Shown piece after piece: positions 1-64,000 of a stretch of DNA of 64,000 bases. The notes under the pieces are model-generated. The model was not told the origin of the DNA, made no database searches, and saw only the letters and a list, made by a program, of their open reading frames with translations. The stretch is from NCBI RefSeq assembly GCF_014695575.1, contig NZ_JACJOO010000031.1, positions 1 through 64,000 of the forward strand, given 5' to 3'. The DNA is from Leptolyngbya sp. FACHB-8 (GTDB lineage Bacteria; Cyanobacteriota; Cyanobacteriia; Elainellales; Elainellaceae). How positions within the stretch are numbered: position 1 is the first letter of the stretch; each line of letters starts with the position of its first letter. The translations under genes and the position numbers were made by a program.

Positions 1-105
1 AAACTCCTGACCTCGGAACTCGACAAGATTTCCCCTGAAAGGGTTGCGTCATTGACGTCCTACGATTTCATTCTCGAAGCCCTATTTGGCGCAGCTTCAT
101 ATTAA
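1..105 (+). CDS. C-terminal end of an unidentified protein (cut by window start)
   Basis: The first frame of the window is open from base 1 to a TAA at 103-105, giving 34 residues that end LFGAASY. The codons read like coding sequence, but no start is visible because the gene begins outside the window. I do not recognise the family and 34 residues are too few to assign one. The hydrolase at 219-1118 converges on this gene end. The short gap between them (106-218) holds no obvious hairpin, unlike most convergent gaps here. Confidence 0.45.
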   Translation, partial: KLLTSELDKISPERVASLTSYDFILEALFGAASY

Positions 106-218
106 AACGGTATAAGTAGAGTTAGCTCACGGCTATTTAATCAAATGTCATATTAATAGACCCAAAAATGGTCTAAACCATTCATACAGATTTCAGAAAC
201 TCATGGGGTCTGTACGAA

Positions 219-1118
219 TTACTGTAACCCGGGCACAACCGTATTCAACATCCATTCACGTAGCAGGCCGTTGACCTGGCCCGGAACTTCATCATGGGGA
301 CAGTGCCCTGCATGCAGGTAATGCTCCGTCAAATTCGGATAATATTGGCGGAACTTGGCCCCTCGGGTTCGCGAGTTCATCCACGGATCCGCATCACCCC
401 ATAACATGAGCAACGGGCATTGCATTTGGCTCAGCAAAACGTCATTGCGCTCTCCCTGAGGTGACTTAAATACTGAAGCAAACACCTGGGGAGCACCCGG
501 ATCACAAGAGGGACGATAAATATCGTCTATCAATTCATCGGTAATGACACTTTTATCTAAATAGACTTTTTCGAGAGTACTCCGGATAACCGATTTACGG
601 CGGACATATTGGAACAAAAGGAAGCTAGGCAACGGTTGTAACAGAAGCGATCGCGCTACCTGCCCAAAGGTTTGCTGCAAGGGGTGAGGAGGCCTCTGGG
701 GCTCAGGCTCTGTAAACGGGCCAGCACAGTTCAGCAGAACTAGACCGGCTGCCGACTCAGGCCGTTGAGCGGCTACACACAGGGCAGCATAGCCTCCAAG
801 AGAGTTCCCAGCCAGCACTACCGGTTGCCCAATAACCTGGGTAATAAAGTCATGGAGTTGGTCACGCCAGAGGTTGCCACTGTACTCCAAAGCAGGCTTG
901 GCTGAACGCCCAAACCCCAACATATCAATGGCCCAAACCTGAAAATCGGACTGTAACCCTGCAATATTTTTGCGCCAGTGGTCGGTGGAAGCACCAAACC
1001 CATGCACAAGCAACAGCGGCGGGCGATCGCTCCGAGCTTCTCCAGCCTGAACGTAGTAGATGGAATGTCCCTGCCATTCCCAGGTTTTGCCGTGGATGGG
1101 AGCGATCGCCGTTTGCAT
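219..1118 (-). CDS. alpha/beta-fold hydrolase
   Basis: A 299-residue single-domain alpha/beta hydrolase, probably cytosolic since no signal peptide or membrane segment is seen. The oxyanion-hole strand is LLLVHGFGAS (about 35-44). The nucleophile elbow GNSLGG places the catalytic serine near residue 106. The acid is probably the Asp in WGDADPW near 242 and the histidine lies in AGHCPHDE near 270, so the triad looks complete. The length is normal for this superfamily, and cyanobacteria carry several paralogues with related motifs whose substrates cannot be read from sequence. It stands alone: three hairpins lie upstream and the cut gene end lies downstream. The fold is certain; the substrate is unknown. 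Confidence 0.85.
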   Translation of the reverse strand: MQTAIAPIHGKTWEWQGHSIYYVQAGEARSDRPPLLLVHGFGASTDHWRKNIAGLQSDFQVWAIDMLGFGRSAKPALEYSGNLWRDQLHDFITQVIGQPVVLAGNSLGGYAALCVAAQRPESAAGLVLLNCAGPFTEPEPQRPPHPLQQTFGQVARSLLLQPLPSFLLFQYVRRKSVIRSTLEKVYLDKSVITDELIDDIYRPSCDPGAPQVFASVFKSPQGERNDVLLSQMQCPLLMLWGDADPWMNSRTRGAKFRQYYPNLTEHYLHAGHCPHDEVPGQVNGLLREWMLNTVVPGLQ

Positions 1119-1333
1119 AACCCATATGTAAAGAAGTATTAAATTCAGTATAGCGTCCCTATTTCTTCAAAGTTGCCTCTCCAATTTTCTTCCCCAAGCG
1201 CTTTGCAGACTCGCCAACGGGGGTGATGGAAGGCTAAAGCATGCCTCTGGAATTAAAGGTTTAACGACCTCCAAGACATAGGATTTAAGGGGTCTTTTCT
1301 TATAGGGCTGAGTGCTATATGGCAATACCAAAC

Positions 1334-1382
1334 GAGTTGTAAGAAAGGGTGCGGCCGAAGCCCACATCCTTTCTTACAACTC
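1334..1382. repeat. long hairpin, 15-bp outer stem
   Basis: The arms GAGTTGTAAGAAAGG and its exact complement enclose a smaller GTG...CAC stem around a CCGAAGC tip. It is the first of three hairpins in the 540-bp gap between the hydrolase start and the PEP-CTERM gene end. There is no T-run after either arm. Confidence 0.75.
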
Positions 1383-1507
1383 ATCTCATAAATGATTTAG
1401 GGTTTCCTTAAAGCGCTAGAGATCGTTCCAAATGACTCTTCACGCGCTATGCGTATGAGGACCATTGGAAGCAGCCTTTTACAGCACTTTGTGATTGAAT
1501 CAGCCAC

Positions 1508-1556
1508 GGTTGTTTTTGTGAGAGCCTTGCGGAGCGAAGCTCTCACAAAAACAACC
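1508..1556. repeat. long hairpin, 18-bp stem
   Basis: The arms GGTTGTTTTTGTGAGAGC and its complement are perfect. The loop region contains GCGGAGCGAAG, again with a GCGAAG-type tip. Its function is not clear; it is structurally like the other intergenic palindromes of this window. Confidence 0.75.
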
Positions 1557-1599
1557 AGATTTTAAAGCACCGTTCTTGATAAACCCAGAGGATTTATGC

Positions 1600-1638
1600 A
1601 ACGAGGTGGGTGAGGGCAAAGCCCTCACCCACCTCGTT
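1600..1638. terminator. perfect palindrome with AAA loop behind the PEP-CTERM gene
   Basis: An 18-bp perfect stem (AACGAGGTGGGTGAGGGC) with an AAA loop lies 18 bp past the PEP-CTERM stop codon. Its position suggests transcription termination. It lacks a clean T-run, so it may instead be a mobile hairpin that doubles as an RNA 3' end. Confidence 0.6.
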
Positions 1639-1655
1639 AGGTATTCGTTTTATGT

Positions 1656-2468
1656 TTATGCTTGCTCTGCAGCGGCTTTGCGCTTACGACGAGCAGCGGC
1701 GAACGCGCTAGCTGCCATGGCTGTACCAACAATCGTCATGGGTTCGGGTACAGGATTCGCACCAACTACCTTGAAGTCAGGGCCATTGTAAAGGCTGCTA
1801 TTCTTAACGCTCGTCAGGCGGAGACGATTGGTGTAACCACCCGCCAGCTTAAGCCCCAGAGAACCAACGGCTTGCACTTCGTTGATTTCAGTCGTGTTGA
1901 TACCAAAGCCCGCGAAATTGAAGCCTTGACCAGGACGGCTGTTTAGTAAGTACTCAGCCAGGACAGTATCACCTTCACCTATAGCCTGCACTTTCAGAGC
2001 ACTGTTCATACCACGCTCCCAGAACAGAAACTCATTCATGGCTTTCCCGAAGGTGACATCGATGGTGAAGCCACCTCGATCTTCGGTGTCGATGATGCTG
2101 TTCAAGTTCAGGTTGCCCAGGCTGGAGACGATGCTGGCATTGGATGCATCTTCTTGAACAGTTCCGTAATTGGTCACGGCGTCACCCCGGTCAGAGCTGG
2201 CTGCACCTGAATCACTGACGCCAGGAACGCGGGCATCATTCTGCAGAATATTTGCCCCGGTCACTGTGTAGAAATCACTGGTGGTTTTACCACCGGTTGT
2301 GATGGATTTCAGCATCACATCACCTGTAGGAGCAGAGCCTTGCCATTGAGTGCTGAACTGGAACGGGGAAAACGAAAAGCCTAAAGCTTGAGCCGGTGCT
2401 GTTCCCATCGCCAAAGCGCTTCCGGCAGCGAGACTCATAACTGTCAGCAGTTGTTTGATTCTCAGCAT
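1656..2468 (-). CDS. PEP-CTERM sorting domain protein
   Basis: A 270-residue exported protein if translation starts at the ATG at 2468 (MLRIKQLLTVMSL). That start gives a classic signal peptide, positive N-end, hydrophobic stretch and AQALG cleavage site, whereas the longer frame to 2555 would bury it. The C-terminus has the full PEP-CTERM signature: VPEP, a short hydrophobic segment and a basic tail RRKRK. In this family an exosortase cleaves near the PEP motif and the protein is delivered to the cell surface or extracellular matrix. The middle is Ser/Thr/Gly-rich and unassigned. No exosortase is in the window. A hairpin terminator-like palindrome follows. Confidence 0.85.
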   Translation of the reverse strand: MLRIKQLLTVMSLAAGSALAMGTAPAQALGFSFSPFQFSTQWQGSAPTGDVMLKSITTGGKTTSDFYTVTGANILQNDARVPGVSDSGAASSDRGDAVTNYGTVQEDASNASIVSSLGNLNLNSIIDTEDRGGFTIDVTFGKAMNEFLFWERGMNSALKVQAIGEGDTVLAEYLLNSRPGQGFNFAGFGINTTEINEVQAVGSLGLKLAGGYTNRLRLTSVKNSSLYNGPDFKVVGANPVPEPMTIVGTAMAASAFAAARRKRKAAAEQA

Positions 2469-2914
2469 AATAATGTCTCTAAAAGAGGTGCCTGAATAGT
2501 GTGGTTTGGTGTCGGTTTGTGGCAAGGTTCGTGGTAGATGAACCGTCTGAAGCACTTCAACCTCAACACTGCTATCCTAAGCAAACCCAAAATAGATGTC
2601 TCTAGAAAATCTATTGATTTTACTGCCTCTTCAATAAGGCCCAATTGATTGTTAAAGATTACCGCTAAATAATATCCAAAAATGAGCTGAACATAGGTCA
2701 GACAAGGGTTTTGGCATTTTTAATAACGCAATGAAGTAGCAAAAAATAGATGCTTGTAATTTCACGGATAAAGTGTAACGAGATAGGTTTTGCGATCGCC
2801 CCATAGCTTGCAGCAACCGTACTTCCCCATAACATTTCCCATCTCAAATTTTCTCTGCAAATTCTAAACAGTAATGCAGAGCAAAACTATTGCCACAATG
2901 AAACTAGCCTGGGT
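2469..2914. other. non-coding gap upstream of the PEP-CTERM gene
   Basis: About 450 bp that is AT-richer than its surroundings. It lies between the PEP-CTERM start and the dnaE stop, both on the minus strand, so it must hold the PEP-CTERM promoter. I see no convincing gene, hairpin family member or conserved box. Confidence 0.5.
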
Positions 2915-5533
2915 CTAGGCCAGAGTAGGCTGACGCCCACCAACAGGGCACTTCAACAACTCCAAACCCTGCTCAAAAATGTCGTCGATCGCCATCATTT
3001 GACCATCCGTTGTCATGAATTGGTGGTCAGCAGTTGCGCGAATGATGGTGCCATCATCCAGTTGATATTCGTACACCGATTGGAGACCACGGAGATGCCA
3101 TTGGGCGATCGGTTGCGTATAGATCAAGCCCTCATCATTCATGCTGTAAACGGAGCATTTCAGGCCACGTTCGACAATTTCGCCGATGGGTATGGGGCCA
3201 TACTCTACTGTCAAAACTGGGGTTTCGTAGCTAAGGCAGTACTCCGCGAACAGCACCATCTGATCCCAAAGTTCTGCGGCTACCTTTTCCTCAATGCCTC
3301 GCTCCTGAGCCCCTCCAACAAATTGAGCCTGGTGCTTTTGCATTTCTGAAACTTTCTTCTTACCCATCGCTCGCCGCAGCAGGTCAGCCTGTCCCAGGGT
3401 ATAGCCCGCCATATCCTGGGCAATTTTCATGATCTGCTCCTGGTAGACCATGATGCCGTAAGTTTCTCGCAGAATCGGTTCCAGCACCTCAGCGGCGTAG
3501 TCAATCTGCTCTCGACCATGCTTCCGGTTGATGAACTTGGGAATTAGGCCCGCATCCAACGGACCGGGACGGTAGAGGGCGAGAACGGATGAAATATCCT
3601 CCAGACCGGATGGCTTCAGATCGCGCACAATTTGGCGCATCCCCGAAGATTCCAATTGGAAGATGCCTTCTAGCCAGCCCTTCTCCAGCAGCTTGTAAGA
3701 TTCAGGATCATCCAGGGGAAGGCGATCGAGATCGATAGTCTTGTTGTGGTAACGCTCGATCAGCTCGACCGCTTTCTGAATCATGGTGAGGTTCTTGAGG
3801 CCCAGGAAGTCCATCTTCAGCAGACCCATGGCGTCGATGTCTTCCATGAAGTACTGGGTGATCACTGAGCCCTTATCGTTGTATTGCAGGGGTACAGCTT
3901 CATCCAGGGGCGTGTCAGAAATCACAACGCCTGCCGCATGAACCCCATAGGTCTTGTTTGTTCCCTCAATCCGCATGGCCATGTCGATCCAGCGGCGATA
4001 GGTGACAGGGGGATCGGTATTGGGGATGGGTTGGTCAGAGTCGTACTTCTCTTTGAACTCGGGAGCGGCTGTCTCATCCGAGATCATCTTGCTGAGTTTG
4101 GCGGGTTTGCCTCGCATGACGGGAATCATCTTCGCCATACGATCAGATTCCCCGTAGGGAATATTCAGCACACGGGCCACGTCCTTCAGAACCGCTTTGG
4201 AGGTCATGCGGTTGAAGGTGATGATCTGGGCGACGTGATCCTTGCCGTATTTCTCCGTCACATATTTGATCACCTCGTCACGGCGATCGATGCAGAAGTC
4301 TGTATCAATATCTGGCATGGACTTCCGCTCGGGATTGAGGAACCGCTCAAACAGCAAGCCATGATGTACCGGGTCGATGTTGGTGATCCGCATACAGTAC
4401 GCCACCAGGGAGCCCGCCGCCGAACCCCGACCTGGCCCCACAGGAATGCCCTGATCTCGCGCAAACTTGATATAGTCCCACACCACCAGGAAGTATGTGG
4501 AGAAGCCCATCTGGTGGATAACATCTAGTTCAAATTCAAGGCGATCGCGATACTCCTCCGACACCTCCTCCAGACTGCTCAACCCCAATCGCTCCACCAA
4601 ACCTTCGCGAGCAATCTTCGTGACGTAGGTTTCGGGAGTGTAGCCTTCGGGGATGGGATAGTTGGGGAGACGGGGCGAGCCGAGGATATCGTAGCCTTCG
4701 ACTTTTTCAGCAACTTCAAGGGTGGTGGCGATCGCCCGCTCAACCACATCCTCAGTCAAGTGATCCCGGAATAACTTCCGCATCTCATCGGCAGATTTCA
4801 GATACTCCGTACCGCTGTAGCGCAGCCGCTTATCCTCAGAAATCAACTTACCTGTCTGGATACAGAGAAGCGCGTCGTGGGCCTCTACGTCGAAGCAGGA
4901 GATGTAGTGGGAATCGTTAGTACAGATATATTTGATGTCTAACTCTTCCGAGATGCGAACGATTTCTACATTCACGATCCGATCTTCGGGAGAACCGTGA
5001 TCTTGCAATTCCAGGTAGAAGTCGTCGCCAAACTGCTCTTTGTACCAGGTTGCCACCCTCCGGGCAATCTCCGGGCGACCCTGCATGATGGCTTGAGGGA
5101 TCTCGCCGCCCAGACACGCACTGGTGACGATTAAGCCTTCCTTGTACTGCTCCAGCAAGTCCTTATTAATACAAGGGCGCGAGAAGATCCCTTTCCCCTG
5201 AACCCCCTGTAGATGGGAGAGGGTCGTCAGTTTAACCAGATTCTTATAGCCCTGGGTATTCTTCGCCAGCACCACTTGGTGGTAACGGGGGCGGCGCTCC
5301 TGCTTGGTGATGTCGCCATTGATGACGTACATCTCATTGCCAATGATGGGCTTGACGTTGCCGTTGTTCTTGCAAACCTTCAGCAGCTCGATCGCCCCAT
5401 ACATCACGCCGTGATCGGTGAGGGCGATCGCAGGCATCCCTAATTCCTCAGCCTGTTTCACCAGAGCTGGCAACTGACTGGCTCCATCGAGCAAGCTGTA
5501 GCTACTGTGAACATGCAGGCCAACAAACGACAT
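2915..5533 (-). CDS. dnaE: DNA polymerase III alpha subunit, N-terminal half fused to split-intein N fragment
   Basis: This 872-residue protein is the N-terminal part of replicative DnaE. It opens with the PHP domain ([16 protein letters not shown]) and contains the polymerase region with [10 protein letters not shown] and PDIDTDF. After 765 residues the extein stops at LFAEY and an intein begins with Cys766 (CLSYET). The intein fragment is 107 residues (bases 2915-3238) and includes the block B motif ATADHQF. This is the known cyanobacterial arrangement in which dnaE is split: a second gene elsewhere carries the C-intein and C-extein, and trans-splicing joins them. That partner is not in this window. 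The gene ends with the intein, not by truncation. Gene and mechanism are near certain. Confidence 0.97.
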
Positions 5534-5745
5534 AAACCAACGCCCAACAGGAATGAGCTAAGAGTAACCGATTCTAGCTACTATATCTAGACTCTTTTCG
5601 GTTTTTCTTAGAAAACTGGCTCCATATTTAGGGCTATCAAAATTCCCCAGTAAAACGTTTCTTCTTATTACTAAAATTCATGTTTATACAGTACTAATGT
5701 ATCAAGTTATTAGGATATTAGTAAGGCCGAAGGCAACGCCTTTAT

Positions 5746-5825
5746 GAATCTGCTAGCTAGTGAGAAGTGGCATTACATATGGCAGATTCACGCGACACTC
5801 GACGCCCATAACCCGAACTCAGGTT
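5746..5825. repeat. decayed family A element (right end)
   Basis: The segment from about 5790 to 5825 matches the right end of the family A element at 40545-40668 (ACCCGAACTCAGGTT preceded by a degenerate ACTCGACGCCC). The GAATCTGC...GCAGATTC pair at 5746-5789 forms an inner hairpin. The left half of the element is not recognisable, so this is an old or truncated copy in the gap before the DUF1361 gene. Confidence 0.55.
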
Positions 5826-5898
5826 AAATCAATTCACAAATCCTGACAAATCTCAGGAATCCTTTCTTCCCGGCAGGAAGGTTAACCTGGGTAGTAGT

Positions 5899-6783
5899 TT
5901 GATTCAACCGGATGCTGTACCTATGCGATCGCGACTAATAGATGTGCTGGCCGCCTTCAATAACGTTTACAGCGGTTGGATTTGGTGGAACTTATTTCTC
6001 GCGTTTATTCCTCTCGTTCTTAGCTTTTTGCTGTTTCGTCGCAAAGCCATTGCTCAGCCCTGGTTATGGGGTTTCTGTGGAATAGTCGGCTTTATTGGAG
6101 CGATTGGTTTTTTTCCCCGTTACCGCCATATTGTGAGAGCCGTGGGTAATGTCACACAGTCGGTACTGGCGGGTGAATTCTCAGCTCAAGTTACAGTCTT
6201 TTGGCTATTTTCCCTGTGTATCATCGCTTCGATGCTGAGCATTTGGCTATACAAACGGCAGCGCAGCTTTCGGACATTCCTTTGGTGGATGGGTCTAGTG
6301 GCATTTATTGCCTTTCTACCTAATGCACCTTACCTATTGACCGATGTTATCCACCTGATTCGAGGCACAAGTTCTGGGCAAATTCCTGTCTGGGTCATTG
6401 CCATTGTTTTTATTCCACTTCATGCCACCGCTATTCTGTTAGGCTTTGAAGCCTACGTCATTTCGCTTCTCAACCAGGGCTATTATTTGAAGCAGCGGGG
6501 GGCAGAACGCTGGATTGTACCGGCAGAGCTCATCATGCATAGCATGAGCGCGATCGGTATCTTCTTAGGCCGTTTCATTCGGCTGAATAGTTGGGATTTG
6601 GTTGTCGATCCAGGTAGCGTTTTAGTAGTGGCGGTCAACACCTTGACAGCTCGTAGACCCGTCGCCGTCATAATCGTTACCTTTGGAATTTTGACGGTTC
6701 TCTATTGGATTATGAAGCAAATTACTTTAGGACTCAGATTACGCATTCGCTATGCCCGCAAGGGTATACATGTGTTGGAGTGA
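5899..6783 (+). CDS. DUF1361 integral membrane protein
   Basis: A 294-residue polytopic membrane protein with about seven hydrophobic segments. The conserved DUF1361 features are visible: WWNLFLAFIPLVLSF near the start and LPNAPYLLTDVIHLI near the middle. The family has no established biochemical function. Translation may start at the TTG at 5899, or eight codons later at the ATG at 5923 (MRSRLIDVLAAF); neither has a strong Shine-Dalgarno match. The gene stands alone and its end faces the DICT kinase. A family A element and a further palindrome fill the convergent gap. Family assignment is strong, function unknown. Confidence 0.8.
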   Translation: MIQPDAVPMRSRLIDVLAAFNNVYSGWIWWNLFLAFIPLVLSFLLFRRKAIAQPWLWGFCGIVGFIGAIGFFPRYRHIVRAVGNVTQSVLAGEFSAQVTVFWLFSLCIIASMLSIWLYKRQRSFRTFLWWMGLVAFIAFLPNAPYLLTDVIHLIRGTSSGQIPVWVIAIVFIPLHATAILLGFEAYVISLLNQGYYLKQRGAERWIVPAELIMHSMSAIGIFLGRFIRLNSWDLVVDPGSVLVVAVNTLTARRPVAVIIVTFGILTVLYWIMKQITLGLRLRIRYARKGIHVLE

Positions 6784-6801
6784 ATTCATTGGTATTCAAA
6801 T

Positions 6802-6925
6802 AACCTCAGTTTGGGTTAAGGGCTTTTTCGAGTGCCGCGCTTCGCGCGGCACTCGAAAAAGCCCATTATTGCGTGCGCGACGCGCACGCAATAATGGGCG
6901 GTTCGGCTTATCCTGAACTGACGTT
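6802..6925. mobile_element. family A palindromic element, copy A1 (three-way junction)
   Basis: The outer arms AACCTCAGTTTGGGTTAAG and CTTATCCTGAACTGACGTT pair imperfectly and enclose two hairpins. Hairpin 1 (6820-6864) has a 21-bp perfect stem ending in TTC. Hairpin 2 (6861-6899) has an 18-bp perfect stem with loop GAC. The GCCC at 6861-6864 can pair in either one. CAAAT lies directly on both sides (6797-6801 and 6926-6930) and may be a 5-bp target duplication. The same architecture recurs inverted at 40545-40668. Confidence 0.8.
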
Positions 6926-6976
6926 CAAATAGAGGAGGTGATAGGTGCAGGGCACCTATCACCTCCTCTATTTGAA
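6924..6976. repeat. 25-bp perfect hairpin next to element A1
   Basis: The left arm begins TTCAAATAGAGGAGGTG. Both arms are exact complements over 25 bp with a three-base loop AGG. It starts at the last two bases of element A1. It lies between two convergent genes, so it could end transcription in both directions. Confidence 0.75.
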
Positions 6977-7055
6977 TGCTGTTTAGATATGGGATTGTTG
7001 TGAGAGGGGCATTAGTACCCTCCCAAAACAACCACATATTTAATGGTTTGTAGAG

Positions 7056-9059
7056 TTATTTCGCTTTAGGAGCATCTTTTGCAGAACGGCGCTTCCGGCT
7101 TGGAGCAGTAGGAACCGTTTCCGACGGGCGGGCGGAGGATCTACCATTTTCTTTGGCAATCGGCACAGTGAAATGGAAGCGACTGCCGCGATCGCGCCCA
7201 TCCGATTCGGCCCAGATCCGTCCTCCCATAGCCAGAATAATCTGGCGACAAATCGCTAAACCCAGCCCTGTACCGCTGGCCGTACGACGAAGTGCTCCCT
7301 CTTCCTGGTAGAAGCGGTCAAATACGGCCTCCAATTGGGTTGGTTCAATGCCACGCCCGGTATCGGTAATGGTCACTTCTAGCATGCGATCGCCATTCGG
7401 ATGAGCCTCAATCACCACCTCTCCCTCAGGCTCTGTAAACTTGCACGCATTATCGAGCAGTTTGGACAATACCTCCACTAGCCGTTCCCCATCCGCTCGC
7501 ACCAGAGGCAATTCCTCTGATACCTGCGCATTAATTTCGGGGAGTTGCAGTTCGTTTTGTCGGGTCTTAATGCTACTTAAAGCCAGGCTGACGCATTCTC
7601 CAATGGCCAGAGGTTCCAGGTGCCACTCGACCCGTCCACTCTCTAACCGTGACAGCGTGAGGAAGTCCTGCACCAATTTGCGCATCCGCTCCGCATCGGT
7701 CAGAGCCGTATTAAGCATCACCTGACGTAACTCCAGGGGCATATCTGGCTCACTCGCCAGGCTCTCCAAACAGATCTGAATCGTTGAGAGGGGCGTACGC
7801 AGTTCGTGGCCCGTGATCGCAATCAGGTTGCTACGTGTTCGGTCCAGAGCCTCTAACTGTTCGTTCAAATCTCCTAAGTTGGCATAAGACTCCGCCTGGA
7901 TCAGGGCGACCCCCAATTGATTAGCAATTGCCTCCACCAGACTCTGTTCTTCCTCAGACCAGGCATGAGGTTGTGGCATACAGTGATGTAGCTCCACCAC
8001 ACCCAGTAACCGCCCCTGATACACCACGGGCACTAACAGCCAGGAATAAATGTGCCATTGTTCCAGGGTAGGTTGCAGAGGAGTAAGTTCTAGAGCAGGA
8101 TCCGCGATGGTGTTGGCGATCGCCACCGTTCGTCGTGTCTGAGCCACCTGCTGAAAAAGAGGATTTGTCTGCAACGGCCAGGTTTGCCCAAGCAGGGAAG
8201 GAATAGTCTCCTCGCGGCGAGCCTCATAGAGAATCTGGGCTGTAGCATCACTCGCTTTGCAGCGGTAGACAATACAGCGACAAACGCCCATCGCTTGCTG
8301 CAACTGCTGTACCCCTACCCGAAAAATCTCTGCCGGATCAAGGGACTCGCGAATGGCCATGACAATAGAGTTGACCAACCGTTCCCGACGCTCTTGACTC
8401 GCCATGGAACGATAAGCCTTTAACAGCTTATATTGCCCCGCCTGGAGGTGCGTAATCAGCCGTTGAACAAAGGGATCCGCGGCAACCTCTGCCGCTGGGG
8501 GTGCCGTTTCTCTCAGCTGGTCTTTAGCGTCAGCAATTTTAGCTTTAAGGTCAGGTCGATACGCCTGGATTCGCTCCAGCAAAATTTCAGCAGCCTGACA
8601 ACTGATTTGTCGATCAAACGTCCATACGCCCTCAAAACGTCGGTTCTGATCCATCGCCTCCGGGCCATCCGGAGCATAAAATCGCTCTCGACAGATGAGG
8701 CAGGCCGCATAGTTAGACCCAATGACCACTAGGTGCCATTCCTGAGTCAGTTGGTCATCGGGCTCAAAGGCGATGAGCTCATAGTCCTGGGGGCCATCCG
8801 TAAAGCTGGTTTCTGGAGCCGCCAGAACATAGACCTGCGAGCTGAGGGTGGCAATACGGCGATAGCGATGGGCTTCCTGGCGATAAAATCGCTCTTGCTG
8901 GAAATTAGCAATCACCAATGGGTGCCCCGCAGCCGCCAACACCTGATCTTCCATCGCATGAGAGAGGGCCGTCAGCGAAGACTTGAAATACAACTGAGGA
9001 CGGAGGTGAGGCGATCGCTGCAATAGCTCGTCTAGAACCGAGGAGGAGATACTCATCAA
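7056..9059 (-). CDS. DICT-GAF sensor histidine kinase
   Basis: A 667-residue soluble sensor kinase. Residues 1-180 match a DICT sensory domain, typified by the start SVLDELLQRSPHLRPQLYFK and a later Cys pair (CLIC). A GAF domain follows at about 235-390 (LVPVVYQGRLLGVVELHH). The dimerisation/phosphoacceptor helix has HELRTPLS with the His near 417. The ATPase domain shows LLDNACKF, DTGRGIEP and GTGLGLAICRQI, so all catalytic boxes are present. The tail is basic and Ser-rich. No transmembrane segment is seen, so it senses an internal signal. No response regulator gene is adjacent, so its partner is elsewhere. DICT domains are common in cyanobacterial light and redox signalling, but the ligand here is unknown. 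Confidence 0.9.
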   Translation of the reverse strand: MMSISSSVLDELLQRSPHLRPQLYFKSSLTALSHAMEDQVLAAAGHPLVIANFQQERFYRQEAHRYRRIATLSSQVYVLAAPETSFTDGPQDYELIAFEPDDQLTQEWHLVVIGSNYAACLICRERFYAPDGPEAMDQNRRFEGVWTFDRQISCQAAEILLERIQAYRPDLKAKIADAKDQLRETAPPAAEVAADPFVQRLITHLQAGQYKLLKAYRSMASQERRERLVNSIVMAIRESLDPAEIFRVGVQQLQQAMGVCRCIVYRCKASDATAQILYEARREETIPSLLGQTWPLQTNPLFQQVAQTRRTVAIANTIADPALELTPLQPTLEQWHIYSWLLVPVVYQGRLLGVVELHHCMPQPHAWSEEEQSLVEAIANQLGVALIQAESYANLGDLNEQLEALDRTRSNLIAITGHELRTPLSTIQICLESLASEPDMPLELRQVMLNTALTDAERMRKLVQDFLTLSRLESGRVEWHLEPLAIGECVSLALSSIKTRQNELQLPEINAQVSEELPLVRADGERLVEVLSKLLDNACKFTEPEGEVVIEAHPNGDRMLEVTITDTGRGIEPTQLEAVFDRFYQEEGALRRTASGTGLGLAICRQIILAMGGRIWAESDGRDRGSRFHFTVPIAKENGRSSARPSETVPTAPSRKRRSAKDAPKAK

Positions 9060-9221
9060 AAGCGTTATGAGGGATCCAAACGGGGGTTTCAGTACAGACG
9101 CAATATCCCACTCCCATTCTCAGGCAAAATCTCGCGGTTGTTTCTTTAAAAATGGGTATTCCTTATTTAGGTTAGACTTGGAGCCGTGAAACCCTGGTTC
9201 TACATGCCCAAATCAGGCCTC

Positions 9222-9324
9222 AGGAGATTTCCAACAATGAAATTACCCCCAGGATGTTGGTGCTTTGCCCGCTTCGCGGGCAAAGCACCAACATCCTGGG
9301 TAGATTCTTATGCAGAAATCTCCT
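9222..9324. mobile_element. family B palindromic element, copy B1
   Basis: The ends AGGAGATTTC and GAAATCTCCT are exact inverted repeats. Inside, after AATGAAATTACC, sits a 25-bp perfect hairpin (9248-9300) whose tip reads GCTTCGC, the complement of the very stable GCGAAGC mini-hairpin. Copy B4 at 61429-61529 has the same core in the opposite orientation. It lies just downstream of the cinA stop, so it may end cinA transcription. Confidence 0.8.
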
Positions 9325-9362
9325 AACCCCTTCTCGCTTGAGCCAGACACAGGGAATCTGCC

Positions 9363-10655
9363 CTAGCTTTCTAATAACTCTCGTCGCAACAAATCTAAGG
9401 CTGTACAAGAGCTCAGATGACGAATAAAATCCCGTTTGCGATGGGCACCAAACTGGAAGCGATCGCTCTTCACCCCACTAGGCCCAGCCAAACCGATATA
9501 GACCAAACCCACAGGTTTCTCGTCTGTGCCGCCATCGGGCCCAGCTATACCTGTAATGCTTAAACCCCAGGTTGTGTTGAGGCGCGATCGCACCCCTTCT
9601 GCCATTTGTTGGGCTACAGCATCACTGACAGCCCCATGAGTTTCCAGGTCAGCCTCAGAGACACCCAACAGCCCTACTTTGACAGCATTGTCGTAGGAAA
9701 TGACACCCCCCAGGAAGTAAGCAGAGCTACCTGAAACAGCGGTGAGCATCTGGCCCAATCCACCTCCGGTACAGGATTCAGCAACTGACAGGGTTTGTCC
9801 TGCTTTCAGTAGCAAGCGACCTACTACAGAAGATAGGGTATCTTCGTCGGAACCGTAGTAGTCTAGACCGGCGATCGCCTGTAACTGCTGTGCGACAGGC
9901 TCAATTAGTGCCTCGGCCTCCGGTTCTGAAGCAGCCCGAGCCGATACCCGTAGCCGCACCTCTCCGTGGCCGGCATAGGGGGCAACGGTGGGATTCTCCA
10001 ACTCTAAAAATTCACCAACCTTTTCAGCCAGAGTGGCCTCCGCGATGCCCCAAAACCGCAGCATAAGGCTGTGGATGAGCGTTTGACCGTAGCCACGCTG
10101 TTTGAGAAAGGGCACTGCCGTCGTTTGCCACATGGCATGCATCTCGGACGGCACCCCTGGGAAGGTCATCAGGATAAGGTTGGGTTGGGGTTCCCACAAA
10201 AGGCCTGGAGCCGTACCGAGCGGATTAGGTAGCACATCCGCCCCCACTGGAAGAAGTGCCTGCTTCCGATTACTGGGAGCCATCTCACGCCCCCGAGCCG
10301 CATACTTACGGGTAATATCTTCCAGGACTTCAGAGCGTTCGGTCAGAGGGGTGTCAAAGTAGGTGGCGATGCCCTCTGTCGTCAGGTCGTCTGGGGTTGG
10401 CCCCAACCCACCGGTGAAAATCAGAATGGAGGAGCGTTTGGAAGCGACCTCGATCGCATGATGCAATCGGGTCATATTGTCCCCCACGACAGTTTGGAAG
10501 TAGTGGGGAATCCCTAGTTGGGCCAGTTCTCGGGCGAGAAACTGCGCGTTCGAATTGAGGATATCACCCAAGAGCAGCTCGGTGCCTACACAAATTACTT
10601 CTGCCCCGGAGGGAACGGTCGTCATAGCGGCCTCGTCTGAAACAGTTGAGCGCAA
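9363..10655 (-). CDS. cinA: CinA family protein (competence/damage-inducible; NMN deamidase type)
   Basis: This two-domain CinA protein begins with a molybdopterin-binding-like domain (GTELLLGDILNSN, then TGGLGPTPDD) and ends with the CinA amidohydrolase domain (SVAESCTGGGLG, SGSSAYFLGG). The C-terminal domain converts nicotinamide mononucleotide to its deamidated form; the N-terminal domain often has ADP-ribose pyrophosphatase activity. The frame from 10655 gives 430 residues. The ATG at 10625 (MTTVPSGAEVICVG) removes an unconserved 10-residue leader and is my preferred start (420 residues). It lies 50 bp downstream of the WecA-like gene on the same strand. It is likely cytosolic, in NAD salvage or nucleotide clean-up. 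Confidence 0.93.
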   Translation of the reverse strand: MRSTVSDEAAMTTVPSGAEVICVGTELLLGDILNSNAQFLARELAQLGIPHYFQTVVGDNMTRLHHAIEVASKRSSILIFTGGLGPTPDDLTTEGIATYFDTPLTERSEVLEDITRKYAARGREMAPSNRKQALLPVGADVLPNPLGTAPGLLWEPQPNLILMTFPGVPSEMHAMWQTTAVPFLKQRGYGQTLIHSLMLRFWGIAEATLAEKVGEFLELENPTVAPYAGHGEVRLRVSARAASEPEAEALIEPVAQQLQAIAGLDYYGSDEDTLSSVVGRLLLKAGQTLSVAESCTGGGLGQMLTAVSGSSAYFLGGVISYDNAVKVGLLGVSEADLETHGAVSDAVAQQMAEGVRSRLNTTWGLSITGIAGPDGGTDEKPVGLVYIGLAGPSGVKSDRFQFGAHRKRDFIRHLSSCTALDLLRRELLES

Positions 10656-10705
10656 CCTGATGGAATCGAGATGGGATGCAATCTACCACTGAGATTGAGC
10701 AAAAT

Positions 10706-11764
10706 TCAGGAGCGGACCTGCTTGCGCGCTTTCCAGGTCGCGTAACTCAGCAGGGCAGTTCCAGCGATCGCATAGGCTAAACCACTGGGAATTCCTGACA
10801 GCGCCAGCCCCAAACTCCCAACCCAAAACGTCAGGGAATAGATAAATAGTACGGTCGTCCGGTGGGGGAGCCCTGCCTCTAACAAACGGTGATGCAGGTG
10901 TCGCTTATCCGCAATAAATGGAGACTTACCGTTGCGCAATCGGTCTAAAATAACCGCCGACATATCAAGGATAGGAACGGCCAAAATCACATAGGGCAGC
11001 AATACCGCTACGGTCGTGACACTCTTAACCAGCCCCACAATACCGACACCCGCTAGAGTAAAGCCGATAAAGTACGCACCTCCATCTCCCATAAAGATTT
11101 GGGCCGGATTAAAGTTGTACCGCAGGAAACCGAGGGCTGCCCCAGCCAGAGATGCCACCACCAGTGCTGCTGCGGGCTGGTTCATAAATAGGCAAACAAT
11201 GAGCATGACAACGGCAGCAATGCCTGAAACTCCAGCCGCTAAACCGTCCAGACCGTCGATCCAGTTAATCGCGTTGGCCATTCCCACCAGCCAAATCACT
11301 GTAATGACCATGCTGATCGCTGCAGGCAGTTGCACCAGCCCCATGAAGGGTATGGTGAGGAAATCAATGTGCACCCCTGCGGACCAGGCGATCGCCGCTA
11401 CCACCACCTGAAACACCAACCGCACAAAAGGTGATAGCCCAAACAGATCATCCGCCAGGCCAATCAGGAAGAAAGCGAGGCCACCCAGGGTGACACCCCA
11501 AATTTCATACTCCTTATCAGGGGGTAATACGCCAAATCCACCCATGCCCCAAACGGTCAGCAACGCCACAACCGTTCCCAGGAAGATAGATACGCCCCCC
11601 AACCGCACGATAGGATCCTGGTGAACCTTACGGCCACCCGGCAGATCCACGTAACCACTCCAAAGACCAATTTTTTTAACGATCGGTGTACTAACGAGCA
11701 CAACCGCCGCCGCCATCAGAAACGCTAAGATATCGTACAAAAAATGATAATGATGAGGCTGCAT
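10706..11764 (-). CDS. WecA/MraY-family undecaprenyl-phosphate sugar-1-phosphate transferase
   Basis: A 352-residue polytopic membrane enzyme with about ten transmembrane segments. It transfers a sugar-1-phosphate, probably GlcNAc-1-P, from a UDP-sugar to undecaprenyl phosphate on the inner face of the plasma membrane. Family landmarks are GLADDLFG, NAINWIDGLDGLAAG (metal-binding Asp residues), FMGDGGAYFIGF and the cytosolic loop DKRHLHHRL. It lacks the MraY peptide-specific features and is closer to WecA/TagO. It precedes cinA on the same strand by 50 bp and probably shares its transcript. It may prime a surface polysaccharide, but the EPS locus at 17-24 kb has its own priming enzyme of a different family. 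Confidence 0.88.
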   Translation of the reverse strand: MQPHHYHFLYDILAFLMAAAVVLVSTPIVKKIGLWSGYVDLPGGRKVHQDPIVRLGGVSIFLGTVVALLTVWGMGGFGVLPPDKEYEIWGVTLGGLAFFLIGLADDLFGLSPFVRLVFQVVVAAIAWSAGVHIDFLTIPFMGLVQLPAAISMVITVIWLVGMANAINWIDGLDGLAAGVSGIAAVVMLIVCLFMNQPAAALVVASLAGAALGFLRYNFNPAQIFMGDGGAYFIGFTLAGVGIVGLVKSVTTVAVLLPYVILAVPILDMSAVILDRLRNGKSPFIADKRHLHHRLLEAGLPHRTTVLFIYSLTFWVGSLGLALSGIPSGLAYAIAGTALLSYATWKARKQVRS

Positions 11765-12125
11765 CGGAAAGGGGTGGGTTTAGAAAGGAAGGGCTGATGG
11801 TAATCCTTTAGATCAATCCAGGAAAAGCGATCGCCTCGGGGTAATTTTGACGCAAGTTTAAGATCTTGTTGAGGCAAAATTTTTGAAATTCACTTTTCCG
11901 GGTTCATCCCGGGGTAGTGAAGCCACACGTAGCTGGCCGATAGGGTACACAGAAGCGATCAAAGGAGAGGAGAAGCTGAGCTGTAAATCTAGAACGGTAG
12001 TTAGTATATCTCCATCACCTTCAGAAAACGTAAAAAAATCTTGACAGCTCAAGGGCAACCCTTTAACCGGGCGTTGCCAAGGTTTCAGAAAGGCTCAGGA
12101 GCAACCATCGCGTTGTAACTTCTTA

Positions 12126-12166
12126 GAAAAAGGGTACCTTGCTGTGGTAGCAAGGTACCCTTTTTC
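12126..12166. repeat. 18-bp perfect hairpin
   Basis: The arms GAAAAAGGGTACCTTGCT and its complement flank loop GTGGT, and the right arm ends in five T residues. In the minus direction it is followed by a weak T-run, so it could be the second of two stacked terminators behind the DUF6679 gene. Confidence 0.7.
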
Positions 12167-12190
12167 CTGGAAAGATAAACTCAAAGCAAA

Positions 12191-12226
12191 AAGAGAGGGC
12201 GGATGCGAAGCACCCCACCCTCTCTT
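12191..12226 (-). terminator. hairpin directly behind the DUF6679 gene
   Basis: The arms AAGAGAGGG and CCCTCTCTT enclose ATGCGAAGCA, with partial pairing between. It begins 10 bp past the stop codon of the DUF6679 gene. Position and pairing suggest a terminator of that gene. Confidence 0.5.
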
Positions 12227-12235
12227 ACAGAAACT

Positions 12236-12544
12236 CTAGTCGTTGCCATCGGGGCGATGATTGCGGATCTGCTCAGCTTCGGGGCAATCCTCCGAAACTA
12301 GAGGCTCTACATCTCCGCGAGGCACCGTTGCCAATTTCTGCATGACGGAACCAATACTCTCAAGACGAATCATCTCCTCCCAGGAGCAAATTTCGTCCTC
12401 CTCTTCGGTTTCGTAGCGAACGGTAACCAGATCTCCCTCAATGTCTAGGATCCGAGCTCGCTCTAACCATCGCTGCTGGTCCCGCAAGAAAATCCAGACT
12501 TCGCGACCGTCACAACAGAATTGATAAATCTTGCGGTGTAGCAT
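12236..12544 (-). CDS. DUF6679 family small cyanobacterial protein
   Basis: A 102-residue acidic protein with no signal peptide or membrane segment. The start at 12544 (MLHRKIYQFCCDGREVWIF) is chosen because conservation in cyanobacterial homologues, as I recall them, begins at MLHRK; an upstream in-frame extension to 12640 looks non-coding. The body LRYETEEEDE/WEEM-like segment (here TVRYETEEEDEICSWEEM) is typical of this family. The Cys pair CC near residue 10 is notable. The family has no assigned function. It stands alone between the WecA-like gene and the Crp-type regulator and is followed by two hairpins. Confidence 0.75.
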   Translation of the reverse strand: MLHRKIYQFCCDGREVWIFLRDQQRWLERARILDIEGDLVTVRYETEEEDEICSWEEMIRLESIGSVMQKLATVPRGDVEPLVSEDCPEAEQIRNHRPDGND

Positions 12545-13172
12545 GTGTTGCTTCTCCTGAACGGACAATGCAAAAACGGGAAAAACCAGGGACTCCCCTA
12601 AGCTATAGAAGGGAAATACCTGGTAGAAGTGAGGAACCACAGATCAAGGAAATCTACACACCACCGTATCAGCACCAGATTTTTTTTGACCCAGGGAAAG
12701 AAGGCAGTGCCCGGTGGCATGGCAGGAGGATTTAATGGCTGTCTACTCATATCGTCCATAGTCTCAATAGACAGCATTCCCTGATTTGATTCTGAATCAA
12801 ATGTACCCGATGCGAGAAAAGCGTGATCCCATCCATTAACGCTCCAGGATGTTCTGCAAAAAAGTGCATCACTTTGGGAAATGTTCGGCCTTTTGACATC
12901 ATTCAAGCACAAATACCGACCAGAATGCAGAAACATGATGGAGATTGGTCGGAGGGGTAGCTTGATCAATGGATACCTCCCCATTTTAGCGATTCCGCCC
13001 GTGACTATGCCGGAATAGATACACAATTCCAGCAATTTATACTCGTAGCTTGCCGCGCCACAGAAGATCCATAGCTTTAGAACCTTAACCTGAACTGAAA
13101 CTTCTAATTACCTGGTCTTTAGGTAAAACACTTACTGTTGTAAGCGGCAATACTAGACGGCAGAGTTGAGTT
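12545..13172. other. intergenic gap upstream of the Crp-type regulator
   Basis: About 630 bp. A frame at 12598-13035 is open on the minus strand but has no recognisable content. Two small inverted repeats stand out: GCTGTCTA...TAGACAGC at 12738-12775 and the palindrome ATTTGATTC/GAATCAAAT at 12784-12802. The promoters of the two divergent genes must lie here. Confidence 0.45.
13141..13154 (+). promoter_or_regulatory. possible NtcA/Crp-type box GTA-N8-TAC
   Basis: The sequence GTAAGCGGCAATAC fits the NtcA consensus GTA-N8-TAC exactly and lies 18 bp before the start codon of the Crp/Fnr-family gene. A partly overlapping GTA-N7-TAC lies just upstream. The usual activator spacing of about 22 bp to a -10 box would fall inside the gene, so a repressing or autoregulatory site, or chance, is more likely. 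Confidence 0.3.
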
Positions 13173-13805
13173 ATGCTACAGCCTTTTCCCCTTGAAGTCG
13201 CTCCTCAAACCGATATGCGTCACTTATTGGAGCAGGTCTATCAGGGGAGAACACTACACCCCTTCCGCAGTGGCCAGGACATTCCTCTCTCGCCACATGA
13301 AATTTGGGTCGTTTGTCGGGGTGTTGTTCAGTTAGGGACACTCTACGACACGGGAGATGAGTCTTTGCTAGGCTTAGCCTGCCCTTCAATGCCCTTTGGT
13401 CTGCCGCTCACGCTGATTCGTCCATATCATGCGGTAGGGCTGACAGATGTGGATCTAATGCGGTTGACCTGGGTGGAGGTTGAGCAGTCACCACTACTAA
13501 CCCAAGGCATTTTTCAACAGACCTCCCGACGACTTCGACAAACCGAGGCTATTCTGGCGATTGTGGGCTATCGACGCGTGGAAGACCGGCTGCGACATCT
13601 CCTGCTTTTACTCAAGCAGGAGATTGGGCAGACGATACGAGAAGGCACCCGACTGGGAGTCAGGCTAACCCATCAGCAGCTCGCCAGTGCTATCGGCACG
13701 ACTCGCGTCACCGTCACTCGTCTGATTAGTCAGTTTCGGGAGGAGGGTTGGCTGAGTATTGACTGCGATCGCCATATCATCCTCTCCCCCATCGCCACTT
13801 GCTGA
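13173..13805 (+). CDS. Crp/Fnr-family transcriptional regulator
   Basis: A 210-residue DNA-binding regulator. The N-terminal 110 residues have the compact beta-rich character of a cyclic-nucleotide-like sensor domain but lack the cAMP-binding signature, so cAMP is unlikely to be the ligand. The C-terminal winged helix is clear: LTHQQLASAIGTTRVTVTRL is a Crp-type recognition helix and resembles that of NtcA. The sensor half is much less NtcA-like, so I do not call it NtcA. It is monocistronic, with a possible GTA-N8-TAC box just upstream, and its end converges on fabG across three hairpins. The regulon is unknown. Confidence 0.85.
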   Translation: MLQPFPLEVAPQTDMRHLLEQVYQGRTLHPFRSGQDIPLSPHEIWVVCRGVVQLGTLYDTGDESLLGLACPSMPFGLPLTLIRPYHAVGLTDVDLMRLTWVEVEQSPLLTQGIFQQTSRRLRQTEAILAIVGYRRVEDRLRHLLLLLKQEIGQTIREGTRLGVRLTHQQLASAIGTTRVTVTRLISQFREEGWLSIDCDRHIILSPIATC

Positions 13806-13835
13806 TAGACCTCCTGCATGAATCGGCTTTTGAGA

Positions 13836-13876
13836 GTATGAATCGTTGCCCACCGAAGCCGTGCAACGATTCATAC
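13836..13876. repeat. 14-bp hairpin with CCGAAG loop
   Basis: The arms GTATGAATCGTTGC and its complement are perfect. The 13-base loop contains ACCGAAGCCG. It is the first of three hairpins in the convergent gap between the Crp-type gene and fabG. Confidence 0.65.
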
Positions 13877-13935
13877 AAGAAATCTAATCCCTGAGCCCGT
13901 TTGGGAAGATTGCTCTTGAAAGATTTTCCCAACAG

Positions 13936-13982
13936 TTTTAAGGACAAGGGTGGAAGCAAAGCTTCCACCCTTGTCCTTAAAA
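13936..13982. terminator. 22-bp perfect palindrome, AAA loop
   Basis: The left arm runs TTTTAAGGACAAGGGTGG and ends AAGC; the right arm is its exact complement ending CCTTAAAA. It lies between convergent genes. The AAA loop and GGGTGGAAGC tip match the tips of the palindromes at 1600 and 26434, although the stem bases differ. Confidence 0.65.
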
Positions 13983-13983
13983 G

Positions 13984-14014
13984 GAAGTGCACGGTACAAA
14001 GTACTGCGCACTTC
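13984..14014. repeat. imperfect 14-bp hairpin before the fabG stop
   Basis: GAAGTGCACGGTAC and GTACTGCGCACTTC pair with two mismatched positions around loop AAA. It begins two bases after the preceding palindrome and ends 9 bp before the fabG stop codon. Confidence 0.55.
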
Positions 14015-14022
14015 TTGAAGTA

Positions 14023-15174
<1,152 letters not shown>

Positions 15175-15498
15175 ATGGCGGTCAAGCAAGAATTTTCTAG
15201 TTTCGAGTCGCTGATCACCGATTCCGATCAGCCTGTTCTTGTGGATTTTTACGCTAACTGGTGTGGCCCTTGCCAGCTCATGGCCAAGATTCTAGAAGAG
15301 GTTAACCAATCCCTCAAGTCTCAGATAAAGATCATCAAGATTGATACGGAAAAGTACCCAGAGTTAGCATCCCGTTACCATATCTATGCACTGCCTACCC
15401 TAGTGCTATTTAGCCAGGGCAAGCCTGTAGACCGGATTGAGGGGGTTGTTCCGGCCCATCAGTTGATTGCCCATCTTCAACAACGGCTGCCAAGCTGA
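15175..15498 (+). CDS. thioredoxin
   Basis: A 107-residue thioredoxin, a soluble dithiol reductant of target proteins. The redox centre WCGPC lies near residues 30-34 in a FYANWCGPCQLM context. The cis-proline loop is ALPTLVLF near residue 77. The length matches the single-domain family, with no signal or membrane segment, so it is cytosolic. It resembles the m/x/y-type cyanobacterial thioredoxins, but I cannot separate these reliably. It is followed by a 27-bp perfect hairpin that probably ends its transcript. The DUF2949 gene further downstream is separated by over 500 bp and is likely independent. Confidence 0.92.
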   Translation: MAVKQEFSSFESLITDSDQPVLVDFYANWCGPCQLMAKILEEVNQSLKSQIKIIKIDTEKYPELASRYHIYALPTLVLFSQGKPVDRIEGVVPAHQLIAHLQQRLPS

Positions 15499-15513
15499 CC
15501 TATACTTCCGTTT

Positions 15514-15578
15514 ATTTTGGTTACAGCGAAAAGAGAGCTTAGGTAAACCCCAAGCTCTCTTTTCGCTGTAACCAAAAT
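15514..15578 (+). terminator. 27-bp perfect hairpin behind the thioredoxin gene
   Basis: The left arm ATTTTGGTTACAGCG continues to AGAGCTT and pairs exactly over 27 bp with the right arm around loop AGGTAAACCCC. It starts 16 bp after the stop codon. There is no T-run, so its terminator role is inferred from position. The rest of the gap to 16042 shows nothing clear. Confidence 0.65.
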
Positions 15579-16042
15579 GTATCAGACGCTCGTCTTATTG
15601 GGCTTTATGACCCACAACCTGAGGAATCTACGGGCAAGCGGTTGAATTCTCTCCCAATTACTTGAAAACTAGCGTGCGATCGCGGAAGGGGTAACACCCC
15701 TAATCCCTTACTCTGAGCTTGATCCGTTCAGTGTAAGAAAGTTTCGCTATCCTAAAGCATAGCCTTGGGGATATGACACTGAGCCCTTCTGCCCCTGATT
15801 TGGGTGATCGTCACGCTAAGGCCTAACGGTCAAGCCCAGTACCAGAGCGCTTTTTTCCTAAAGGTGCAGAAGGACTTACCAGGACGGATCAACAAGTGGC
15901 CCTGTTACCGGACGAAACGGCAAGTCTCATCCAAAATGGCAATACCGCTCAATCCTGGGCTCGCCAGCGGAGAGCCCCCGTTTATTCCATTCAACCCCCA
16001 CTGAATGACCTGCTCACCCTGAGAACTAGGGAGGGACATCTG

Positions 16043-16234
16043 ATGACACCAACAAGCTATGCCCATCTCATTCAATTTCTGCGGGAAGAACTGGGTGTAC
16101 CAGATGCCGCCATTTCGATCGCTCAGCGGCACTGTGAACAAGATCCTGGCCCGCTCCCTATGGTGCTGTGGCAGTATGGCCTGGTCACTTTAGAGCAGCT
16201 TGATCGAATTTATGACTGGTTAGAAACCGCTTAA
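16043..16234 (+). CDS. DUF2949 small protein
   Basis: A 63-residue protein matching the DUF2949 family, found almost only in cyanobacteria. The start at 16043 (MTPTSYAHLIQFLREELGV) has AGGGAGGG upstream and gives the usual family length; the open frame reaches back to 15896 but the extra residues look unrelated. The family hallmark is a helical N-terminal half followed by PMVLWQYGLVTLEQLDRIYDWLE. No signal peptide or membrane segment is seen. The function is unknown. It converges on vipp1 with only 45 bp between stops. Confidence 0.82.
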   Translation: MTPTSYAHLIQFLREELGVPDAAISIAQRHCEQDPGPLPMVLWQYGLVTLEQLDRIYDWLETA

Positions 16235-16279
16235 GCCCAGTTTGGTTGATGGTACGTGTGCGCAGATGTACCCGAACTA

Positions 16280-17020
16280 TCAACCTCCTTCCTCAATTTG
16301 CATCCGCAATTTGGCGAGTTCAGGATCTTCAGGAGCCGCAGCGGGAAGACTGCCAGAGGTAGAACCTCCGAGCAATTGGGCCTTCATGGAAGCCAATTCC
16401 GCGTCCACATTGCCGCTCTCAAGGGAAGCAAAGCGGGACTCTAAAGAGTCAGAATTGAGCTCAGCGATCGCCTCCGAACGGGCTTCCAACTCCAGCACCT
16501 TTTCCTCCATACGCTCGAAGGCAGCAATGCTGTTGTTCATGCCCGAATTGCCCAACATCTCGTTCAGCTTCTCTGAAGCTTTTGCCGAGCGGGCCCGAGC
16601 GATATACATATCTTTTTTGGTCTTGGCCTCTGCCAGCTTTCCTTCCAAGGTCACCATGTTTTGTTTCATCTGGTTGACAATGGAATTTTGCTGCTCCAAT
16701 TGGGTTTTGAGAGCGGTGGCCGTATCCTGATAGGTTTTGCGGCGCGTCAACGCTTCCCGAGCCAGGGTTTCTTCGCCCTTCTGTAAGGCCAGTTGTGCCC
16801 GCTGATACCATTCCTTGGCGGTAGACTCTGCCTGGATTTGCTGACGTTCGGTGCGCTTTTGGGTGGCGATCGCCTGGGCTACTGCTTGCCGCAACCGAAT
16901 CAGATCCTCCTGCATATCCAGCACTGTTTGCTCCAGGATCTTCTCTGGATCTTCAGCTTGACTGACCCAGCCGCCTAACGTGGCGCGAATAATCCGTGCG
17001 ATGCGATCCAATAGTCCCAT
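16280..17020 (-). CDS. vipp1: PspA/Vipp1 (IM30) membrane-remodelling protein
   Basis: A 246-residue PspA/IM30 family protein. It forms ring and rod oligomers that remodel and protect the thylakoid and plasma membranes. It begins with the amphipathic helix MGLLDRIARIIRATLGGWV, followed by long coiled-coil helices rich in Gln, Glu, Lys and Ala from about 25 to 220. A C-terminal extension beyond the PspA core (LPAAAPEDPELAKLRMQIEE) is the feature that separates Vipp1 from PspA, so Vipp1 is favoured. Cyanobacteria can carry both. It is monocistronic between DUF2949 and the exopolysaccharide ABC genes. Confidence 0.9.
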   Translation of the reverse strand: MGLLDRIARIIRATLGGWVSQAEDPEKILEQTVLDMQEDLIRLRQAVAQAIATQKRTERQQIQAESTAKEWYQRAQLALQKGEETLAREALTRRKTYQDTATALKTQLEQQNSIVNQMKQNMVTLEGKLAEAKTKKDMYIARARSAKASEKLNEMLGNSGMNNSIAAFERMEEKVLELEARSEAIAELNSDSLESRFASLESGNVDAELASMKAQLLGGSTSGSLPAAAPEDPELAKLRMQIEEGG

Positions 17021-17161
17021 ACGACGCTCCGCCTGCTACATGCCCCATTCAGGATTAATTTTCGCTCAGTAATACCGATCGAAAAGTTAATACTTGCTCC
17101 CATCCTAACGTACCCACTCATCAGTTCTCCGGGGATGAGAGACAACTCCTACTAAGCCGTG

Positions 17162-17959
17162 TTAGATAGCTGGGGCTTCCAACTCAGCCATTCCCACGTT
17201 TTCTTGAGAATTGAGAGGAACACCCGCCGCTTCACAATAGAGCCTAGCCACTTTTTGAGAATCACCAATCATCTTGACGGTGTGATCCTCAATCCACATG
17301 GCGCGTTCGCAAATCTGCATCACGCTATTAACCGAGTGGGTCACCAGCACCATCGTGACTTTGTTGTTCTTAAATTCCATCATCTTTTTGATGCATTTCT
17401 GGCGGAAGCGGATATCACCGACCCCCAGGACCTCATCGATCAGCAGAATTTCTGGATCCAGGTGAGCCACCACGGAAAATCCCAGTCGGGCCAGCATCCC
17501 ATTGGAATAAGAACGGATGGAGCGATCGATAAAATCACCCAGCTCAGAGAATTCTACAATTTCCTCCAGGCGGGCCATCACTTCGCGCCGAGTTAAGCCC
17601 ATGAGTACGCCGTTGAAAATGACGTTCTCACGCCCCGTCAGGTCTGGATGGAAGCCAGCCCCCAGAGCCAGAAGAGGGGAAATACGACCCCGCACAACAA
17701 TCCGCCCGGAGGTCGGCCGCAACACCCCTGCAATCAATTGCAAAGTTGTGCTTTTTCCAGCACCGTTGTGGCCGATGATGCCAAACTGCTCCCCTTTATA
17801 AACCTCAAAGGAAATATCGCGCAGAGCCTCGTATTGGTTCTGCTGAAACGATTTCACGTTGCGGGGTAGGTTAAAAAGTAGGTGTTTAATCCCTCGTACA
17901 TGGTGGTAAAAGGGATAAGACTTCGACACCTGGTCAAATGCAATAACGGGCTCTCTCAT
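17162..17959 (-). CDS. polysaccharide ABC exporter, ATP-binding subunit (Wzt/KpsT type)
   Basis: A 265-residue ATPase of the ABC-2 polysaccharide exporter family. Walker A is GHNGAGKSTTLQLIAG, the signature is SYSNGMLARLGFSV and Walker B is PEILLIDEVLGVGD. The N-terminal stretch KSYPFYHHVRGIKHLLFNLP is typical of Wzt, TagH and KpsT proteins. There is no C-terminal carbohydrate-binding domain of the longer Wzt type, so glycan recognition must lie elsewhere. Its start overlaps the permease stop by 4 bp, so the pair is translationally coupled. It powers export of a lipid-linked glycan across the plasma membrane and lies divergent to the glycan assembly genes at 19-24 kb. Confidence 0.93.
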   Translation of the reverse strand: MREPVIAFDQVSKSYPFYHHVRGIKHLLFNLPRNVKSFQQNQYEALRDISFEVYKGEQFGIIGHNGAGKSTTLQLIAGVLRPTSGRIVVRGRISPLLALGAGFHPDLTGRENVIFNGVLMGLTRREVMARLEEIVEFSELGDFIDRSIRSYSNGMLARLGFSVVAHLDPEILLIDEVLGVGDIRFRQKCIKKMMEFKNNKVTMVLVTHSVNSVMQICERAMWIEDHTVKMIGDSQKVARLYCEAAGVPLNSQENVGMAELEAPAI

Positions 17960-18747
17960 GCCACTTCCGCAAAACGATAGGACAATTTGCTAAATACCCA
18001 GTAGCCCAGCCCTAGAAATAGCAGGGCATAACCAGCGCTAATCGAGACATACATCCAGTCAAATTGACCGTTCAGAATCAAGTCACGCCAGCTAACCATG
18101 AGGGGAGCCGCTGGGTTAAGGGGGAGAAGAACGAGGTAGCGATCGGGAATTAAATCGACGGTATAGACAATGGGGGTAAAGAAAAAGGCAAACTGAGCGA
18201 TGATTTGAGCAACCCGTTCAATATCTCGCAGAAACAGGTTGAGGGCCGATAGCATCAGGGAGATGCCATAGAGCGTTGTGGTTTGAATCACAATGAGCAA
18301 CGGCAATCCATAAATCCAGTTTACCGTCGGCATCCGATGATAAAAGAAGAGCATCAACACGAGCACTGGCACTGAAAACAGGAAGTGCAGCATGTTGTTG
18401 AGGGTTGCGGCCAGCGGAATTGTGCTGAGGGGGAAGCTGACCTTACGAATAATGGCCGATGTACTAATAAAGTAATTGGGTGCCGTTGTAATGGTGTTGG
18501 CATACCACTGCCAGGGAAAGAGCCCGGAGAGTAACACCAGAGGGTAAGCCTCCGTGTTAATGCGCATTACAACTTTAAAGGCGAAGAAGTAGACAAAGGC
18601 AAAGGCCAGAGGATTCGCAATCGACCAGACGTAGCCCAGAACGTTCTTCTTGTAGCGTACCTTCAATTCTTTTTGCACCAGAAGCACCAGCAGATCCCAG
18701 TAACTCTCCAGGCTGCGGCGATCGCCCCATTTTGGTATCCCAATCAT
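17956..18747 (-). CDS. polysaccharide ABC exporter, permease subunit (Wzm/KpsM type)
   Basis: An ABC-2 permease of 263 residues from the ATG at 18747 (MIGIPKWGDRRSLESYWDLL). An in-frame GTG at 18819 would add 24 less plausible residues. The cytoplasmic N-terminal helix leads to VQKELKVRYKKNVLGYVWS, the hallmark entry to the first membrane segment in Wzm and TagG proteins. Six transmembrane segments follow. NLFLRDIERVAQIIAQFAFF before the fifth segment is also family-typical. It forms a complex with the ATPase encoded directly downstream by a 4-bp overlap. The substrate is probably the polysaccharide built by the divergent genes, though this is inferred from position. Confidence 0.92.
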   Translation of the reverse strand: MIGIPKWGDRRSLESYWDLLVLLVQKELKVRYKKNVLGYVWSIANPLAFAFVYFFAFKVVMRINTEAYPLVLLSGLFPWQWYANTITTAPNYFISTSAIIRKVSFPLSTIPLAATLNNMLHFLFSVPVLVLMLFFYHRMPTVNWIYGLPLLIVIQTTTLYGISLMLSALNLFLRDIERVAQIIAQFAFFFTPIVYTVDLIPDRYLVLLPLNPAAPLMVSWRDLILNGQFDWMYVSISAGYALLFLGLGYWVFSKLSYRFAEVA

Positions 18748-19037
18748 GCGTCTGATTCTGCCTCGTTCACTACATATCACACCACTGATCTCTGTAACCC
18801 GGACAAGATTACAGATCACCTAAGCTACTCACGCAGGAAAATTAGAACATTAGGGGCAATGTGTATCTCCCGCACTTTCAGCGGATCCGCAATTCTCCCT
18901 AGACTGGCGGTCGCAAATACCTAACGTATCGATTCTTAATCCACTAAGTAAGATTACCCAGTGAATCAAAAGTTCATGATGATAGTCTACTGTAACAAGC
19001 TTCCCCTGTTGAAATTTGGTTCCTTGGTGCAAATTCC
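18748..19037. promoter_or_regulatory. divergent promoter region of the exopolysaccharide locus
   Basis: About 290 bp between the outward-reading ABC exporter and pyruvyl transferase genes, so both promoters must be here. No mobile hairpin is present, in contrast to most gaps of the window. I could not identify a confident -10/-35 pair. Confidence 0.4.
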
Positions 19038-20129
19038 ATGCTGACACCCCTCCGAAAGTTTCCAAAACGGATGGTTGCGGACTCCGTCGCAAATCTATTT
19101 CGCCCACGGGCTCCCCTGGCTGAGCCTGGTAGCAAAGCTACAATGCTGCCCCAACTGGATGATAGGGGATACGTAGTGCCTTTGACCTGGGCTGCGACGA
19201 CACCCAATAACCCTGACGCCAACCTTGGAGATGCCCTCAGCCCCATTATTGTCAGTGCTTTATCTGGCTTACCAATTGCTTATCACCGCTTCGAGTCGCA
19301 GACGGAACGGCTCGCCTGCGTAGGCACCATTGGCCATAAGTTTGTGGGGGGAACCGTTCATTATTGGGGGACGGGGTTTAACCCGGCTCGGGGGCCAAAA
19401 GATGCACCAGGGCTTTATACAATTCCTCCCGACACCACCGTGAAAGTTCACGCCCTGCGAGGGCCGGCTAGCGCACGAGTCTTTCAAAAGTTTGGCATCG
19501 AAATCCCTGCTGTTTACGGTGACCCCGTCTGGTTTTTACCCAGCCTTTTTCCTGGGGCCTCTCAGAAGCGCTACGACCTGGGAGTTGTTGTTCATATCTC
19601 GGAACTTCAGGAATCTCGCGCCCATGCACCTGTGCGCCCTAATTTGAAGCGCTATTGGATTTCCCCGACCATGGAACCACAGGTGCGGTTCTTTAATACC
19701 TTCGTCACTCCCAATAGTATTGAGGCGATCGCCAACTTAATTGACGAAATTACGGCTTGCAAGTGTATTGTGAGCACCAGCCTGCATGGTCTGGTCATTG
19801 CAGAAGCCTACGGCATTCCCTGTGCTTATCTCCACTATCGAGGCAAAGGTGGTGACGTGATGTCGATGATGTTCCCCCAGACGAAGATTGACTACCGCAT
19901 TCGAGATTTTTATTGGGGTATAGGGGCAACCCAGCGCTTTGTCTATCGGCAGGACAGGCACCAGCGGACCAACTGGGAGCGGGTCATCGAGGTTGTCACC
20001 AAGAATTGGGAACCGATCGAATGGTCACCAGACGCTTTTCTAGAAGCGTTTCCACTTCCTCTAGCATTTAACCCTCTGAGCGGAGAGCCCTTTCAGGGGC
20101 ACTCGATTCTCTCAAAAATTCGGTTATAG
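19038..20129 (+). CDS. polysaccharide pyruvyl transferase family protein
   Basis: A 363-residue protein with the polysaccharide pyruvyl transferase fold, which usually adds ketal pyruvate from phosphoenolpyruvate to glycan sugars. Visible landmarks are NLGDALSPIIVSALSG near residue 60, VGGTVHYWGTGFN near 100, HALRGPASARVFQKFG and GDPVWFLP in the middle, and ISTSLHG-like VSTSLHGLVIAEAYGIP near 250, the strongest motif. No signal peptide is seen, so it acts in the cytosol. It starts the plus-strand operon and its stop is 2 bp from the next start. Pyruvylation would add negative charge to the exported polymer. Confidence 0.88.
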   Translation: MLTPLRKFPKRMVADSVANLFRPRAPLAEPGSKATMLPQLDDRGYVVPLTWAATTPNNPDANLGDALSPIIVSALSGLPIAYHRFESQTERLACVGTIGHKFVGGTVHYWGTGFNPARGPKDAPGLYTIPPDTTVKVHALRGPASARVFQKFGIEIPAVYGDPVWFLPSLFPGASQKRYDLGVVVHISELQESRAHAPVRPNLKRYWISPTMEPQVRFFNTFVTPNSIEAIANLIDEITACKCIVSTSLHGLVIAEAYGIPCAYLHYRGKGGDVMSMMFPQTKIDYRIRDFYWGIGATQRFVYRQDRHQRTNWERVIEVVTKNWEPIEWSPDAFLEAFPLPLAFNPLSGEPFQGHSILSKIRL

Positions 20130-20131
20130 GC

Positions 20132-21238
20132 ATGAAAACGGCAGTTATCCACGAATGGCTTGTCACCTATGCAGGGTCTGAACAGGTCTGTGAACAGATG
20201 CTCCAGACTTTTCCAGAGGCTGACCTGTTTAGCCTGGTAGATTTTCTGTCCGAGGAGCTACGATTTTTCATTCAACATCGCCCTGTTACCACATCGTTCC
20301 TGCAAAACTTACCCTTTGCTCAGGGGCACTTTCGTAAGTATTTGCCGCTCATGCCTCTGGCGATCGAGCAGTTCGACCTGGAGGGATACGACGTAATTCT
20401 GTCAAGCAATCATGCGGTTGCTAAGGGGGTACTGACCCGAGCTGACCAACTCCACATCAGCTACATCCACACCCCCATTCGCTATGCCTGGGATTTGCAG
20501 CAGCAGTACTTGCAGGGGGCGGGGTTGAAGAAGGGGGTGGGGGCGATCGCCGCAGCGATCATCCTTCACTACCTGCGGCTGTGGGATCTGGCGACCGTCA
20601 GCCGAGTGGATCACTTTCTGGCAAACTCTCACTTTGTTGCCCGCCGAGTGCAAAAGACCTACCGTCGGGACGCAACAGTCATCTATCCTCCCGTCTCGGT
20701 GGATCGGTTTCGACCGAACCCGGATCGAGAGGAGTTTTATTTAACGGTGTCCCGATTTGTGCCCTACAAACGGGTAGATCTGACCGTAGAAGCCTTTAAC
20801 CGACTGGGCTTACCCCTGGTGGTCATTGGGGATGGGCCGGATCGGAAACGGGTGGAAGCGATCGCGGCTGCTAATGTTCAACTGCTGGGGCGACAACCCG
20901 ACGATGTCGTGGAAGATTACCTGCAACGCTGCAAAGCCTTTGTATTTCCGGCAGAAGAGGATTTTGGCATCACCGTTGTAGAAGCACAAGCGGCAGGCGC
21001 TCCAGTCATCGCTTACGGTAAAGGGGGTGCAACTGAAACGGTGATTCCCGGAAAAACTGGGATCCTGTTTCCACAACAAACTGTCGAATGTTTAGTAGAA
21101 GCTGTACAGTTCTTTGAAACACAAGCTCAATCCTTTGATATAGAAGTCCTCCGTCTCCACGCCGAACGTTTTGCTCCCGATCGCTTTCGGCGAGAGTTTT
21201 TTCAATTTGTTGACCAACGGTGGACAGAATTTCGGTGA
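20132..21238 (+). CDS. glycosyltransferase family 4
   Basis: A 368-residue GT-B enzyme of family GT4. The N-terminal domain begins MKTAVIHEWLVTYAGSEQV, which many exopolysaccharide mannosyl- and rhamnosyltransferases share. The C-terminal nucleotide-sugar domain has VSRFVPYKRVDLTVEAF, IGDGPDRKRVE and the EX7E element in PAEEDFGITVVEAQAAG, whose two Glu residues bind the donor. It is retaining and uses an NDP-sugar donor; which sugar cannot be told. It is soluble or peripheral at the inner membrane face. It is 2 bp behind the pyruvyl transferase gene, so the two are surely cotranscribed. Confidence 0.93.
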   Translation: MKTAVIHEWLVTYAGSEQVCEQMLQTFPEADLFSLVDFLSEELRFFIQHRPVTTSFLQNLPFAQGHFRKYLPLMPLAIEQFDLEGYDVILSSNHAVAKGVLTRADQLHISYIHTPIRYAWDLQQQYLQGAGLKKGVGAIAAAIILHYLRLWDLATVSRVDHFLANSHFVARRVQKTYRRDATVIYPPVSVDRFRPNPDREEFYLTVSRFVPYKRVDLTVEAFNRLGLPLVVIGDGPDRKRVEAIAAANVQLLGRQPDDVVEDYLQRCKAFVFPAEEDFGITVVEAQAAGAPVIAYGKGGATETVIPGKTGILFPQQTVECLVEAVQFFETQAQSFDIEVLRLHAERFAPDRFRREFFQFVDQRWTEFR

Positions 21239-21283
21239 CAGCATGGCATAAATTTAAAGCGTGAGGAGTAGTAATTAAATTTA

Positions 21284-22726
21284 ATGCAGCTAGACCGAGC
21301 TTCAAGACCTACACTGTCCGGGCTGCGCGTTTCAACGCGATCAGCACCGACAGTTGCCGTCACCATCATGACCGATTTGCTAGCCCTGGGTACTGCTGGG
21401 CTAGTGAGTTTTTGGGTGCGCCTGCTGCTGCATGGAAACTTTGCACCGACCCTATACTGGCAGCTCCTACCGGTTTCAGGTCTCTTTGTCGTCGCTTATG
21501 CGGCTTCGGGTCTATATCCTGGCGTAGCGATCAGCCCGGTGGATGAATTGCGACGTGTGAGCATTTCCACCAGTCTGGTCTATTTCGTTTTGGGGTCAAC
21601 CGTATTTCTACAAGAAGAGGGCGAAGTTTATTCCCGGGGTATTTTTCTAACATCCTGGTTTCTATCCATCGTACTGGTACTGGCGGGTCGTGCCTTGAGC
21701 CGCCATTTTTTTGCCCGACAGCGCTGGTGGGGCTACCCGGTGATCATCCTGGGAGCCGGAAAAACTGGGGAGATGGTGGTTCGTACACTACAGCGCCGCC
21801 CCCGGATCGGGCTCAAGCCTGTTGCCCTCCTGGACGATGACCCCGAGAAGCACGGTTCTCTCTTAGACATTCCTGTTTTGGGAGGACTGGAGCTGGCCCC
21901 AACGATCGCCAGAGCTCGCCATATCCCCTACGCGATTGTGGCCATGCCAGGGGTACCACGCGAGCGGCTCCTCAGCCTGCTAGAACAATACGGTCAAACC
22001 TTTGCCCACCTGCTGATCATTCCCGACCTGTTCGGGTTCTCTAGCCTCTGGGTAGCCGCTAAAGACATGGGAGGAATTCTGGGGCTGGAAATCCGGCAAC
22101 AGCTCTTGCTTCCCGGTCCACGTCTGATGAAGTTTCTCATCGATCGTTTGACGACTCTGATCGGTGGGCTTTTTATTCTGCCCATTTTTCTGTTAATTGC
22201 TCTGCTTATTCGCCTGGATTCCCCTGGCCCCATTTTTTATCGGCAGAGCCGTATTGGACAAAATGGCCAGCTATTCAAAGCGTGGAAGTTTCGCTCTATG
22301 GTTCAGAACGCGGACACCGTCCTGAAGGATTACCTCAACCAGCATCCTGAGCTACGGGAAGATTGGGAATTGAATCAGAAACTGCGGAATGACCCTCGTG
22401 TAACACGGGTTGGGCGATTTCTGCGGCAAACTAGCCTGGATGAACTTCCGCAGTTGTGGAATATTCTACGAGGCGAGATGAGCTTAGTAGGGCCACGTCC
22501 TATCGTCACGGAAGAGATCGAGCGCTATGGTGACAAATTTTCCCTCTATACCAAAGTGACGCCGGGGTTGACCGGGTTATGGCAAGTCTCCGGACGCAAC
22601 AACCTACCGTATGAGGAGCGGGTCAACCTGGATGCTTATTACGTCCGCAACTGGTCAGTTTGGCTCGATCTATACATCCTGATCCGCACCGTTTGGGTGG
22701 TTATATCGGGCGAAGGGGCGTACTGA
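21284..22726 (+). CDS. polyprenyl glycosylphosphotransferase (priming enzyme of exopolysaccharide synthesis)
   Basis: A 480-residue membrane enzyme that starts glycan assembly by moving a sugar-1-phosphate, often glucose or galactose, onto undecaprenyl phosphate. The N-terminal half has four to five transmembrane segments. A Rossmann-like domain ([16 protein letters not shown]) follows near residue 160. The C-terminal bacterial sugar transferase domain carries [30 protein letters not shown] and [13 protein letters not shown], the full catalytic signature. It is a WbaP/CpsE-type protein. It lies 45 bp after the GT4 gene and 4 bp before the ligase/polymerase gene. Confidence 0.95.
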
Positions 22727-22730
22727 TGTT

Positions 22731-23972
22731 ATGACGGCGGTATCGCCTTCTCCGTCTCTTCGTAAAGTTCTACGAGCCAGTCTCGTGTTATTGCCCTACG
22801 CCTCCTACCTGGGTTTTCTGGGCATCCTGGTTGTTACCCTCATAACCTGCCAAGCCAAACGCACGGCACTCGATTCCTTCACAGGCCGAGCCCTACTCCT
22901 GATAATAGGTTTGATGGTGCTCAGTAGCACCGTAGCCTATAGCCGTCCAGAGGCCTTTCTGCAACTGGGCAACTTCTTGCCCTACTTCCTCTTTTTCGCC
23001 GTAGCACCCCTTGTATTCCATCGCATTGAGCACTGGCAGCAAGCGGCAACAGATCTGGTTCTTACCATTCTTCCTCTCAACTTGCTGAGCCTGGTGGAAT
23101 ATGGCCTCAAGTCTCCTGCCCTACCGCTAGCCTGGCAAACAATTCCCTGGATAGAAGCCTTACGGTTGGAGCCTCATCGGGGGCGGGCAGTGGTTACCTT
23201 CGATCATCCCAATGCCTTTGCTAGCTACCTGGTCATTGTTTTTGGTCTAGGCTTGGGCTTGCTGCTCAGCCAGTTGGGGCAGCAAAGGGAACGCACTCTC
23301 CTGACGCGTCAGAACCTCTGGCTGCTGGCTGCTACCTTCTCCTGCCTCATCGGAATTTTTGCCTCAGGCTCCCGCAATGGTTTACTGGTCGCCATTTCGC
23401 AAATTGGTGTGTTTCTGCTGCTAACCCGCATCAATCTCACACTCTTACTTAGCGGCCTTATCGGTCTGGTGGCTGTGGCAGGAGGTGCCGTTTTGTTTGG
23501 AGTTGGGGGGCGATCGCTCTCCGACAACTGGGCGAAAGACCCTCGCACTGGAGCCTGGGGAGTTGCCATCGACCTGATCCGCGAACGCCCCTGGCTAGGG
23601 TGGGGGCCAGGAAATTATAAGGTTCTGTTTCCTCCCCGTACCTTTGACCCGGTGAACTATCCCAAAATGTTTCATCCCCACAATATCTGGTTGCTGCTGG
23701 GGAGCGAGATGGGCCTGATTGTGACCGCGTTGGTTACGTTGTTTGTTGGCTATATTTGCTACCGGGCAGCGCGAGTCTGGCTCAGCCAACAATTCCCCCC
23801 TGTAGAAAACGGTGTGTTGCTAGCCTACGGTTTGGGCTTCTGGGGTTGTTTTGCCTATGGGTTCTTGGATGTCACCCTTTTTGATGGCCGCGTACACATC
23901 TTGAATTGGTTGACGTTGTCAGGGTTGTGGTTCTTTGGCCAGTTTTGGAAGAGTAAGGTGAGCCCTGATTAA
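22731..23972 (+). CDS. O-antigen ligase / Wzy-like membrane protein
   Basis: A 413-residue polytopic protein with about eleven transmembrane segments. It matches the Wzy_C/O-antigen ligase superfamily: the large periplasmic loop has FDHPNAFASYLVI, and later GWGPGNYK and HPHNIWLLLGSEMG, with the conserved His. Such enzymes polymerise lipid-linked repeats (Wzy) or transfer them to an acceptor (WaaL); the sequence alone does not decide. It ends the plus-strand operon and its stop overlaps the stop of the next, opposite gene by 4 bp. Presence beside a Wzm/Wzt exporter is unusual if it is a Wzy polymerase, so a ligase role is plausible. Confidence 0.88.
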   Translation: MTAVSPSPSLRKVLRASLVLLPYASYLGFLGILVVTLITCQAKRTALDSFTGRALLLIIGLMVLSSTVAYSRPEAFLQLGNFLPYFLFFAVAPLVFHRIEHWQQAATDLVLTILPLNLLSLVEYGLKSPALPLAWQTIPWIEALRLEPHRGRAVVTFDHPNAFASYLVIVFGLGLGLLLSQLGQQRERTLLTRQNLWLLAATFSCLIGIFASGSRNGLLVAISQIGVFLLLTRINLTLLLSGLIGLVAVAGGAVLFGVGGRSLSDNWAKDPRTGAWGVAIDLIRERPWLGWGPGNYKVLFPPRTFDPVNYPKMFHPHNIWLLLGSEMGLIVTALVTLFVGYICYRAARVWLSQQFPPVENGVLLAYGLGFWGCFAYGFLDVTLFDGRVHILNWLTLSGLWFFGQFWKSKVSPD

Positions 23973-24397
23973 CGTTGAGGGGATTGCTCCAGGAGCGATC
24001 GCACTTCCTTCAGCACTGTCTCCTGTTCTTCACGCAATGCATCCAGGCGATTCAGCAATTCCGTCAGGCGATTCTCCTGGGAGGGTGCTCCGCTAACGCG
24101 TGGCTGTGTCCGCTGTTTTAGCAACGAAATTCCCCGTAAGCCGAACCATCCAAGCACTTGAAACGGCAGACCCACGATAAAAATCCACAAATTCTCACTC
24201 AGTCGGCTGAGGGCCCGCCACACTCCCGAAATCAGAAACAACCCCAGCAGCAGTAGCCCCAACAGCACCAGGGGATGATTCACCAGAAATAGAATCCACC
24301 CATGCTCCGCCAACCACTGATCCAGCGCCGAGCGCACCGGTGACAGCGTATTATCAACCACCTGCTGGCCTAGCCAATTCTGCAACCCAATTGTCAT
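23969..24397 (-). CDS. conserved membrane protein with C-terminal coiled coil
   Basis: A 142-residue protein from the ATG at 24397 (MTIGLQNWLGQQVV), preferred because GGAGGGGC lies directly upstream. It has two hydrophobic segments, PLVLLGLLLLGLFLISG near 45-65 and LWIFIVGLPFQVLGWFGL near 75-95. A heptad-like C-terminus (LLNRLDALREEQETVLKEV) suggests a coiled coil. I do not recognise a named family; similar proteins are common in cyanobacteria. It faces the exopolysaccharide operon with a 4-bp tail overlap and lies 56 bp downstream of the 183-residue gene on the same strand, so those two are probably cotranscribed. Confidence 0.65.
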   Translation of the reverse strand: MTIGLQNWLGQQVVDNTLSPVRSALDQWLAEHGWILFLVNHPLVLLGLLLLGLFLISGVWRALSRLSENLWIFIVGLPFQVLGWFGLRGISLLKQRTQPRVSGAPSQENRLTELLNRLDALREEQETVLKEVRSLLEQSPQR

Positions 24398-24453
24398 GGT
24401 TGCCCCTCCCTTCAAATCGCAAAAAAATCAATTTCTCAGGACGCCCTCACGCC

Positions 24454-25005
24454 TCAAACGCTTCCCTGCTCCCCGTCTGCCTCCTGCCTTACCGCCTCCT
24501 GCGTCGCCACTTGAATGACCTGCCGTTGCTCAGCATCGTAATTCCATCGATCCAGGAAGGATTGATAAACCCCCTGGCCAGTGGTAGCGCTCTCATTTAG
24601 CTGCTGTAGCTTGGTGGCAATCTGGGGTAATTGAAGCTGTTGTACCAGATTGAGCGTACGAGTTCGCACCCGGTCAGAGCCCTGCGCCATGTCTTCGTTG
24701 TTGTTGCGGCGGTGGGCGATCGCCATTGCCGACGACATGGCCAGGTTCTTCACTAACAACTCCGAGACAATATCAGGTGAAGATTTTAGAGACGTAAGAA
24801 CCGCTTCAGAAGGGTGGTCTGCCAGGGGGCGATCGTCTGTCAGGTAGGTCACAAAGAAGCCCCGAGCGCCATTTTCGGTACTAACTAATTGGGCCAGAGT
24901 ATGTTCAATTTCAGCATCCGTCAGGGCTTCCTGCTCTAGAGCCTCCATGAGCTGATGGGTGTGGGCGATCGCCTCTTCAAAACTTACCGTTGTTGGAATA
25001 TTCAT
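24454..25005 (-). CDS. conserved cyanobacterial protein of unknown function
   Basis: A 183-residue soluble, mostly helical protein. The N-terminus starts MNIPTTVSFEEAIAHT, a central motif reads GARGFFVTYLTDDRPLAD, and the C-terminus QSFLDRWNYDAEQRQVIQVA is compact and aromatic. These features look conserved and the codon use matches its neighbours, but I cannot name a family. It lies upstream of the small membrane protein on the same strand and divergent from ruvB. Two hairpins lie in the ruvB gap. Confidence 0.6.
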   Translation of the reverse strand: MNIPTTVSFEEAIAHTHQLMEALEQEALTDAEIEHTLAQLVSTENGARGFFVTYLTDDRPLADHPSEAVLTSLKSSPDIVSELLVKNLAMSSAMAIAHRRNNNEDMAQGSDRVRTRTLNLVQQLQLPQIATKLQQLNESATTGQGVYQSFLDRWNYDAEQRQVIQVATQEAVRQEADGEQGSV

Positions 25006-25059
25006 CGCTATTCTCCCTCGTCATCTGCCATCCCTATCATCTATCACTCAACATTGCAC

Positions 25060-25093
25060 CGGTACTCCCTCCGGCAAGGAGTACAAAGTACCG
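25060..25093. repeat. short inverted repeat in the ruvB promoter gap
   Basis: CGGTACT and AGTACCG flank a smaller GTACTCC/GGAGTAC pair, so alternative stems share bases. It lies between divergent genes and could be an operator, but nothing fixes that. Confidence 0.4.
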
Positions 25094-25117
25094 CTCTATG
25101 TAACAGCGTTATGATGG

Positions 25118-25175
25118 GCTGAAACTTTTATGGCAGAGAGGTTTCATGAAACGCCTTTGTCGTAAAAGTTTCAGC
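25118..25175. repeat. 13-bp hairpin in the ruvB promoter gap
   Basis: GCTGAAACTTTTA pairs with TAAAAGTTTCAGC, enclosing a smaller AGGTTTCATGAAACGCCT stem. It lies 86 bp upstream of ruvB. No family relation was recognised. Confidence 0.55.
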
Positions 25176-25261
25176 TTTAAGGTATTTTCCGGGAACGAAT
25201 GCATTTTAAGGGCTTCAATAGTGCATTAGTATTCTAATAATCCTGCTCACCTCCGAGTGAT

Positions 25262-26422
25262 ATGGCGATCATCTCTTCCAAACCCATCACTCCCGAACCC
25301 GAGCCCTCCCCTTCAGGGCAAACCAGCCGTCGGGCCAAGCAAGCACCAGCGCCCATCCAGCCGGACCTTCCTTTGGCCTCACTTCAGCAGAATACCCCTG
25401 CTGAGGAAATTTTGCAGCCCGAACGACAGCCCGAGGACACAGGAAAGTCTGAAGAGGGGTTACGGCCTCAGCGTTTGGCAGAATATGTCGGACAGAAGGA
25501 CTTGAAAGAGGTACTGGCGATCGCCATTCAGGCGGCCCAAGCGCGACAGGAACCGCTCGATCACCTACTGCTATATGGCCCGCCAGGGTTGGGAAAAACA
25601 ACCATGGCGTTAATTCTGGCTGCTGAGATGAAGGTGGATTGCAAAATTACCACCGCTCCTGCTTTGGAGCGCCCCCGTGACATTGTTGGGCTGCTCGTTA
25701 ACCTGAAACCAGGAGATCTGTTGTTTATCGACGAAATCCATCGCCTATCCCGGATGACGGAAGAGATTCTATATCCGGCCATGGAAGACTCACGGATTGA
25801 CATCACCATTGGCAAAGGTCAGAGCGCTCGAACCCGGAGTATTCCGCTACAACAATTTACCCTGGTGGGAGCCACAACTCGGGTGGGAGCGCTGACCTCA
25901 CCCTTGCGCGATCGCTTTGGTCTGGTACAACGCCTACGCTTCTACGAAATTGACGAACTGACTGAGATTGTTTTGCGGGCTGCCAAGATCCTCAGAACCT
26001 CTATTGAGCGGGATGGAGCAGCCGAAATTGCTCGCCGAGCTCGGGGCACGCCTCGGATTGCGAACCGCCTGCTACGGCGGGTGCGGGACTATGTGCAGGT
26101 AAAACGGCCTAATACAGCCGTTGATGAGGCGATCGCGGCTGAAGCATTAGAACTATTTAACGTTGACCCTTGCGGGTTGGATTGGACAGACCGCCGGATG
26201 CTCAGTGTCATTATTGAACACTACGGAGGCGGGCCAGTTGGCCTTGATACTCTGGCCGCTGCCACTGGAGAGGACGCTCAAACCATTGAGGAGGTGTACG
26301 AGCCTTACTTGATGCAAATCGGCTACCTGAACCGTACCCCCAGAGGCCGCGTGACAACTCCTGCAGCCTGGAGACATTTAGGCTTTGAACCACCTGAAAG
26401 CCAGTTATCGCTTCTGCGGTAG
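25262..26422 (+). CDS. ruvB: Holliday junction branch-migration ATPase RuvB
   Basis: A 386-residue AAA+ motor that drives branch migration of Holliday junctions with RuvA. Walker A is [11 protein letters not shown] near residue 105, Walker [12 protein letters not shown] near 155, sensor 1 [21 protein letters not shown], and the arginine finger and winged-helix C-terminus ([24 protein letters not shown]) are intact. The core aligns with ordinary RuvB from about residue 75. The first 75 or so residues are a Pro-, Gln- and Glu-rich extension that looks disordered; shorter versions occur in other cyanobacteria. Its end converges on the LOG gene across a perfect hairpin. ruvA is not adjacent. Confidence 0.97.
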
Positions 26423-26433
26423 TTTACATTTGT

Positions 26434-26478
26434 GGATAGATGGGGTGGAGGCACAAAGTGCCTCCACCCCATCTATCC
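26434..26478. terminator. 21-bp perfect palindrome, AAA loop, between convergent genes
   Basis: The left arm GGATAGATGGGGTGGAGG plus CAC pairs exactly with the right arm. The loop is AAA. It lies 11 bp after the ruvB stop and before the LOG stop. Its tip resembles those at 1600 and 13936. Confidence 0.7.
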
Positions 26479-26506
26479 AGAGGTTTGCAACATGACCCAG
26501 GCAGCG

Positions 26507-27091
26507 CTATACCTGAGTGTCCTTTTGCATCCATTGGTTGACTAATTGGGGCTTATAGCGCTCCATTTCATCCAATAGCGCGTTGGGCGTGTCAGCAGTG
26601 AGCACGAGCGATCGCATCCGAGGACGCATCAAGTTTTCCGTCATCGCCTGGTCAAACATTTGTAGCAGGGGGTCGTAGTAGTGGTTCACATTCAGCAGAC
26701 CACAGGGTTTCTGATGCAATCCCAATTGAGCCCAGGTCAAGACTTCGCAAAACTCTTCCAGAGTGCCATAGCCACCCGGTAGGGCAATAAATCCATCCGC
26801 CATGCCGGACATCTGAGTTTTGCGTTCATGCATTGATGAAACAATATGAAGTTGGTTCAGCCCATCGTGACCGATTTCTTTGGCCATCAAAAACTCTGGC
26901 ATGACGCCAATCACTTCAGCTCCTTCTGCCAGAGCGGTATCAGCCAGCACACCCATGAGACCCACCTTACCGCCACCATAAACCAAGCGCAGGTTGCGAC
27001 GGGCGATCGCCTTTGCCGTTTCCACTGCCGCTGATTGAAATGCCGAATTTGAACCGATACTAGAGCCACAAAACACACAGATGGATCTCAT
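26507..27091 (-). CDS. LOG family protein (cytokinin riboside 5'-monophosphate phosphoribohydrolase type)
   Basis: A 194-residue Rossmann-fold protein of the LOG/TIGR00730 family. It begins SICVFCGSSIGSNSAFQSAA and carries the signature PGGYGTLEEF near residue 105, with the catalytic Arg and Glu of this family present. LOG enzymes release free bases from cytokinin nucleotides; in bacteria some hydrolyse AMP or pyrimidine nucleotides instead, so the cellular substrate is open. It is cytosolic, single-domain, of usual length, and stands alone between ruvB and the divergent ParB-like gene. Confidence 0.92.
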   Translation of the reverse strand: MRSICVFCGSSIGSNSAFQSAAVETAKAIARRNLRLVYGGGKVGLMGVLADTALAEGAEVIGVMPEFLMAKEIGHDGLNQLHIVSSMHERKTQMSGMADGFIALPGGYGTLEEFCEVLTWAQLGLHQKPCGLLNVNHYYDPLLQMFDQAMTENLMRPRMRSLVLTADTPNALLDEMERYKPQLVNQWMQKDTQV

Positions 27092-27188
27092 ACCTCACCC
27101 CTTCCAAGCCCGTAAGACCTACAATTTCTTTGGACGATTCTTTCTTCAAGCTTAGCTACTTCTACTCTGCTCTTTCGCCAGACTCGTC

Positions 27189-27608
27189 GTGCACCTATTC
27201 CGCGTTTCCCTCCGAAACCTTCAACCCAGCCAGCCCTATATCAACGCCGACAAGCTATCACGGATGATGCATCAGTTAGCCCATCATCCCATTGATGTTC
27301 AGGAAGCGGTACCAATCTGGCGTCTGGGCGATCGCCTGGTGCTGACTGACGGGCACACCCGAGCCTTTGCAGCCTGGCTGATGGGCCACGACAAAATCAC
27401 GGCTCGTTGGGAAACCGACCCGCTCGATTGGGATGCCTACCAAATCTGCGTACGCTGGTGCGAGGAATCAGAGATTTACTCCGTTGGCGACCTGATGGGA
27501 CGAGTGGTGAGCGTTGCAGATTTTCGGGTACTCTGGCTGGATAAATGCCTGCAGATGCAGAGCCAGCTCTATGACCAGCGTGCCCAGGAACCGGCTCATA
27601 TTGATTGA
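27189..27608 (+). CDS. ParB/Srx-like domain small protein
   Basis: A 139-residue protein with a GTG start (GTGCACCTATTC). The segment VPIWRLGDRLVLTDGHTRAFAAWLMG resembles the ParB/sulfiredoxin nucleotide-binding motif, where the DGHTR element holds phosphate or metal. A DNA-binding ParB helix-turn-helix is missing, so partitioning is unlikely. Similar stand-alone proteins exist in other bacteria without proven function. It is read divergently from the LOG gene with a 97-bp gap and lies 373 bp upstream of rpaA. No hairpin follows, so readthrough toward rpaA is possible. Confidence 0.65.
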   Translation: MHLFRVSLRNLQPSQPYINADKLSRMMHQLAHHPIDVQEAVPIWRLGDRLVLTDGHTRAFAAWLMGHDKITARWETDPLDWDAYQICVRWCEESEIYSVGDLMGRVVSVADFRVLWLDKCLQMQSQLYDQRAQEPAHID

Positions 27609-27981
27609 TGAAGATGGAGGACTTAACGGGTGCGGCTCAGTTTGAGAACCTATCCTCTCGATCGCAAAATCAACCTGAGACAATCCCTTTAGTCTGGGTA
27701 ACGTTTAATTTGGGTAGCTTTGTGCTTTGCACACAGCCCTTAAATTCCGGATTTAAGAGTAGACTTTGTAAAAATCTGAGTAGATTCTTTACTTTCTCCA
27801 AACTAGCTAATAAAAATTATAAAGATGTAGACCATAGTCGGATACTGCGTATAATGCAGCGTCCAAAAGGTGCATAAATAGAGGAAAAACTTTAGAATTT
27901 TACATAGACTGGTACGAAACTTGGTCAATCTATCGGGATTCGCCGTTTTCAAACACGTAGTGTTCTTCAAGACGATTTAAC
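27609..27981. promoter_or_regulatory. long leader region upstream of rpaA
   Basis: About 370 bp that is clearly AT-rich from 27700 onward and contains no convincing gene. It should contain the rpaA promoter, probably with TATAAT-like TATAATG at 27850. No palindromic element is present. Confidence 0.4.
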
Positions 27982-28716
27982 ATGCCTCGTATCTTAGTTA
28001 TTGACGATGATCCCGCTATCTCTGAGTTGGTTTCAGTCAACCTGGAGATGGCCGGGTATGAGGTGAGCCGTGCCCCTGATGGAATTAAAGGCCAGGCGTT
28101 GGCACTCCAGCTCATCCCTGACCTGATTATGCTGGACTTGATGCTGCCCAAAGTGGATGGGTTCACGGTATGTCAGCGCTTGCGTCGTGACGAGCGTACC
28201 GCTGACATTCCTGTCCTCATGCTTACGGCTCTCAGCCAGACTCAGGATAAAGTCGAAGGGTTCAACGCAGGGGCGGATGATTACCTCACCAAACCCTTTG
28301 AAGTAGAAGAAATGCTGGCTCGAGTGCGCGCCTTACTCCGCCGCACTGACCGCATTCCTCAAGCGGCTAAGCACGCTGAGATTCTGAATTATGGCCCCCT
28401 GACGCTGGTTCCTGAGCGCTTAGAAGCGATTTGGTTTGATCAGATTGTTAAGCTGACTCATCTGGAGTTTGAATTACTGCACTGCTTGTTACAACGTCAC
28501 GGGCAGACCGTTTCGCCCAGCGAAATTCTTAAAGAGGTTTGGGGCTACGACCCTGATGACGACATCGAAACCATTCGGGTTCATGTTCGTCATCTGCGCA
28601 CCAAGCTGGAGCCAGATCCCCGCCATCCTAAGTACATCAAAACAGTTTATGGTGCTGGGTACTGTCTAGAGTTGCCCCAGGCGGTTACCGCTGAAACCAG
28701 TAATGCTGTCTCATAA
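27982..28716 (+). CDS. rpaA: response regulator RpaA (circadian output, OmpR type)
   Basis: A 244-residue OmpR-class response regulator. The opening [20 protein letters not shown] and the phosphate-accepting Asp52 in [13 protein letters not shown] are as I recall for RpaA across cyanobacteria. [26 protein letters not shown] completes the receiver. The DNA-binding winged helix has [22 protein letters not shown] and [22 protein letters not shown]. RpaA is phosphorylated by SasA under the KaiABC clock and sets day/night gene expression; it also affects phycobilisome association with photosystems. The very high match to RpaA, against the sister RpaB, makes the name safe. The gene is monocistronic and followed by several hairpins. 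Confidence 0.95.
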
Positions 28717-28772
28717 AACTCTAGTCACCTAAGAAGTGTGAATGCTGAGCATCGAGCACTTTTCAGATTCTC

Positions 28773-28818
28773 AAGACCCGTGTAGAAACGTTGCATATAA
28801 CGTTTCTACACGGGTCTT
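28773..28818 (+). terminator. 20-bp perfect hairpin behind rpaA
   Basis: AAGACCCGTGTAGAAACGTT pairs exactly with its complement. It starts 57 bp past the rpaA stop. No T-run follows. Confidence 0.6.
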
Positions 28819-28839
28819 AGAGCATGGATAGCCTTTGTC

Positions 28840-28899
28840 TCATTTAGGCCATCAGGAGCGATTGGGAACATTGCTCCTAAATTGCTTTGGCCTAAATGA
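28840..28899. repeat. two-level inverted repeat between rpaA and the ABC gene
   Basis: Outer arms TCATTTAGGCCA and TGGCCTAAATGA are exact. Inside, AGGAGC and GCTCCT form a second stem. No direct repeat flanks it. Confidence 0.6.
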
Positions 28900-28910
28900 C
28901 ATACCAGCAA

Positions 28911-29005
28911 TATAGCGCTGTGCACGTTGACTAAGCACGGTGGTGTGGGGCACTTCGTGCCCCACACCACCGTTTCTGTACTTAACGCACTTGCACATTG
29001 CTATA
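28911..29005. mobile_element. element D: hairpin with imperfect terminal inverted repeats
   Basis: The ends TATAGCGCTGTGCA and TGCACATTGCTATA are inverted repeats with 12 of 14 matches. Between them lies a 17-bp perfect hairpin (28937-28973 region) with a CAC-TTC-GTG tip. The design matches the MITE-like families of the window, but no target duplication is visible. It ends just before the ABC gene stop. Confidence 0.5.
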
Positions 29006-29021
29006 GAGTTCAGCTCAAACA

Positions 29022-30005
29022 TTACACCGCTCCGGCCTCAAAGACACGGCTAATGACATCTTCAACAGGCGGATCTGTGACAGTCAGATCGACGATATCC
29101 AGGTCGGCAAGGAGGCGGGAAAGGGTTTGGGGCAAGTGCTCCTGAGGCACGATGTAGTGAGCAACGCGGCCATCTAAAGATTGCAGGTCGCCATAGGTGG
29201 CGAGATCAGCCGGCGATCGCTCCCGAGTCATCTCCACAGTCACCTCGCGGCATGGAGCAAACCGTTCCAATAATTCTTCCAGGCTACCGTCATAGATGAG
29301 CTTGCCCTGATGGATCATCAGCACCCGCTTGCAAAGGGCGGTGATATCAGCCATATAGTGGCTCGTCAGTAGTACCGTTGCTTGAAAGCGTTCGTTATAA
29401 GTTTTGAGAAAATCTCGCACGCTAGTTTGAGCATTCACATCCAAGCCCAACGTCGGCTCATCCAGAAACAGGATCTTGGGTTGGTGCAACAGGGCTGCCA
29501 GTAATTCCGCCTTCATGCGTTCCCCTAACGAGAGTTTGCGCACAGGTTGGGTGAGTTGGCGATCGAGGGACAGCATCTCGGCCAATTCGCCAACTCTCTG
29601 CCGCAGATCTGCATCTGAGATGCCATACACAGCAGCATTGATCCGAAGGGAGTCCATGGTAGGCAAATCCCAGATCAACTGCTGCTTCTGCCCCATCACC
29701 AGGGTAATGGTGCGTAGAAAACCCGATTCTCGCCGAAAGGGTTTATAGCCTGCCACCGCGACCTGACCACTGGTGGGATAAATTAACCCCGTCAGCATTT
29801 TCAGCGTGGTCGTCTTGCCCGCCCCGTTTGGCCCCAGAAATCCCACAATTTCCCCGGGCTCAATCTCAAAGGACACCTCTTTGACCGCCACGATGGGACG
29901 GTAGCGCCGCTGAAATAGGTGGGACAGAGTGCCTTTGATACCGGGTTCCTTGACAGCAACAGAGTAAGTCTTGTTGAGGCGATCGACGGTGATGATGGGG
30001 GACAT
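29022..30005 (-). CDS. ABC-2 type transporter ATP-binding protein
   Basis: A 327-residue ABC ATPase. Walker A is [16 protein letters not shown], the signature [17 protein letters not shown] is slightly non-canonical (LSLGE instead of LSGGQ), and Walker B is [15 protein letters not shown]. The N-terminal [17 protein letters not shown] and the C-terminal 90-residue extension are typical of the ABC-2 multidrug/exporter branch whose permeases are encoded separately. No permease gene is next to it, which is unusual. It follows the SAM hydrolase-family gene on the same strand with an 81-bp gap, so cotranscription is possible. Substrate unknown. Confidence 0.9.
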
Positions 30006-30086
30006 GGAGGGAAAGGGGTGAAGGGGAGGGGCAAGGATGACGATCGAGAGGTAGGAAAGACGGGAGAGTAGGGATATTTTTATTGT

Positions 30087-30884
30087 CTAGGCATAGGCAA
30101 TGGTTTGGCCAACTTCAGGTCTGCCAAGACGTTCCCAGGCGTTGCCACCCCGAAGGAAGACTTCCATCCAACGGACAGAGTGGTCAGCGGTGTCCCAACC
30201 CGAGCTACCAGGGGCGAAGGCCAGAGTACCTTCGGGAACCTTAAAGCTGCCATCGGAGTAGACGGCATCACTGACGCGATCGCCCACGCGAATCAACACC
30301 CGCGACTGAGGCTCTAGCTTGACACGATCAGCAGGAACGGTCGTCTTCAGGTTGCCGTAGCCATCGACCCAGGCAATGCGTCCCAAGGGTATATCTGGCA
30401 GATTCGTGGGGTTCAGCACATCCCCCAATAAGCTGAAGTCGTCCTGAGCGATCGCCCCCGCCGCCTGAGGAAACACATCCCGTGAGCGGAATTGAGAGCC
30501 TCCCCGAGATACATTGACGGTTTGCAGGGTAGTCGCATGTTCCTTGATAAAGGACAAAGTGTACCCGGCATTCACCCCAACTACTTTGACACCATTGGGT
30601 AACAGTCCATAGGTTAAGCCCTCACCCTCATTATCCTGACGGGCCTCTGGGTCATCCTTGCGGGGAGCGCAGTTGTGGTAGATCAAGCGATTTGCAGGCC
30701 CAGGATTAAGCCCCAACTGAGCAATCCAAAAACCTGTCGCAAGGGTGCTGAAGGGGGGAACCGATAGCCAGTGAATACGGGCATCGGGCAGATACATGAG
30801 CAGACGCTGGGTCACTTCCGAAAAGGCAGGGTCACCCGTACCGTAGTCAGCAATTAAGGAAATACTCAAGGGTTCGGTCGTCAT
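30087..30884 (-). CDS. SAM hydroxide adenosyltransferase family protein (DUF62)
   Basis: A 265-residue protein of the fluorinase/chlorinase superfamily. Members that are not halogenases split S-adenosylmethionine with hydroxide into adenosine and methionine. Visible features are the N-terminal LIADYGTGDPAF, the central SRDVFPQAAGAIA and the C-terminal domain with GRIAWVDGYGNLKTT (Asn and Gly of the adenine site). It lacks the clear halide loop of a chlorinase, so halogenation is unlikely. It is soluble. A 203-bp divergent gap separates it from the CPBP protease. Confidence 0.85.
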   Translation of the reverse strand: MTTEPLSISLIADYGTGDPAFSEVTQRLLMYLPDARIHWLSVPPFSTLATGFWIAQLGLNPGPANRLIYHNCAPRKDDPEARQDNEGEGLTYGLLPNGVKVVGVNAGYTLSFIKEHATTLQTVNVSRGGSQFRSRDVFPQAAGAIAQDDFSLLGDVLNPTNLPDIPLGRIAWVDGYGNLKTTVPADRVKLEPQSRVLIRVGDRVSDAVYSDGSFKVPEGTLAFAPGSSGWDTADHSVRWMEVFLRGGNAWERLGRPEVGQTIAYA

Positions 30885-31029
30885 GGTGAGGCTCCAGGCA
30901 ACAATAGGGGGTTTGTGTGGAATGCATCCCCTGAAACAATAGAGCTTAGAGACTGAGACGACAACGCTCCTGCGTTACATCAGCACCATTATTTGGCATA
31001 CAAGAATTTTTCAAGTAGGTGGTGATGAT

Positions 31030-31070
31030 ACAAGGAGAGTGGTAGCATAGCGCGCTACATCACTCCTTGT
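31030..31070. repeat. imperfect hairpin before the CPBP protease gene
   Basis: ACAAGGAG and CTCCTTGT are exact and GTAGC/GCTAC continue the stem, with a two- to three-base internal bulge. It ends 12 bp before the start codon at 31083, so it could hide the ribosome site (the right arm CACTCCTTG is not purine-rich) or act as an operator. Confidence 0.45.
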
Positions 31071-31082
31071 GTCCTACTGTTA

Positions 31083-31943
31083 ATGACAATGAGTCATTCC
31101 GCGATCGCCATGCTCACTTACCTCACAGCCCTGGCCCCCAAACCCTGGTATCTAAGAGTCGGCGCATTTTGGCTGCTGCTGCTGCTGCTCTGGTTACCTC
31201 TATGGGCCGTGGTGTCAACCCTTGTAGACAACCTCACCCTGGAAACCATTGTGGTCATGGTCGGGCTCTACGGTATCTTCTTAGGGTTACTGCGAGTGTG
31301 GGGGCGACAGGTTCACGGGGTTACCCAATGCTTTGAGTACTACGGGTTAGGATGGCATTGGAATAACGGCCGAGCCGGGTTGATTGGACTGGGAGTTGGA
31401 CTGGGGCTCATTGCTCTGTTATTTGGTGTAGAAACTCTGTTGGGATGGGTGAGATGGAATGCACTTCCAGCCAATTTTGGGCTGCTGCTAACCCAAGGGG
31501 CACTGCTTGGAATTGCTGTTGGGATTGTGGAGGAATTGCTATTTCGAGGCTGGTGGCTGGATGAGTTGCAGCGAGATTTGCGGCCCTGGCCTGCGGCCAT
31601 TTGGAATGCTGGGCTATTCGCTACGCTGCATTTCATCAAACCTTTGGAGCAGGTTTTGTATACACTGCCCCAATTTTTTGGGCTGGTGTTATTGGGTCTA
31701 ATTTTGGGGCGGGCAAAGCAACGGACGGGCCAATTGGGGTTATCCATTGGATTGCATGGGGGGCTTGTCTGGGGCTATTACCTGGTGGATGTCGGAGATT
31801 GGGTGGTGTATGGCGATCGCATTCCCTCCTGGCTCACGGGCATCAACGGTAATCCCCTGGCTGGGGCAATGGGTTTATTGCTCTTGCTGGCTGTCCTGAT
31901 AGGGCTTAACAACGTTCCATTAACCGCATTGAAACGTTCCTAA
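31083..31943 (+). CDS. CPBP family intramembrane protease
   Basis: A 286-residue polytopic membrane protein of the CPBP (CAAX protease and bacteriocin-processing, Abi) family. The three catalytic elements are visible: EELLFRGWW near residue 150 with the paired Glu, FATLHFIKP near 180 with the first His, and GLSIGLHGGLVWGYY near 224 with the second His. Eight or so membrane segments surround them. In cyanobacteria and plants such proteins are linked to membrane protein turnover, but the substrate here is unknown. It is followed 20 bp later by the small element B2 and stands alone. Confidence 0.9.
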   Translation: MTMSHSAIAMLTYLTALAPKPWYLRVGAFWLLLLLLWLPLWAVVSTLVDNLTLETIVVMVGLYGIFLGLLRVWGRQVHGVTQCFEYYGLGWHWNNGRAGLIGLGVGLGLIALLFGVETLLGWVRWNALPANFGLLLTQGALLGIAVGIVEELLFRGWWLDELQRDLRPWPAAIWNAGLFATLHFIKPLEQVLYTLPQFFGLVLLGLILGRAKQRTGQLGLSIGLHGGLVWGYYLVDVGDWVVYGDRIPSWLTGINGNPLAGAMGLLLLLAVLIGLNNVPLTALKRS

Positions 31944-31963
31944 ACCCAGAGGCACTCCTGTTA

Positions 31964-32024
31964 GGAGATTTCCAGCAATGAAATTACACCCAACATCCTG
32001 GTAAGTTCTTATGCAAAAACCTCC
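31964..32024. mobile_element. family B element without its central hairpin, copy B2
   Basis: The left end GGAGATTTCCAGCAATG and right end GTTCTTATGCAAAAACCTCC match copies B1 and B4, but the central hairpin is reduced to CCCAACATCCTGG. TTA lies directly on both sides (31961-31963 and 32025-32027). It is probably a deletion derivative. Confidence 0.75.
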
Positions 32025-32110
32025 TTAATGCGATGTGACGAAGCGCATACAGCATCAACAAAACGGGGTTTAGAATAGTTGAAACAAAACCACTGTGTAG
32101 ACTCCCCTCC

Positions 32111-32740
32111 ATGAACCCTATGTCGAGCCAACTGGACTCTTACTCGGTTCCCCCTGCTGTGCGTCGTGTGGCGCTCGCATTCCGGCGAGCGGGTCTGTTG
32201 AGTTTCTGGTCACAGGTGGTCTTGGGGGCAGTTTCTACCGTCGTTTTGGTTTTCAGTAGCTTATTTCTCGCCAACCGCTCGACGGTTAGCACCAATCTTC
32301 CCAATGTCCCCAACGTGGTCACAACCCAAAGTAACCCTGGCGCAGGATTCGGGTTGGTGTTGATTGGGTTAGGGCTCCTTGCGTTATACGTCAGCATTTA
32401 TTGGGCCTACACCTATATTCGACTGGCGAAAAAGCTGCGGGATAACGATTCCGGTAAGCGGCCCAAACGCACCGATGTGTTCCGTCAGTTGCGGATGGGG
32501 TTGACCCTCAATATGGTTGGGATGTTGCTGACCCTGCTGGGTGGGTTTGCCATTGTGGGGACGCTGGTAGGTAAAGCATTTCAGGTTACGGCCGTGTCGG
32601 CATTGGGAGGAATCGGCGATCGCCTCATCACCGCCTCCGATATTTTCCCCGTCCAGGGCGTCTTTCTAGTGTTACTGGCTCACTTTGTGGCGATCGTTTC
32701 ATCGCTCTGGTTATTACGAGCGATGAGCCGACAAGCGTAA
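32111..32740 (+). CDS. DUF3611 membrane protein (Tic21-like)
   Basis: A 209-residue membrane protein with four hydrophobic segments. The family start VPPAVRRVALAFRRAGLLSFWSQ is clear (PPAVRRVA...FRRAG...FWSQ). DUF3611 is cyanobacterial and plastid, related to the chloroplast inner-envelope protein Tic21. It may work in thylakoid or envelope transport but no activity is established here. The ATG at 32111 is followed by a second at 32120 (MSSQLDSYS), which could be the real start. A compact bidirectional terminator separates it from the adenylate cyclase. Confidence 0.85.
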   Translation: MNPMSSQLDSYSVPPAVRRVALAFRRAGLLSFWSQVVLGAVSTVVLVFSSLFLANRSTVSTNLPNVPNVVTTQSNPGAGFGLVLIGLGLLALYVSIYWAYTYIRLAKKLRDNDSGKRPKRTDVFRQLRMGLTLNMVGMLLTLLGGFAIVGTLVGKAFQVTAVSALGGIGDRLITASDIFPVQGVFLVLLAHFVAIVSSLWLLRAMSRQA

Positions 32741-32741
32741 T

Positions 32742-32772
32742 AAAAAAGAGGGGCCTTCGGCCCCTCTTTTTT
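32742..32772. terminator. bidirectional rho-independent terminator
   Basis: AAAAAAGAGGGGCC, loop TTC, then GGCCCCTCTTTTTT. The stem ends in six A/T pairs, so each strand has a GC stem followed by a T-run. It fills the 30-bp gap between the DUF3611 stop and the cyclase stop, overlapping the latter by two bases. It is the clearest classical terminator here. Confidence 0.92.
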
Positions 32773-35500
32773 ATTTCTCGGTCATCGTCCACACACCCTC
32801 TTCCCATGTTTCATCTGTGGGAGGGTTACTGAGCCAGTAATTGATTCGTTGCAGGTGCAACTCGGCCGCTTTGTCCTTGGTATCAATTTCTTCCAGGATC
32901 GTGGCAAAGGAAGCCATCGCCCTGGCAAAGCGGCGATTAAGATAGTGTTCGCGACCTTCACGATAAAGGTCAATTTGGCGTTTCTTCACGTCATCCAGCG
33001 GTTCATCTTGTAGACCCATGAGGTCGTAGATCCGAATGGGCTGGTTTTTGCCCTTCACCCGGATGCGATCGAGTTCACGAGACCAGATGCGATCGGCACA
33101 GGGTTCGTAGGTGAACTCGCTCAGCACAATATCGGTGCCATAAAGCTTACTGGCACTTTCCAGACGAGAGCCCAGGTTTACTCCATCCCCGATCGCCGTA
33201 AACTCCATCCGCTTACTCGACCCGATGTTGCCGCTGATCACGGTATCAGAGTTTAAGCCAATCCCAATGCGGATAATGGGTAAGTCTTTCTCTGCCCGTT
33301 TAATGTTGAACTCTGCCAAGCGATGCCGCATTTCTACTGCCGTTTGCACCGCCATCCATTGATGCTCTGCCAGGGGTAGGGGTGAGCCATAGACGGCCAT
33401 AATGGCATCCCCAATGTATTTATCCAGGGTACCTTTATAGCTAAATACAGCTTCCACCATCGCTTCGAAGTACTGGTTTAGCATAACCACCACCTCTTCC
33501 GCGCTCATGGTTTCCGTCAGACTGGTGTAGCTGCGAATGTCAGAGAAAAGAACCGAAACCTCCTTGCGATCGCCCCCCATCTTCGCCGCATCGGGATTCT
33601 CGAACAACTGACGCGCCACTTCTTCACTCATATAGCGCGACATGGTGAGCTTCAGCCGTTTTTCATCACTGATGTCTTCCATGACCACCAGTGCCCCCGA
33701 AACCTGGGTCGCATCGGCGGCATCAGCAATGGTGTTGATGGACAGGTTGATACTGTGCTGTTCTTTACCCGTTAGGTCCTGAAGCGTCAGGTCAGGGTAG
33801 TATTGCTCGCGGCTCTTGTCATCCTTGGCTTCCAGGGCCATATCGACCCAGCGATCGAACTCTCCCTTTTCCAACTGCATCAACTTGCGGACAGATTGCC
33901 CCTCTAGATAGGAGGCTGGATCAAGACCCAGCAACTCCTTGGCACTCTCATTAGCCGCGATAATAATGCCATTTTTATCAACAGAGATGACACCATTGGT
34001 GAGCGATCGCAACATATCCCGTTGGGTCTGCTCCTGCTGCTTCACCTTGGCAAACAGCTTGGCATTCTTCAGCGCGACCCCAGCTTGAATGTTGAACACC
34101 TCCATGAATTCCTGGTCCGTGCGGTTGAAGCTGGCACGCCAGCACTCAGGAGCTTCGGGCCAGTGCTGCGGATCATAGGGCGGTAAGTCACCCTGTTTCT
34201 TCTTGTTCACCAACTGGGTAACACCGATGAGTTCCCCATCAGCGAACACGGGCATACAGAGCAAGCTACAGGTGCGATAGTGATTGGTCTGATCTAACTT
34301 TTTAGAGGTTTCTGAAGCCGGATGGTCGTAGAGATCAAAGGGAATAATGAGCACCTCCCCTGTTTCCGCTACCTGACCGGCAAAACCAACCCCAATAGGA
34401 ATGCGCAACTCCTTTAAGGAACCATCGTCATTTTCAATTTTGGTCCAGATCTCATGGTGTTCGTGGTCGAGCAGCCAGAGGGTACTGCGATCGGCATTCA
34501 TTAGCTTTTTCGCCTCGTCCATCACCCGCTTCAGGGTGTCATCCAGGTCAAGGCTGCTACGGCTAAGGGATTCTGTTGCCGCAATCAGAGCGCTGGCGGC
34601 CCGCTGCTTCTGAGTTGCCAGATAGAAGGAGCGCGAGGACTCTAGAATCAGGCGAATCGATGGGGCAAACTCCCGAAAAACCTGCTCATCATCGGCAGTA
34701 AAGCCTGTATCGTCAATTTTTTCATTTAGAGGTAATTCTCCATCAACCCCAGGCTTGAGCTTATTGATCAGTTGCACCACAGCGACCAGATCATCCCGGT
34801 CGTTGAGTAGGGGCATGGCCAGCATCGTGTAGGTGCGATAGCCGTTCTCTTTATCTGTTTTTTGGGCGAAGGTCGAACGGGGATCATTGTAGAAATCGTA
34901 GGGGATGTTGACCACCCGCCGGAAAGTAGCCACCTCTCCTGCGATCCCCTTATCAGCAGGGATGCGGATTTCGAGGGTACCTCCCCCTGCGGTTTTCGCC
35001 ACGATGGAGTAAAGTTCGTTCTTCTCTTCGTCTAACAGAAAGATGCTGGCTCGATCGGCATTCAACAGTTCCGCCGTCTTAAAGGTAATGGAGCTCAGCA
35101 TTTCCTCCAGAATGGCATCAAACCCCTGCACATCCAGCATCGAGAGGGTCTGGTTCACCACCCGCAGTCGTTCTTCAACATCAGTGACCACCTGGCGGAA
35201 GGTGTCTTGCGTGAGGGGAGCCAGAAAGCTGGAAAAGGAGCTGCCTGGGGAAGCTAACCCTGGTACTTGAGACTGAGCACGCGCCAACTGCCCACCATCT
35301 TTGGATGCTTCATTAATAGGAGTGACATCGAGCGTGATGCTATCGGATTGGCGATCGCGCGGATGCATCCGCTGTACTGCCTGTTCAATGATTGAGGGGG
35401 TCTCCGTCTGAACCGGTACTACAGTCAACTCCCCTTCAGCGGCTGGCACCACGGGGAGGGCTGAGTTCCGGTCGGGTAGATGCGAAGACGTTGGAGTCAT
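32771..35500 (-). CDS. GAF-GAF-PAS adenylate cyclase (class III, CyaB-like)
   Basis: A 909-residue soluble class III nucleotide cyclase with the domain order GAF (about 115-280), GAF (about 300-470), PAS (about 505-640) and catalytic cyclase (about 650-830). The catalytic domain shows VLFSDIRSYTSL with metal-binding Asp, DKYIGDAIMAVYG with second Asp, and IGLNSDTVISGNIGS followed by the FTAIGDGVNL element, whose base-specificity residues fit ATP. This is the architecture of Anabaena CyaB1 and CyaB2, where a GAF domain binds cAMP. The 100-residue C-terminal tail may be regulatory. It makes cAMP in the cytosol, probably for Crp-type regulators. Confidence 0.92.
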   Translation of the reverse strand: MTPTSSHLPDRNSALPVVPAAEGELTVVPVQTETPSIIEQAVQRMHPRDRQSDSITLDVTPINEASKDGGQLARAQSQVPGLASPGSSFSSFLAPLTQDTFRQVVTDVEERLRVVNQTLSMLDVQGFDAILEEMLSSITFKTAELLNADRASIFLLDEEKNELYSIVAKTAGGGTLEIRIPADKGIAGEVATFRRVVNIPYDFYNDPRSTFAQKTDKENGYRTYTMLAMPLLNDRDDLVAVVQLINKLKPGVDGELPLNEKIDDTGFTADDEQVFREFAPSIRLILESSRSFYLATQKQRAASALIAATESLSRSSLDLDDTLKRVMDEAKKLMNADRSTLWLLDHEHHEIWTKIENDDGSLKELRIPIGVGFAGQVAETGEVLIIPFDLYDHPASETSKKLDQTNHYRTCSLLCMPVFADGELIGVTQLVNKKKQGDLPPYDPQHWPEAPECWRASFNRTDQEFMEVFNIQAGVALKNAKLFAKVKQQEQTQRDMLRSLTNGVISVDKNGIIIAANESAKELLGLDPASYLEGQSVRKLMQLEKGEFDRWVDMALEAKDDKSREQYYPDLTLQDLTGKEQHSINLSINTIADAADATQVSGALVVMEDISDEKRLKLTMSRYMSEEVARQLFENPDAAKMGGDRKEVSVLFSDIRSYTSLTETMSAEEVVVMLNQYFEAMVEAVFSYKGTLDKYIGDAIMAVYGSPLPLAEHQWMAVQTAVEMRHRLAEFNIKRAEKDLPIIRIGIGLNSDTVISGNIGSSKRMEFTAIGDGVNLGSRLESASKLYGTDIVLSEFTYEPCADRIWSRELDRIRVKGKNQPIRIYDLMGLQDEPLDDVKKRQIDLYREGREHYLNRRFARAMASFATILEEIDTKDKAAELHLQRINYWLSNPPTDETWEEGVWTMTEK

Positions 35501-35844
35501 AGCGATGAAACCTGATAATGGGGCGATCGCCTCTTTTCCTGAAAATACCGCACTCTGTTTCTCCTTCTCACATCACTCAATAAAGTGAGACGCAGGTCTA
35601 AGGGCAGGATAGGCCAAGAAATCACTAGGGCAGATGCAGATTTAAAGAAAAAATTACGACCAGGCCGAAAAAAGCACGATGCTTTTACCTATGACTCTAG
35701 CCAGTAGATCTAGATCAGACAAGATGCTTCCCATACCAAATGATAGAAAGCTATCGCTCTTCATCGACTTTTTAAGAAGGTTTTACCCGAGAAGTGCTAA
35801 GCCATCCCAGCAGTTCTGCCTGGTGTAGAGATTAGGGGCAAAGA
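35501..35844. other. non-coding gap upstream of the cyclase
   Basis: About 340 bp between the cyclase start and the next minus-strand stop. It should contain the cyclase promoter. No long hairpin, element or small gene was found. Confidence 0.45.
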
Positions 35845-36192
35845 TTACGAGTCCCGCTTCTTAATTGTGAAGGAGATGGAGCGGGAAGGCGTCGAGGGAG
35901 GAGCAGGAGCCGTGCTGGACGGTGACCATGCTTTAGGCGGCATAACTTGGGTCTGAGGAGGTGCAGCAGGGATCGGGGTTGAAGCTGGTTGCGTGGAGCC
36001 AGGCAAACCTTGAGCGCTCCCTGGCTTTAGCTGCTTGGGAAGTTTATCAAGGTTGGAAGCGATCGCTAACAAAATGCCTGCCACCAAAACCCCTGGCGGC
36101 GACCCCACCAGGCTCGACAGCCAGGGATACAGCTCCGCTGCACCAAAAAACACTACAAATAGAACGAGAAAGGGGGTAACCCAAATACGCAT
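35845..36192 (-). CDS. small membrane protein with Pro-rich tail
   Basis: A 115-residue protein from the ATG at 36192 (MRIWVTPFLVLFVVFFGAAE); the frame extends to 36336 but the added residues look non-coding. It has two N-terminal hydrophobic segments (about 5-25 and 32-52, SPPGVLVAGILLAIASNLD), then a Pro/Ser/Ala-rich linker, and ends SISFTIKKRDS. I do not recognise a family. It is divergent from ligA across a 364-bp gap that holds element C1. Confidence 0.6.
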   Translation of the reverse strand: MRIWVTPFLVLFVVFFGAAELYPWLSSLVGSPPGVLVAGILLAIASNLDKLPKQLKPGSAQGLPGSTQPASTPIPAAPPQTQVMPPKAWSPSSTAPAPPSTPSRSISFTIKKRDS

Positions 36193-36295
36193 GAGAGTCG
36201 AAAGGGGGCACTCTCGCCCGGACAGCGCTCCGGAACGTTCCCCATCTTCGCAGGATACCGAAAGATAGGACGAATGACACAAGTTCTGGCAGTAA

Positions 36296-38599
<2,304 letters not shown>

Positions 38600-38769
38600 G
38601 CTCATCCATATTATTAGGTTGCTGCCCCTGGTGCTCTGTCAAGAATTTTTGTCAGGTCTGCGAATCTACAAAAAGGTTCTTAAACTTACTTTTTAAGAGC
38701 CGAGTAGCTGACTCTTAAAGATTGACCGGGCACAAGCGGCGGCACTGGATAGCGTAGCGGATTACCCCC

Positions 38770-40485
38770 ATGAGCAGGTATCACAATTTAAAGTTGGGGG
38801 ATCGTGCCTTGGCTGGACGGCGTCCGAGACAAACGCCCTGGCGCTGGGAACGTTGGTTAGGATGGATTGTGCCCCTAGCAATGGCTCTGACCCCTGCTCA
38901 TGCCGCCGAGCGGATTACCCTTTCCTATGGGTTACTCGAACGCAGCATCAGCATCGAAACCCTCGAACAGTTCTCTGCCAGCGAAGACATACCTCAGGAG
39001 CTCAAGTCTTACACGCGAGCCTTTACCCCTGAACAGGTCGAACAGTTTCGACAATTACTCAGGACACGGTTTGACCTTTCTCCGGTCGGCATTTCCCAGT
39101 TTCTCTATACCGATCAGGGAGAAGCTCTGCTGGAACAATTGGGAGCCGTTGTGCGCACAGAGTCCGGGCGATCGGGTTCTCGTGCCCTTCGAGCGGCTCT
39201 CGTGCTGGCGGCCTTTGACCCAGAGGGGCTGACTCCCCTCACGGTGCTGCAACACTTCCCCCTGGATGGCTTGCAAATTGACCTGACCCAAACCTCCCAG
39301 ATTGTTGCCCAGGTGCAGCGGCAAGTAACTCAGACCCAGCGGGCGATCGCTGCCATCGAAGCAGAAGCTGATGAGTCGATTGATAACACCCCCTCGCCCA
39401 ACTTCTCAGAGTTACCACAACTAGAACGGCGTGGGTCTTTTCGCATTGATCAATACACCTTTGAGCTAGTCGATACAGAGCGCGATCGCACCTTTGCCGT
39501 TGACCTGTACCTCCCCGTTCTGGAACTGAATCAACCACCGCCTCCTATCGTAGTCATTTCCCATGGTCTGGGGTCAAACCGGGATACCTTCGCCTATTTG
39601 GCCCGGCACCTCACCTCCCATGGCTTTGCCGTGGCGGTACCCGAGCACCCCGGAAGCAACACCCAACAACTGGAAGCCCTGATTGAGGGGCGGGCCCAGC
39701 AGGTCACAGAACCCAGTGAATTCATCAATCGCCCTCTAGATGTAACCCGGTTGCTCGACGAACTGGAGCGCCGGGCCCAGCAAGACCCGACCTTGCGAGG
39801 ACGGTATGACGTGCAGCACGTTGGGGTCATGGGACAATCCCTCGGAGCCTATACCGCTTTTGCTCTGGCCGGGGTTCCTCTCAACCGTACCCAGTTGGCA
39901 GCCGATTGTGCCGCGACAAACACCATCACCTTCTCGCTCAATCTCTCATTGCTATTGCAGTGTGATGTGCTAAATTTGCCCATTCCCGATCAACTCAACT
40001 TTCGAGATGAGCGGGTCAAAGCTATTTTTGCCATTAACACTGTAGGTAGCAGCCTGCTCGATCGCACGGCCCTGGCTCAGGTCGATATTCCTGTCATGGT
40101 AGTGTCGGGTGGTGCAGATACCGTCACTCCGGCCCTACCGGAGCAGATCACCCCCTTCTCTCAATTGGCCATACCCGATCGCTATCTGTTGATGATGGAA
40201 AATGCAACTCACTTTTCCGCCATCGACATTCCAGAAGGCGAGACGGCTACGGTCACCCTGCCCTCGGAACTGGTAGGACCAAGCCCGGCGATCGCTCATC
40301 AGTATCTCACAGCCTTCAGCCTGGCCTTTTTTGGGCATTATCTGCAAAATGATGGCTCTCTGGAGAATTACCTTACTCCGGCCTATGCCCGCTATCTGAG
40401 CCAACCCGATTTGCCCATTGACCTAGTTCGTAACTTCTCCCCAGGCGTGCTTTCCCTGGTTGAGGCAATTCCTCTCAACCGATAG
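38770..40485 (+). CDS. exported alpha/beta hydrolase with DUF1400 domain
   Basis: A 571-residue protein. A positively charged start is followed by a hydrophobic stretch with an AHA-A type cleavage site near residue 44 (MALTPAHAAERITL), so it is probably exported. Residues 46-170 match the cyanobacterial DUF1400 domain (ERITLSYGLLERSISIETLE). The rest is a platelet-activating-factor acetylhydrolase-like alpha/beta hydrolase: oxyanion strand VVISHGLGSNRDTF, nucleophile GQSLGAYTAF, Asp in VSGGADTVTP and His in ENATHFSAID. It likely hydrolyses an ester or lipid in the periplasm. It converges on the petN pair across element A2. Confidence 0.85.
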   Translation: MSRYHNLKLGDRALAGRRPRQTPWRWERWLGWIVPLAMALTPAHAAERITLSYGLLERSISIETLEQFSASEDIPQELKSYTRAFTPEQVEQFRQLLRTRFDLSPVGISQFLYTDQGEALLEQLGAVVRTESGRSGSRALRAALVLAAFDPEGLTPLTVLQHFPLDGLQIDLTQTSQIVAQVQRQVTQTQRAIAAIEAEADESIDNTPSPNFSELPQLERRGSFRIDQYTFELVDTERDRTFAVDLYLPVLELNQPPPPIVVISHGLGSNRDTFAYLARHLTSHGFAVAVPEHPGSNTQQLEALIEGRAQQVTEPSEFINRPLDVTRLLDELERRAQQDPTLRGRYDVQHVGVMGQSLGAYTAFALAGVPLNRTQLAADCAATNTITFSLNLSLLLQCDVLNLPIPDQLNFRDERVKAIFAINTVGSSLLDRTALAQVDIPVMVVSGGADTVTPALPEQITPFSQLAIPDRYLLMMENATHFSAIDIPEGETATVTLPSELVGPSPAIAHQYLTAFSLAFFGHYLQNDGSLENYLTPAYARYLSQPDLPIDLVRNFSPGVLSLVEAIPLNR

Positions 40486-40544
40486 TTTGGAGGAACTCTA
40501 AAACTGGATGAAAGAGTCATTTTTTTCGTGCGCTTACCGTACGA

Positions 40545-40668
40545 AACCTCAGTTCGGGATAAGCTGAAGTGCTCATTTTGGCGTGCGCAAAGCGCACGCC
40601 AAAATGAGCGTTTTCGAGTGCCGCGCGTTGCGCGGCACTCGAAAACGCCCTTAACCCGAACTCAGGTT
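40545..40668. mobile_element. family A palindromic element, copy A2 (three-way junction)
   Basis: Inverted relative to A1. The outer arms AACCTCAGTTCGGGATAAG and CTTAACCCGAACTCAGGTT enclose two perfect hairpins, 40571-40609 with AAA loop and 40609-40647 with GTT loop. ACGA stands directly outside both ends. GAGTCATTTT (40514) and AAAATGACTC (40676) form a further outer inverted repeat. Stem changes relative to A1 occur in matched pairs (see findings). Confidence 0.82.
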
Positions 40669-40723
40669 ACGAAGAAAATGACTCTTAAAACCGCCTGAGC
40701 CGATGACCAGTCCTGTTGAACGC

Positions 40724-40756
40724 AAAAAGGTGCAGCATGTTACGCTGCACCTTTTT
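40724..40756 (-). terminator. rho-independent terminator of the petN operon
   Basis: On the minus strand AAAAAGGTGCAGC pairs with GCTGCACCTTTTT around loop TAACAT, ending in a T-run. It begins 22 bp past the stop of the 48-residue gene. Confidence 0.85.
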
Positions 40757-40777
40757 ATATAGACGGTTCTTAGGTAG

Positions 40778-40924
40778 CTACCGCTTACCCCGTCGCTCCT
40801 GATCTTGACGGCGGCGATCGCGCCAATCGATGGCGGTGAGATAAGCCACACCACCCGTAACCAGCAACATCAACAGCAGGGCAACTGTAGACAGAATAAT
40901 CAGAGGTGAGATCTCAATGGGCAT
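40778..40924 (-). CDS. small single-span membrane protein next to petN
   Basis: A 48-residue protein beginning MPIEISPLIILSTVALLLML. It has one transmembrane helix (about 7-31) and a highly basic, probably cytosolic tail WRDRRRQDQERRGKR. Start ATG at 40924 is 13 bp downstream of petN on the same strand and the terminator follows, so the two are an operon. I do not recognise a named photosynthetic subunit. Its position suggests, but does not prove, a role near the cytochrome b6f complex or another thylakoid complex. Confidence 0.6.
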   Translation of the reverse strand: MPIEISPLIILSTVALLLMLLVTGGVAYLTAIDWRDRRRQDQERRGKR

Positions 40925-40937
40925 TGGAAAGGCTCAT

Positions 40938-41027
40938 CTAGAAACCGTTACGTCCCCACACCACCATTGAAATGGAGAAGGTAAAAACGACCAGCAGCGA
41001 AACCCAGCCCAAGGTCAAGATATCCAT
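40938..41027 (-). CDS. petN: cytochrome b6f complex subunit PetN
   Basis: A 29-residue one-helix protein: [20 protein letters not shown] then MVVWGRNGF. PetN is the smallest cytochrome b6f subunit, needed for assembly and stability of the complex in the thylakoid membrane. Known PetN proteins are 29 residues and share [16 protein letters not shown] and the VVWGRNG end, so identification is nearly certain despite the tiny size. It heads a two-gene unit with the 48-residue protein. The 467-bp gap upstream contains the hairpin at 41135-41198 and the promoters of petN and the divergent TonB-like gene. Confidence 0.97.
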
Positions 41028-41134
41028 AAGTGCAGTACCCAACTGACATAACACAGCGTTCATCGCCTATGATACCGCCTTTTGGATAGCCTTAGAGCCA
41101 GCCGCAACGATCCCATTATCCCTCTAAGAATCCG

Positions 41135-41198
41135 TTTGCAAGTCTTGGAAAGGGTTGATACTGCGTATGAAGCATCAACCCTTTCCAAGACTTGCAAA
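41135..41198. repeat. 25-bp perfect hairpin upstream of petN
   Basis: TTTGCAAGTCTTGGAAAGGG continues to TTGAT and pairs exactly with its complement. The loop ACTGCGTATGAAGC has a TGC...GCA extension around GTATGAA. It lies in the divergent gap. Further on, GCTTCCGC and GCGGAAGT form a weaker inverted repeat (41251-41278). Confidence 0.75.
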
Positions 41199-41493
41199 TC
41201 AGTTTTAAAGCCTATATAAATCTGCCAAATATAGCGTTACTTTGCTCGATGACATAGGTGCTTCCGCAACATCTGACAAAATAGCGGAAGTACCATCCTA
41301 ATGCGGAGAGATCAGCAGCGCAGCGTGCTAAATATCTCTTGCATCGAGTTAGGGTTGGCTACGGTCGTCAAACACCTGAAGGTGTGATTAGATGAAGGCA
41401 ATTTTTAGCGGGAAGGCAATTTTAATGGCGTAGAAGCTTATCGTGACAGCTTCGGTCGTGGCTAAGGTCTTCCAGGTTTTTGGGTGGTGAGGA

Positions 41494-42642
41494 ATGAGTC
41501 TTGCTCGAAAGTATCGCGTTCAGTTTGCGGCTCCCCGGGGCGATCGCATTCTGTTCTATTTAGTAACAGCTATAGCATTCCATGCTGGGGCTGGGGCTGC
41601 CGGATTTGTCGGTTGGCAAGAATGGCAAGCCACTGCTCCAGAGGCGATCGCCAGCACTCCCATTGAATTCATCTATATTGATGCTGACGATGATGCGTCT
41701 GTAGAAAATACCCCTCGACGAGCGCAATCTAATACCAAAGCTCAGGGTGAGCACCGGCCTAACTTACCGATTAATGCTGGGAAAGCAACCGCTGCTCCAC
41801 AAAAAGCAATTCTGGCTGAAGACGCTTCTAAACCCGTTAATGCGGCTACTCTCAACATCCCAGGAGAAGTGCGTCCAGCCCAAAATAACGTGCCCCCTCC
41901 GGCATCACAAACTCCGCCCGTCGAAGAAGCAAAAGCTGTAACAGCTGATGCACCCACGACCCCACCCCCTTTGGTCGCCCCATCCCTCTCTACACCGGTC
42001 CCAACGTTGCCCTCTGAGGTAGTGGTTTCTCCGAGCACGATTTCACCAGAACCTGAAGTTGATCCCGCTGCACAGCCTTTCCCATTGCCCGAACCGCCAG
42101 AAGTTCCCTCGCCGCAGGCGATATCAGAGGCTGAAACTTTAGAGGCGAGCGTCCCCACTGAAAGCGCCCCCGCAGACGCAACACCCGCCTCGGTAACCCA
42201 GCCTATCGCTGCGAACACAGGGTTAGAAGGAACACCGAACCCGGATTACACCAACCAGGACGGCCCCGTACAGGTTGCCGCCCAGCAGGATGAGTTACGG
42301 GGAGCCTACGCTGCCCAGGTCAATGCCCAAATTATTGCTCAGTGGGAACGAATTCCTTTGGATGTTAGCCGTCAGGCGATCGTTCGTTTGGAGGTCGACC
42401 GCCTGGGGAATTTGCGACAGGTGGCATTAACACAGCCCTCCGGTTCTGCTGCAGCCGATCAAGCCGCATTGGAGGCTGTGCGTAATACAGCACCCTTTCA
42501 AGCTTTTAATGATGAGATGACCGATGAGCGCTTGGGGATCAATATGACGTTCAATTACACCATCGCGACACCCACAACAGCTGCTACGCCATCAGGGAGG
42601 GAGGCCGCACCAATCGCCGCACCGCACCCGCAATCGGAATGA
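41494..42642 (+). CDS. TonB-like energy transducer
   Basis: A 382-residue protein with TonB architecture. An N-terminal membrane anchor (about 18-40, ILFYLVTAIAFHAGAG) is followed by a 230-residue Pro/Ala/Glu/Ser-rich periplasmic spacer. The C-terminal TonB domain has RLEVDRLGNLRQVALTQPSG, AALEAVRNTAPFQAF and ends near VTFNYTI-like MTFNYTI. It would carry proton-motive energy to outer-membrane receptors for iron or vitamin uptake. ExbB/ExbD genes are not beside it. Its 3' end overlaps the opposite 104-residue gene by 59 bp. Confidence 0.85.
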   Translation: MSLARKYRVQFAAPRGDRILFYLVTAIAFHAGAGAAGFVGWQEWQATAPEAIASTPIEFIYIDADDDASVENTPRRAQSNTKAQGEHRPNLPINAGKATAAPQKAILAEDASKPVNAATLNIPGEVRPAQNNVPPPASQTPPVEEAKAVTADAPTTPPPLVAPSLSTPVPTLPSEVVVSPSTISPEPEVDPAAQPFPLPEPPEVPSPQAISEAETLEASVPTESAPADATPASVTQPIAANTGLEGTPNPDYTNQDGPVQVAAQQDELRGAYAAQVNAQIIAQWERIPLDVSRQAIVRLEVDRLGNLRQVALTQPSGSAAADQAALEAVRNTAPFQAFNDEMTDERLGINMTFNYTIATPTTAATPSGREAAPIAAPHPQSE

Positions 42643-42898
42643 CGTCCGCCGCAGTTGGTACTTCCATGACGGCAACGGTGGGGATCACTTCCATAACAGG
42701 GGTAAGCGCTGGTTGATAGAGTAAATCTTCGTCTGTTTTAACGGAAGATTCAGCAAAACAGGGTGTCGCTAAAGGACACGCTTTCCATTGAGCCTGTACG
42801 GGAACCCCCAGCTGATGACAGTTACCGCCCCGACGCCCTTCAACCTGGTAATAAAGGCAATGACGGCATGCGGAAACTTTGGGAGAAATGCTGCTCAT
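42584..42898 (-). CDS. conserved Cys-rich small protein
   Basis: A 104-residue protein with five Cys in its first half: CRHC at 11 and 14, then Cys27, Cys41 and Cys47, spaced like a small metal or iron-sulfur site (KVSACRHCLYYQVEGRRGG and WKACPLATPCF). The C-terminal half is hydrophobic, Val/Ile/Pro-rich and probably flexible. Cyanobacterial homologues with this Cys pattern seem familiar but have no function I can name. It overlaps the tail of the TonB-like gene by 59 bp in antisense, and its last 19 codons share DNA with that protein's end. Confidence 0.65.
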   Translation of the reverse strand: MSSISPKVSACRHCLYYQVEGRRGGNCHQLGVPVQAQWKACPLATPCFAESSVKTDEDLLYQPALTPVMEVIPTVAVMEVPTAADVIPIAGAVRRLVRPPSLMA

Positions 42899-43403
42899 TG
42901 GAAGATTTGATAGTGGAGGAAGTACTCCTATTCTGCGTTGGGTTTCGATCGAAGTTTTCTATAAAAAACCCACTCAAGACCTTATTTTTGTAAGGGTTCT
43001 AGCGATCCCAAATAAAAAACAAGTTTTACATTCTCTTCCGTTTTCGGTTAATTAAAGACACAGAAAAAAAGCACTAGTTTTTCTGTAGTAGGTATTATCC
43101 TTTACAAACCTAAGAACCCTCTCATTCCAAGAGCAACTGATCGGGGATCATCGGAAACAGGAAGCCAGGAGTATGGAAAGAAATACAATCTTCCAGTAGG
43201 AATTTCCAGAGTTAAAAAACAATTTAGCGATCGCTTCCACCCAGAGATTGAGCTAATTTCACTTTTATTAGGCAAATTTTCGGATCCTCAAAAAATCTTC
43301 TTGGTGTAGTACCAGTAGCCCCAAGAAACCTCGGCAAAACCAAGCAGCAATCCAGCAAATACTTAGAATGACGCATCGACACCTTGCATCTTCTGTGGAA
43401 GTG
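42899..43403. other. non-coding, AT-rich gap
   Basis: About 500 bp with no recognised gene. It is AT-rich and contains several homopolymer runs. The promoter of the Cys-rich gene must lie near 42900-43050. No palindrome of the other families is seen before 43404. Confidence 0.4.
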
Positions 43404-43492
43404 CAGCAATTCTCATAGTGGGCTTTGAGGCCTGAAAACTGCTCACCTCAGGCGAGCGGTTTTCAGGCTTGATTCCAAAATAAGAACTGCTG
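43404..43492. mobile_element. family C element, one-arm copy C3 (89 bp)
   Basis: The ends CAGCAATTCTCA and AAGAACTGCTG match family C with two changes on the right. Only one hairpin remains, AGCCTGAAAACTGCTC and its complement, with loop ACCTCAGGC. Flanking GTGGAAGTG and ATGGGGGTA differ only by purine-purine changes and may be a worn 9-bp duplication. It is probably an old deletion copy. Confidence 0.65.
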
Positions 43493-43549
43493 ATGGGGGT
43501 AGCGGCACGGTTATGACTCCCACAAGGGCCTAGATTGACAGCTCAATGC

Positions 43550-43597
43550 CCCTGTGTTTGAGATGGAGGTGCTTGCACCTTCATCTCAAACACAGGG
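43550..43597. repeat. long hairpin between C3 and A3
   Basis: CCCTGTGTTTGAGATG and CATCTCAAACACAGGG are exact complements. The stem continues with AGGTGC/GCACCT after a one-base bulge on each side, and the loop is TT. Confidence 0.7.
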
Positions 43598-43630
43598 ACT
43601 GTATTTCTACCACCTAGAATTTATTCAAAA

Positions 43631-43731
43631 AACTAATTTTGGGAAGGCATGGCCCAACGCGCACATCAAAATGGGCTTTTCGAGGGGCGCTTTGCGCGCC
43701 CCTCGAAAAGCCCATATCCCAAACTCAGGTT
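43631..43731. mobile_element. family A element, worn copy A3
   Basis: The right end AAACTCAGGTT and hairpin 1 (43673-43713, 18-bp perfect stem GGGCTTTTCGAGGGGCGC) match A1 and A2. Hairpin 2 and the left end have decayed (CATGGCCCAACGCG, ATCAAAATGGGC). The stem retains pairing while its sequence differs from A1. Confidence 0.7.
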
Positions 43732-43810
43732 TGGTACAAAATTACGTAGGGCTACAAAGCACGCCCCTATAACGTTAAGAAGGCTTTGTCCACCCTGCCA
43801 ACATCTCAAG

Positions 43811-44413
43811 TTAAACGGATGGGTCGGGCACAGACTCATCCTTTGAAGCATTGTCTCCACCGGGAGCCCAAGCTTTTGCAGCACATAACGAGCAAACTGA
43901 CCAGCGCCGCAATTCCCCTTCTGGCGTAGGACAACGGCAGTCAGGGCACAGCGGCAAGTGTTGAGCGCGCGATCGCACTCGCCCTGCCCAAGCCTGAAAC
44001 GCTGTCGTCGCATCCTTCGAAGGAGCCGGAGGCACAATCACAGACCCCGGGCCGCTTGTACGGCTGGGATGTTGCTGCCAAATCTTTTGCGACTCGGAAG
44101 CGATCGTTTCTGCCCCGCCGTTATACCAGTGAGCTGTGGAGAAGCGAATATCTTTAACGGCTAAAGATAGCTGAGAGTTGAGCTTATCGAGAATACGCTG
44201 CCGCTCAAACATCAGGTTCTGTGCCCACACCGAACTACTGGTCGCTACCTGAAGTACATCCCGTTGCAACGCAATGGGACGAGTTTGGGCTGCAACCGCT
44301 GTTCCCACCACCTCGGGCCAGTGAGCCAGCAAGCGCTGAAACTGTTGCCGATGGTTCCAGGTGGGCTCCTGCTCAAAAGAACCTAGTACTTGGTGGAGCG
44401 ATCGCCACGCCAT
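43811..44413 (-). CDS. DUF721 (DciA-like) protein with C-terminal zinc-ribbon-like motif
   Basis: A 200-residue protein. The N-terminal 110 residues match DUF721: HQVLGSFEQEPTW, LAHWPEVVGTAVAAQTRPIAL and LQVATSSSVWAQNLMFERQRIL. DUF721 includes DciA, the helicase-loading factor of bacteria without DnaC, so a role in DnaB loading or a related nucleic-acid task is possible. The C-terminal 60 residues carry CPDCRCPTPEGEL and CSLCAAK, a four-Cys pair arrangement likely to bind zinc, preceded by a Ser/Pro-rich linker. Start ATG at 44413 is the only good choice. It stands alone. Confidence 0.8.
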   Translation of the reverse strand: MAWRSLHQVLGSFEQEPTWNHRQQFQRLLAHWPEVVGTAVAAQTRPIALQRDVLQVATSSSVWAQNLMFERQRILDKLNSQLSLAVKDIRFSTAHWYNGGAETIASESQKIWQQHPSRTSGPGSVIVPPAPSKDATTAFQAWAGRVRSRAQHLPLCPDCRCPTPEGELRRWSVCSLCAAKAWAPGGDNASKDESVPDPSV

Positions 44414-44709
44414 AAGATTTCCAAAACCTTCAATTCAAAATTGATTAACGAATCCCGAGTCTACCGATACCCTAGCCGACATCAATCGATACCAATCTAA
44501 CGTCAATTCATACTATCAACAGGACTCCTATGGCTTTACCAGATTTAGCGTAGTTGTGCTTTTTACTCGAACATTGTCCACTATATATGGTACAGCCACA
44601 CTAGTTATTAAATTTGCTAAAGAATTCGGTGATCCCCCTCTCTCACGGATCAAAAATGCTGCCTTCGAGTAGGCGTTCATTGATGGCAGGCTCACCCAAT
44701 ACGGTTACA
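44414..44709. other. non-coding gap upstream of the DUF721 gene
   Basis: About 300 bp, AT-rich, divergent between the DUF721 and SPOR-like genes, before the two hairpins at 44710 and 44786. No gene recognised; a promoter is expected near 44430-44520. Confidence 0.35.
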
Positions 44710-44752
44710 GCGGTGGGAGAGCTAAAGACTAAGTCCTCAGCTCTCCCACCGC
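44710..44752. repeat. 14-bp hairpin
   Basis: GCGGTGGGAGAGCT and AGCTCTCCCACCGC are exact complements with a 15-base loop. It lies in a divergent gap, so it is not a terminator of either neighbour. Confidence 0.6.
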
Positions 44753-44785
44753 CGCAACTCAAATGAACCTGGCTACAGTTCAGCT

Positions 44786-44870
44786 CAGGGCTTACGCAAG
44801 TCCGCTCTATCAGAGCATTAATGTTGGGTGTGCTTTTCACACGACACCCAACATTAATGCGTAAGTTCTG
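44786..44870. mobile_element. element E1 with direct repeat TCAGCT
   Basis: The ends CAGGGCTTACGCA and TGCGTAAGTTCTG are near-perfect inverted repeats (11 of 13). Inside, GCATTAATGTTGGGTGT forms a 17-bp hairpin with its complement. TCAGCT stands directly left of the element (44780-44785) and directly right (44871-44876), followed by a C that also begins the left end. It looks like a MITE-type insertion with a 6-7 bp duplication. Confidence 0.7.
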
Positions 44871-45159
44871 TCAGCTCTTAAAAGCAGTGGCCCCAGCGAT
44901 GCAGGCGCAACAATTTCCTACGTGCAATCAATCCTTAAACTGGACCGCTGACGGCTAGATTTGAGCTCCGAGGCTAGAAGTTCATACTGGTAGAGCCCGA
45001 CCTTCCAGTCTCGTTCTTGGCGAGAATTGCCGATTCAGACGAGTTCTACCCCTGACTTTATTAAAATTCGCTATTATTATCAGTCATCATCAATAGAATA
45101 GAGGGCATACCCCTCGACCCGGCTATACGTTGCGTCCTTCCATGGCAGGAGAAAGACCC

Positions 45160-46473
45160 ATGCCTCGCCGTCCATCCACTGATTCCGCTGCACCCCTGAC
45201 GGATCTACATCCAGTGCTTCAGACAACGCTGCACTGTATGGATGTGCGCCTGGAGGACGAACTGGCTCGCTATCGGCGTGCACGACGGCGATCGCCCGTC
45301 CAGTCTCGCTGGGGAGAAGGGCAGCCGATCACAGACCCCGGAGTCAGCGCGATCGAAGCCGCTCCTCCCGTTGCGGAGACTGCTGCGTTGGCGATCGCTC
45401 CAAACCTGGCTGCCAATCTACAACCTGAACCCAGTTTCACCGCTCCTCTAGCGCCCGAAGCTCCCTCCAAGCCCTTTACCCCTCCCCAAACCGAAGGATA
45501 TCCAGACTATTTGGAATCCTCTGAGCATTTGCTCCGTAGCCTGGCTGAAGACGAAGCTGAGCTGCGCACAGAGTCACAGTCAGCTCCTCGGTTGATGGAT
45601 ACGCTCCTGACTCCGCTTGGGGTAGGCTCCATGGTGCTACTGCTACTTTCCAGTGTGACCCTGGGGTACATCATGACCAACCCGAACGGACTGCCGTTCA
45701 CGAGCGCCAAAGCTCCAGCTAATGAGGTTGGCACAGCCGCTTCTACAACCCCAGACACAACCACCGCCAGCAATGAGCCCAGTTCCTTCTACCCAGACCT
45801 ATCAAGCGAAGAATTTCGTGATCTGAATTTGGACACCCTCAGCACACTGCCTGAGGATGGAACTTCCGAAGCCTCAACAACACCGAAACCTCCAACTGTC
45901 AACTCAAGCTCAGGGACGTCTGCGACTCCCCGCACTCCAACAGCAGCTCCCTCCATTGCTCCGAATACTGCTCGAGCAGCCCAGCCATCCCGAGCGGCCA
46001 GTTCTCCTTCAGCCAGTCGCCCGGCTGCATCTTCTCAACGCGCCAACACAGCTCCCGCTTCCCGGCCGGCAACCCCATCTCGCACCGCCAGCCGTCCGGC
46101 TCCAGCCGCATCTCCACGCCCTACAACCCGGCCCTCGGTTGCTGCCCGTCCAGCTTCTCGCCCGGCACCCGCTGCTTCCCGTCCGGCTCCATCCCCTGCT
46201 GCCTCTCGTCCGGCACCGTCACGACCGGCACCTACAGTAGCAGCCGCCCCATCGCGGCCATCCGCCTATTACTATGTCGTGACAGACTATACAGGCGATC
46301 GCAGCCTGGAGTCAGCTCGCCGTGCTGTAGGCGACGCTTATGTGCGCAACTTTGAGATTGGTGCGGTTGTCCAGTTTGGAGCATTTCAGGAAGAAGGCCG
46401 CGCCGAATCCCTACTTCAGGATTTGCAACAGCAAGGTATCCGAGCCAGAATCTATCGGGCTGAATCCAATTAG
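45160..46473 (+). CDS. membrane-anchored Pro/Ala/Ser-rich protein with SPOR-like C-terminus
   Basis: A 437-residue protein from the ATG at 45160 (MPRRPSTDSAAPLTDLHPVL), chosen for GCAGGAGAAAG directly upstream; an in-frame TTG at 45130 is less likely. The N-terminal 150 residues are cytosolic and contain ELARYRRARRR. One membrane helix (LGVGSMVLLLLSSVTLGYIM) lies near 150-170. A 180-residue low-complexity linker of Ala, Pro, Ser, Thr and Arg follows, with RPA repeats. The last 80 residues (VQFGAFQEEGRAESLLQDLQ, RARIYRAE) resemble a SPOR domain, which binds denuded peptidoglycan glycans at division sites. It ends 2 bp before the kinase gene, so they form an operon. Confidence 0.72.
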   Translation: MPRRPSTDSAAPLTDLHPVLQTTLHCMDVRLEDELARYRRARRRSPVQSRWGEGQPITDPGVSAIEAAPPVAETAALAIAPNLAANLQPEPSFTAPLAPEAPSKPFTPPQTEGYPDYLESSEHLLRSLAEDEAELRTESQSAPRLMDTLLTPLGVGSMVLLLLSSVTLGYIMTNPNGLPFTSAKAPANEVGTAASTTPDTTTASNEPSSFYPDLSSEEFRDLNLDTLSTLPEDGTSEASTTPKPPTVNSSSGTSATPRTPTAAPSIAPNTARAAQPSRAASSPSASRPAASSQRANTAPASRPATPSRTASRPAPAASPRPTTRPSVAARPASRPAPAASRPAPSPAASRPAPSRPAPTVAAAPSRPSAYYYVVTDYTGDRSLESARRAVGDAYVRNFEIGAVVQFGAFQEEGRAESLLQDLQQQGIRARIYRAESN

Positions 46474-46475
46474 CA

Positions 46476-47570
46476 ATGTCCAAGTTAGCTCTGGGTTCCC
46501 GGCTGTTTCTGTCCCACCTGCTGGTTACACTGCTGGGAACCCTTACGCTGGTAGTGATCAGCAAAATTTCATCTCCCCGGTACTTTATCCTGTACCTTGA
46601 GCGAATTCAGGGACGGGAGATTGTCGTGGGGCCATTTCGCCGAGACCTGATACAGGGGTTTCAGTATGCCTGGAACCGGGGAGCCTTCTGGTCTGTGGTG
46701 GTAGGTGCCAGCACAGCAGGCATTTTGAGTTATCTAGTTTCAAAGCGGATTGTGCAACCGCTGATCCAAATGGAGGAAATCACCAAGAAGTTTGCGGCTG
46801 GAAACTTACAAGAGCGACTGCCTTCTCAAGAAATTCCTGAGCTCGATCAGCTTGCCAGCAGTTTTAACCGTATGGCGGCGGGGTTGCAGGGGGTCGAGCA
46901 GCGGCGGCGAGATCTCGTCACGGATTTGAGCCACGAACTGCGTACTCCCCTGACCGTTATTGAAGGCTATTTGGAAGGCATGGGCGACGGTACTCTGGAG
47001 GCATCGCCGGAGCTATACCAGCTCCTATCGAAGGAAACGAACCGGATGCGGCGGCTGGTCAATGACTTACAGGAGTTATCCAAAATTGAGGCAGGCTACC
47101 TCCCCATCGACTCTCAGCCCACGGCCCTCTACCCCATCTTGCAGTCTGTCGTGCAGCGCTTTTCGGATCAACTGGTAGAGAATGAAAAGCTTACCCTACA
47201 TCTGGATGAGCCGCTGGATTTGCCCCTCGTCCGGGGAGACATGGTTCGCATTGAACAGATTCTGGTCAACTTGATCAGCAATGCCATGCGCTACACTCCG
47301 CAGGGAACAATTCACGTAACCGCCTGGGAAGAAGGCGATCGCGTCTGGACAGCTATCAGTGATACTGGTATCGGTATTGCCCCCGAAGATCTCCCTCACA
47401 TTTTTGAACGGTTTTGGCGATCAGATCGATCGCGCGATCGCAACTCTGGCGGTACCGGCGTCGGCCTCGCCATTTGCCGCCGTCTGGTGGAATTGCAGAA
47501 CGGCACCATTGAGGTAGAAAGCCAGTTAGGAAGGGGAAGCGTGTTTCGGTTTTCGTTGCCCATGGCTTGA
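46476..47570 (+). CDS. HAMP sensor histidine kinase
   Basis: A 364-residue membrane kinase. Two transmembrane helices (about 9-28 and 68-90) bracket a short extracytoplasmic loop of about 40 residues. HAMP (IVQPLIQMEEITKKFAAGNL) and the phosphoacceptor helix SHELRTPLTVIEGYLEGMG follow, with His near 153. ATPase motifs LVNLISNAMRYTP, ISDTGIGIAPEDL, FERFWRSDRSR and GTGVGLAICRRLVELQNG are complete. It follows the SPOR-like gene by 2 bp, so that protein may be its sensor partner. No response regulator follows; its tail faces murE across a terminator. Confidence 0.93.
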   Translation: MSKLALGSRLFLSHLLVTLLGTLTLVVISKISSPRYFILYLERIQGREIVVGPFRRDLIQGFQYAWNRGAFWSVVVGASTAGILSYLVSKRIVQPLIQMEEITKKFAAGNLQERLPSQEIPELDQLASSFNRMAAGLQGVEQRRRDLVTDLSHELRTPLTVIEGYLEGMGDGTLEASPELYQLLSKETNRMRRLVNDLQELSKIEAGYLPIDSQPTALYPILQSVVQRFSDQLVENEKLTLHLDEPLDLPLVRGDMVRIEQILVNLISNAMRYTPQGTIHVTAWEEGDRVWTAISDTGIGIAPEDLPHIFERFWRSDRSRDRNSGGTGVGLAICRRLVELQNGTIEVESQLGRGSVFRFSLPMA

Positions 47571-47594
47571 GGACGGGCTGAAAGTTTTTTTAAC

Positions 47595-47635
47595 AAAAGG
47601 AGTGGGGCGGCGTGTTGCGCCGCCCCACTCCTTTT
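47595..47635. terminator. bidirectional hairpin terminator, kinase / murE
   Basis: AAAAGGAGTGGGGCGGCG and its complement form an 18-bp stem with loop TGTTG. A/T-rich stem ends give each strand a short T-run. It sits between the kinase stop and the murE stop. Confidence 0.8.
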
Positions 47636-47651
47636 CTCCCAAAGTTCTCTC

Positions 47652-49163
47652 TTAGGCCGTTACCGCAAACCGCTCCTCTAGTGCTACACGCGCCTGCTCC
47701 CGATCGTCGAAGTGGACCTTTTCGGTGCCAAGGATCTGGTAGTCCTCGTGCCCTTTGCCTGCGATCAGAACGCCATCCCCAGGCTTCGCCTCTAAAATAG
47801 CGGTGCGAATGGCCTGGGCGCGATCGCCCAACACCAGCGGGTTAGTTCCCTCGGGAATCCCAGCCACAATGTCATCCAGGATGCGCTGAGGATCTTCAGT
47901 ACGGGGGTTGTCGGAGGTGACAATGGCCCAGTCTGACAAGCGAGCGGCGATGCTGCCCATTTGAGGGCGTTTAGTGCGATCGCGATCGCCCCCGCATCCA
48001 AACACGCAGATCATCCGCCCTTTAATGAAAGGTCGGGATGCCTTAAGTAAGTTTTCCAGACTATCAGGGGTGTGGGCATAATCCACAATCACACTAATAT
48101 CTTGATTGGGTTGCACTTGCACCTGTTCTACTCGACCGGGTACGCCGGAGAACCGGGGCAGCGCCGCTACGATGGTTTCCACATCCACTCCCAGGTGCAG
48201 AGCAGCTCCCACTGCCGCTAACAGGTTTGCCAGGTTGAACTGCCCCACCAGCGGAGACTTAAAGGAGGCGTTGCCCACAGGAGTATGGAGAATGCCACTC
48301 ACACCATCGGGTTCATAAACCAGGTCGCTCGTCCACAGATCGGCAGTACTGTCTTGGGTGCTATAGGTCCAGACGCGACCGACCTCTAAACTGGAGGCAA
48401 TACGCTTTCCGTAGGCATCATCCAAATTGATAATCGCCCGTCCCGCTAAATATTGCGGACTGAAGAGCAAGGCTTTGGCCTGGAAGTAATCTTCTAAATC
48501 CTTGTGGTAATCGAGGTGATCCTGCGTCAGGTTGGTGAACACCCCCACTTCAAACGTACAGTCGCTCACGCGTCCCTGAGCTAAAGCATGGGAACTGACT
48601 TCCATGACCGCCATCTGGCTACCGGCCTGGGCTGCTTCTGAAAGTTGCTCCTGCAACTCCAGGGCAAAGGGAGTCGTATGAACCGCAGTTTTTTGATAAC
48701 CCGGCCAGCGTGCGTAGAGAGTACCCAGTAGAGCGACAGGTTTCTGAGCCTGTTGCAGGAAGAATTCGATCAGGTGAGTCGTGGTGGTTTTACCATTGGT
48801 ACCCGTCACGCCGACTAGCTGCATCTTGCGGCTGGGGTAATCGTAGAAGGCGGCGGAGACAGCCGCGCAGGCGATCGCCATATCTGGCACTGCAATCACC
48901 AACGCATTGGGAAACTCACTACTGCTGGGAGGCTTGTTTTGCAGCGCTGAGGGGGAGACGAGGGCGGCGATCGCTCCCGATTCCACGGCACTGACCCAAA
49001 ACTCGCCGCCATCCACCCGCGTTCCCGGCATCCCAATGAACAGACTTCCCGGTTTGCAGGCATGGGAGTTGGTACAAAGACCTGTCACTTCCTGGTCAAG
49101 GGCTGGATGCTCTGGCAGTCCAGACATGTCCGACAGGGTGGCCAGTAGTTCCTTCAGTTTCAT
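47652..49163 (-). CDS. murE: UDP-N-acetylmuramoyl-tripeptide synthetase MurE (meso-diaminopimelate type)
   Basis: A 503-residue Mur ligase that adds the third peptide residue to UDP-MurNAc-L-Ala-D-Glu in peptidoglycan synthesis. The ATP loop GTNGKTTTTHLIE is near residue 121, and the MEVSSHALAQGR segment and YAHTPDSLENLL are family-typical. DNPRTEDPQRI near 417 is the determinant for meso-diaminopimelate rather than lysine. Length and all domains are normal. Cytosolic. It converges on the upstream kinase gene and is divergent from the hybrid kinase; other mur genes are not adjacent. Confidence 0.96.
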   Translation of the reverse strand: MKLKELLATLSDMSGLPEHPALDQEVTGLCTNSHACKPGSLFIGMPGTRVDGGEFWVSAVESGAIAALVSPSALQNKPPSSSEFPNALVIAVPDMAIACAAVSAAFYDYPSRKMQLVGVTGTNGKTTTTHLIEFFLQQAQKPVALLGTLYARWPGYQKTAVHTTPFALELQEQLSEAAQAGSQMAVMEVSSHALAQGRVSDCTFEVGVFTNLTQDHLDYHKDLEDYFQAKALLFSPQYLAGRAIINLDDAYGKRIASSLEVGRVWTYSTQDSTADLWTSDLVYEPDGVSGILHTPVGNASFKSPLVGQFNLANLLAAVGAALHLGVDVETIVAALPRFSGVPGRVEQVQVQPNQDISVIVDYAHTPDSLENLLKASRPFIKGRMICVFGCGGDRDRTKRPQMGSIAARLSDWAIVTSDNPRTEDPQRILDDIVAGIPEGTNPLVLGDRAQAIRTAILEAKPGDGVLIAGKGHEDYQILGTEKVHFDDREQARVALEERFAVTA

Positions 49164-49514
49164 GTCAGAATCTCCTCACAACTGCTGCCCCTATTGTGAA
49201 TGATCCCCACCCCTATTTTTCTGTTTTCCTTTTGACAACCTGAGGCAAGTTATCTTACAAAATTGTCGTTGAAGCAGACCCTGACCCTTCTCTAGCGTAA
49301 GTTTAGGCTGATGTTAGCGCTATTCCGCCATAGAGGATCACCTTTTATCTTTCAAGGGAATAAATAATTAACGTCTCATTGAGTAACGCTATAAAATAGC
49401 TGGGTGAAATTTCAAATCTGTGTTGGTTACTGTGGGTGGAAGGGGCGCGAAGCATTCCTTCCACAATAACCAACCACCCATCGAAAACAGCACCAGAAAT
49501 GCAGGGAGTATCAC
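49164..49514. promoter_or_regulatory. divergent gap murE / hybrid kinase
   Basis: About 350 bp carrying promoters of both genes. An imperfect hairpin lies at 49423-49473 (TTGGTTA and TAACCAA, then GTGGAAGG and CCTTCCAC, loop GGCGCGAAGCA). Its tip again contains GCGAAGC. Confidence 0.5.
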
Positions 49515-51176
49515 GTGAAAAACGGAGTTTTGACTGATCTCTTTGAACAGGGTGGAGAAATGGGGGCTCGGATCAAAGCCTTTGACTGGGCCTCGACCTC
49601 GATAGGGCCTATTGAAACCTGGTCCCAAAGCCTTCAGGTCACATTACAGGTTTTGCTGTTGTCCAAGTTTCCCATGCAGATTCTGTGGGGGCCAGACTAC
49701 ATTCATTTCTACAACGATGCCTATATTTCTATTGCAGGCAGCAAGCACCCTAAAGCCCTCGGGCAAGCGGGAAGCGAGTGCTGGAAAGAAGTTTGGGACG
49801 TAGTTGGCCCGATGTTGAATCAGGTCGTCGCCACAGGAAAGGCTACCTGGTCGGAGGATTTGCCCCTCCAATTGGAGCGCTTTGGACAGCCTGAAATCGG
49901 CTATTTCACCTTCTCCTATACGCCCATCTGGGAGGAATCGGGCCGAGTGGGAGGCATTTTTATTGCCGTCAATGAAACAACGCAGAAGATTATCAGTGAG
50001 CGCCGAGAACGGGAGCTCAGACTGGAAACCCAAGCAGCAAAAGAGGAAGCAGAGCAAGCCAATCACTTAAAAGATAGGTTTCTGGCGGTGCTGGCCCATG
50101 AGTTGCGATCGCCCCTTAATTCAATTCTGGGATGGAGTAAATTGCTACTCTTGCAAAAACTGGATGCAGAGGTAACCCAACGAGCATTAGAAACCATTGA
50201 ACGCAATGCCAAATTACAGGCACAGATGATCGATGATCTACTCGATACGTCTCGGATCTTGCGGGATAAACTCACTTTAAATATTGTTCCAACACCTCTA
50301 ATTCCCATTATTGAAGATGCCATGGAGACAGTTCATTCCATGGCAAAATCAAAGTCAATTCAATTAATTACACAGTTTGAGAATACTCCACACTATGCCT
50401 TGGGTGATGCGAACCGCTTAAAGCAGGTGGTCTGGAATTTGTTGTCGAATGCCATTAAGTTCTCCCCGATTGGAGGCAAAATTATTATTCAACTCAATTA
50501 TTTTGATGTCTTTGCCCAGATCCAGGTGATTGATGACGGTCGGGGTATTTCCGCCGATTTTCTGCCTCATGTGTTTGAGCATTTTGAACAGGCGGATAGC
50601 ACGACAACACGTACCTATGGCGGCCTGGGTTTAGGATTGGCGATCGCTAAACAAATCGTTGATAAACATGAGGGCCGCATTCACGCTGCCAGCTATGGAG
50701 AAGGCCAAGGGGCAACCTTTACGGTGCAAATTCCCCTAGCGGCCACGCCATCCATGCCAGTTTCTACGAACCTTCCTACAAACGAGGACAGACTGGACAA
50801 CATTCATGTCCTGGTGGTGGACGATGATGCCGACAACCGCGAGATGATTACCTTTGCCCTGGAGATGTATGGTGCCAGGGTAACCACATCCTCCTCAGCA
50901 TCGGATGCTCTCGACACGCTGTCCCAATGCAAACCCGACGTTCTGCTCAGCGATATTGGCATGTCTGAGATGGATGGCTACACTTTAATGCAGCACATTC
51001 GAAAAGTAACGCAAACCAGTCAAATTCCCGCGATCGCCCTTACCGCTTACATCAGCGAAGCCGATCGCCAACAAGCCCTGGCTGCAGGCTTTCAGGAACA
51101 CATGCCGAAACCATTAGAGCCAGCGCTACTCGTCGAAACCATTCTGAAACTGGTGAAAGGCTATACTCCCGTTTAG
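49515..51176 (+). CDS. PAS hybrid histidine kinase with C-terminal receiver
   Basis: A 553-residue soluble hybrid kinase. A PAS-like sensor occupies about 25-160 (ILWGPDYIHFYNDAYISIAG). The histidine-kinase core has LAHELRSPLNSILGWSKL with His near 195, then LLSNAIKFSP, DDGRGISADFL and GGLGLGLAIAKQIV. The receiver begins at about 435 (HVLVVDDDADNREMITFAL) with the accepting Asp in VLLSDIGMSEMDGY near 480 and Lys in HMPKPLEP. The gene carries an internal phosphorelay, but no HPt gene is adjacent. The signal is unknown. Its end faces the UPF0016 pair across element C2. Confidence 0.93.
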   Translation: MKNGVLTDLFEQGGEMGARIKAFDWASTSIGPIETWSQSLQVTLQVLLLSKFPMQILWGPDYIHFYNDAYISIAGSKHPKALGQAGSECWKEVWDVVGPMLNQVVATGKATWSEDLPLQLERFGQPEIGYFTFSYTPIWEESGRVGGIFIAVNETTQKIISERRERELRLETQAAKEEAEQANHLKDRFLAVLAHELRSPLNSILGWSKLLLLQKLDAEVTQRALETIERNAKLQAQMIDDLLDTSRILRDKLTLNIVPTPLIPIIEDAMETVHSMAKSKSIQLITQFENTPHYALGDANRLKQVVWNLLSNAIKFSPIGGKIIIQLNYFDVFAQIQVIDDGRGISADFLPHVFEHFEQADSTTTRTYGGLGLGLAIAKQIVDKHEGRIHAASYGEGQGATFTVQIPLAATPSMPVSTNLPTNEDRLDNIHVLVVDDDADNREMITFALEMYGARVTTSSSASDALDTLSQCKPDVLLSDIGMSEMDGYTLMQHIRKVTQTSQIPAIALTAYISEADRQQALAAGFQEHMPKPLEPALLVETILKLVKGYTPV

Positions 51177-51200
51177 CCTGCATGATTCACCAAAAGATTC

Positions 51201-51332
51201 CAGCAATTCTCAGTATGGGTTTCAAAGCTGAGAGTTCGTGCCCGACGGGCACGAACTCTCAGCTTTGAAACCCGAAAATAGCCCGCCTTCGGCGGGCTAT
51301 TTTCGGGTTGGATATCAAAATGAGAATTGCTG
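51201..51332. mobile_element. family C element, copy C2 (132 bp) with exact 9-bp target duplication
   Basis: The ends CAGCAATTCTCA and TGAGAATTGCTG are exact inverted repeats. Two perfect hairpins lie inside: 51217-51273 (27-bp stem, loop GAC) and the 17-bp stem from CCCGAAAATAGCCCGCC to 51307. AAAAGATTC stands at 51192-51200 and again at 51333-51341, an exact 9-bp direct repeat touching both ends. It is the same length as C1 and inverted to it. It is non-autonomous, since it has no room for a transposase. Confidence 0.92.
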
Positions 51333-51340
51333 AAAAGATT

Positions 51341-51406
51341 CTCATGTGCTGAAAATTTTGTAATGACACTGCATGCAGCGTCATTACAAAATTTTCAGCA
51401 CATGAG
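51341..51406. repeat. 27-bp perfect hairpin adjoining C2
   Basis: CTCATGTGCTGAAAATTTTG continues to TAATGAC and pairs exactly over 27 bp with its complement; the loop contains GCATGC. Its first base is the last base of the C2 target duplication, so C2 inserted at the edge of this hairpin. Confidence 0.75.
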
Positions 51407-51471
51407 GGACAAACTCAACGCACTCTTTATAGCCCTGGCATAGCTTCTGATGGCGTAACTCATGGTCAAAA

Positions 51472-51762
51472 CTACGCAGCTTCTGTATCGTCTTCGCGAC
51501 TGAGGAGTAGTTTGAACGCCATGATAATAAAACCGATGGCGGCGATCGCCTTCACCCATCGTTCTGGCAGGAGTGTGCCAACCCCTTCTCCTAATAAAAC
51601 CCCCAGAAAACTTGCCAGTACCAGCGCCAGAGAAGCCCCCAAAAATACCGCCCGGATGGATTTACAACTACTGCCAAGGGCGATCGCGGCCAACTGGCTT
51701 TTATCTCCTAACTCAGAAATAAAAACCGTTACAAAGGTCAAACCCAATAATTGTAAATTCAC
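51472..51762 (-). CDS. UPF0016/GDT1 cation exchanger, second half-size subunit
   Basis: A 96-residue membrane protein from the GTG at 51762 (GTGAATTTACAATTAT), with TGGAGC upstream; the open frame runs to 51993 but the extra part overlaps the neighbouring gene and looks non-coding. It is a single UPF0016/TMEM165 repeat with about three helices and the key motif FISELGDKSQLAAIAL, whose E-x-G-D-K-S/T core binds Mn2+ or Ca2+. Most UPF0016 proteins carry two such repeats; here each repeat is its own gene. Half-size pairs are known from Anabaena. It is 59 bp downstream of the other half, probably cotranscribed. Confidence 0.85.
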   Translation of the reverse strand: MNLQLLGLTFVTVFISELGDKSQLAAIALGSSCKSIRAVFLGASLALVLASFLGVLLGEGVGTLLPERWVKAIAAIGFIIMAFKLLLSREDDTEAA

Positions 51763-51821
51763 CGCTCCAGGCTCCAGGAGAAAGAGGTTTAAGACAGGAA
51801 GGAAACAAGGGTAAAATTCTG

Positions 51822-52244
51822 TCAGCCCTGGCTCACATCCCACAACAACAAGGCCGCGATACCCAGCAGTAAGACCGCAGCGGATTTCTCCAAAACCTTT
51901 GGGGAAATCCGAGAGGAAAGCCAACGCCCTAGCAGCACGCCACATAAGCTCGTTGCCACGAGCGCCACTGCCGCACCCAAAAACACCGTCCATGGAGAAC
52001 CTGACTCGGCGCTCATGAGCAGCACGGTCAGTTGGGTTTTATCTCCCACCTCGGCCAGAAAAATAGTGAAGAATGTAGAGAGGAAAATTTGCAGCTCGGC
52101 CTGCCAGGTGAGGCAATTTTGAGGTTCTACTGTGGCCGGAGTCTCGGAAAGAGTTTCGTCCGGGGTGACCGCTAGGGAAGGAGCAGGAGTCACCGAAGTT
52201 AGAGCGTCTGAAGCCAAGGTTGGGGAGTTGGAAGTAAGTGTCAC
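51822..52244 (-). CDS. UPF0016/GDT1 cation exchanger, first half-size subunit
   Basis: A 140-residue membrane protein. The first 55 residues are a Ser/Thr/Pro-rich leader. The single UPF0016 repeat follows with FTIFLAEVGDKTQLTVLLM, where Glu, Asp and Lys/Thr form the cation motif, and about three transmembrane helices ending LLGIAALLLWDV. Together with the downstream 96-residue subunit it would make one six-helix exchanger that exports Mn2+ or Ca2+ in exchange for protons. The leader differs from the partner, so the two are not a recent tandem copy. It is divergent from the aldolase gene by 50 bp. Confidence 0.88.
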   Translation of the reverse strand: MTLTSNSPTLASDALTSVTPAPSLAVTPDETLSETPATVEPQNCLTWQAELQIFLSTFFTIFLAEVGDKTQLTVLLMSAESGSPWTVFLGAAVALVATSLCGVLLGRWLSSRISPKVLEKSAAVLLLGIAALLLWDVSQG

Positions 52245-52294
52245 TGGCAGCCTGGCGGACTAATTTTTCATATTCTTTTCATTATCCTGTGGAA

Positions 52295-53014
52295 ATGTCT
52301 GGAACGCAATCCCAAATTTCATCCTTAATGTCCATTGACTGGTTATCGCAACTGCGCCAAGAGCGGGCGATCGCCGTTATCCGTTCTCCTGAGTTCGCTC
52401 TGGGCTTTCAAATGGCCCAAGCCGTTGCGGCCGGCGGCATGGGGCTGATTGAAATTACCTGGAATAGCGATCGTCCGGCCCATCTCATTGCTCACCTGCG
52501 AGAAACTTTACCCCACTGCACCATTGGTGCCGGAACATTGATGACCGAAAGCCAGGTAGAGGAAGCGATCGCCGCCGGAGCCCAGTTTCTCTTTACCCCG
52601 CACACAAACCCTCGTCTTATCGAAACAGCTGATCGAGCCCATGTGCCAATGGTGCCCGGTACTCTAACCCCCACAGAAATTGTGACGGCATGGCAAGCTG
52701 GGGCTTCGGCAGTGAAGGTATTTCCAATCCAATCGGTAGGTGGAGCGAATTACCTGCGCTGCTTGCAGGGGCCGATAGGTCAGATTCCCATGATTCCGAC
52801 AGGGGGTGTGACACTGGAGAATACGCGCACCTTTTTAGAGGCAGGAGCGATCGCCGTAGGCCTTTCCGGGCAATTGTTTCCACAGCAGGCGATCGCCACA
52901 GGAGATTGGTCGCAAATTACTGATCTGGCTCAAACCCTGCGCCAACGAATTCACAGCTTCTTGATAGGAGCCAATGGACACTCGCCTATACATAGCGGAA
53001 TGGATAAAGCATAA
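52295..53014 (+). CDS. eda: KDPG/KHG aldolase (2-keto-3-deoxy-6-phosphogluconate type)
   Basis: A 239-residue class I aldolase of the Entner-Doudoroff family, which splits 2-keto-3-deoxy-6-phosphogluconate to pyruvate and glyceraldehyde-3-phosphate, or 4-hydroxy-2-oxoglutarate to pyruvate and glyoxylate. The start at 52295 (MSGTQSQISSLM) is preferred; another ATG lies at 52328, and the frame reaching 52238 would overlap the neighbouring gene. Catalytic elements are GLIEITW (Glu), TIGAGTLM, FTPHTNPRLIE, and ASAVKVFP with the Schiff-base Lys. Residues 190-205 (PTGGVTLEN) bind phosphate. Substrate preference cannot be read from sequence. Confidence 0.88.
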   Translation: MSGTQSQISSLMSIDWLSQLRQERAIAVIRSPEFALGFQMAQAVAAGGMGLIEITWNSDRPAHLIAHLRETLPHCTIGAGTLMTESQVEEAIAAGAQFLFTPHTNPRLIETADRAHVPMVPGTLTPTEIVTAWQAGASAVKVFPIQSVGGANYLRCLQGPIGQIPMIPTGGVTLENTRTFLEAGAIAVGLSGQLFPQQAIATGDWSQITDLAQTLRQRIHSFLIGANGHSPIHSGMDKA

Positions 53015-53026
53015 GGGCGGCTTCAA

Positions 53027-53236
53027 ACCTACTGAGCCACACTATCCCTCTAGTTCTTGAGCATTATGGGTATGCTTCGGTACGCCCAAAACGCTCGTTT
53101 GCGATCTAACGCCCTTAGGAGATTTCTGAGAAACAATATCCCCATTATTTGGAAAAAAGGCGCGGCGAAGCCGCGCCTTTTTTCCAAATAATGGGGAAGT
53201 TCTTATCTGGAAATCTCCTTAACCCGAACTCAGATT
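53027..53236. mobile_element. worn family A element (A4) interrupted by element B3
   Basis: The right end TTAACCCGAACTCAGATT (53219-53236) and the inner fragments GAGCATTATGGG, TACGCCCAAAACGCTC and AACGCCC match family A in order. Element B3 (53118-53218) interrupts it between GCCC and TTAACCCG, which are contiguous in A2. The left boundary is uncertain. The right end overlaps the stop codon of the CHAT gene. Confidence 0.65.
53118..53218. mobile_element. family B element, copy B3, inserted in a family A element
   Basis: The ends GGAGATTTC and GAAATCTCC are exact inverted repeats, TTA flanks both (53115-53117 and 53219-53221), and a 27-bp perfect hairpin (53140-53196) with loop GAA stands in the centre. 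Its stem sequence differs from B1 and B4, but the GTTCTTAT next to the right end is shared. Confidence 0.85.
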
Positions 53237-55820
53237 ATTGAGCCTCACCAATCAATGTGAAGGCGGCCCAGTCAAATGGGTGATTATATTCGTTTTTGGC
53301 ATCCAGCATAGCTTGTCGTAGGGCCTGGGCTTTACCCTGCCCCTGGCGCAGGTTCTCGTAAAAGTGGGTCATGACAAAGGCTGTGGAGGTATCAGACACG
53401 GCCCACAGGGAAACGATGATGCTGGCGGCACCTGCCGAGATAAAGGAGCGGGATAAACCAATCACCCCATCCCCCGTAATTTCGCCGCGACCCGTGTTAC
53501 AGGCACTTAACACCACCAGATCGGCATTTAGACGCAGGCTGAGAATTTCGGCGGTGGTTAGAAGCCCATCGGTTTCAGCAGAGGAAAGTGGCGGTGAACC
53601 AAGGGCGGGCCTTTCTTCAGAAGGAGCTAATGCGATCGCCCCCGGCATATCACGCCCCCTTCCCTGCTGAGCCTGACCATAGTTCAACAGACCGTGAGTT
53701 GCCAGGTGAATAATGCGGGCTGTAGGCATGCGATCGCGTACAGTTACCTCTGTGGCTTGTTCACCCAAAAGAGCAGGCACATTGAGCAATCGGGCGATGT
53801 CTCGGGCTTCCTGCTCAGAACCGGGCAGAGGAGCCAGAGGCTGGGGTGGATCACCGGGTTTAGACGATATTGCGGGCATCGTTGGGTTACCCACCAACAG
53901 CACCGAGGCGAGTGCATCACCGCTTGTTCTCGTCTCACGATGGCCCTGCTGAGCCTGGGCCAATCCAATGACCTGAATGGAGGGGGCTGTGAGCAAGGTG
54001 TGGCGTTCAATTAAATAACGACCGTCAGTGTCCTGAAGCGCAGCAAAAGGCACCAAAAACAACGCATCCTGCGGAATGATGATGACAGGAGCGGTGGGTT
54101 CCGCAGGCAGGAGATCCTCGATGGGGGCAATCAAGTGTTCATGCAGTTGTTGCAACTTGGGCCAATCGAAGCTAGTTGCACTGGCACCATCGCGCTCCTC
54201 GCCGCGCACCCCCAAAGCACGGCGGCTACTAGCAACCAGATTACTCAGGGAGCTACTCGAGCGGTTTTGATCCCAGAGAGGTTGTAAATCGACACGACGA
54301 AAAGCGATCGCCCCCGATGGTGGCACCACCCAAATTAATAACTCTGCCTCCCGCCCCCGCTGCCGCCCCTGAAACCGAAATGCATCATCTGCCACGATCG
54401 CATACTCCACCAGTGTGGCGTTCTGACGCTGGGCGATCGCTCGCATCTCCTCCACCGTAGGCGGTGGCAGCACATCGGACGGGAAGCCAGGATTGCTGCG
54501 ACGTGTTAATAGTTCTGCAAAGGCTCGCGCCCGCCCCCGCTCCGATACCTCCAATGCGGCCTCGTAGCGCTCCCGAGCCACGAGAATTTGCTGCAACAGG
54601 TTGTAGCTGAATATCTGACTATCAAACAGGGCGATATTATCCAGATCCGACAGACCAGGGCGCAAGGACTCGAGATGGGCGATCGCCTGCCGCAGCAACT
54701 CCTCTGCTTCTCGATACTGGCCCTGGTTAAACAGAGTATGGCCGAGATTATTCTGTACGGTTGCCTCTAGGCGCGGATCGCCCAGGGTTCGTGCAATGAC
54801 CAGGCTCTCCCGCTGTAAAGCGATCGCCCCCTCCAGATCCTCTCGCTCCTCCTGCACCATCCCCAGACTGCCCAAGCCCATCGCCTCCAGGGAGCGATCG
54901 CCTACCTCCTGCGCCAGGGTTAAACTCTGACGATAATAAACCTCTGCGCGATCCAGATCGCTCTTCGCATGGTAAGCCGACGCCATATTGAGGAGTAGGT
55001 GTGCCTGAGCCTGGTGATAGCGGGTTGGTTCGGGTTGGCTACCCAGAGCTTCGAGCCGCACCAGACTTTGCTGGTACTGGGCGATCGCCTCGTCATAGTC
55101 GCCCTCATTGGCATAGAGCACCCCCAGATTGCTGAGCGTCTCCGCTTCGCCCACCGCATCATTCTGCGCTTGCACAATAGCCAGTGCCTGCTGATGAGCT
55201 TGAATTGCGGCATTGTAATCCCCCACAGCCGCATAGGCATTGCCTAGATTGCCCCACACGCGACCCGTTGCAGATTGGTAAGCGTCTCCGAGGGATTGCA
55301 TGAGATGGAGAGCTTGCTCCTGCACGGTTACCGCTCGGGCGTATTGTCCGACTTCGCGGTAAGCTACGCCTAAATTGCTGAGTACCTGAGCCTGAGCTAA
55401 GCGATCTGCCTCAGGCAAAGGTGCGGATTCTGCCTCGACTCGGCTCAGAAATTGCTCCAAGTGAGCGATCGCCTGCCCATAATCCTCCAGATTTAAATAG
55501 GCAGAACCCAGGGCACTGAGGGTAGAGCGCTCTCCCGCACGATCCTGGGCTTGCTGATAGAGGGTGAGGGCTTGTTGCCAGGGGGCGATCGCCGCCTCCA
55601 CCTGCTGATCTTGATAAAGCCGGTAGCCCTGCCAAAATAGCTCCAAGGCCTGCTCCGATAAGGACGGAGAAGTGGTAGGTGCTGATTCCACAGCCAGGGT
55701 TACTGGCAGGTTCAGGGCAACTAGCGGTGTCCCTATTCCGCTCAAACATAGACCCAAAAGCAAGCAGCTGAGGAATTTGACCAAGCGACTCAAGCGCGAT
55801 CGGTGCATAAGGGGTATCAA
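53235..55820 (-). CDS. exported TPR-CHAT domain protein
   Basis: An 861-residue protein. A signal peptide covers about residues 9-36 (FLSCLLLGLCLSGIGTPLVA). Tetratricopeptide repeats fill about 60-420, with typical A-x-NNLGHTLFNQGQYREAE-type units. The C-terminal 300 residues form a CHAT caspase-like domain: His709 in HLATHGLLN and Cys774 in VVLSACNTGRG make the catalytic dyad, and FISAGAASIIVSLWAV, typical of CHAT, follows. It is probably an active cysteine protease outside the cytosol. Its start overlaps the stop of the upstream haemagglutinin gene by 4 bp, so their translation is coupled; such pairs recur in cyanobacteria but their role is unknown. Confidence 0.9.
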   Translation of the reverse strand: MIPLMHRSRLSRLVKFLSCLLLGLCLSGIGTPLVALNLPVTLAVESAPTTSPSLSEQALELFWQGYRLYQDQQVEAAIAPWQQALTLYQQAQDRAGERSTLSALGSAYLNLEDYGQAIAHLEQFLSRVEAESAPLPEADRLAQAQVLSNLGVAYREVGQYARAVTVQEQALHLMQSLGDAYQSATGRVWGNLGNAYAAVGDYNAAIQAHQQALAIVQAQNDAVGEAETLSNLGVLYANEGDYDEAIAQYQQSLVRLEALGSQPEPTRYHQAQAHLLLNMASAYHAKSDLDRAEVYYRQSLTLAQEVGDRSLEAMGLGSLGMVQEEREDLEGAIALQRESLVIARTLGDPRLEATVQNNLGHTLFNQGQYREAEELLRQAIAHLESLRPGLSDLDNIALFDSQIFSYNLLQQILVARERYEAALEVSERGRARAFAELLTRRSNPGFPSDVLPPPTVEEMRAIAQRQNATLVEYAIVADDAFRFQGRQRGREAELLIWVVPPSGAIAFRRVDLQPLWDQNRSSSSLSNLVASSRRALGVRGEERDGASATSFDWPKLQQLHEHLIAPIEDLLPAEPTAPVIIIPQDALFLVPFAALQDTDGRYLIERHTLLTAPSIQVIGLAQAQQGHRETRTSGDALASVLLVGNPTMPAISSKPGDPPQPLAPLPGSEQEARDIARLLNVPALLGEQATEVTVRDRMPTARIIHLATHGLLNYGQAQQGRGRDMPGAIALAPSEERPALGSPPLSSAETDGLLTTAEILSLRLNADLVVLSACNTGRGEITGDGVIGLSRSFISAGAASIIVSLWAVSDTSTAFVMTHFYENLRQGQGKAQALRQAMLDAKNEYNHPFDWAAFTLIGEAQ

Positions 55821-58800
55821 GGAGAATCAGAGGTGTTCGGCTCTGCTGCCCCCGGAGGAATTGCCAGTTGAGGGACAACTCCCGGCTCAATCCGTAGCAC
55901 TGGCTCCTCATCAGATCGGGTTGTACAGGGTGAAGCTGCGGTTTCGCTGCTGCGGAGGGCGATCGTTTCCGGGGTGTTGGGAGTCAGCCCTGGGTTTACA
56001 GGGCAAGTTTCTGTACTGCTCTCGTCGTTCTCCAACTGAGCTGTAGTCACGTTGTTGCCTGAAGCCCCTGACCCACCATCACCATTGCCACCACTGCCAA
56101 CACCACCGGGGCCGCCACCAGGACTGCCGCCAGGACCACCACCGGGGCCACCGCCAGGACCACCACCAGGACCACCACCGGGGCCACCGCCATTATCGGG
56201 AGGAATCGGCGCAAAAGTGTTGTTCTGCAATGAGCCGTAGAGGTTGACATTCGTGCCGGCTCCTACGGCGATCGCCCCCACTGTACCGCTGGCATTATTC
56301 ACAACATTGCTCGGCACCAAGCCGTAGGTGTTGTTGAGACGAAGGTTGAAGGGATTGTTGGGGTCGAAAGTCGCGAAGGTATTTGCGGCATCCTCTGGCA
56401 CCAAAGTAGGATTAGCCGTTGTCGTCAGTGGCCCCGTTGAAAAAGACTCCCCAGCACCGATGACAGTAATCCGTCCGGGTCGTCCTTCCACAGTAAATTG
56501 ATTGTCCACCAGGGTAGAGGCTCCCGCCCCACCATAACGAATCACAACCGGGGCATTAAACCCACTGCTGGTCACGACACTACTACTGGGACGAGTCAAG
56601 ATACTTACGGGAAACAGTGTGTTATCTGTCCTGGTTGGGTCAAACGTGCCATTTGAGGAGCCAGGGCGAATGCTAATAAACTCGGCAACGTTGTTTGGAT
56701 CAGCAAACAAACTGGCAGGTACTCCCTGGCTGATCAAGTAGTTGATGAGTTGGGTATTGCCGCGTAAGGGCACAAAGGTCTCCAGCAAACCTGCTCCATA
56801 GCCTAAAGCCCGAAATGCCCCCGCCGCTGTGACATCGACACCACCTGCCCCCGCATCAATAGCCCCTACAGTAATGTCACCACCTGAGGTGAGCCGCACT
56901 TGCCCAAAATCTAGCGAGTCTCCTGAAATATTGGTATTCAGGTTCCCTGTCGTGATGTTGCCACCAGCATTTAAACGAATACCCTCACCACCTAAAATGT
57001 CGCCCGTCTGTATAGAACCACGGGCTGAGAGAACCACCCGTCCATCAAACCCAACGGTGACATTGCCCACAGTCAAATTGCCGCCAGAGGCCGTCGTTGG
57101 AGTAAACGTTGTGCCCCCAAGGGCCGTTGGAGCCCCCAGGTTAGCCGGATTACTTAATTGCGTTACCCCTGCCCGCAAAACCACAGACCCTGTGGTGCTC
57201 AGCAGAGCAACTTCTGGGTCAGTTCCGGTCAGGGCTGTATTTGGCCCCGTAATGTCAATATTGCCGCCCTGGATGCTGCCCAGAGCCTCTACCCAAAGCG
57301 AAACGCCACTGTAATTCCCAAACGTCACGTTGCCACTAGCACTGATGACGCTGCTAGCATTTTGGTTTGTGGTGGTAAAGGCACGGGGATTACCCAGAGC
57401 ATCCAGCACTGCGAAATCACTCCCGGCCCCGAACCGTCCATTCGCCGTAATCGCATTGTTGCTGATTAATGTGATATCCCCATTACTGCGGAAGACAGAA
57501 CCTGTATTCGTCAAAGCATTCAGGCTAATGCCACCACCACCCCGCAAGGTCATGTTATTACCCGCTTCAAACACAATCGCATCTGCAGCAGAATCAAGGA
57601 TTTGTAGAGTTCCTGTTTGAGCGGTAACTTGCAAATTGCGAGCTGCGATCAGGGAGTTGGCCGAGATGGCATTGTTGCGAATACCAAGGTTAGTTTGAGA
57701 CTGGAGAGTGAGATCCTGGCGCGATCGCACCGTTGAATCATTCAAATTCATCGTGACAGCCTGCACCGCCACGTTACCTGCATCCACAAAACTCTCGGTA
57801 AGAACAAAATTTTGCACCTGGGCATTCAGGTTACCCCGGGTGTTGATAGTGGCATTTTGAATATTAAAGTTCTGCCCTGTTAATTGAAGAGATCCAGTAA
57901 GCGAAGGGAAAAAGCCATCCAGTTGTGTTGTTCCATTACTCAGGAAGGACACATCACGCCCAAAGATTTGAATATCTAAGGGGTTTGCGCTGCCAACAGT
58001 ATCGTTAAAGGCAACGGTATCTGCACTCACAGACAACCGCCGAAATCCCACCGGGCGTTCCACTGTGCCATTAAAGGTAACAGTTCCTCCAGTAGACGAC
58101 CCAACCCCTAATTGGGCCGAAGATGCACTTCCTACGGTGACATCACCATTGAAGGTCAAATTACCACCGTTGAGCGTGATTGCCTCATCCAACAAAATAT
58201 CGGGTGCTGTGAGGGTGAGGTCAGACACCAATGTATTGGCAGAAGCGTTAATGGCGCTGGTGATATCAATGTTATTGCTGGCGGTAATGATGACATTGCC
58301 TGTGTTCAGCAACTGAGCAACCCGATCCGCTGTGATGAAAAAGGTGCCACCCGGATCACCCGCAAGAATTTGTCCGTCATCCAGTTGGGCATCGTCAGTC
58401 CCTACGGCTCCAATGATGACGCTGGCTGGATCGAGCAGCAGGGTGCCCATCGTTCCGGCTGGGGCACTCACATCCACGGTCCCATCAAAGCTCAACCCGT
58501 TGCGACCGGAAACTTCTGCAAAGCCGCCGTTACCAGCTGCTAAGCCACCGCGTGCGGTCAGGGTGCCATTAAACTGGGTACCGTTTTCAGACCAGAGAAT
58601 AACTCTCCCGCCATCTCCTGTGGTAAGAGCATCGGCAGCGATCGCCGTCCCCCCATCCACTACAGTTTGACTGGCAGCAGGCAAAGTTGCTTGCCCCTGG
58701 TAATCACCACCGATGCGAACCGTGCCACCACCGCCCTCTCCACTGGCGTTCACCGTGGCTCCGATGAGGGAAACGCGATCGCCTACCACGGTAATCTCAG

Positions 58801-59722
58801 AATTCGCAGCCGTCTGGGGTGAAGCTGTTGTAAGGGAGCCCGAAATGGTGGTGCTGCCCGGAGTAGTGGCAATAGTTCCAGACCCACCTAATCGCACAGT
58901 TCCATCGGCATCCACCGTCAGCGCGGTAGCGTTCGCTAAATTCCCACCGGTCAACAATTCCGGCAACGTAGCCGGGGTCAAAGCGACCGGGTTCGATCCT
59001 CCAGATAGCGGCTCAAACTCAACACTCAGTAAGCTGCCAACCTGGCTCAGCCGCACCAGATTTTCCCCTGGTACCGCTGCCACAGTAATCGTGCCGCCTG
59101 GAGCCTCTAACGTACCAGTGTTAACAACCGTGCCGCCGATCAAGGTAAGGCTTTGACCTTCATCAACGGATAGAGTTCCTAAATTGGCGATCGCCCCCGG
59201 TTGCCCCAACTCAAACGCAAAGCTTGACGGTGTCCCGACCAGCGCATCATAGCCATTCGTGCCTACCGCACTAAACCAACCATCATCAAACCCAATGCCG
59301 GTAGCCGTCGTTGCTGTAAAAGAACCGGCTAAATCCAGGCGGGCATTGGGGCCAAATACAATCCCTGCGGGATTCATCAAGTACAGGTTGGCATTGCTAT
59401 TACTGACGCGCACCAACCCATCAATAACGGAGGCATCCCCACCCGTTACCCGTCCCAAGATATTCTCAATCTGCGGGTTGGCGAGGAAGTTGGCAATTTC
59501 GTCGGGGCTCAGACCCAGGCGTTCAAAGCTGTGAAAGAGGTTTTGGCGATCGCTCGACAATGTCCCCCCATCAATGTCATAGCGGCTTCCATCCTGAGTT
59601 ACCTGTGTTCCTGTTCCGTCCTGAGCTGGGGCGATCGACTGCGCCCATCCTGCCGCAGCCGTCCAACACCACGAGAGCGTCACGGCAGGAACTAACCACC
59701 AGAGGCGAGAGAAGGCAGACAT
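55817..59722 (-). CDS. filamentous haemagglutinin-type secreted protein
   Basis: A 1301-residue protein. A signal peptide (LVPAVTLSWCWTAAAGWAQS) is followed by the two-partner-secretion domain: RYDIDGGTLSSDRQNLFHSF, LANPQIENILGRVTGG and LYLMNPAGIVFGPNARLDL. A long stretch of Asn/Thr/Gly-rich beta-helix repeats then runs to about 1170. A Gly-Pro repeat (GGPGGGPGG units) covers about 1174-1215, encoded by 9-bp units at 56090-56200. The last 80 residues are Pro-rich. It should be exported by an outer-membrane TpsB/FhaC-type partner, not found here. It is the first gene of a pair with the CHAT protein. Probable adhesin or surface fibre. Confidence 0.9.
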   Translation of the reverse strand: MSAFSRLWWLVPAVTLSWCWTAAAGWAQSIAPAQDGTGTQVTQDGSRYDIDGGTLSSDRQNLFHSFERLGLSPDEIANFLANPQIENILGRVTGGDASVIDGLVRVSNSNANLYLMNPAGIVFGPNARLDLAGSFTATTATGIGFDDGWFSAVGTNGYDALVGTPSSFAFELGQPGAIANLGTLSVDEGQSLTLIGGTVVNTGTLEAPGGTITVAAVPGENLVRLSQVGSLLSVEFEPLSGGSNPVALTPATLPELLTGGNLANATALTVDADGTVRLGGSGTIATTPGSTTISGSLTTASPQTAANSEITVVGDRVSLIGATVNASGEGGGGTVRIGGDYQGQATLPAASQTVVDGGTAIAADALTTGDGGRVILWSENGTQFNGTLTARGGLAAGNGGFAEVSGRNGLSFDGTVDVSAPAGTMGTLLLDPASVIIGAVGTDDAQLDDGQILAGDPGGTFFITADRVAQLLNTGNVIITASNNIDITSAINASANTLVSDLTLTAPDILLDEAITLNGGNLTFNGDVTVGSASSAQLGVGSSTGGTVTFNGTVERPVGFRRLSVSADTVAFNDTVGSANPLDIQIFGRDVSFLSNGTTQLDGFFPSLTGSLQLTGQNFNIQNATINTRGNLNAQVQNFVLTESFVDAGNVAVQAVTMNLNDSTVRSRQDLTLQSQTNLGIRNNAISANSLIAARNLQVTAQTGTLQILDSAADAIVFEAGNNMTLRGGGGISLNALTNTGSVFRSNGDITLISNNAITANGRFGAGSDFAVLDALGNPRAFTTTNQNASSVISASGNVTFGNYSGVSLWVEALGSIQGGNIDITGPNTALTGTDPEVALLSTTGSVVLRAGVTQLSNPANLGAPTALGGTTFTPTTASGGNLTVGNVTVGFDGRVVLSARGSIQTGDILGGEGIRLNAGGNITTGNLNTNISGDSLDFGQVRLTSGGDITVGAIDAGAGGVDVTAAGAFRALGYGAGLLETFVPLRGNTQLINYLISQGVPASLFADPNNVAEFISIRPGSSNGTFDPTRTDNTLFPVSILTRPSSSVVTSSGFNAPVVIRYGGAGASTLVDNQFTVEGRPGRITVIGAGESFSTGPLTTTANPTLVPEDAANTFATFDPNNPFNLRLNNTYGLVPSNVVNNASGTVGAIAVGAGTNVNLYGSLQNNTFAPIPPDNGGGPGGGPGGGPGGGPGGGPGGSPGGGPGGVGSGGNGDGGSGASGNNVTTAQLENDESSTETCPVNPGLTPNTPETIALRSSETAASPCTTRSDEEPVLRIEPGVVPQLAIPPGAAEPNTSDSP

Positions 59723-59959
59723 GGCGATGACCTCAGGATGAAGCGGTGGAATGGAATCGATGCGATGTACTTCGGATGGCCACTATGCAAAACGGTGCAT
59801 GGAGGGGGCGATTCCCCAGGGGAGGCGATCGCCCAACAATCCTCAAGGAGATACAAGCTCTCCGAGTATAATTCCGCTGGCAAATAAATTCATGATTACG
59901 TAACGATACTCAAATACTTATGACAGAGCTTTCCTGAGGGATCACCCCAAACACTTTAG

Positions 59960-60175
59960 GGACGGCTATGGCTAGCTACTGAAACGTACTTTGTAGAATC
60001 CGTCAAGGAACGGCAACGGCTGGGTGCTTTAACGTGGGATGTGTTTCGCCAGTCGTTGTATCAAAATGACTGGGCGTTGTTTCACCAGACCCATCACTTT
60101 TGGCAGATTATTGCAAGACAAGGTCAGAAAGACCTCTCTCGCCCCCATATCCTGGCCAAACAGGGGTACACTTAA
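59960..60175 (+). pseudogene. possible remnant of an unidentified gene
   Basis: A 71-codon open frame after a TAG and ending in TAA, with no start codon. Residues such as ETYFVESVKERQRLGALTW and QTHHFWQIIARQGQKDLS look like real protein, with normal amino-acid composition. I cannot name the parent. The rest of the 750-bp gap (59723-60473) shows no other gene and must contain the haemagglutinin and ccmK promoters. Confidence 0.35.
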
Positions 60176-60473
60176 TGTTTAGATACACTTTTGAGAAATC
60201 AAGATTTATTTGACACCGTATCCTGAACTTTATTCATAGCGTTGTGCAACGGAGTTGAGTGCGAAAGGCTTGGTGTTTGGTTCTTACAGCTCCTACCCTC
60301 GGACTCTACTAAGGCGCACAGCACTTCATAAAACAGGCAACAAAAGATACCGGATCGATGTGGGTCAGATAGCACATTAACCCATCGGGTAGATCCTGTT
60401 CAAATTAAATCAGCGACGGATAATTGGGTGTCTATTAACCCTCAATACAACCAAAAAGGTTAGACGTATCTTT

Positions 60474-60788
60474 ATGTCAATTGCTGTTGGAATGATTGAA
60501 ACCCTGGGTTTCCCGGCGGTTGTTGAAGCGGCGGACGCCATGGTGAAAGCGGCGCAGGTCACCTTAGTCGGCTACGAAAAAATTGGCAGTGGCCGGGTCA
60601 CCGTTATCGTTCGGGGCAATGTTTCCGAAGTTCAGGCTTCCCTCGCTGCCGGAATGGAGTCGGTCAAGCGGGTTAACGGCGGTCAAGTGCTGTCAACCCA
60701 TATCATTGCCCGTCCCAATGAAAACCTGGAGTATGTGCTACCGATTCGCTACACCGAAGCGGTTACCCAGTTTAGAGCTGTCATGTAA
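60474..60788 (+). CDS. ccmK: carboxysome shell protein CcmK (CcmK1/K2 type)
   Basis: A 104-residue single BMC-domain protein that forms hexamers tiling the facets of the beta-carboxysome shell. The opening [20 protein letters not shown], the central pore segment [15 protein letters not shown] (pore residues K-I-G-S-G) and [20 protein letters not shown] are as in CcmK1/K2. CcmK3 and CcmK4 differ more, so K1/K2 is favoured. It has AAAAGG upstream as a weak ribosome site and stands alone, away from a ccmKLMNO cluster, so it is a satellite ccmK copy. It is followed by two hairpins. Confidence 0.95.
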
Positions 60789-60798
60789 AGCTTTAAAG

Positions 60799-60839
60799 AA
60801 AGAAAAGTGAGCGGTGCTTAGCACCGCTCACTTTTCTTT
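60799..60839. terminator. hairpin terminator behind ccmK
   Basis: AGAAAAGTGAGCGGTGC, loop TTA, then GCACCGCTCACTTTTCT and TTT. It begins 11 bp after the ccmK stop and its A/T stem end gives T-runs on both strands. Confidence 0.85.
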
Positions 60840-60844
60840 TGGTA

Positions 60845-60890
60845 TTGCTGAATGGAGGGTGAAACCTGGGTTTCACCCTCCATTCAGCAA
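60845..60890. repeat. 22-bp perfect hairpin, second in the ccmK gap
   Basis: TTGCTGAATGGAGGGTGAAA plus CC pairs with its exact complement, with only two bases between. It lies 12 bp before the next gene's stop, so it may end that minus-strand gene. Confidence 0.75.
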
Positions 60891-60902
60891 CGTTTTTTGG
60901 AT

Positions 60903-61118
60903 TTATTCTGCAACAAACTGTGATCGGTGCAAGACAACTTCCCCATGGTCGGGAATCCACGCTACCCAGCGATCGCCCTCTTCTTCGCACAGCAGCAGCG
61001 CCTCATCATGGCTGAAGGGAGTGAGGCGATCGCGCAACTGCACCCAGCAGTTGGCCTGAGGAATGAACCCACCAGAAGCATTGGACTGTGAGTTAAAGGA
61101 GAGCGTTGCTGAATCCAT
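60903..61118 (-). CDS. small conserved cyanobacterial protein
   Basis: A 71-residue soluble protein from the ATG at 61118 (MDSATLSFNSQSNASGGFIP), which has AGAGGAAA upstream; a longer frame to 61232 lacks support. The conserved-looking core NCWVQLRDRLTPFSHDEALL and VAWIPDHGEVVLHRSQF has the shape of a small beta-barrel and recurs, as I recall, in many cyanobacteria. No function is known. It faces ccmK and is divergent from the unknown membrane protein at 61693. Confidence 0.7.
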   Translation of the reverse strand: MDSATLSFNSQSNASGGFIPQANCWVQLRDRLTPFSHDEALLLCEEEGDRWVAWIPDHGEVVLHRSQFVAE

Positions 61119-61295
61119 AAAAAATTTCCTCTGTTTCTGTAGCTTATGATACAGAATTTTTGATTGATTAGAAAGGGTTGTCTTGGAAATTAACAAAACT
61201 GATTCAACAGCACATGCCTCGAAGGAATGCATCCATCGCAGTGCTTGTGGGCGATCTACCGGTTGTAGGAATTTCCCCTCCAGTGAGGCGTTACA

Positions 61296-61384
61296 GGGTG
61301 CATCCCACTTTTGTAAGTGAGGCGGGCTAAGCCCGCCTCACTTACAAAAGTGGGTTTCCAAATCTGCAAAAGTGGGATGCACCC
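61296..61384. mobile_element. element F (89 bp) with exact 9-bp target duplication
   Basis: The ends GGGTGCATCCCACTTTTG and CAAAAGTGGGATGCACCC are exact 18-bp inverted repeats. Inside, a 24-bp perfect hairpin (61304-61354, loop TAA) shares CCCACTTTTG with the left end, so outer and inner stems compete. GGCGTTACA stands at 61287-61295 and again at 61385-61393, touching both ends. This is strong evidence of transposition. Confidence 0.92.
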
Positions 61385-61411
61385 GGCGTTACACACCCCG
61401 ATGTTCCGAGA

Positions 61412-61578
61412 GGCTGTTTAAGCAGTTAGGAGGTTTCTGCATAAGAATTTACCCAGAATGTTGGTGCTTTGCCCGCTTCGCGGGCAAAGCACCAACATTC
61501 TGGGGGTAATTTCATTACTGGAAATCTCCTTAATCTTTTATGTGCATAGGGCATAAAAGATTAACTGCTTAAATAGCC
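61412..61578. mobile_element. three-way-junction repeat split by element B4
   Basis: GGCTGTTTAAGCAGTTA (61412-61428) and TAACTGCTTAAATAGCC (61562-61578) are inverted repeats with one mismatch. Between them lie B4 (61429-61529) and a second hairpin, AATCTTTTATG and CATAAAAGATT (61532-61562). Without B4 and one TTA, the arms would close directly around the second hairpin, so B4 inserted into an older palindrome. Confidence 0.75.
61429..61529. mobile_element. family B element, copy B4
   Basis: The ends GGAGGTTTC and GAAATCTCC are nearly exact inverted repeats. TTA flanks both sides (61426-61428 and 61530-61532). The central hairpin has the same sequence as in B1 except a matched pair change near its base. 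It lies in the opposite orientation to B1. Confidence 0.85.
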
Positions 61579-61692
61579 TTTAAGCTTAATCCTGTAAAAA
61601 GTTTGATTTGATGAGGCGATCGCGTCTGGAATTGTAGATCGCGTCAGTGTTTTTAAAGGTTGTTTTACCTGGGCGCTCGTTGGAAGTAGCAC

Positions 61693-62325
61693 ATGTCACG
61701 CTTTCTTAGTTTTTTCCTATTAGGTCTTTTTATTGTTATTGGTCTATCTTTTGTTCTATCTATTTTGGATGTTAGCCCCAGTGTAAATTACGCCGTATGT
61801 GTATACACAGCCGCCAGTCTTTTGACCTGGCTTCCAATAGTGTCATGGTTAGAGCCTGGGATAAGAGAGACAGGCTCTCTTATCCTGAAGATTGGTCGTT
61901 CATTATCAAATTACTGGTTCTTGTCCTGTGGGTTGATTTTTGCTGTTGCTAGCCTGGCTTTATCAATTTTTTTTATTTATGAACACTTCGGTGGCTCTCC
62001 TAACTTTGTAGTTACATCAGATGACTGGTCACCTTTAATTCTTTATTGGAATATATCCATTCTCTACATCCTGATTGGATGCAGCAATGTGCTTGTATAC
62101 GAAAATGGAATGTACTTTATGTTTAACTTATTGAAGTGGCAAGAGATCGATTCTTACCATTGGGATGCGGCACGACCCAACATTCTAGTGTTAAATCATA
62201 AACGGCCTTCTAAATTTATCTTTGGTTCTATTTCAAAAATTGATATACCAGAAAAACACAAATTGTTCCTAGACGACGTGCTATCCACAAAATTAGGAAC
62301 ATCAAGCGCTAACTCACGGGACTGA
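61693..62325 (+). CDS. membrane protein of unknown function
   Basis: A 210-residue protein with four hydrophobic segments (about 3-24, 33-52, 75-97, 118-137) and a soluble C-terminal third. The end LVYENGMYFMFNLLKWQEIDSY and NILVLNHKR resembles the C-terminal domain of DUF5673-type proteins, which I cite cautiously. Codon use is AT-richer than its neighbours. Mobile elements F, B4 and E2 flank it on both sides, so gain by transfer or relaxed selection is possible. No operon partner. Confidence 0.6.
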   Translation: MSRFLSFFLLGLFIVIGLSFVLSILDVSPSVNYAVCVYTAASLLTWLPIVSWLEPGIRETGSLILKIGRSLSNYWFLSCGLIFAVASLALSIFFIYEHFGGSPNFVVTSDDWSPLILYWNISILYILIGCSNVLVYENGMYFMFNLLKWQEIDSYHWDAARPNILVLNHKRPSKFIFGSISKIDIPEKHKLFLDDVLSTKLGTSSANSRD

Positions 62326-62407
62326 CGCATATCTGTTGTGAGTGGGTTGCTAAGCAACCCACTCACAACACACCTGTACTACAGCTAGCAAACTTGCATA
62401 AGTCCTG
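62318..62407. mobile_element. element E2 (related to E1)
   Basis: The ends GGGACTGACGCATA and TTGCATAAGTCCTG resemble those of E1 (consensus CAGRACTTAYGCA). A 16-bp perfect hairpin (62335-62369, loop TAA) lies inside. It begins inside the stop region of the unknown membrane gene. No clear target duplication is seen. Confidence 0.5.
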
Positions 62408-62417
62408 TACATTGTAG

Positions 62418-62456
62418 GGTTGATTTTTCGTGCGCTAGGCGCACGAAAAATCAACC
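62418..62456. terminator. 18-bp perfect hairpin behind the amine oxidase
   Basis: GGTTGATTTTTCGTGCGC and its complement enclose loop TAG. It ends at the first base of the amine oxidase stop codon and could end transcription of that gene. Confidence 0.7.
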
Positions 62457-64000
62457 TATTTGTGACAATGCTCACCGTTGTAGGCACTAGTCGGTGGCAC
62501 ATCTAATGCCGGATTTGCATTGAAGAAACCCACAGGCTTAATCATAAAACCCGAGTAAGCGGTCGGCATAATTGGCCAATCTTCAGGGCGGGTAATGTGA
62601 TGATGGCCGAAGACGTACCACATCACTACGTCTGTCTCCTCAATGGAGCGGTTAGCCTGTGTCCACTTGGGTAGACCCTCACCACCCGCATGTTGGTTGG
62701 GGTAGTTGCCAGCAGGATGCTTTTCTGCATCGTCGTAAGGGGTAACCCAGAGATGTTGGGCCATGAACCCAGCTCGCTTCAGAATAGGAGAGTCTGGATG
62801 GGCGAAGGGGAGAACATTTTCGCCGGGAATAAGCTTGAAACCAACGGGTTGATCGAGCCGATTTTTGACGGAGGGGTTCACAATCTTCCAGTAACGAGCT
62901 TTGAGGGGGTCAATGATGCGCTTCGCCTCCTGCTCGGTTTTGAGGGGAGTGGAGGTTGCAAAGAAAGCATTGCCCATAGGGTTGTCTGGCCCCGGAGGTG
63001 CAGACTCGGAGTTGACTTCGTAAACCGTGTTGGGGCAACCATCGATGTCAAAATCGAGGCGCATACAGAAAATGTGTTGATGGTTTAAACCGTTTAACTC
63101 GGGCGCAACGACGGTGCCATATTTCTGGAAATCCATTAATGCACCGCACAGTAGAATTCCTGTTAGCTTGACTTCGTATTGAATGGTTCCATCCTGATAG
63201 AAATACCAGAAGAAACCATATTCGTAGTTATCCACTGTGGCGATGAACGAGAGGACAAGACGGCGCGATCGCCTCACCTCCACGCTCTCCCGCCGCCAGT
63301 CGGTATGCTTCCACAAGATGCCGTAGTCCTCTTCGTGCATACACACGGCATTCTCGGTGATGGAGACATTGCCTCGGCTATCCGTCAGCACGCCATCAAA
63401 GTAGTAAATCTCGCCCAGGCAATCGCAACCCAGTTTGAGGGAGTTCGCCAGAATCCCAATGCCATGTTCGCCAATATCAAAGGCATTTTTGCGATAGTGC
63501 TGAATGCGTGGGTCGCCATAGGGCACCACCATTTCCGCCATAGATGCGCGATAAAGAATAGGCCGCAACCGTCCCTCATCCTCATAGCCCACCTGATAGA
63601 GCACCAATCCTTCACGCGGATTAAAACCAATGCGTAAATCCCACTTTTGCCAGCGGATGTGGTGCCCCTCAACCTCAAAGCTGGGGCCTTCCGGCTGGGT
63701 AATGTGCAACGGCTTGATGTCCTTCCGCATGTCGGGCATGAAGCGGGCTTCGTACTCACCTGGATCAGGAGGTACCGGCACAACTCCATGGTCTTCAATG
63801 CGAATTACCTCCATCGTGTTGAGATTCACCATGGGAATCAGGCCATCGATGGGGCGAGAGTAGAAGTTACCCTCAGGATTGGCCCGCAGATAACAGATGC
63901 AGCGGGAAATGCGAATCCCCACCTCGTCCTCAAAGCCAAAATTGCCCGGTGCCCAGGGGTCAACCACCACCAGATCCAAATCGGTAATACCGCGTTTTTC
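62456..64000 (-). CDS. copper-containing primary amine oxidase (N-terminus cut by window end)
   Basis: At least 514 residues of a copper amine oxidase, with the frame open to the last base of the window (KRGITDLDLVVVDPW at the visible start). The family is about 640 residues, so roughly the N-terminal fifth is missing. ATVDNYEY contains the Asn-Tyr-Glu motif in which the Tyr becomes the topaquinone cofactor. HQHIF has two copper-ligand His, and the third is in the C-terminal HHHITRPEDWPIMP segment. The enzyme oxidises primary amines to aldehydes with release of hydrogen peroxide and ammonia. The visible catalytic residues are intact. Confidence 0.95.
   Translation of the reverse strand, partial: EKRGITDLDLVVVDPWAPGNFGFEDEVGIRISRCICYLRANPEGNFYSRPIDGLIPMVNLNTMEVIRIEDHGVVPVPPDPGEYEARFMPDMRKDIKPLHITQPEGPSFEVEGHHIRWQKWDLRIGFNPREGLVLYQVGYEDEGRLRPILYRASMAEMVVPYGDPRIQHYRKNAFDIGEHGIGILANSLKLGCDCLGEIYYFDGVLTDSRGNVSITENAVCMHEEDYGILWKHTDWRRESVEVRRSRRLVLSFIATVDNYEYGFFWYFYQDGTIQYEVKLTGILLCGALMDFQKYGTVVAPELNGLNHQHIFCMRLDFDIDGCPNTVYEVNSESAPPGPDNPMGNAFFATSTPLKTEQEAKRIIDPLKARYWKIVNPSVKNRLDQPVGFKLIPGENVLPFAHPDSPILKRAGFMAQHLWVTPYDDAEKHPAGNYPNQHAGGEGLPKWTQANRSIEETDVVMWYVFGHHHITRPEDWPIMPTAYSGFMIKPVGFFNANPALDVPPTSAYNGEHCHK

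Follow-up and report, generated by a model that had tools for sequence, protein, structure and literature searches.

A palindromic MITE-type element with a 3-bp target duplication, nested in an older two-hairpin repeat of a Leptolyngbya draft genome

We found that a family A repeat at 53.1 kb of the window (the 64,000-nucleotide stretch of DNA analysed here, part of contig 25 of a 6.93-Mb draft genome in 95 contigs) is split at a TTA by a 101-bp palindromic element, B3. Very probably, B3 is a MITE that was mobilised in trans, made a 3-bp TWA duplication and now lies nested in an older family A element. The interrupted site reads CGCCC-TTA-[B3]-TTA-ACCCGAACTCAG, and the corresponding unbroken junction is present at 215 places in the genome, which bears out the original prediction that B3 was inserted into family A at TTA.

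B3 occupies positions 53118-53218 on the plus strand. The locus reads AACGCCC-TTA-GGAGATTTC...GAAATCTCC-TTA-ACCCGAACTCAGAT, the two copies of the TTA target-site duplication being at 53115-53117 and 53219-53221. As expected of a MITE, the element lacks a transposase gene and has perfect 9-bp terminal inverted repeats outside a longer hairpin. The hairpin consists of two perfect 27-bp arms (53140-53166 and 53170-53196) around a GAA loop (53167-53169), and the single-stranded DNA of 53115-53221 is predicted to fold at -43.9 kcal/mol, against a shuffle mean of -11.2 (z -12.66). B3 is flanked by an aldolase gene (KDPG/KHG type, PF01081; stop at 53014) and by a converging minus-strand ORF of 861 codons, whose stop codon at 53235-53237 coincides with the right edge of A3, the decayed family A element. 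The frequency of GCGATCGC, a cyanobacterial marker, points to a cyanobacterium, and so does the cyanobacterial MAG in which the only related end outside this genome was detected.

Family A is a two-hairpin element. After reduction of 102 rows to 60 distinct ones, 53 of the 60 copies were 122 bp long, and 53 full-length rows were used for the analysis of arms and loops. Target-site duplications of family A were 6 bp in 30 copies, 7 bp in 11, 8 bp in 2 and 10 bp in 1, with none recognised in 16. The intact element A2 (40546-40667, plus strand) contains both hairpins, is bordered by the duplication TACGAA (40540-40545 and 40668-40673) and carries the junction unbroken as CGCCC TTA ACCCGAACTCAG at 40646-40665. 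A2 had been proposed as the empty site of the B3 insertion. It does present the same sequence uninterrupted, but it is a paralogous and not an orthologous empty site, and its coordinates had been given about one base off. The window also contains a family A copy at 6803-6924 (minus strand, 109.0 bits), a diverged copy at 43633-43730 (plus strand, 45.2 bits) and a right-end fragment at 5788-5824 (plus strand, 14.5 bits). Across the genome, the unbroken junction CGCCCTTAACCCGAACTCAG was found with up to two mismatches at those 215 places compared with 1 in the control, so it is not a product of chance; among the 100 places listed of the 215, 69 were exact.

Alignment of family A across the junction, which had been suggested as a check, supports the nesting. 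With B3 kept, the family A profile matched only 26 bp at 53.1 kb (53209-53234; 10.5 bits, E 0.009), whereas in silico excision of B3 and one TTA allowed the match to span the junction and to extend 55 bp further left (16.7 bits, E 1.1e-4). The left remnant of A3 thus delimited lies at 53063-53117 and the right terminal repeat ACCCGAACTCAGAT at 53222-53235, both on the plus strand. The second hairpin of A3 is missing and its left end was not recognised; given this lost left end and the weak alignment on the left side, we regard A3 as a decayed family A element.

A different reading would make A and B one composite repeat, with the GGAGATTTC hairpin as a normal A module and A2 as a deletion form, and the three further sites at which B stands at the very edge of A (L023, L030 and L065) are in line with it. 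However, other family A copies carrying the inserted segment, which had been named as what would refute the nesting, were not seen in the sample examined: none of the 60 distinct copies, selected for similarity to A2 or for a preserved right end, has the GGAGATTTC/GAAATCTCC ends. Moreover, B3 is the single one of 106 B-type sites that falls within a family A alignment (flanks of up to 150 bp on each side, E <=0.05), and the duplications differ, being 3 bp for B and mostly 6-7 bp for A. We therefore consider a composite repeat hardly credible, and return to the insertion of B into A. About three nested sites would be expected by chance, assuming ~300 A copies in ~1.2 Mb of spacer, so one such site gives no sign that B seeks A. 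In a genome that holds such elements by the hundred, nesting of this kind is nothing unusual.

The order of insertion, A and then B, is fixed at the 53.1-kb locus, where B splits A as originally predicted; it rests there on ~25 bp of A sequence and the weak left alignment, and A3's own duplication is not visible. The second site L030 agrees with this order and is the better preserved nesting. Family A at L030 bears TAAATA on both sides only when B and one TAA are removed. Because A's TAAATA is split by B and the bases adjoining A are not duplicated, A must have come first and B later. At L065 and L023, B lies at A's edge and the order is not fixed. As to an orthologous empty site, six relatives share the neighbouring aldolase gene (67-72% DNA identity), with no alignment into the spacer, and in the sibling genome the neighbouring gene (72% DNA identity) likewise gave no alignment reaching the spacer. 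At the family level, A is more widespread than B: with up to six candidates scored per genome, 6 of the 145 other genomes searched yielded elements similar to A, and none of the 145, sibling species included, gave a B match. No family A match was found in the sibling species among up to six scored candidates.

Candidate sources of family A were also considered. One-sided matches in G088 (6), G061 (1) and G037 (1) were rejected as a full-length source because they proved to be short two-ended elements with other cores, and at L188 in G104 only one family A end was found, beside ORFs that are not transposase-like by eye. A derivation of family A from IS982-type elements, considered on general features, found no support, as no match to DDE_Tnp_1_3 (PF13612) was detected in the own genome.

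The pattern GGAGATTTC-N{70,100}-GAAATCTCC identified 61 exact-ended copies in the own genome and 0 in the reversed control, so the ends of B3 are not a chance pairing. At least 96% identity to B3 was seen in 40 copies (40 of 157 first-look candidates were scored), and 13 copies, B3 included, are identical. Of 113 B-type candidate windows, one selection dropped 13 (overlapping or chance windows, deletion forms, poor hairpins) and a separate one dropped 7 and so kept 106. The alignment of these 106 took in 57 B copies, again with 13 identical ones and B3 among them, and 49 copies of B', a sister subfamily with the same ends and another hairpin core. B' is represented in the window by an element with a TTA duplication (61429-61529, plus strand), an internally deleted 61-bp element (31964-32024, minus strand) and an element at 9223-9323 (minus strand). 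The last has unmatched flanks, TCA on the left and TAA on the right, and is possibly an old or recombined insertion. At L131, positions 37-201 hold a head-to-tail pair of B-type elements with one TAA in common, the first of which is 61 bp long and resembles B' at its left end and B at its right.

Beyond the genomes compared above, no B match was found in the plasmid and phage collections, and one B end pattern had no match among viral contigs; these collections may omit the own genome. A degenerate relative was detected in a cyanobacterial MAG (L150, about 3982-4096; JAQCKL010000186.1), with a right end nearly identical to that of B. In the collections searched, the B family was thus seen only in its own genome, this one relative apart. 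Searches of the literature by words, not by sequence, found no description of the B family, and none found cyanobacterial palindromic MITEs with TTA. In our reading, B is a young, lineage-specific, non-autonomous MITE-type DNA element.

Other palindromic repeats lie in the same window. At 36388-36519 and 51201-51309 there are two copies of a third family, a two-hairpin repeat that ends on one side in CAGCAATTCTCA; the hairpin order is opposite between the two copies, which may simply reflect opposite orientation. A palindrome at 51341-51406 has 37-nt arms that are 97% complementary.

The TTA beside B3 is a duplicated target and not part of the element. The original prediction had left both possibilities, and the second does not hold, since the triplet varies among copies, yet the left and right triplets agree in 53 of the 57 B-type copies gathered blind to their flanks (TTA 24, TAA 24, TGA 3, ATA 2; unmatched in the other 4). 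A duplication that keeps one length at scattered sites is what is expected of a MITE, and the identical TNA on both sides in 51 of the 57 agrees with the 3-bp TNA duplication of IS5/IS1031. In a wider set of B-type copies, partly chosen by a TTA adjoining the end, flanks matched in 94 of 100. TTA and TAA each account for 1.1% of window triplets. C precedes the triplet in 33 and G follows it in 35 of the 57 flank-blind copies. The predicted TTA targeting, for which a survey of family B flanks had been proposed, is therefore upheld, although (C)TWA(G), with TGA also tolerated, describes the preferred target better.

These flanks also bear on whether B3 was ever mobile. An immobile bidirectional terminator or REP-like palindrome, spread by gene conversion and next to TTA by chance, would account for the nearly identical hairpins of the B copies, for the position of B3 between two converging genes and for the finding that 0 of 31 classifiable B copies lie inside a crude ORF call (1 of 3 for B'). 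Yet the exact ends and identical 3-bp flanks recur at unrelated places, in 53 of the 57 copies, and duplications are not a product of gene conversion. The B3 hairpin was absent from the output of the terminator scan, which reported an unrelated site only, and no more than in shuffles. The neighbours of B are in tandem at 12 sites, convergent at 10, divergent at 8 and at an edge at 1, compared with 46 tandem, 35 convergent and 14 divergent control pairs from the same kind of locus, and so show no excess of convergent sites. An immobile palindrome is very improbable on this evidence; a terminator side effect of B is possible.

B3 is thus best treated as a transposed element. The exact ends and the constant 3-bp length of the duplication suggest a DDE transposase whose two cuts are staggered by 3 bp. 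In the mechanism we propose, a DDE-type cut-and-paste transposase acting in trans would have inserted B3 by cutting (C)TWA(G) with a 3-bp stagger, and repair would have doubled the TWA; the target here would have been a TTA in the right terminal region of the older family A element. Since no enzyme carrying B ends was found, we infer the class of the helper, as IS5/IS1031 or PIF-Harbinger-like. Profile searches of the own genome gave 7 matches to PF01609 (DDE_Tnp_1), 1 to PF13359 (DDE_Tnp_4) and 0 to PF13612. None of these transposase matches lies within a pair of GGAGATTTC-like ends (up to one mismatch) in the stretch examined. The sole IS5-like gene pair (DUF4096 + DDE_Tnp_1, at L041) has no GGAGATTTC ends within one mismatch, and a scan of L041, L042, L043, L045, L046 and L047 for other terminal repeats returned nothing relevant to B. 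The GGAGATTTC-like ends at L046 (C76) belong to a B' copy. There, B' at about 1112-1212 forms the first part of a 303-codon ORF with the genome's only DDE_Tnp_4 (IS5-like) match, and it seems to interrupt this transposase gene.

The search for an autonomous partner covered 40 stretches at lone TTAGGAGATTTC ends and a few more. TTAGGAGATTTC occurs at 108 places and TAAGGAGATTTC at 118, with 100 of each listed; B' ends can also read GGAGGTTTC. Two candidates were rejected. The inward-facing end pair 1.4 kb apart on C55 belongs to two separate elements, and in the 2.1-kb pair on C58 one end is that of an ordinary B copy and the intervening ORFs are not transposase-like by eye.

The hairpin arms of the B-type copies have changed in concert. 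Relative to the subfamily consensus, we counted 10 distinct paired and 15 one-arm changes in B, and 17 paired and 26 one-arm changes in B' (27 and 41 over the 106 copies); a deletion of 2+2 bases in L128, by which both arms shrink, is counted here among the one-arm changes. Changes in both arms were present in 15 B and 24 B' copies. In these, co-located changes numbered 26 in B against a shuffle mean of 3.6 (maximum 9) and 62 in B' against 18.7 (maximum 29), with 2000 shuffles each in a test that ignores the relatedness of copies. L022 and L104 have a change at position 65 without one at position 35, and five copies have both, which fits half-way states. A T-A to A-T change cannot go through a G-T step. 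The hairpins of 53 near-consensus family A copies behave alike: distinct paired changes number 7 and 4, one-arm changes 17 and 12, and co-located changes 12 and 9 against shuffle means of 1.7 (maximum 6) and 0.6 (maximum 4).

Template switching between the arms homogenises them and inverts spacers, according to excerpts of PMC8604942 and PMC8794818. During replication, one hairpin arm would be copied from the other, a step that would keep the hairpin near perfect and flip the loop. Against this stand the excess of one-arm (41) over paired (27) changes and 6 pairs in which both sides changed without pairing (4 in L134, 1 in L079 and 1 in L024). Paired changes could also result from selection, be it for a folded RNA or for a transposition hairpin; the pairing kept in both families and the one-arm changes found beside paired ones, as at position 65, speak for it. 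However, among the 27 paired changes 15 occur in a single copy each (4 of them in L134, a diverged B' copy) and double transversions are present, the loops are flipped on backgrounds that are otherwise identical, which selection for pairing does not explain, and the Rfam scan of the window brought no family up to threshold. We judge selection to be an improbable cause of the paired changes. Template switching best explains the concerted arms and the flipped loops together, the loops being the less secure part in a draft assembly. Among titles and the opening lines of abstracts on the concerted evolution of palindromic MITEs, nothing was recognised as the same phenomenon.

The loops occur in both orientations. 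The 3-bp loop at element positions 50-52 is GAA in 29, TTC in 26 and other in 2 of the 57 B copies, and GAA in 20, TTC in 23 and other in 6 of the 49 B' copies. Seven B/B' backgrounds that are identical outside the loop carry both orientations; among them, 25 B copies that are the same at every other base divide into 13 with GAA and 12 with TTC. Family A behaves similarly. Its 11 identical-arm copies include all four AAA/TTT x GTT/AAC loop combinations (AAA-AAC 5, AAA-GTT 2, TTT-AAC 1, TTT-GTT 2; the eleventh has GTC).

Read on the opposite strand, a GAA hairpin becomes a TTC hairpin, so a short-read assembler could have set the orientation wrongly. The mixed loops would then be an artefact of hairpin placement, as the 95-contig draft state of the genome and the 13/12 split, which resembles a random choice, would allow. 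On the other side, the family A hairpins are just 39-41 bp long, a length that reads are expected to span, yet they too show both orientations, and paired substitutions at single copies are hard to produce by mis-assembly. We judge an assembly artefact to be rather unlikely. If the inversions are real, loop inversion might be so frequent relative to point mutation that orientation is near equilibrium, and might even be tied to transposition itself, every new copy resolving its hairpin in either direction; we offer this as a speculation that is probably wrong. Were it true, the elements would keep a natural count of template switching or of a step that resolves hairpins. In the literature on spacer inversion with transposable elements, the titles and opening abstract lines among the matches listed contained nothing recognised as the same.

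Through the nesting, a MITE family whose copies are very similar acquires a clear relative date and a defined target. Of greater value are the two palindromic families themselves. With dozens of near-identical copies apiece, they amount to a natural replicate experiment on the upkeep of hairpins, in which ordinary point mutations offer a yardstick for counts of paired changes, half-way states and loop inversions.

Among known systems, the target of PIF/Harbinger elements is TTA or TAA and that of the MITE Nezha is TA. PIF/Harbinger elements make 3-bp duplications, and their Tourist MITEs share this feature with B (PMC2213677, in excerpts); they are eukaryotic, whereas the host of B is bacterial, and the two are compared by target alone. 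Nezha and other cyanobacterial MITEs resemble B in being short, non-autonomous and multi-copy (as cited in excerpts of PMC10969869), a comparison made by description and not by sequence. REP elements, the GTAG/CGTC-tagged palindromes, are likewise small, dispersed and palindromic (excerpts of PMC3733652). Unlike them, B is 101 bp long with terminal repeats and 3-bp duplications, and GTAG and CGTC are absent from B3 by eye. The IS1031 subgroup of IS5 prefers a TNA target and makes a 3-bp repeat (PMC12016507, in excerpts). B shares the 3-bp duplication and the TNA target, using TTA, TAA and TGA. It differs in its ends, GGAGATTTC being unlike the 17-bp IS1031 ends GAACCTGTC... excerpted from the same source, and in having no transposase gene; no helper with B ends was found in the own genome. 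B therefore appears to work like an IS1031-type MITE, and we do not file it as a member of that group.
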